From a bacterium (GTDB lineage Bacteria > UBP14 > UBA6098 > JAFGQG01): 20,031 bases of DNA. Below the pieces are notes generated by a model that saw only the letters and a list, made by a program, of their open reading frames with translations, had not been told where the DNA came from and did not search any database. Where the stretch lies: NCBI GenBank assembly GCA_016930435.1, contig JAFGGQ010000127.1, positions 1-20,031 of the forward strand, in the 5' to 3' direction. This document shows positions 1-20,031 of this stretch, piece after piece. Numbering within the stretch: the first letter of the stretch is position 1; each line of letters starts with the position of its first letter. The translations under genes and the position numbers were made by a program.

Positions 1-1
1 C

Positions 2-535
2 ATATTACTGACCGTTCCCGAAGGCTATGAGAACCTTGGCCGGAAAATTGTGCAGTATTTTGATTTTAACAAGGTTGAAGGACTGGTTCGTGGTGGCTTT
101 CGTAGGCAGGATTCGGTATTCAATGCATTGAAACAACTTCCGGATACCGCCGAAATAGTTATTATCCACGATGCTGCCCGTCCATTCATCTCCCCATTAA
201 TAATTGACAAATCGGTCCAGTTATGTTATACTAATAGGGCGGTGGTTGTAGGCATCCCCTGTAATGATACGATAAAAATAGTCGAGCAGGGATTTATTGT
301 CGAGACCCCGCAAAGGGACAGGATGTACAAGGCCCAAACCCCACAGGTATTTGAATATAAAGTCCTTTGCGAAGCATACCAGAAATACAATAACCTTTAT
401 AATTTCACCGATGATTCTCAAATGGTCGAGATGATGGGTATTAAACCCTATCTGATGATGGGGTCGCCGGATAACCTCAAGATAACTACCCGTGATGATT
501 TAAGGCTTGCGGAGTATTTGCTTGCTAAACACTAA
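2..535 (+). CDS. ispD: IspD, 2-C-methyl-D-erythritol 4-phosphate cytidylyltransferase (5' end outside window)
   Basis: Transfers CMP from CTP to methylerythritol phosphate in the cytoplasmic MEP route to isoprenoids. The frame is open from the left edge (it begins ILLTVPEGYE), so the N-terminal CTP-binding loop lies outside the window. About 177 residues remain of a family that is usually near 230. Family signatures in order are GGFRRQDSVFNAL, HDAARP, a Thr-Ile-Lys segment, the TPQRDRMYKAQTPQVF segment, FTDDSQMVE and the C-terminal NLKITTRDDL. A GTG at 50 could be read as a start but lies inside the conserved fold and is not the true start. No ispF follows; the next gene is unrelated and 285 bp away. 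Identification is firm from the motif set. Confidence 0.95.
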   Translation: MLLTVPEGYENLGRKIVQYFDFNKVEGLVRGGFRRQDSVFNALKQLPDTAEIVIIHDAARPFISPLIIDKSVQLCYTNRAVVVGIPCNDTIKIVEQGFIVETPQRDRMYKAQTPQVFEYKVLCEAYQKYNNLYNFTDDSQMVEMMGIKPYLMMGSPDNLKITTRDDLRLAEYLLAKH

Positions 536-734
536 CCTGGTGATCCGGCTTATATCTTATGATGTCTGAAAATCAAATTGGAAGAAAAATATCTTATCCC
601 TTTGCATTGCAGCAGAACGCCCTAATTATATTAAGGCATACTGATAAATACCAGAAGCGAATAATATTGTTAATATTATCTTTTTCAATGTTTTTTTTAA
701 TCCTTGAAGTACCCTTATTTTTTATTTTTTTGCC

Positions 735-763
735 TTGACAATTTATAGGGGTGTAATTAGAAT
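735..763 (+). promoter_or_regulatory. sigma70-type promoter for the larA-citrate synthase cluster
   Basis: TTGACA at 735-740, a 17-bp spacer and TAGAAT at 758-763 (5/6 match to TATAAT) form a near-consensus promoter. T-rich tracts at about 690-730 precede the -35 box. It sits 57 bp before the ATG at 821, which has an AGGAAGGGG ribosome site at 806-814. The rest of the 536-820 gap shows no gene; a short direct repeat ATATCTTAT (552-560 and 589-597) is the only other structure noticed. Confidence 0.75.
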
Positions 764-820
764 AAAACCTCTTTAATAAATGTAATAGGGCTTTACATTC
801 AAAATAGGAAGGGGAATATC

Positions 821-2071
821 ATGAAGTTAGGAATACCGTATGGTAAGGATTTAGTTGAAATCAACATTAATGAAGATAATTTAGGGGAGATTATTCATCC
901 TAATACGGTCACCCTTGGGGATGAAAAGAGGGTTTTGTTCGAAGCCATGGAAAATCCCATCGGGACTATGTCGTTTGACCAATTCGTAGATTCTGCCAAA
1001 GACATACTTTTCATAGTGAATGACGGTACTCGGCCTACTCCTACCGCAAAGATTCTAAATATTATCTATGACAAGATCAAAGATAAGGATATCAAGTTTA
1101 TTATTGCCACCGGTGTTCACCGCGCTCCCACCCAGGAGGAGTATGAATTTATATTTGGGGATAAATATGCTCTTTTAAAAGACCGGATCTATGTGCACGA
1201 TTCCCGGAAGGATGAGGAGATGGTTCATATTGGGACCTCCAAGAACGGGACCGAGATGTATGTGAACAGAATGGGAGTGGATGCTGATAGCATAGTCATT
1301 ATTGGGTCTGTAGAACCCCATTATTTTGCGGGATATACTGGAGGCCGTAAATCCTTTCTTCCGGGTATCGCTTCATACAAGACTATTGAGCAGAATCACA
1401 AGTATGCCCTGCGCCCGGAATCTAAGGCTCTGGCCCTTGAAGGCAATCCTGTGCATGAGGATATGATCGATGCGCTGAAAACTATCAGGGAGAAAAGGAT
1501 CTTTTCCATACAGTCGGTATTGGACAAGGACCGTAAGATATATGCTGTTACAGCAGGGGAGATCAACGATTCTTTTTATGCGGCTATAGATAAAGCCAAC
1601 GAGGTCTTCGTGGTTAAAGTAAAGGAGAAGGCGGATATCGTAGTTTCAGTTGCACCCTATCCTATGGATGTGGATCTTTACCAATCCCAGAAAGCTCTGG
1701 ATAATGGGAAATTAGCCCTGAAAGATGGGGGCATCCTGATCCTGATAGCCAAGTGCCGGACCGGTATAGGTGAAGATACTTTCTATAATCTTCTTTGCAG
1801 CGAGGATACCCCGGAATGTGTTCTTGATACCATTGACCGGGAATACAAGCTGGGTTATCACAAGGCCGGTAAAATGGCGGAGATATTTACATGGTCTCAG
1901 GTATGGGGTGTAACCGACCTGGAGGACCCGGTGCTGGAAAGGATATTCATTAAACCTTACCACAGCATTCAGAAAGCTATAGATGAAGCGATTAGGATCA
2001 AAGGCCCTGAGGCTAAAGTGTTGTTTCTGATGGACGGCAGCATCACAGTGCCTATGATCGAAGATAAATAA
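821..2071 (+). CDS. larA: LarA-family nickel-pincer 2-hydroxyacid racemase homologue
   Basis: Member of the LarA family (DUF2088-type N domain), whose founding member racemizes lactate with a covalently bound nickel-pincer nucleotide. Visible motifs are DGTRPTP (68-74), GVHRAPTQEE with His100, and EPHYFAGYTGGRKSFLPG with His167 and Lys177, followed by His193. The His-to-Lys spacing of 10 and Lys-to-His spacing of 16 match His174, Lys184 and His200 of Lactiplantibacillus LarA, so the cofactor-attachment lysine and nickel ligand are kept. Length 416 is normal. Substrate is not evident: family members act on lactate, malate and other 2-hydroxyacids. The cofactor genes larB, larC and larE are not in the window. 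It leads a cluster with citrate synthase, aconitase and isocitrate dehydrogenase (42 bp to the next gene), which suggests a carboxylic-acid substrate (inference). Confidence 0.88.
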   Translation: MKLGIPYGKDLVEININEDNLGEIIHPNTVTLGDEKRVLFEAMENPIGTMSFDQFVDSAKDILFIVNDGTRPTPTAKILNIIYDKIKDKDIKFIIATGVHRAPTQEEYEFIFGDKYALLKDRIYVHDSRKDEEMVHIGTSKNGTEMYVNRMGVDADSIVIIGSVEPHYFAGYTGGRKSFLPGIASYKTIEQNHKYALRPESKALALEGNPVHEDMIDALKTIREKRIFSIQSVLDKDRKIYAVTAGEINDSFYAAIDKANEVFVVKVKEKADIVVSVAPYPMDVDLYQSQKALDNGKLALKDGGILILIAKCRTGIGEDTFYNLLCSEDTPECVLDTIDREYKLGYHKAGKMAEIFTWSQVWGVTDLEDPVLERIFIKPYHSIQKAIDEAIRIKGPEAKVLFLMDGSITVPMIEDK

Positions 2072-2113
2072 CCGATATGTCAATTAACAACCAATTTAAG
2101 GAGGTTCAGAGGA

Positions 2114-3409
2114 ATGCTTAAAGAAAAGTTGATCGGGAAGATCGGCGAGGTACGCGAACGGGTTATCAGGTTGATGAAGGAACATTCAAACGACAAGATG
2201 TCGGAGGTGTCTTTAGCTCAATTGATAGGGGGCATGCGGGGGGTAAAGGCTCTGCCCTGTTTTACTTCCAATGTTGATCCGGAAAAGGGTATCACTTTCC
2301 ATCGCTATGATATTCCCACCCTCTGTGAAATATTACCTCATGCTGCTAATGGTGAACAGCCATTGCCGGAGGGTATCTTTTATCTTCTGCTGACCGGGGA
2401 ATTGCCAACAGAGGCGGATGTCCATGAAGTCACTGAAGAATGGAAAAAACGGCGGACTATCCCGGATTATGTTTACAAGATACTGGATTCGCTTCCTACA
2501 GATATGCATCCTATGACCCAACTATCTACCGGAATCCTTGCGCTTCAGAAAGAGTCCTTGTTCAGCCAGCAGTATCGGGAGGGAATTTCCAAGTATGATC
2601 TTTGGGACCCGATGTATGAGGATGTTATGAACCTCTTAGCCAAGCTGCCCGGCATTGCCGCTTACATCTATCGAAGGTCCTATAAAGGCAACAAACAGAT
2701 TTCAGCTGATCCCAATCTGGACTGGGGCGGCAATTACGCACACATGATGGGCGTGGAGAATGATGAATATAAGGAACTGATGAGATTATACCTGTTCCTG
2801 CATTGCGACCATGAAACCGGCAATGTCAGTGCCCATACTACTCACCTGGTGGGTTCCGCCCTTTCCGATGCCTTCTATTCGCTTTCCGCAGGGATAAACG
2901 GACTGGCTGGCCCCTTGCATGGTCTGGCTAACCAGGAAGTCCTTCGCTGGATAATGGGAGTTAAGGAAAAATTGGGCGGCGGGGTTCCGACCAAAGAACA
3001 ATTATCCAAGTTTCTCTGGGATACCCTCAACAGCGGTCAGGTTATCCCCGGTTACGGACATGCCGTGCTCAGGGTAACCGACCCCCGGTACACCGCGCAA
3101 CGGAAATTTGCGCTGAAGTATCTACCCGATGACGAGATCTTCAAGGTAGTCAGTATGCTGTTCGACCTGGTACCGGACATTCTCATGGAACATGGTAAAG
3201 CCAAGAATCCCTGGCCTAATGTTGATGCTCACTCGGGCTGCCTGCAGGTTTACTACGGTGTGGTAGAATATGATTATTACACTGTTTTATTCGGGGTTTC
3301 CAGAGCTATCGGCGTACTAACCCAGTTGATCTGGTCCCGGGCAATGGGTTTGGCCATCGAAAGACCCAAGTCCGTTTATCTGAAAGACCTGGAGGATATG
3401 TTTGCCTAA
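2114..3409 (+). CDS. gltA: Citrate synthase, mitochondrial (eukaryote-like) type
   Basis: Condenses acetyl-CoA with oxaloacetate to citrate. At 431 residues it aligns by eye along its length with the animal mitochondrial enzyme rather than with the E. coli-type GltA. Shared strings include NVSAHTTHLVGSALSD, NGLAGPLHGLANQEVL, QVIPGYGHAVLR, KAKNPWPNVDAHSG and YYTVLFGVSRAIGVL. The catalytic triad is present as His269 (GPLHG), His316 (GYGH) and Asp371 (NVDAHSG), equivalent to pig His274, His320 and Asp375. The start at 2114 is supported by AAGGAGG at 2098-2104. There is no extra N-terminal extension such as a targeting peptide. Its neighbours supply the next two TCA steps. Some bacterial lineages are known to carry this type, so it need not be a recent transfer. 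Confidence 0.95.
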   Translation: MLKEKLIGKIGEVRERVIRLMKEHSNDKMSEVSLAQLIGGMRGVKALPCFTSNVDPEKGITFHRYDIPTLCEILPHAANGEQPLPEGIFYLLLTGELPTEADVHEVTEEWKKRRTIPDYVYKILDSLPTDMHPMTQLSTGILALQKESLFSQQYREGISKYDLWDPMYEDVMNLLAKLPGIAAYIYRRSYKGNKQISADPNLDWGGNYAHMMGVENDEYKELMRLYLFLHCDHETGNVSAHTTHLVGSALSDAFYSLSAGINGLAGPLHGLANQEVLRWIMGVKEKLGGGVPTKEQLSKFLWDTLNSGQVIPGYGHAVLRVTDPRYTAQRKFALKYLPDDEIFKVVSMLFDLVPDILMEHGKAKNPWPNVDAHSGCLQVYYGVVEYDYYTVLFGVSRAIGVLTQLIWSRAMGLAIERPKSVYLKDLEDMFA

Positions 3410-3443
3410 ACACCTCGATCCGGGTTGACCCTTCGAGCGTGCT

Positions 3444-3543
3444 TTAAAGGCCCCTGTTATATTAAGAGCCTTTAATATAGGTTAAGAATAATTAAATCTG
3501 ATCGGCAAAGGGGGATCAGGCTTATGTTGCTATGTCTGATCCC
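3444..3543 (+). promoter_or_regulatory. Nested alternative hairpins in the citrate synthase-aconitase gap
   Basis: The 185-bp gap before the aconitase gene holds several inverted repeats that exclude one another. TTAAAGGC (3444-3451) pairs with GCCTTTAA (3468-3475), while TATATTAA (3458-3465) pairs perfectly with TTAATATA (3472-3479) over a 6-nt loop. Downstream, CTGATC (3498-3503) can pair with GATCAG (3514-3519), but GGGATCAG (3512-3519) can instead pair over 8 bp with CTGATCCC (3536-3543). No run of T follows, so a plain terminator is unlikely. A switchable leader or mRNA-processing/stability element is possible; function is inference. Confidence 0.4.
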
Positions 3544-3594
3544 ACCTGCTTTAAAAATATAGTACAACCCAGGGCACATACCAAAGGAGTATTT

Positions 3595-5538
3595 ATGGGC
3601 GATAATTTGATTGATAAGATAATTAAAGAACATCTTGTTGAAGGGAAACCGATCCCCGGAGAAAGGGTTGGGATAAAGGTTGACCAAACCCTTACCCAGG
3701 ATGCTACCGGTACCATGGTGTACCTGGAATTCGAGACCATGGAATTGCCGCGGATTAGAACAAAGCTGTCGGTCTCTTATGTGGATCATAATACTATGCA
3801 GGATGGTTTTGAGAATATGGATGATCACCGTTACCTTCAATCCACAGCACGGAAATTCGGTTTGTATTTTTCGCGCCCTGGTAACGGTATCTGTCATCAG
3901 GTTCATCTGGAACGGTTCGGAGTCCCGGGTAATGTGCTGCTGGGTTCGGACAGTCACACTCCCACCAACGGGGGTATCGGAATGATGTCCATTGGCGTCG
4001 GAGGTTTGGATGTTGCTACTGCCCTTGCCGGCGCGCCATTTTACCTGGATTATCCCCGGGTAATTAAGATTAACCTCAATGGTAAATTGCCCCTGTGGGT
4101 TACCGCTAAAGATATTATCCTGAAAGTACTGGAACATTTGAGCACTAAGGGTAATGTGGGATGCGCCCTGGAATATAGCGGAGAAGGGATACAATATCTG
4201 GATGTTCCGGCCCGGGCTACCATCACCAATATGGGCGCGGAGACGGGGGTTACCTGTTCCTTGTTCCCATCGGACCAGAACACCCTGAACTTTCTTAGGG
4301 CTCAAAACCGGGAAAAGGATTTCCGCGAATTACTATCCGATCCCGATGCCGATTATGATCGTGTGATAGATATCGATTTAGATCAATTAGTTCCCCTGGC
4401 CGCCTGTCCCCATAGCCCCGGGAATATCGATACTATTGCCAATCTCAGCGGAATGAGGGTGGACCAGGTATGTATCGGAAGTTGCACCAATGCGTCTTTC
4501 CAGGACCTGGCTACCGTAGCCCGGATATTGAAGGGCCATACTGTAAACCCGGCGACCAGCCTGATCATCACTCCGGGTTCTCGCCAGGTGATGCTCATGC
4601 TGACCCAATCCGGCTATCTGGAAACACTTATTCAGAGCGGTGCCCGAATCGCCGAACCAACCTGTAATTTCTGCATTGGAGCAGGCTTTTCACCGAACTC
4701 CGAAGGTGTATCACTGCGCACCAATAACCGTAATTTCAAGGGGCGTTCGGGGACACCAGATGCCAAGGTCTATCTGGTCAGCCCGGCAATCGCCGCAGTA
4801 GCCGCCCTGACCGGTGAAGTTACCGATCCCACAGCTTCAGATATATGGTCCTTTCCGATAGTACCAATGCCCGAGAAGTTTATCATCGATGACAGCATGA
4901 TCATCCCTCCTGGCCCGGAAGGCGAACAGGTGGAGATATTGCGCGGTCCCAATATAGGTAAACCACCCGTATCCGATCCCCTGAAGGATAATATCAAGGG
5001 AGAGGTGATCATCAAGGTGGGGGACAAGATAACTACTGATCATATCATGCCTGCAGGGCGGCGTTTGAAATACAGATCCAATATCCCCAAGTATGCCGAA
5101 TTTGTTTTTGAGCCGGTGGACGAAAGCTGCTCCCATTGTAGTCTTGACAATAAAGCTAAAGGGATCGATAATGTGATCGTCGCCGGTTTAAGCTATGGTC
5201 AGGGCTCCTCCCGGGAACATGCCGCGATCTGCCCCATGTACCTGGGAGTTAAGGTGGTAATCGCCCAGAGCATCGAACGCATCCACGCCGACAATCTGGT
5301 TAACTTCGGGATAATTCCCCTGTATTTTGTGAATGAGGGCGATTATGAATTGATCGATAAGGGTGATCCCATAGAAATCGGAGGGTTATATGAAGCCCTT
5401 AAGAACAATCAGACTGTAACGGCAAGGCTTACCATGAAAAGGAAGGAAATTCCCCTTAGATTTAAGCTGTCCGATCGTCAAAAGGAGATCCTTTATAGTG
5501 GAGGAAAACTCAATTATATAAAGAAACAAAACTTGTAA
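3595..5538 (+). CDS. acn: Aconitate hydratase (single-chain 4Fe-4S aconitase)
   Basis: Isomerises citrate to isocitrate via cis-aconitate using a 4Fe-4S cluster. With the chosen start the protein has 647 residues, typical of the shorter bacterial/mitochondrial-like aconitases. The three cluster cysteines are visible in GSCTNAS (Cys297) and CNFC (Cys357 and Cys360). Also present are GSDSHTPTNGGIG in the N-terminal half and the swivel-domain loop SYGQGSSREHAA (533-544) with active-site Ser and Arg. An upstream in-frame ATG at 3532 would add 21 residues, but AAAGGAG at 3583-3589 sits 5 nt before the ATG at 3595 and the family sequence begins there (MGDNLIDKII). The gene is 12 bp from isocitrate dehydrogenase, so the two are almost certainly co-transcribed. 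Confidence 0.95.
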   Translation: MGDNLIDKIIKEHLVEGKPIPGERVGIKVDQTLTQDATGTMVYLEFETMELPRIRTKLSVSYVDHNTMQDGFENMDDHRYLQSTARKFGLYFSRPGNGICHQVHLERFGVPGNVLLGSDSHTPTNGGIGMMSIGVGGLDVATALAGAPFYLDYPRVIKINLNGKLPLWVTAKDIILKVLEHLSTKGNVGCALEYSGEGIQYLDVPARATITNMGAETGVTCSLFPSDQNTLNFLRAQNREKDFRELLSDPDADYDRVIDIDLDQLVPLAACPHSPGNIDTIANLSGMRVDQVCIGSCTNASFQDLATVARILKGHTVNPATSLIITPGSRQVMLMLTQSGYLETLIQSGARIAEPTCNFCIGAGFSPNSEGVSLRTNNRNFKGRSGTPDAKVYLVSPAIAAVAALTGEVTDPTASDIWSFPIVPMPEKFIIDDSMIIPPGPEGEQVEILRGPNIGKPPVSDPLKDNIKGEVIIKVGDKITTDHIMPAGRRLKYRSNIPKYAEFVFEPVDESCSHCSLDNKAKGIDNVIVAGLSYGQGSSREHAAICPMYLGVKVVIAQSIERIHADNLVNFGIIPLYFVNEGDYELIDKGDPIEIGGLYEALKNNQTVTARLTMKRKEIPLRFKLSDRQKEILYSGGKLNYIKKQNL

Positions 5539-5550
5539 GGAGGTTAAGAG

Positions 5551-6873
5551 GTGGTAGAATTTAAAAAGCTGGCTCCCCCCACAACAGGGGAAAAGATCGA
5601 AATAGTTGATGGCAAGTACATTTTCCCGGATAATCCCATTATTCCCTTTATCGAGGGCGATGGAATCGGTCCGGATATTATGAGGGCGTCCAAAATAGTC
5701 TGGGATGGTGCTATTGAAGTGGCTTATGGAGGCAAGAAGAAGATCTCCTGGTTTGAGGTTTATGCCGGGGAAAAGGCCATTGAAAAGTATGGTGAGCCTT
5801 TACCCGAGGATACCATCACCGCGATCCGCCATTTTCTGGTTGCAATCAAGGGACCATTGACCACCCCGGTGGGTGGCGGTTACCGCAGCCTGAACGTTTC
5901 CATGCGTCAGATCATGGATCTTTATGCCTGCGTACGCCCCGTGAAATATTATAGGGGTGTTCCGTCACCCATGAAACATCCCGAAAGACTGGATATCGTT
6001 ATTTTCAGGGAGAATACCGAGGATGTTTATGCCGGTGTGGAATGGAAACAGGGGACTCCTGAAGCCAAGAAGATCATCGATTTCATGAAAAACGAGCTTG
6101 GGGTAAAGGTTAGGGATGATTCTGGAATCGGTGTCAAACCCATCAGCATTTTCGGATCAAAGCGCCTGGTTCGTAAAGCGGTCCAGTATGCCATTGATAA
6201 AAACCGGGAAAGCGTTACCCTGGTTCATAAAGGTAATATTATGAAATTCACCGAGGGAGCTTTCAAGGACTGGGGTTATGAGCTTGCTGTTGATGAGTTC
6301 CGGGATCACATTATTACCGAATCGGAACTTTGGGATCAGGTAATTGCCGATGATGGAGTAACACCCACGGTGAAGGAAGGGGCTTATGCGCACCTAAGAG
6401 GTGGCCGCCCCGCCGGTAACCAGGGCGACCGTATCCTGATTAAGGATCGTATTGCCGACCAGATGTTCCAGCAATTACTCACCCGAACCGATGAGTACGA
6501 CGTGGTAGCCCTTCCCAACCTCAATGGCGACTACATCTCCGATGCCGCAGCCGGTCAGATCGGCGGGTTAGGCATTGCCCCCGGAGCCAATATTGGTGAT
6601 TATATCGCCCTTTTCGAACCCACCCATGGCTCCGCTCCAAAATACCGGAACCAGGACAAGGTCAATCCCACTTCATTAATCCTGTCCGGGGTGATGATGC
6701 TCGATTACCTGGGCTGGCCGGAAGCCGCTGAACTGATCGAAAAGGGTATTGAAGCCACCATCGAACAGAAAAGGGTAACCTATGACCTGGCCCGTCAGAT
6801 GGGCGATGTAAAACCCATTAAAGCCAGTGAATTCGGTTATGCTATCGTTGAGAATATGAAAAAAATGGGCTAA
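5551..6873 (+). CDS. icd: Isocitrate dehydrogenase, NADP-type
   Basis: Oxidatively decarboxylates isocitrate to 2-oxoglutarate. It is 440 residues and of the E. coli Icd type. The substrate loop [13 protein letters not shown] holds Ser113, followed by [11 protein letters not shown] (152-162), the metal-site segment [17 protein letters not shown] (323-339) and [11 protein letters not shown]. Cofactor-choice residues match the NADP pattern of E. coli (Lys344, Tyr345, Tyr391, Arg395): here Lys364 and Tyr365 in APKY, Tyr411 and Arg415 in VTYDLAR. It is about 24 residues longer than the E. coli enzyme, apparently in part through an insert around 277-293. The start codon is GTG, chosen because AAGGAGG (5537-5543) ends 7 nt upstream and overlaps the aconitase stop. 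Confidence 0.95.
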
Positions 6874-6949
6874 TAAATTTCAATGGAATTAGGGAGGGCA
6901 GGAAGCTTTGCCACCCGGCTTTTTCCTTGAAAGGCCCGTATTAAATACC

Positions 6950-6986
6950 AAGGGGTAGAAATTTTTATAATCTCTGCCCCTTTTTT
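6950..6986 (+). terminator. Intrinsic terminator after icd
   Basis: AAGGGGTAGA (6950-6959) pairs with TCTGCCCCTT (6973-6982), including one G-T wobble, over a 13-nt loop, and six T residues follow (6981-6986). A weaker GC-rich hairpin with a T-run lies just upstream (6892-6924). The pair ends the TCA cluster and isolates the DUF72 gene. Confidence 0.75.
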
Positions 6987-7051
6987 GTCCACCTTTATAA
7001 TGAAATTGATAAAATCGTTGCGGTATTGACGGTGTTGATTATATTTTGAAT

Positions 7052-7945
7052 ATGACTGCAAAGGTTTACATGGGACCAGCAGGATTCTCTTATCCTGATT
7101 GGGATAATCTTGTTTATCCCATTTCAAAGCCCCGGAATTTTGATAAACTAACCTATTTGGCCCAGTATGTGGATATTATTGAGATCAACAGCACTTTCTA
7201 TAATCCCCTGAAACCAGCGGTATTTAAAAAATGGCTGACCAATTTGAATAATAGCCCAAAGGTCTCACCGGAATTTACCTTTACAATTAAACTCTGGCAA
7301 AAATTCACCCATGATCAGAACGGTTTCGATGCCAGCGATATAAAAACCTTCAAGGCTTCTATAAAACCACTTGCCGAAAATAACAAGATCAGCGCATTAC
7401 TGATTCAATTCCCTTATTCATTTCATAGGACCGCAGAGAATATGAACCACCTGGAGATTATCCTGAAAAATTTCGGGGAATACCCCAGGGCAGTGGAAAT
7501 GCGCCATAATAGCTGGAATCATCAGGAATACCTGCGCTTTTTAGAAGACCATGATATCGCCTTTGTGAATATTGACCAACCAATGGTGGGACGATCCCTT
7601 GGAATCACCGAATACCATACCAGTAAGCTTGGTTACATACGCCTGCATGGAAGGAATCATGAAAATTGGTTCCGGGAAAACAGCGCACCGGGTGACCGCT
7701 ATGATTACCTTTACAGCGATCGCGAACTGCTCCCCTGGTACGAAATCATATTGAAGTTAAAAGAGCAGGTAGAGCAATTGCTGGTGATCACCAACAACCA
7801 TTTTAAGGGGAAAGCCCTGGTGAATATTCTGCAGTTGAAGTTCAAATTAGTAAATGAACCGATCAGGGTTCCCGAAGAATTAAAGAGGTATTATCCAAAA
7901 TTGAAAGATATCGCCCTTCAGGAAGGACAGCTTTCATTGTTTTAA
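7052..7945 (+). CDS. DUF72 family protein (YecE-like)
   Basis: Belongs to DUF72 (YecE-like), a TIM-barrel-like family without an agreed biochemical role. Recognisable family features are the N-terminal MGPAGFSYPDW, YVDIIEINSTFY, FTIKLWQKFTH, LLIQFPYSFH, AVEMRHNSW and, near the C-terminus, YIRLHGRN and VITNNHFKGKA. Length is about 298 residues, slightly longer than many members. The start is uncertain: TTG at 7046, ATG at 7052 and ATG at 7070 are all in frame and none has a good ribosome site (only AAAGG precedes 7070). I chose 7052. No convincing promoter was seen. It stands alone between the TCA cluster and a minus-strand gene. A small 6-bp hairpin (7975-7992) lies just downstream. Confidence 0.85.
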   Translation: MTAKVYMGPAGFSYPDWDNLVYPISKPRNFDKLTYLAQYVDIIEINSTFYNPLKPAVFKKWLTNLNNSPKVSPEFTFTIKLWQKFTHDQNGFDASDIKTFKASIKPLAENNKISALLIQFPYSFHRTAENMNHLEIILKNFGEYPRAVEMRHNSWNHQEYLRFLEDHDIAFVNIDQPMVGRSLGITEYHTSKLGYIRLHGRNHENWFRENSAPGDRYDYLYSDRELLPWYEIILKLKEQVEQLLVITNNHFKGKALVNILQLKFKLVNEPIRVPEELKRYYPKLKDIALQEGQLSLF

Positions 7946-8057
7946 ATGGTTCCGGCGGCTTGAACCCGTTTAATACAGTTGCAATTAACTGTAATGCCTG
8001 AAATATCGAAAAACAGGATATCAGAATATAAACTTCAGGATAAAATTTGCATTTCCA

Positions 8058-8074
8058 AGGCTATATCATAGCCT
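8058..8074 (-). terminator. Possible weak terminator hairpin after the glycosylphosphotransferase gene
   Basis: AGGCTAT and ATAGCCT form a perfect 7-bp stem with a 3-nt loop, 8 bp beyond the stop codon of the minus-strand gene. On the minus strand the downstream tract is only mildly T-rich, so this is at best a weak terminator between two converging genes. Confidence 0.35.
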
Positions 8075-8082
8075 GATGGTTA

Positions 8083-9504
8083 TTAATATGCCCCTTTACC
8101 GGAAATGATGGCTGGAATAGTACGAACCAATATTGTTAGATCCATCCATAATGACCAATTATTGATATAATAGAGGTCCAGCTTTGCCATGGTGTCAAAA
8201 GGGAGATCGGAGCGCCCGGAAACCTGCCATAGACCGGTAAGACCGGGAATAGTATCGATCCTCTTAAGATGCCATTTCCGGTATTCCCTGAGCTCGGAGA
8301 GCAGTGGTGGTCTGGGACCTACCAGGCTCATCTCCCCTTTAGCGACGTTGAAAAGCTGAGGGAGTTCGTCCAGACTGAACCTTCGTAAAAAGCGCCCTGG
8401 CCTCGTAATCCGGGGATCACAACGGATCTTGAAAAAGGGTCCATCCGATTCGTTAAGAGGGTGAAGACATTCCTGCAGTTCCTCGGCTTTCAGGCACATG
8501 GTCCTGAACTTCAACATGTCAAAGATACGTCCATTCCGACCAACCCGCTTCTGTTTGAAAAATACCGGCCCCGTAGTGGTTAGCTTTATTACAAGAGCAA
8601 TAATGATTATCAGGGGAAGACAGAGCACCAGAAAACAGACCGATAATATAAGGTCGAACAAGCGTTTAGCTACCCTTTGCCAGCCCTTTAGAGCTATATC
8701 CGGAAAGGAGAGCATAGTGAGGGAGCCCATGGTTACCGAATGAACATTACCCCTCATCAGGTTATGAAACATAGGCACCATCTCAAACAGGACATTCTCC
8801 TTTCTGCATTCATAGATGATCCAGATGATCTTTTCTTCCGGAAGATGAGTATCTGCAAGAATTAATTGGTCAATATTATTCTGTATAAGAACCCTCTTCA
8901 GGTCTCCTAAGTCACCCCTTATAAACCGGGTTGGGATACGATGCGGGGCGCTGCCGACGGTCAGAAAACCGACAAGTCCCGGCATCATCAATGGTTCACG
9001 CAGATAATGGTTCAATAGCATCCGGGCAGTCTCTCCTGAACCTATAATAATGGTCCTTGATATCCAGAATCCCTTGCGAACCAGCCCTTTAATGACCGCT
9101 TTAAATGCCCAGTGGGAGAATATCAACACAATTATTATCAGGATAACCCCAAGGCCGAAAGTCAGCCTTGAATAAGAATAACCCCGGTATATGAAGCTTA
9201 AAGCCATAGTAATAAAGGCAGCAAAGAAACTCCCCTTAATTAACCGCAGAATATCCTTTTTAACAGGATCCAGAATGTTGACCTGGTAAACCTTAAGATA
9301 GGCAAAGACCAGTACCCAGATTAGACTCACCAATAAGCCCGGATCAAAATAAGCATTATAGGGCTGGTAGGGCTTATCGAGTGGCAGCCAGCCCGATTCA
9401 AACCGGATCCACCAACCCGCTGCAAAACTAAGATTGATCACTATCAGATCAAAAAGGATGAACAGCCATCCCAGAACCCTTTTGGTCTCCTGCTTAATTA
9501 TCAT
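8083..9504 (-). CDS. Polyprenyl-phosphate hexose-1-phosphate transferase (WbaP/exopolysaccharide glycosylphosphotransferase family)
   Basis: Expected to transfer a sugar-1-phosphate from a nucleotide sugar to undecaprenyl phosphate, the first step of polysaccharide repeat-unit assembly at the inner membrane. Residues 1-145 contain four hydrophobic segments. A nucleotide-binding-like CoA_binding_3 region with TIIIGSGETARML (151-163) follows. The C-terminal catalytic domain opens with KRLFD (280-284) and a membrane segment (about 285-306), then KQKRVGRNGR, KFRTM (332-336), the Asp379-Glu380 dyad in SLDELPQLFN, GPRPP and PGLTGLWQVSGRS. Length 473 fits the family. AAGGAT lies 4 nt before the ATG. 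No other polysaccharide gene accompanies it, so the glycan it starts is unknown. Confidence 0.92.
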   Translation of the reverse strand: MIIKQETKRVLGWLFILFDLIVINLSFAAGWWIRFESGWLPLDKPYQPYNAYFDPGLLVSLIWVLVFAYLKVYQVNILDPVKKDILRLIKGSFFAAFITMALSFIYRGYSYSRLTFGLGVILIIIVLIFSHWAFKAVIKGLVRKGFWISRTIIIGSGETARMLLNHYLREPLMMPGLVGFLTVGSAPHRIPTRFIRGDLGDLKRVLIQNNIDQLILADTHLPEEKIIWIIYECRKENVLFEMVPMFHNLMRGNVHSVTMGSLTMLSFPDIALKGWQRVAKRLFDLILSVCFLVLCLPLIIIIALVIKLTTTGPVFFKQKRVGRNGRIFDMLKFRTMCLKAEELQECLHPLNESDGPFFKIRCDPRITRPGRFLRRFSLDELPQLFNVAKGEMSLVGPRPPLLSELREYRKWHLKRIDTIPGLTGLWQVSGRSDLPFDTMAKLDLYYINNWSLWMDLTILVRTIPAIISGKGAY

Positions 9505-9536
9505 AATATCCTTAAATGTCCCATTTTTTTAAAGCC

Positions 9537-9564
9537 AATATATTCTTTAAGATAACGTTGTCAA
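9537..9564 (-). promoter_or_regulatory. Minus-strand promoter for the glycosylphosphotransferase gene
   Basis: On the minus strand TTGACA (9564-9559), a 16-bp spacer and TATATT (9542-9537, 5/6 match) lie 32 bp before the ATG at 9504. It is divergent from the ars promoter at 9776-9803. The 330-bp gap 9505-9834 otherwise holds only a doubtful 64-codon frame. Confidence 0.6.
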
Positions 9565-9775
9565 TCTTAAACGGAACTCCAGACCGGCTGTAACAAGGCA
9601 GATATGATGCCGGTGAATGGCAATGTATGAATATCCTTTAAGCAATTTAGACGAGGTTATAAAAGGGCTTTATAAAAAAAATGGTTCACCTGCAATATTA
9701 TTTGAATTTTTTTCAAAAAAGCCTAAACCATTTCTTACAAATCTTTTATGCAGAGAAAAAAATAAAAAAAGTAGC

Positions 9776-9803
9776 TTGACATATTTGGCTATTTGGCTAA
9801 ATT
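9776..9803 (+). promoter_or_regulatory. ars promoter with candidate ArsR operator (tandem 8-bp repeat in spacer)
   Basis: TTGACA at 9776-9781, a 16-bp spacer and TAAATT at 9798-9803 precede arsR. The spacer carries an exact tandem duplication of ATTTGGCT (9783-9790 and 9791-9798), and an inverted TTGG-N8-CCAA (9793-9808) overlaps the -10 box. Repressor sites of ArsR proteins commonly lie here, so autoregulation is likely; the exact site is inference. Confidence 0.55.
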
Positions 9804-9834
9804 ACCAATAAACAACTTTTAACAGGGAACTTAT

Positions 9835-10164
9835 ATGGAAAAAGAAAGATTTAAGCTGCTCGAAGAAAGAGCTAAGATATTTAAGGCGCTGGCTCATCCC
9901 ACACGGCTGCTTATCGTGGAAGAATTGAGCCAGAGAAAGCAGTGTGTCTGTGAGATTACGGATAAAGTCGGGGCCGATATCTCCACCGTATCCAAGCATT
10001 TAAGCATTCTCAGGAATTCCGGTATAATAGATGATGAAAAGCATGGCACCATGATGATTTACAACCTTAGGATGCCCTGTGTACTGAATTTCTTTGAATG
10101 TATAGAGAAGGTGATCATTGACCGTGCTGAGTCCCAGATGAAAATTGCCCAATGCTGCAAGTGA
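9835..10164 (+). CDS. arsR: ArsR/SmtB-family metalloregulator
   Basis: Winged-helix repressor of 109 residues, expected to sit on the ars promoter and leave when As(III) or another thiophilic ion binds. The fold signature is FKALAHPTRLLIVEEL, and the recognition helix is ISTVSKHLSILRNSGII (49-65). The wing contains GTMMIYNL. The Cys37-Val-Cys39 pair in QCVCEIT corresponds to the alpha-3 CVC site of classical ArsR sensors. Extra cysteines occur at 82, 89, 107 and 108, so a C-terminal site or a different third ligand is possible. It is the first gene of an eight-gene plus-strand cluster of thiol and transport proteins, which supports an arsenic inducer. Confidence 0.93.
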   Translation: MEKERFKLLEERAKIFKALAHPTRLLIVEELSQRKQCVCEITDKVGADISTVSKHLSILRNSGIIDDEKHGTMMIYNLRMPCVLNFFECIEKVIIDRAESQMKIAQCCK

Positions 10165-10214
10165 TGTTCGTGTGAAAAGAAAACCTTAAACAAATTAACT
10201 AATGGAGTTTTATT

Positions 10215-10688
10215 ATGAAATCGTTGATTTTACCAGTACTGTTTATAATGTTGGTCAGTATAAATCTTGTTTTAGCGGAGGAAGATGTTTCAACGGGGTC
10301 CCTGGAGACCGTGCCGGCCAACTATGAAGAGGCTTTCGAGACGGGGAAGCCGGTGGTGGTCTTTTTCTACACAACCAAGGCCTGTAATTGCGTTAAAAAG
10401 CGCTGTCTGGATGCCAAAGCAAGTTTTGAATCATATTATGATCCGGTTCAGAATGATGTTGTTTATCTAACCATAAATGATGCTGATAATCCTGAATTAG
10501 GCAAGAAATTCAAGGTCCGATCATTCCCTACAGTACTCATTTTTAATACAGCGAAGGAAGAGTTATCCAGACTGCTTTCCTCCCAGATATCCAGGGATAA
10601 TATTGATAAGGTGTTAGCGGAATTAGAGCCTTGTGCCGGTGAAGATGGTGATTACCATGGTAAGGGGAAAGAACACCATTATGAATAG
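10215..10688 (+). CDS. Exported thioredoxin-like protein with Cys-x-Cys site
   Basis: A 157-residue protein with an N-terminal signal sequence (hydrophobic 4-20, likely cut after Ala21). A thioredoxin fold follows: strand KPVVVFFYTT, then KACNCVKKRC, and the cis-proline loop SFPTVLIF (Pro105). Where classical thioredoxins have CxxC, it has Cys57-Asn-Cys59 plus Cys64, and a lone Cys140. The C-terminus is rich in Gly, Asp, His and Glu. The three close thiols could act in disulfide exchange or bind a thiophilic ion such as As(III); both are inference. It follows arsR by 50 bp and precedes the permease by 41 bp. It may be a periplasmic partner of the downstream ArsF/ArsG-like proteins. The exact family is not recognised. 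Confidence 0.75.
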   Translation: MKSLILPVLFIMLVSINLVLAEEDVSTGSLETVPANYEEAFETGKPVVVFFYTTKACNCVKKRCLDAKASFESYYDPVQNDVVYLTINDADNPELGKKFKVRSFPTVLIFNTAKEELSRLLSSQISRDNIDKVLAELEPCAGEDGDYHGKGKEHHYE

Positions 10689-10729
10689 TCTGTCCCTGAT
10701 AAAATCTGGTCTTTTAGAAGAGGAGTAGC

Positions 10730-12031
10730 ATGGTTTCCTGGAAAACTGAATGGAAAAAGCTGCTGTTGATGGTGTTAGTATTTTTGGGGGCATTTTATCT
10801 CCCCCTCGGGAATATCCGTTTTGACAATGCCCTTTTTGAGGCGTTTGGGTTGGTCAAAGACTATGCCCGTGAGCATGTTCTGCTATGCCTGATCCCTGCC
10901 TTTTTCATCGCCGGCGCCATTGGAGTTTTTATCAGTCAGGCTTCGGTGATGAAGTATCTGGGTGCCCGGGCAAATAAGATCATAGCTTACGGGGTGGCTT
11001 CCGTTTCGGGTTCTATATTGGCGGTATGTTCCTGTACGGTTCTTCCTCTTTTTGCCGGAATCTATAAAATGGGCGCGGGATTGGGCCCTGCAACAACTTT
11101 TCTCTATGCCGGCCCTGCTATAAATGTACTGGCGATCGTCCTTACTGCCCGGGTACTGGGAGTAGAAATGGGCATCGCCCGTGCACTCGGGGCTATATTG
11201 TTCAGCATTATCATCGGATTATTAATGCATTTGGCTTTCCGGAAGGAAGAACTCAAAAAGGCACAGGTGCAAATGGCCCTGCCGGAAGCCGAAACCACAC
11301 GGCCCCTTTGGCAGAATGCTCTTTATTTTTTGGCTATGGTGGCTATCCTGATATTCGCAAATTGGGGCAAGCCGGCGGCTCAATCCGGAATATGGCATAC
11401 TATCTATTCATGGAAATGGGCAGTGACCGGAATCTGGGCACTCTTCCTGGGATTCACGTTGATCGTCTGGTTTAAGCTCAAATGGTGGAAAATACTGCTG
11501 GTCGCCCTTCCCACTGCGTTGCTTGCCTGGGGACTTAGGGGTCAACCGATGATACCTTTTACCGTTGGTATTATTGGATTATCCGTAGTTTTAAATACTA
11601 CAGATGGTGAAGGACGGGAATGGTTCTCCAGCACCTGGGGTTTTGCCAAACAAATTCTGCCCCTGCTTCTTTTCGGGGTTTTGATCGCCGGTTTTCTGCT
11701 GGGCAGACCCGGGCATGAAGGGATTATCCCCTCATCCTGGGTAAGCGCCGCTGTAGGAGGTAACTCCCTGTGGGCCAATCTTTTCGCCTCGGTTGTAGGG
11801 GCCTTCATGTACTTTGCTACACTTACCGAGGTACCTATCCTGCAGGGCCTGCTGGGAAGTGGGATGGGTAAAGGCCCGGCATTGGCTTTGTTGCTGGCTG
11901 GACCCGCGCTGTCATTGCCCAATATGCTCGTGATCAGAAGCGTGATGGGTACTAAAAAAACGGTGGTATTTGTAATATTGGTAATTGTAATGGCAACAAT
12001 ATCCGGAATGTTTTACGGCACTTTTTTTTAA
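10730..12031 (+). CDS. PF03773 (ArsP_1/DUF318) family permease, putative arsenical exporter
   Basis: Polytopic membrane protein of 433 residues. The family includes ArsP, which exports trivalent organoarsenicals. The N-terminal half holds a membrane-embedded VCSCTVLPLFAGI with Cys100 and Cys102, then GAGLGPATTFLYAGPAIN (115-132). The C-terminal half carries a second copy of that loop, GSGMGKGPALALLLAGPALS (377-396), so the protein is a two-fold internal repeat, as expected for such transporters. A hydrophilic linker lies near 171-190. Its stop overlaps the ribosome site of arsC. It is the only clear efflux protein in the first half of the cluster, as no ArsB or Acr3 is present. Substrate (As(III), organoarsenical or another thiophile) is inferred from context. 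Confidence 0.85.
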   Translation: MVSWKTEWKKLLLMVLVFLGAFYLPLGNIRFDNALFEAFGLVKDYAREHVLLCLIPAFFIAGAIGVFISQASVMKYLGARANKIIAYGVASVSGSILAVCSCTVLPLFAGIYKMGAGLGPATTFLYAGPAINVLAIVLTARVLGVEMGIARALGAILFSIIIGLLMHLAFRKEELKKAQVQMALPEAETTRPLWQNALYFLAMVAILIFANWGKPAAQSGIWHTIYSWKWAVTGIWALFLGFTLIVWFKLKWWKILLVALPTALLAWGLRGQPMIPFTVGIIGLSVVLNTTDGEGREWFSSTWGFAKQILPLLLFGVLIAGFLLGRPGHEGIIPSSWVSAAVGGNSLWANLFASVVGAFMYFATLTEVPILQGLLGSGMGKGPALALLLAGPALSLPNMLVIRSVMGTKKTVVFVILVIVMATISGMFYGTFF

Positions 12032-12043
12032 GGAGATATAATC

Positions 12044-12466
12044 TTGAAAAAAGCTAAAGTACTCTTTATCTGCAGTGGTAATTCGGCAAGGAGTCAGATG
12101 GGAGAAGCCTTGCTGAGGAAAATCGGGGGTGAATACTTCGAGGCCTATAGCGCAGGTTTAGAGCCTAAAGGTATCAATCCACTTACTCTGAAAGTGATGA
12201 AGGAAATCGGGATGGATATTTCCAACCAGCGATCCAAAAAGATCGATGAATATTTGGGGAAGGTCCATTTTGGTTATGTGATAACTACCTGTGCTGAAGC
12301 CGAAGAACAATGTCCTATTTTCCCTGGAGTGACTAAACGTTATTATTGGCCTTTAGAAGACCCCGCCTCTTTTTCGGGAACCGAAGAGGAGAAACTTACT
12401 GCATTCAGAAAAGTTAGAGACCAGATCAGAAAAAAAGTACAGGATTTTATCGAAGAACACCGATAG
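12044..12466 (+). CDS. arsC: Arsenate reductase ArsC, thioredoxin-coupled (LMW-PTPase fold)
   Basis: Reduces arsenate to arsenite in the cytoplasm using a three-cysteine relay regenerated by thioredoxin. The P-loop is Cys10-SGNSA-Arg16-Ser, with the CX5R pattern. Resolving cysteines Cys83 and Cys90 in CAEAEEQCP have the same 7-residue spacing as Cys82 and Cys89 of Staphylococcus aureus ArsC, and YYWPLEDPA matches the family's Asp-Pro loop. The second P-loop cysteine of the S. aureus enzyme (Cys15) is Ala here. Length 140 is typical. It starts with TTG at 12044, supported by AAGGAG at 12030-12035. Its product, arsenite, would need an exporter; the adjacent permease is the nearest candidate. 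Confidence 0.93.
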   Translation: MKKAKVLFICSGNSARSQMGEALLRKIGGEYFEAYSAGLEPKGINPLTLKVMKEIGMDISNQRSKKIDEYLGKVHFGYVITTCAEAEEQCPIFPGVTKRYYWPLEDPASFSGTEEEKLTAFRKVRDQIRKKVQDFIEEHR

Positions 12467-12472
12467 CAATGT

Positions 12473-12500
12473 TTTCTATAGCATGATTATGCTATAGAAA
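12473..12500. promoter_or_regulatory. Perfect 12-bp inverted repeat between arsC and arsF
   Basis: TTTCTATAGCAT and ATGCTATAGAAA are a perfect 12-bp inverted repeat around a 4-nt centre (GATT), starting 6 bp after the arsC stop. No T-run follows, so it is not a standard terminator. It could be an operator for a dimeric regulator, or an RNA hairpin that separates the two halves of the cluster. The remaining gap to 12593 is AT-rich, with no clear promoter. Confidence 0.5.
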
Positions 12501-12593
12501 TCGGAGAACAGTTTCCAAAAAGAAATGATTAAATCAAATATTCTATACACCTGAAATTTTTATATTAACTGCAGTGGGATAAATAAAAAAAAG

Positions 12594-13103
12594 ATGTCGA
12601 AATCAAACTACATAAAATTGTTTAAAAAGATAACGGCCCTCAGTTTGTTGGTTTTTGTAATTATCAGTGTTGGATTTGCTGTCTATGATATAGTATCCGG
12701 AAGCAATCCGGGTCTTTACCCTCATGGAGAAGCAAAAGCAGACATCCCCCGGTTCGACAGTCCTATGCTCGTAGCTACCTATTTTTACGGGAACGTTCGC
12801 TGCAAAGCATGCAGGACTATTGAGAGATACTCCGAGGAAGCAGTAAGCAAGTTTTATGATGATCAGATCAAATCGGGAAGCTTCAAATGGCGGATTATCA
12901 ACATGGATGAACCCCAAAACGAACATTTCATTATCAATTACAATTTGCCTACCAAATCATTGGTTATCAGCGTTTGGCAAAACGGGAAAGAAGTGGAGTG
13001 GAAGGTACTTGATGATGTTTGGGGTCTATATAATAATAAAACCGAGTTTTTTAATTATCTTCGGGAAGAGATAGATTTACTGGCAGGAAAATATGGTCTC
13101 TGA
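12594..13103 (+). CDS. arsF: ArsF-family membrane-anchored thioredoxin-like protein
   Basis: A 169-residue protein with one N-terminal membrane anchor (about 12-30) and an extracytoplasmic thioredoxin-like domain. Its motif YFYGNVRCKACRTIE has Cys70 and Cys73 in CxxC, followed by IINMDEPQNEHFIINYNLPT with the cis-proline region and KEVEWKVLDDVW. This pattern matches what databases call the ArsF family (named for a subunit linked to reduction of nitrophenyl arsenicals together with ArsE and ArsG). The last 11 bp overlap arsG, so translation is coupled. The start at 12594 has only a weak AG-rich ribosome site. The biochemical role of ArsF is known only through that family assignment. Confidence 0.8.
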   Translation: MSKSNYIKLFKKITALSLLVFVIISVGFAVYDIVSGSNPGLYPHGEAKADIPRFDSPMLVATYFYGNVRCKACRTIERYSEEAVSKFYDDQIKSGSFKWRIINMDEPQNEHFIINYNLPTKSLVISVWQNGKEVEWKVLDDVWGLYNNKTEFFNYLREEIDLLAGKYGL

Positions 13104-13785
13104 TCTATGGTTAGGAATAGTATCAGCGCTCTGGCTGGGGATCCTGACATCTATCAGCCCTTGCCCGTTAGCCACTAATATCGCCGCTATTTCATTTATT
13201 AGCAAGAGAACCGGAAAGGTCACTCATACTTTGCTATCAGGAATATTATATACCCTTGGAAGGGTTCTATCTTATGGGTTGGTAGCATTTATAATTGCTG
13301 CAAGCGCGCTATCAGTGTCCAGCATCTCCAATTTTCTGCAGTATTATGTTAATCTATTTTTGGGTCCCATTTTAATTCTGGTGGGAATGATATTGACCAG
13401 ACTGCTAAGATTGAAAATAAAGGGGATTCAGAATACTGCAAAAATCCAGGTTTGGGCGGAAAAGGCGGGAATATTGGGCGCAGTTCTATTGGGGATGATA
13501 TTCGCGCTTGCTTTCTGTCCCATTTCCGCCGCCCTCTTTTTCGGAACCCTTATCCCCCTCTCCCTGAAATACCAATCCTCACTTATACTACCCGCAAGTT
13601 ATGGCATTGGAACTGCTATCCCGGTGATCGGATTCACTATTCTGCTGGCAATCAGTTCACGCCTTATGGCAAGGATGTTCAATAAGATCAATTCATTCGA
13701 ACGAGGCGCTCAATTTGCTACCGGAATAATATTTATTCTCATTGGGATATACCTGAGTCTAAAATATATCTATCATTTATTATGA
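13093..13785 (+). CDS. arsG: ArsG-family, DsbD/CcdA-like membrane protein
   Basis: A 230-residue protein with six apparent membrane segments. Two Cys-Pro sites sit in membrane segments: TSISPCPLATNIAA (Cys24) in the first and LAFCPISAALFFGTLIP (Cys142) in the fourth. This paired Cys-Pro arrangement is the signature of the CcdA/DsbD electron-conduit fold. The family next to ArsF is named ArsG and described as an aromatic-arsenical efflux permease. The cysteine layout makes an alternative plausible: it may carry reducing equivalents across the membrane to ArsF rather than export arsenic. It overlaps arsF by 11 bp; the start ATG lies inside the arsF end. Confidence 0.82.
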   Translation: MVSDLWLGIVSALWLGILTSISPCPLATNIAAISFISKRTGKVTHTLLSGILYTLGRVLSYGLVAFIIAASALSVSSISNFLQYYVNLFLGPILILVGMILTRLLRLKIKGIQNTAKIQVWAEKAGILGAVLLGMIFALAFCPISAALFFGTLIPLSLKYQSSLILPASYGIGTAIPVIGFTILLAISSRLMARMFNKINSFERGAQFATGIIFILIGIYLSLKYIYHLL

Positions 13786-13816
13786 TAATTGTCAATTCTT
13801 AATGAGGGAGTCTGTG

Positions 13817-14140
13817 ATGAAAATGTTAAAGGAGTTCTTTCCGGAATTCATTAAGGGGCTGGACGATATCGATGAACTTTACCGAAGTAAAATGACTATT
13901 GATGAAAAGACTTACCAGTTTATCTGCTTTGCTTTATCCATAAAGGCTCGTTCTAAACCCTGTGTGTTAAAGCATTTTGCAGGGGCTTTGGCGGCCGGCG
14001 CAACGGTGCAGGAGTTGGCTTTTATCCTTGCACTGGTTATGAGAGAAGCCGCTGGCGCGGACGACTGCTGGACACACGAAGCGATCGGAGAATGGAAGGA
14101 AATCCTTCTGGGTAATATTCAGTTTAAATGCCAATCATAG
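13817..14140 (+). CDS. AhpD-like / carboxymuconolactone decarboxylase-family protein
   Basis: Small all-alpha protein of about 107 residues in the CMD/AhpD family. The core helix reads KARSKPCVLKHFAGALAAGATVQEL. Typical AhpD proteins have CxxC there for peroxidase or disulfide chemistry. Here the first Cys is Ser and only the second remains, with the catalytic His still four residues later, so the usual redox pair is broken. A further Cys follows in GADDCW and one near the C-terminus. ATG at 13802 is in frame, but GAGGGAG at 13804-13810 sits 6 nt before the ATG at 13817, which I prefer. CMD proteins are often seen near ars genes; its role here is unknown. Confidence 0.82.
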   Translation: MKMLKEFFPEFIKGLDDIDELYRSKMTIDEKTYQFICFALSIKARSKPCVLKHFAGALAAGATVQELAFILALVMREAAGADDCWTHEAIGEWKEILLGNIQFKCQS

Positions 14141-14150
14141 GAGCGATGAT

Positions 14151-14387
14151 ATGAAGAGGATACAAATTCTTGGAACGGGTTGTCCAAAATGTGAAGAATT
14201 AGCGCGAATTGTCCAAAAGGTGATCGAAGAGCTTGATGGTGATTATCAAGTTGAGAAAATTACCGATATCAATGACATCCTCAGTTTTGGAGTGATGATG
14301 ACCCCGTCCCTGGTCGTGGATGGCCAGGTGAAATTGGTGGGTAAAATTCCCCTTCCTGAAGAGATTAAATCTTTACTTCTGGAATAA
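14151..14387 (+). CDS. arsE: ArsE-like mini-thioredoxin (glutaredoxin-like CPxC protein)
   Basis: A 78-residue cytoplasmic thioredoxin-fold protein of the TM0996-like small redox family: MKRIQILGTGCPKCEELA with Cys11 and Cys14, and the cis-proline loop MTPSLVVDGQV (Pro52). No signal peptide. It begins 10 bp after the CMD gene with AGGAG upstream. Proteins of this family commonly accompany PF03773 permeases, and one is the ArsE of arsEFG sets. Assignment to ArsE rests on size, motif and the ArsF/ArsG neighbours. It may pass electrons to ArsC, to the ArsG conduit or to the permease cysteines; this is inference. Last gene of the cluster. Confidence 0.78.
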   Translation: MKRIQILGTGCPKCEELARIVQKVIEELDGDYQVEKITDINDILSFGVMMTPSLVVDGQVKLVGKIPLPEEIKSLLLE

Positions 14388-14613
14388 GAAATATTCATCA
14401 ATTAACGGAAAATAATTTGAAGAAAAAGAAGTTAAAAATTTTATTAATTTTGAGAATGGACAGCACATATACAATATCCGAATATTCAAATACAATAATT
14501 ATTATTATCTGTTTTAATAAGACTGGCGCATTCTTCTACGCCCCTATAAAAAGGATTTTAGGGGACTGAAGACAATCTTTGAAAGGATTATCAGATATTA
14601 AGAGTAGATTATT

Positions 14614-14641
14614 ATCAAACAAAAATTATTTGTTGATTTTC
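14614..14641 (+). terminator. Weak AT-rich terminator candidate after the ars cluster
   Basis: ATCAAACAAA (14614-14623) pairs with TTTGTTGAT (14629-14637) over nine base pairs with a single A bulge and a 5-nt loop, followed by a short T-tract. The stem is AT-rich and the T-run short, so termination would be inefficient. It lies 227 bp after the last ars gene. Confidence 0.35.
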
Positions 14642-14741
14642 AATATGAAATAATAAAAAATTTTACTTTAAAAAATTAAGGTCCCTCTCAAATTTTACAA
14701 GCAAATATCATATATTTATGATTCCTGTTTCAAATTTATTC

Positions 14742-14769
14742 TTGACATTCGCCAGCTTATCATTAAATT
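14742..14769 (+). promoter_or_regulatory. Candidate promoter of the giant repeat-protein gene
   Basis: TTGACA at 14742-14747, a 16-bp spacer and TAAATT at 14764-14769. The same -35, spacer length and -10 occur in the ars promoter, which may reflect the host's promoter style. It is 104 bp before the ATG at 14874. A second -10-like TATAGGTATAAA stretch lies near 14784-14795. Confidence 0.5.
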
Positions 14770-14873
14770 TAAACTTTATTTTATAGGTATAAACCCGTAA
14801 AAAGATTTAAACACTTTGGGAAAAGATTAAAGTTATATATTATGCATCAACAAAAAACACAAAGGAGTCCAAG

Positions 14874-17800
14874 ATGCGAAAATTATTGATAGGGCTGTTG
14901 CTGTTTACATTCATTATCATGGTCAGTGTTTCCCTGGCGGATGTTCCTCGAATTCTGAAGTACCAGGCCAAACTCACCGACCTTGATGGCGTTGGCATTA
15001 ATGACACTCTTTCAATGACCTTCCGGATTTGCAATTCTCCGTTTGGCCCCGAAATTCTATGGTGGGAAGAGATCCATGATGTTGTTGTCACTAAAGGTCT
15101 TTTTGATGTTGAACTGGGTTGGTATAATACCATTGATCTGGATTTTTCGGGACCGGAATACTGGTTGGAGATCCAAATGGAATGTGATGTTCTTTCCCCT
15201 CGCCAGAGGATCGTTTCCGAAGTTTTTGCTATCCGGTCTATATATGCGGATACGGCGGAATATGCCCGTGCCGCCGGAGGATATTCGGATACTTCCGGTG
15301 TAGCTGATACGGCTAATTACTCCCATTTTTCGGGTTTTGCCTGGAATGTCCCCTGTGACACGATTATGAAGTGTATCAATTGGGACACCCTACAGGCTTA
15401 TGTGGATACTACTGATACGGTTACCTATGCTATGGTTGCCTTTATTTCGGATACGGCGACCTTTGCCTGGCATGCCTATTACTCTGATACTACCGGAGCG
15501 GTTGCCGGTCATGATGTTTACGGCGCGGTAGATTATGCCTTCTGGGCCGATAGTGCCCGTGAAGCTACAGAGGCTTATCATTCTATCTATGCCGATACCG
15601 CTGATTTCGCCTGGGCTGCTGGCGGTTTTGCGGACACCACTGCCTGGGCATGGTTTGCGGATAGCGCTTTCTACGCCTGGTGGTCCCAATGGGCGGACAG
15701 CGCACTCTGGGCCGGTTGGGCTACCTTTGCGGATACCGCTTTTTATGCCTGGTGGTCCCAATGGGCGGACAGCGCCTGGTGGGCTTACCAATCACATTAT
15801 GCCGATACCGCTGATTTCGCCTGGACCGCTGGCGGTTTTGCGGATACAGCAGCCTGGGCACGGTTTGCCGATAGCGCTTTCAATGCCTGGTGGTCCCAAT
15901 GGGCCGATAGCGCCCTCTGGGCCGAATGGGCTACTTTCGCAGATACCGCGTTCTTTACCTGGTGGTCCGGTCATGCCGATACCGCTATCTTTTCCTGGTG
16001 GTCCCAACATTCCCAATGGGCCGACAGCGCACTCTGGACCCGTTGGGCTACCTATGCTGATACCGCCTTCTTTACCTGGTGGTCAGGTTTTGCCGATACC
16101 GCTATCTTCGCCTGGTTTGCCGACCGCGCTGACAGCGCCTATTACGCACACTATTCTTGTTTCGCCCGTCACGCCGACAGTGCATGGATAGCCTACATGG
16201 CCGATTATGCAGATAGCGCTAATTATGCCTGGTGGTCCACTTACGCCGATACCAGTTTCTTCACCTGGTTCACAGCCTGGGCCGAAAGCGCTCACTGGGC
16301 CGATAGCGCTATTGTAGCCCTGAAAGCCCGTTATGCGGATACCGCTTTCTTTGCCTTCTATGCCGAATTGGCTGGCGCCGCTGAATATGCCTATCACGCT
16401 TACTGGTCGGACTACGCAGAAAGCAGTAACTATGCCTGGTGGTCCACTTATGCTGATACCGCCTTCTTTGTCTGGTGGGCAGAACATGCCAGCTATGCGG
16501 ATAGCGCCGGACAGGCATTCTGGTCCGCATACGCCGATACTGCACTCTTCGCCTGGTTTGCCGCCCGTGCCGAAAGCGCACTATACGCCCAATGGTCAGT
16601 ATGGGCAGATACCGCTTATTATAGCTGGTTTGCTGAACATGCCCATTATGCTGATACCGCCTTCTTTGCCTGGCTTACAGAACACGCATATTATGCGGAT
16701 AGCGCCGGACAGGCATTCTGGTCCGCATACGCCGATAGCGCCTTCCACGCCCAATGGTCAGTATGGGCAGATACCGCTTATTTTGCCTGGTGGGCACAGT
16801 ATGCCCATTACGCCGATAGCGCCGGACACGCCTGGTGGTCCACTTACTCGGATACATCTTACTTTATTAACGGACAGAACGTACACGGACCAGTAGATAG
16901 CGCCTTATTCGCTTATTATGCTGCTCATGCTGAAAGCGCTTATTTCGCATATTGGGCTGCCTACGCCGATACCGCTATGTGGGCACATAACGCCGGACAC
17001 GCCTGGTGGGCCACATACTCTGATACTACTTACTACATCGATTGGTCCAATATCGATAACGTGCCCGATACTATGTACCTTGACAAGATATACGGAACCG
17101 TTGCCGGATCATTATTTATTGATACAGTATTGGTAACCCCGGAAGTAGCCCTGGATTCCATCGAAGCCTGGCATAATGAGATGATCCTGATCAAAGATTC
17201 TACTACTATACTGAATTGGCTGCAGGTGGAAGGTTGCGGAATGTTCCAGAGCGGAATGGCTGGTACCCCAACCTACCTGATGCAGGAAGGTTTTGAAGGG
17301 ACATTTCTCCCCGCCGGCTGGACCCAGGAATACGTGACTAATGCTGTAGATTGGACTCAAACAAGCTCTCCGGGTGGATCCGGTACTCCCTTTGAAGGAA
17401 GCTACATTGCACAGCTCCGGGAGAGTGGTTATAATAACAGCCGCACCCGACTGGTTACCCCCGATTTTGACCTTACTACAGGCCCCAGCCCAACCTTAAG
17501 CTTCTGGTACCGTTGTCCCTATTGGTCTCCAGATTCCGATAGCCTTAATATCTATTATAAAACCTCCGCAGCCGGCCCCTGGACATGGTTATATTCATGT
17601 GCTACCCCTCAGGATAGCTGGGCTAATATAGTACTACCATTACCATCTCCCTCAGGTGATTATTACATTGCATTTGAGGGTTACTTGCATTGGGGTTATG
17701 GTGCTCAGGTAGATTGGGTAGAGCTCTTCTTCCTCTCCCCAAGCACTATTGCCGAGGTCAACATCTGCGACGGTAGCGTAATTCTGGACAATGACCTTAT

Positions 17801-20031
17801 AATTAACGGCGGCATCGATGACGGCACCGGTTTTGGTGCTCCCGGACAGGTGCTTACCTCCGATGGCTCCGATGTTTACTGGTCCGACCCGGCCGACTCC
17901 GTTCTCTATGCTCATGAAGCCGGACATGCCCAGGAAGCGGATCATGCTGCCCAAGCTGATTCTGCACTTTGGGCCGATGAAGCCGGTCATGCCATATATG
18001 CAGATACCGCATTCTACGCAGAGATCCCCGATTCACTCTTCCTTAGAATTATTCATGGTACCGAAAACGGAACACTCTATGTGGATACCGTCCTCGCAGT
18101 CCCTGAAGTCGCACTGGATTCCATGGAAGCCTGGAACGATGGCGTAATTAAAATAAAGGACTTTACTTATTTTACAGATAGTATATTGGTTGAATACGAT
18201 GTCAGGATAAGACGCGACCTGTTCGTTCAGCGGGACATCTGGGTGGGACGCAATGTAACAATAGATGATTCCCTTACCGTTCTGGGTCCCTCTGTCCTGG
18301 ACGACGATGTGGATATATATGGCGATGTATTTATCGATGAAAATCTTACCGTTGATGAAAACCTCTTCGTCAATGGATATGCCTATATCGAAGATAGCCT
18401 GATTGTAAATGGGAACATCTGGGCCGATACCGTATTCGCGCTGGTGATGTACGCCGATACTGCGGCCTGGGCAGACAGTACCGAATACTGCTTCGAGTCC
18501 GGTCATGCACTCTTTGCTGATACCGCCAGTTTTGCCTGGAAGATCCCCTGCGATTCGGTAATGGCCTGCATCCCCTGGGATACCCTCGATTATTATTATA
18601 TGAAAACAGATACTGTGAATTATGCCTGGTATTCCTTCAATGCCGGATTTGCAGACACCGCTGGTTATGCCTTCGATGCCATGCATTCACATATAGCGGA
18701 CACTGCCATTTACGCTATGGATGCCTTTCATGCTCATTTAGCCGACAGTGCTATGTGGGCTTTTCAATCATTCTGGTCCCATTATGCGGATACAGCATTT
18801 ATTGCCTTGGATGCTATGCATGCTCATATTGCTGATAGTGCTATGTGGGCGTTCCAGGCACTCTTCTCCCATTATGCTGACTCAGCACTTTGGGCGATGG
18901 ATGCTATGCATGCTCATATTGCTGATAGCGCTATGTGGGCTTTTCAATCATTCTGGTCCCATTATGCGGATACAGCATTTTTTGCCAGTCAGGCCCTACA
19001 TGCTCATATTGCTGATAGTGCTATGTGGGCGTTCCAGGCACTCTTTTCCCATTACGCCGACTCAGCACTTTGGGCGATGGGTGCTCATATTGCTGATAGT
19101 GCCGGGTGGGCATTCTTATCTCATTACGCCGACTCAGCACTTTGGGCGATGGATGCCCAGTTATCCGATACCGCTTTATTTGCCTGGAAGATCCCCTGCG
19201 ACTCTGTAATGGCCTGCATCAACTGGGATACCCTGAATTATTATTACCTTAAAACGGATACGGTCGATTACTCCTGGTACGCATTCGATGCATATCACAC
19301 CATTTATTCCGATACCGCATCATGGGCTACCGGCGGGTATGTAGATACGGCGATCTTTGCGGATACCGCCTTCTGGTCCTTCTGGTCCCAGTACGCTGAC
19401 AGCGCTTCCTGGGTTGAAGAAGCATTCCGATCTATCTATTCGGATACAACCTATTATATTAACTGGAATAATATAGATGATATACCAGATTCATTATTTC
19501 TAAGGGTCATTCACGGCACTGCCAACGGAACCCTCTACGTGGATACCGTGCTGGCGGTTCCCGAAGTAGCCCTGGATTCCATCGAAGCCTGGAACAGCGA
19601 ATGGATCAAAATCAAGGATTCACTCCTGATTAATAATTACCTCTTTGTTAATGACAATGCCTTTTTCGAAGACGACGTAATCATTAATGATTCATTGAAT
19701 GTACAGGGTGGAGCTGCTTTCGACGATGATGTTTATATTCAACAGAACCTGGAAGTAAATGGCAATCTGCAGGTCAATGTAAATGCAGATATTAGCGGTT
19801 ATGTCTATGTAGAAGATAGTGTTGTAGTAGATGGCAATATCTATGCGGATACGGTATTCGCACTGGTGATGTACGCCGATACCGCAGCCTGGGCAGACAG
19901 CACCGAATATTGCTTCGAGTCCGGTCATGCGCTCTTCGCGGACACCGCCAGTTTTGCCTGGAAGATCCCCTGCGACTCTGTAATGGCCTGCATCGACTGG
20001 GATACACTTAATTACTATTACCTTAAAACGG
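14874..20031 (+). CDS. Giant secreted Ala/aromatic triplet-repeat protein (3' end outside window)
   Basis: One frame stays open for 1,719 codons from ATG 14874 to the window edge. AAAGGAG (14861-14867) precedes the start. Residues 1-22 are a signal peptide (cleavage after SLA). Residues 23-120 are a fibre-style N-terminal domain (PRILKYQAKLTDLDG, TLSMTFRICN, QRIVSEVFAIR) like those leading many large environmental surface proteins. From residue 124 come long repeats of the type YADTAFYAWWSQWADSA, with a small residue at every third position. About 806-953 is a choice-of-anchor J/cleaved-adhesin-like beta-sandwich, followed by GAPGQVLTSDGSDVYWSDP. Beta-solenoid-like stretches, three PEVALDS modules and four PCDxxMxC modules follow. 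It is probably a surface or released fibre or adhesin; function unknown. Lys and Arg are rare in the repeats, while Trp, Tyr, Phe, Ala and Asp dominate. Confidence 0.9.
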   Translation, partial: MRKLLIGLLLFTFIIMVSVSLADVPRILKYQAKLTDLDGVGINDTLSMTFRICNSPFGPEILWWEEIHDVVVTKGLFDVELGWYNTIDLDFSGPEYWLEIQMECDVLSPRQRIVSEVFAIRSIYADTAEYARAAGGYSDTSGVADTANYSHFSGFAWNVPCDTIMKCINWDTLQAYVDTTDTVTYAMVAFISDTATFAWHAYYSDTTGAVAGHDVYGAVDYAFWADSAREATEAYHSIYADTADFAWAAGGFADTTAWAWFADSAFYAWWSQWADSALWAGWATFADTAFYAWWSQWADSAWWAYQSHYADTADFAWTAGGFADTAAWARFADSAFNAWWSQWADSALWAEWATFADTAFFTWWSGHADTAIFSWWSQHSQWADSALWTRWATYADTAFFTWWSGFADTAIFAWFADRADSAYYAHYSCFARHADSAWIAYMADYADSANYAWWSTYADTSFFTWFTAWAESAHWADSAIVALKARYADTAFFAFYAELAGAAEYAYHAYWSDYAESSNYAWWSTYADTAFFVWWAEHASYADSAGQAFWSAYADTALFAWFAARAESALYAQWSVWADTAYYSWFAEHAHYADTAFFAWLTEHAYYADSAGQAFWSAYADSAFHAQWSVWADTAYFAWWAQYAHYADSAGHAWWSTYSDTSYFINGQNVHGPVDSALFAYYAAHAESAYFAYWAAYADTAMWAHNAGHAWWATYSDTTYYIDWSNIDNVPDTMYLDKIYGTVAGSLFIDTVLVTPEVALDSIEAWHNEMILIKDSTTILNWLQVEGCGMFQSGMAGTPTYLMQEGFEGTFLPAGWTQEYVTNAVDWTQTSSPGGSGTPFEGSYIAQLRESGYNNSRTRLVTPDFDLTTGPSPTLSFWYRCPYWSPDSDSLNIYYKTSAAGPWTWLYSCATPQDSWANIVLPLPSPSGDYYIAFEGYLHWGYGAQVDWVELFFLSPSTIAEVNICDGSVILDNDLIINGGIDDGTGFGAPGQVLTSDGSDVYWSDPADSVLYAHEAGHAQEADHAAQADSALWADEAGHAIYADTAFYAEIPDSLFLRIIHGTENGTLYVDTVLAVPEVALDSMEAWNDGVIKIKDFTYFTDSILVEYDVRIRRDLFVQRDIWVGRNVTIDDSLTVLGPSVLDDDVDIYGDVFIDENLTVDENLFVNGYAYIEDSLIVNGNIWADTVFALVMYADTAAWADSTEYCFESGHALFADTASFAWKIPCDSVMACIPWDTLDYYYMKTDTVNYAWYSFNAGFADTAGYAFDAMHSHIADTAIYAMDAFHAHLADSAMWAFQSFWSHYADTAFIALDAMHAHIADSAMWAFQALFSHYADSALWAMDAMHAHIADSAMWAFQSFWSHYADTAFFASQALHAHIADSAMWAFQALFSHYADSALWAMGAHIADSAGWAFLSHYADSALWAMDAQLSDTALFAWKIPCDSVMACINWDTLNYYYLKTDTVDYSWYAFDAYHTIYSDTASWATGGYVDTAIFADTAFWSFWSQYADSASWVEEAFRSIYSDTTYYINWNNIDDIPDSLFLRVIHGTANGTLYVDTVLAVPEVALDSIEAWNSEWIKIKDSLLINNYLFVNDNAFFEDDVIINDSLNVQGGAAFDDDVYIQQNLEVNGNLQVNVNADISGYVYVEDSVVVDGNIYADTVFALVMYADTAAWADSTEYCFESGHALFADTASFAWKIPCDSVMACIDWDTLNYYYLKT
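15240..17030 (+). repeat. Dodecapeptide (36-bp) repeat array built on xxA triplets
   Basis: About 600 residues of degenerate repeats with the core A-D-[TS]-A-x-[FWY]-A-x-W-[SA]-x-[FWY]. Distances between successive AD[TS]A cores are mostly 12 residues, with others of 6, 9, 15 and 27, so nearly all indels are whole triplets. The only breaks seen are two 13-residue steps at GGFADT (about residues 249 and 323). Some DNA copies are near identical: about 47 bp starting at 16494 recur 198 bp later. CCTGGTGGTCCCAATGGG recurs several times. Confidence 0.9.
15351..15374 (+). repeat. Cys module PCDxxMxC, copy 1 of 4
   Basis: PCDTIMKC (Cys161 and Cys167) followed by INWDTL. The same module, preceded by FAWK or FAWN and followed by WDTL, recurs with PCDSVMAC at 18546-18569, 19194-19217 and 19968-19991. 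The protein has very few other cysteines, so each module probably forms a small disulfide loop or a metal site (inference). Confidence 0.75.
17031..17171 (+). repeat. PEVALDS module, copy 1 of 3
   Basis: A conserved segment of about 45 residues reading YYIDWSNIDNVPD, GT..G.L..DTVL, PEVALDSIEAW. It recurs at 18021-18134 (EIPDSLFLRIIHG, PEVALDSMEAW) and 19452-19592 (YYINWNNIDDIPD, PEVALDSIEAW). Each copy follows an Ala-triplet array and precedes a beta-rich stretch, so it marks a boundary between two structural regions. Confidence 0.8.
17289..17732 (+). other. Choice-of-anchor J / cleaved-adhesin-like domain inside the giant protein
   Basis: About 148 residues begin GFEGTFLPAGWTQ, continue with SYIAQLRESGYNNSRTRLVTP and LSFWYRCPYW, and end near GAQVDWVELFF. 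The order 'GFEG.fPpGW', 'RLvTP.fDL', 'L.FWY', 'vDwVel' is typical of this jelly-roll domain, found on extracellular proteins of Bacteroidota-like bacteria and often binding glycan or protein. It interrupts the repeats only once in the visible part. Confidence 0.75.
18201..18434 (+). repeat. Beta-solenoid-like short repeats, copy 1
   Basis: About 78 residues of alternating hydrophobic and polar positions with recurring short units such as LFVQRDIWVGRNVTIDDSL, DDVDIYGDVFIDENLTV and DSLIVNGNI. The 6- to 8-residue rhythm resembles beta-helical fibre shafts. A related stretch lies at 19617-19856 (YLFVNDNAFFEDDVIINDSL, NLEVNGNLQVN). Both copies lead directly into ADTVFALVMYADTAAW. Confidence 0.65.
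18432..20031 (+). repeat. Super-repeat of about 474 residues (1,422 bp)
   Basis: The string VFALVMYADTAAWADSTEY at 18432 recurs at 19854, and the following FESGHALFADTASFAWK and PCDSVMAC modules keep the same 1,422-bp offset. The PDSLFLR segment recurs with a 1,458-bp offset (18030 and 19488). The 36-bp difference equals one 12-residue repeat. The second copy runs off the right edge, so more copies may follow. Confidence 0.85.
18729..19139 (+). repeat. 90-bp tandem repeats in A-B-A-B order
   Basis: Units beginning HAH[IL]ADSAMWAF start at 18729, 18819, 18909 and 18999, exactly 90 bp (30 residues) apart, with a shortened fifth unit near 19080. Units 1 and 3 share QSFWSHYADTAF, while units 2 and 4 share QALFSHYADSALWAM. 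The 2/4 pair is nearly identical in DNA, pointing to a recent 180-bp duplication. Each 30-residue unit is two 15-residue (five-triplet) steps. Confidence 0.88.

Follow-up and report, generated by a model that had tools for sequence, protein, structure and literature searches.

Strict alanine-triplet arrays in a MAT-like modular fiber protein of an uncultured bacterium

The stretch of DNA analyzed here (the window) is a contig of exactly 20,031 bases, on which a forward-strand reading frame remains open until it runs off the contig end. The product of this gene is a very long secreted fiber protein of an uncultured bacterium, and its parts are listed in Table 1. Upstream of the fiber gene, at 9835-14387, translations read by eye resembled an arsenic- or thiol-handling cluster, with genes for an ArsR-type regulator, thioredoxin-like proteins, a permease, an ArsC-like phosphatase, a CcdA-like protein, and a CMD-like protein.

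Table 1. Parts of the fiber gene and its product (nucleotide positions in the window; aa, residues of the product)
Feature	Residues (aa)	Position	Strand	Basis or remark
Whole open reading frame, at least 1719 codons		14874..20031	+	C-terminus lost at contig end
Signal peptide, MRKLLIGLLLFTFIIMVSVSLA	1-22	14874..14939	+	Read from translation
N-terminal β-sandwich, remote relative of MAT N-terminal domain	23-123	14940..15242	+	NF053851 match in homologues; AlphaFold
Ala-triplet run, 23 triplets	251-319	15624..15830	+	[AST] position-3 count
Strict Ala-triplet array, 70 triplets	321-530	15834..16463	+	Position-3 count, periodicity
Strict Ala-triplet array, 43 triplets	534-662	16473..16859	+	Position-3 count, periodicity
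Ala-triplet run, 15 triplets	675-719	16896..17030	+	Position-3 count
MAM/choice-of-anchor J domain, mid-fiber	803-935	17280..17678	+	PF00629, NF038128
Ala-triplet run, 13 triplets	1011-1049	17904..18020	+	Position-3 count
β-Helix-like module	1073-1190	18090..18443	+	Weak matches to left-handed β-helix families
Second strict Ala-triplet array, 63 triplets	1249-1437	18618..19184	+	Position-3 count, periodicity
90-bp tandem repeats inside second strict array		18696-19085	+	DNA repeats
Second β-helix-like module	1573-1661	19590..19856	+	Weak bactofilin match

The MAM/choice-of-anchor J domain between the triplet runs matched both PF00629 (E = 1e-7) and NF038128 (E = 8.9e-12), each above the curated cut-off, and it sits in mid-fiber rather than at the tip. 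A two-cysteine module, PCD[ST][IV]M.CI.WDTL, occurs four times in the protein (15345-15390, 18546-18590, 19194-19235, and near 20000). These modules adjoin triplet runs and may be small disulfide-bonded or cross-linked nodes of the fiber.

A first-pass annotation of this DNA had claimed that a small residue falls at every third position over hundreds of residues, and the counts bore this out. Ala, Ser, or Thr was unbroken at position 3 for 70, 43, 23, and 15 consecutive triplets within 15240-17030, the range given for the strict grammar, and for 63 further triplets in the second strict array. At position 3 of aa 323 to 662 we counted 87 Ala, 20 Ser, 6 Thr, and 1 Val residues. The range itself needed adjusting: it was right overall, but aa 123 to 250 are interrupted and shift phase, so the strict part begins at about aa 250, and the grammar also resumes downstream. 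Fourier analysis, which the annotation had put forward as the check, gave an Ala peak of 62.2 at a period of exactly 3.00 over aa 123 to 719, far above the highest value, 10.8, that any of 2000 shuffles reached at the periods tested. Aromatic residues and Asp also peaked at 3.00 in this segment, with a weaker peak at 12. Over aa 323 to 662, the Ala power reached 104 at a period of 3.0 and stayed under 0.5 at periods of 3.5, 3.67, 5, 6, and 7, which agrees with the earlier judgment that neither a heptad coiled coil nor a pentapeptide or hexapeptide solenoid suits the array.

The finer claims about the grammar stood in part. An aromatic residue before Ala is a preference and not a rule, since Trp, Tyr, or Phe occupied position 2 in 58% of the triplets of aa 336 to 660; position 1 was most often Asp or Trp. 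The marker D[TS][AS], said to recur at every fourth triplet, does have 12 as its commonest spacing (21 cases), but a spacing of 15, every fifth triplet, is nearly tied (18 cases), and spacings of 6, 9, 18, 21, and 24 also occur. That the markers stay in phase was fully upheld: 50 of the 54 spacings of up to 45 residues were multiples of 3 (P = 9e-20), as were 107 of 111 in paralogues from the same genome and class-level relatives, whose array matches were about 35 to 50% identical. Insertions and deletions in the window protein and in its relatives are of whole triplets, and the triplet was thus correctly named as the smallest unit.

The long-range triplet grammar is real and under selection. 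Internal copies of 70, 60, 30, and 39 residues, together with a duplicated cassette, gave pN/pS values of 0.06 to 0.34 when compared with one another. The Ala residues at position 3 use all four Ala codons, and Ala/Ser exchanges occur there between copies. Because the copies differ mostly silently and all four codons are used, it is the protein pattern that is selected, and the arrays are not a simple DNA expansion; the low pN/pS values and the spacings kept in relatives likewise make the triplet a protein-level constraint. We considered whether the arrays might nevertheless be disordered low-complexity spacers in which triplets are kept solely by repeat expansion in the DNA. The gene does contain tandem DNA repeats with periods of 36 to 210 bp, each divisible by 9 or by 3, and disorder would agree with the low confidence of the monomer model described below. 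However, in-frame expansion preserves the reading frame but no grammar of three residues, relatives that use other residues have kept the grammar, selection between the copies is purifying even as Ala and Ser exchange at position 3, and an abundance of aromatic residues such as that at position 2 is not what disordered linkers show. We therefore regard a disordered spacer as improbable.

The N-terminal domain, a β-sandwich of about 110 residues with an AlphaFold pLDDT mostly of 90 or more over aa 22 to 110, places the protein near a known class of fibers. For mosaic adhesive trimer (MAT) proteins of Bdellovibrio, NCBIfam has an N-terminal domain model, NF053851, with a curated cut-off of 60 bits. 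This model matched the N-terminal domain of the window protein alone weakly (E = 1.5e-4) and 18 of the 19 homologues scanned (best E = 1.4e-10); since every score lay below the cut-off, we call the domain a remote relative and not a proven MAT member. A MAT_N-type domain was present in all 17 genomes of the class that we searched and in none of 14 well-known control genomes. When its structure was used as a query, no match in the PDB had an E value below 1e-3, VIA-align gave Z scores of at most 6.8, within the range of common sandwich arrangements, and the best viral structure match (E = 5.5e-4) was an unnamed protein.

Bdellovibrio bacteriovorus HD100 has 21 MATs, all with a β-rich domain of about 130 aa after the signal peptide; trimeric β-helices are among the MAT fiber tips, and in Bd2133 a "stalk-like linear peptide," AAGAAT, separates trimeric domains (PMC10769870). 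The window protein resembles these proteins in having a signal peptide followed by a β-rich N-terminal domain that is remotely related in sequence, and in being long and modular with β-helix-like parts. As in MATs, it also belongs to a large paralogue set with a shared N terminus and diverse C termini: the genome holds about 20 N-terminal-domain paralogues (20 matches), whose open reading frames differ in length and in downstream modules. It departs from MATs in its sub-cut-off N-terminal domain and in its MAM/choice-of-anchor J domain in mid-chain, and there is no sign of predation here. The C-terminal part, in which a trimerization domain or an adhesive tip such as the S74 peptidase of MATs would be expected, would lie past the contig end at 20031. 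The short linear Ala-rich stalk of Bd2133 also has a counterpart, but here the Ala triplets extend over hundreds of residues. In several paralogues and relatives the N-terminal domain leads directly into short triplet runs. Runs outside the window protein are up to 37 triplets long, and its 70 are the extreme. The protein is, in our assessment, a MAT-like modular surface fiber.

The window protein shares its grammar with others: several paralogues and relatives have short versions, and long ones are present in cyanophages as well as other viruses. Among phage records, tblastn found Synechococcus phage B23 gp324, in which triplets of the GIATFATTAGYAATAG type extend over about 900 residues and which lies near an annotated tail fiber gene, and S-SRM01 gp333, which adjoins a long tail fiber gene and carries the annotation of a baseplate wedge subunit. 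Like the window protein, these fiber-region proteins of Kyanoviridae cyanophages carry long arrays of triplets ending in Ala or Ser, in phase for up to about 67 triplets and with an aromatic residue or Ile/Thr at position 2. They differ from it in that no MAT_N domain was seen in them and in that position 1 is Gly, Thr, or Ala there and Asp or an aromatic residue here. The similarity between the arrays is weak (E = 5e-4) and may be convergent.

We also searched viral contigs for series of codons in which each third one encodes Ala, requiring 14 such Ala codons in succession, nine bases apart. This returned fiber-like proteins with up to 103 strict triplets, in a list that is not a census because unrelated Ala-rich proteins, many of them helical or frame-shadow proteins, came back alongside them. 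Three of the seven viral proteins tested matched tail fiber PHROGs (L155, 8e-25; L130, 3e-17; L202, 2e-13). The comparison with phage tail fibers made in the first-pass annotation was therefore apt, since tail fiber proteins carry arrays of the same grammar. The viral protein with 103 strict xxA triplets (L199, 350-2776) has almost no aromatic residues and is rich in Asn, Asp, Lys, and Thr, so the triplet grammar does not need aromatics; the array of a second viral protein, L211, likewise keeps its triplets with few of them. The aromatic stacking proposed in the first-pass annotation is a conjecture.

Other searches returned little beyond these groups. Scanning for the pattern YAD[ST]AxYAD[ST]A revealed short in-phase segments in Crocinitomix, Zixiibacteriota, and metagenome-assembled genomes, and the pattern also matched proteins of Actinobacteria and others that are no fibers. 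Protein scans of genome contigs and viral contigs with the array gave no match, a probable cause being that arrays diverge too quickly to share exact peptide words. Neither the array nor its profile nor related arrays had a credible sequence match in the PDB; a hit of spt5 (8qsz) to a cyanophage-like array (E = 2.7e-6) falls on a nonapeptide repeat, and we dismissed it as low-complexity convergence. The Plasmodium histidine-rich protein family (PF05403) scored 37.3 bits against the array at 15876-16983, short of its 45.8-bit cut-off; the score is driven by Ala/His triplets, and the likeness is probably convergent. A literature search found no description of Ala-triplet fiber stalks.

What fold the arrays adopt must be judged against several known repeat systems. 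Over aa 323 to 662, a hexapeptide left-handed β-helix or pentapeptide solenoid was rejected because the power at periods 5 and 6 was at most 0.3, and a Pfam search of the array returned no solenoid match. An AlphaFold monomer model of the array had a pLDDT of 31, a further point against a solenoid that folds as a monomer. The model was otherwise uninformative and gave no support to the new fiber architecture suggested in the first-pass annotation. So low a pLDDT is compatible with an obligate oligomer and equally with disorder. The low-confidence model was helical, which would suit an Ala/Ser-rich trimeric α-helical coiled coil like the PCoil or Phage_fiber segments of side tail fibers; PCoil segments also read Ala-X-X-Ala/Ser-X-X-Ser, and they trimerize (PMC3368898). 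Those segments, however, are heptad based and differ in length by multiples of seven (PMC3368898). The indels of the array do not come in sevens: 2 of its 54 spacings are multiples of 7, as opposed to 50 that are multiples of 3, and it has almost no power at 3.5 or 7 and few helix formers. A coiled coil is accordingly very improbable.

In aa 323 to 662, the x positions of the triplets have much Trp, Tyr, Phe, Thr, Ser, Val, and Ile (0.49 of all residues) and few helix formers (0.09). This is in keeping with a β-structured trimeric stalk, such as an intertwined three-stranded β-helix or β-prism like that of T4 gp5, to which each chain would give short strands and in which triplets would be half-rungs or corners. 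The adjoining β-helix-like modules and the trimeric β-helices at MAT tips point the same way. Against this, the mixture of marker spacings leaves no fixed rung length, and a strand that alternates sides every two residues does not produce a strict period of 3. We consider a β-structured stalk unlikely, though it deserves more weight than a coiled coil.

An α-helix has 3.6 residues per turn and a β-strand has 2, so neither can hold one face over 70 triplets. This is possible for a strand that makes one turn in three residues, either as a three-fold screw of its own or in a three-chain rope, and because the triplet grammar is also found in phage tail fibers, the stalk is probably three-chain. 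A true collagen triple helix was rejected for aa 323 to 662, which have no Gly at position 3 and no Pro. Replacement of Gly by Ala destabilizes the collagen helix and the arrays have no Pro, so the geometry of the stalk must differ from that of collagen. The collagen-like phage fiber protein EPclA shares the triplet grammar and has a trimeric stalk between globular domains (PMC3368898), but its position 3 is Gly, which never occurs there in our strict arrays, and Pro is absent here. Glycine-rich polyproline II bundles, as in the phage S16 tail tip and the snow flea antifreeze protein, also have a three-residue periodicity, which comes from a three-fold helical strand (PMC13243192); unlike the arrays, with their Ala/Ser and aromatic residues, they are Gly rich and folded within one chain.

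Taken by analogy with MATs and phage relatives, from which the trimer, the extended strand, and the adhesin role are drawn, the reading that we favor, and think somewhat more probable than all others together, is a MAT-like surface adhesin that forms trimers and has an exceptionally long stalk of Ala triplets, made of three extended chains with the small residue at the axis. We infer a surface location, with the N-terminal β-sandwich anchoring the fiber at the cell. The secreted protein would then be built like MAT proteins and phage tail fibers: long stalks would space out the β-helix-like modules and the embedded MAM/choice-of-anchor J domain, and a C-terminal tip, beyond the contig end, would bind the target. 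Three extended chains would lie parallel in the stalk around a common axis, each making a turn every three residues. Each triplet would point its small residue toward that axis, the place of Gly in collagen, and the other two positions would cover the outside, often with an aromatic residue at position 2 and Asp or an aromatic residue at position 1. Single triplets could be gained or lost without a break in register, and stalk length would consequently evolve in steps of three residues. More tentatively, and as a possibility on which we would not yet rely, the arrays could form a glycine-free, proline-free three-chain helix, an analogue of collagen with Ala/Ser axial and aromatics outside, used by bacterial surface fibers and phage tail fibers and present in no solved structure yet.

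Among proteins built of small-residue triplets, the structures known are mainly those of collagen and Gly-rich polyproline II bundles. Here the grammar occurs with Ala, in the absence of Pro and of third-place Gly. It does so in an adhesin-like family, the N-terminal domain of which is in every genome searched of the class, and, whether independently or by exchange, also in phage tail fibers. As far as we searched, and going by sequence likeness, this stalk type seems to be shared with phage fibers, and a solved structure does not appear to exist. Should the array fold as a trimeric stalk, it would make a simple rod adjustable in length, one triplet per step, would explain many low-complexity fiber segments now called hypothetical, and would offer a designable scaffold.

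Another contig may hold a paralogue of the fiber gene or its lost C terminus. This contig (C149; L057 5713-8232) ends within a similar open frame, with a similar form of the two-cysteine module, GIGT-type repeats, and a C-terminal domain, and it has the sole other copy of the terminal module, at 73% identity.
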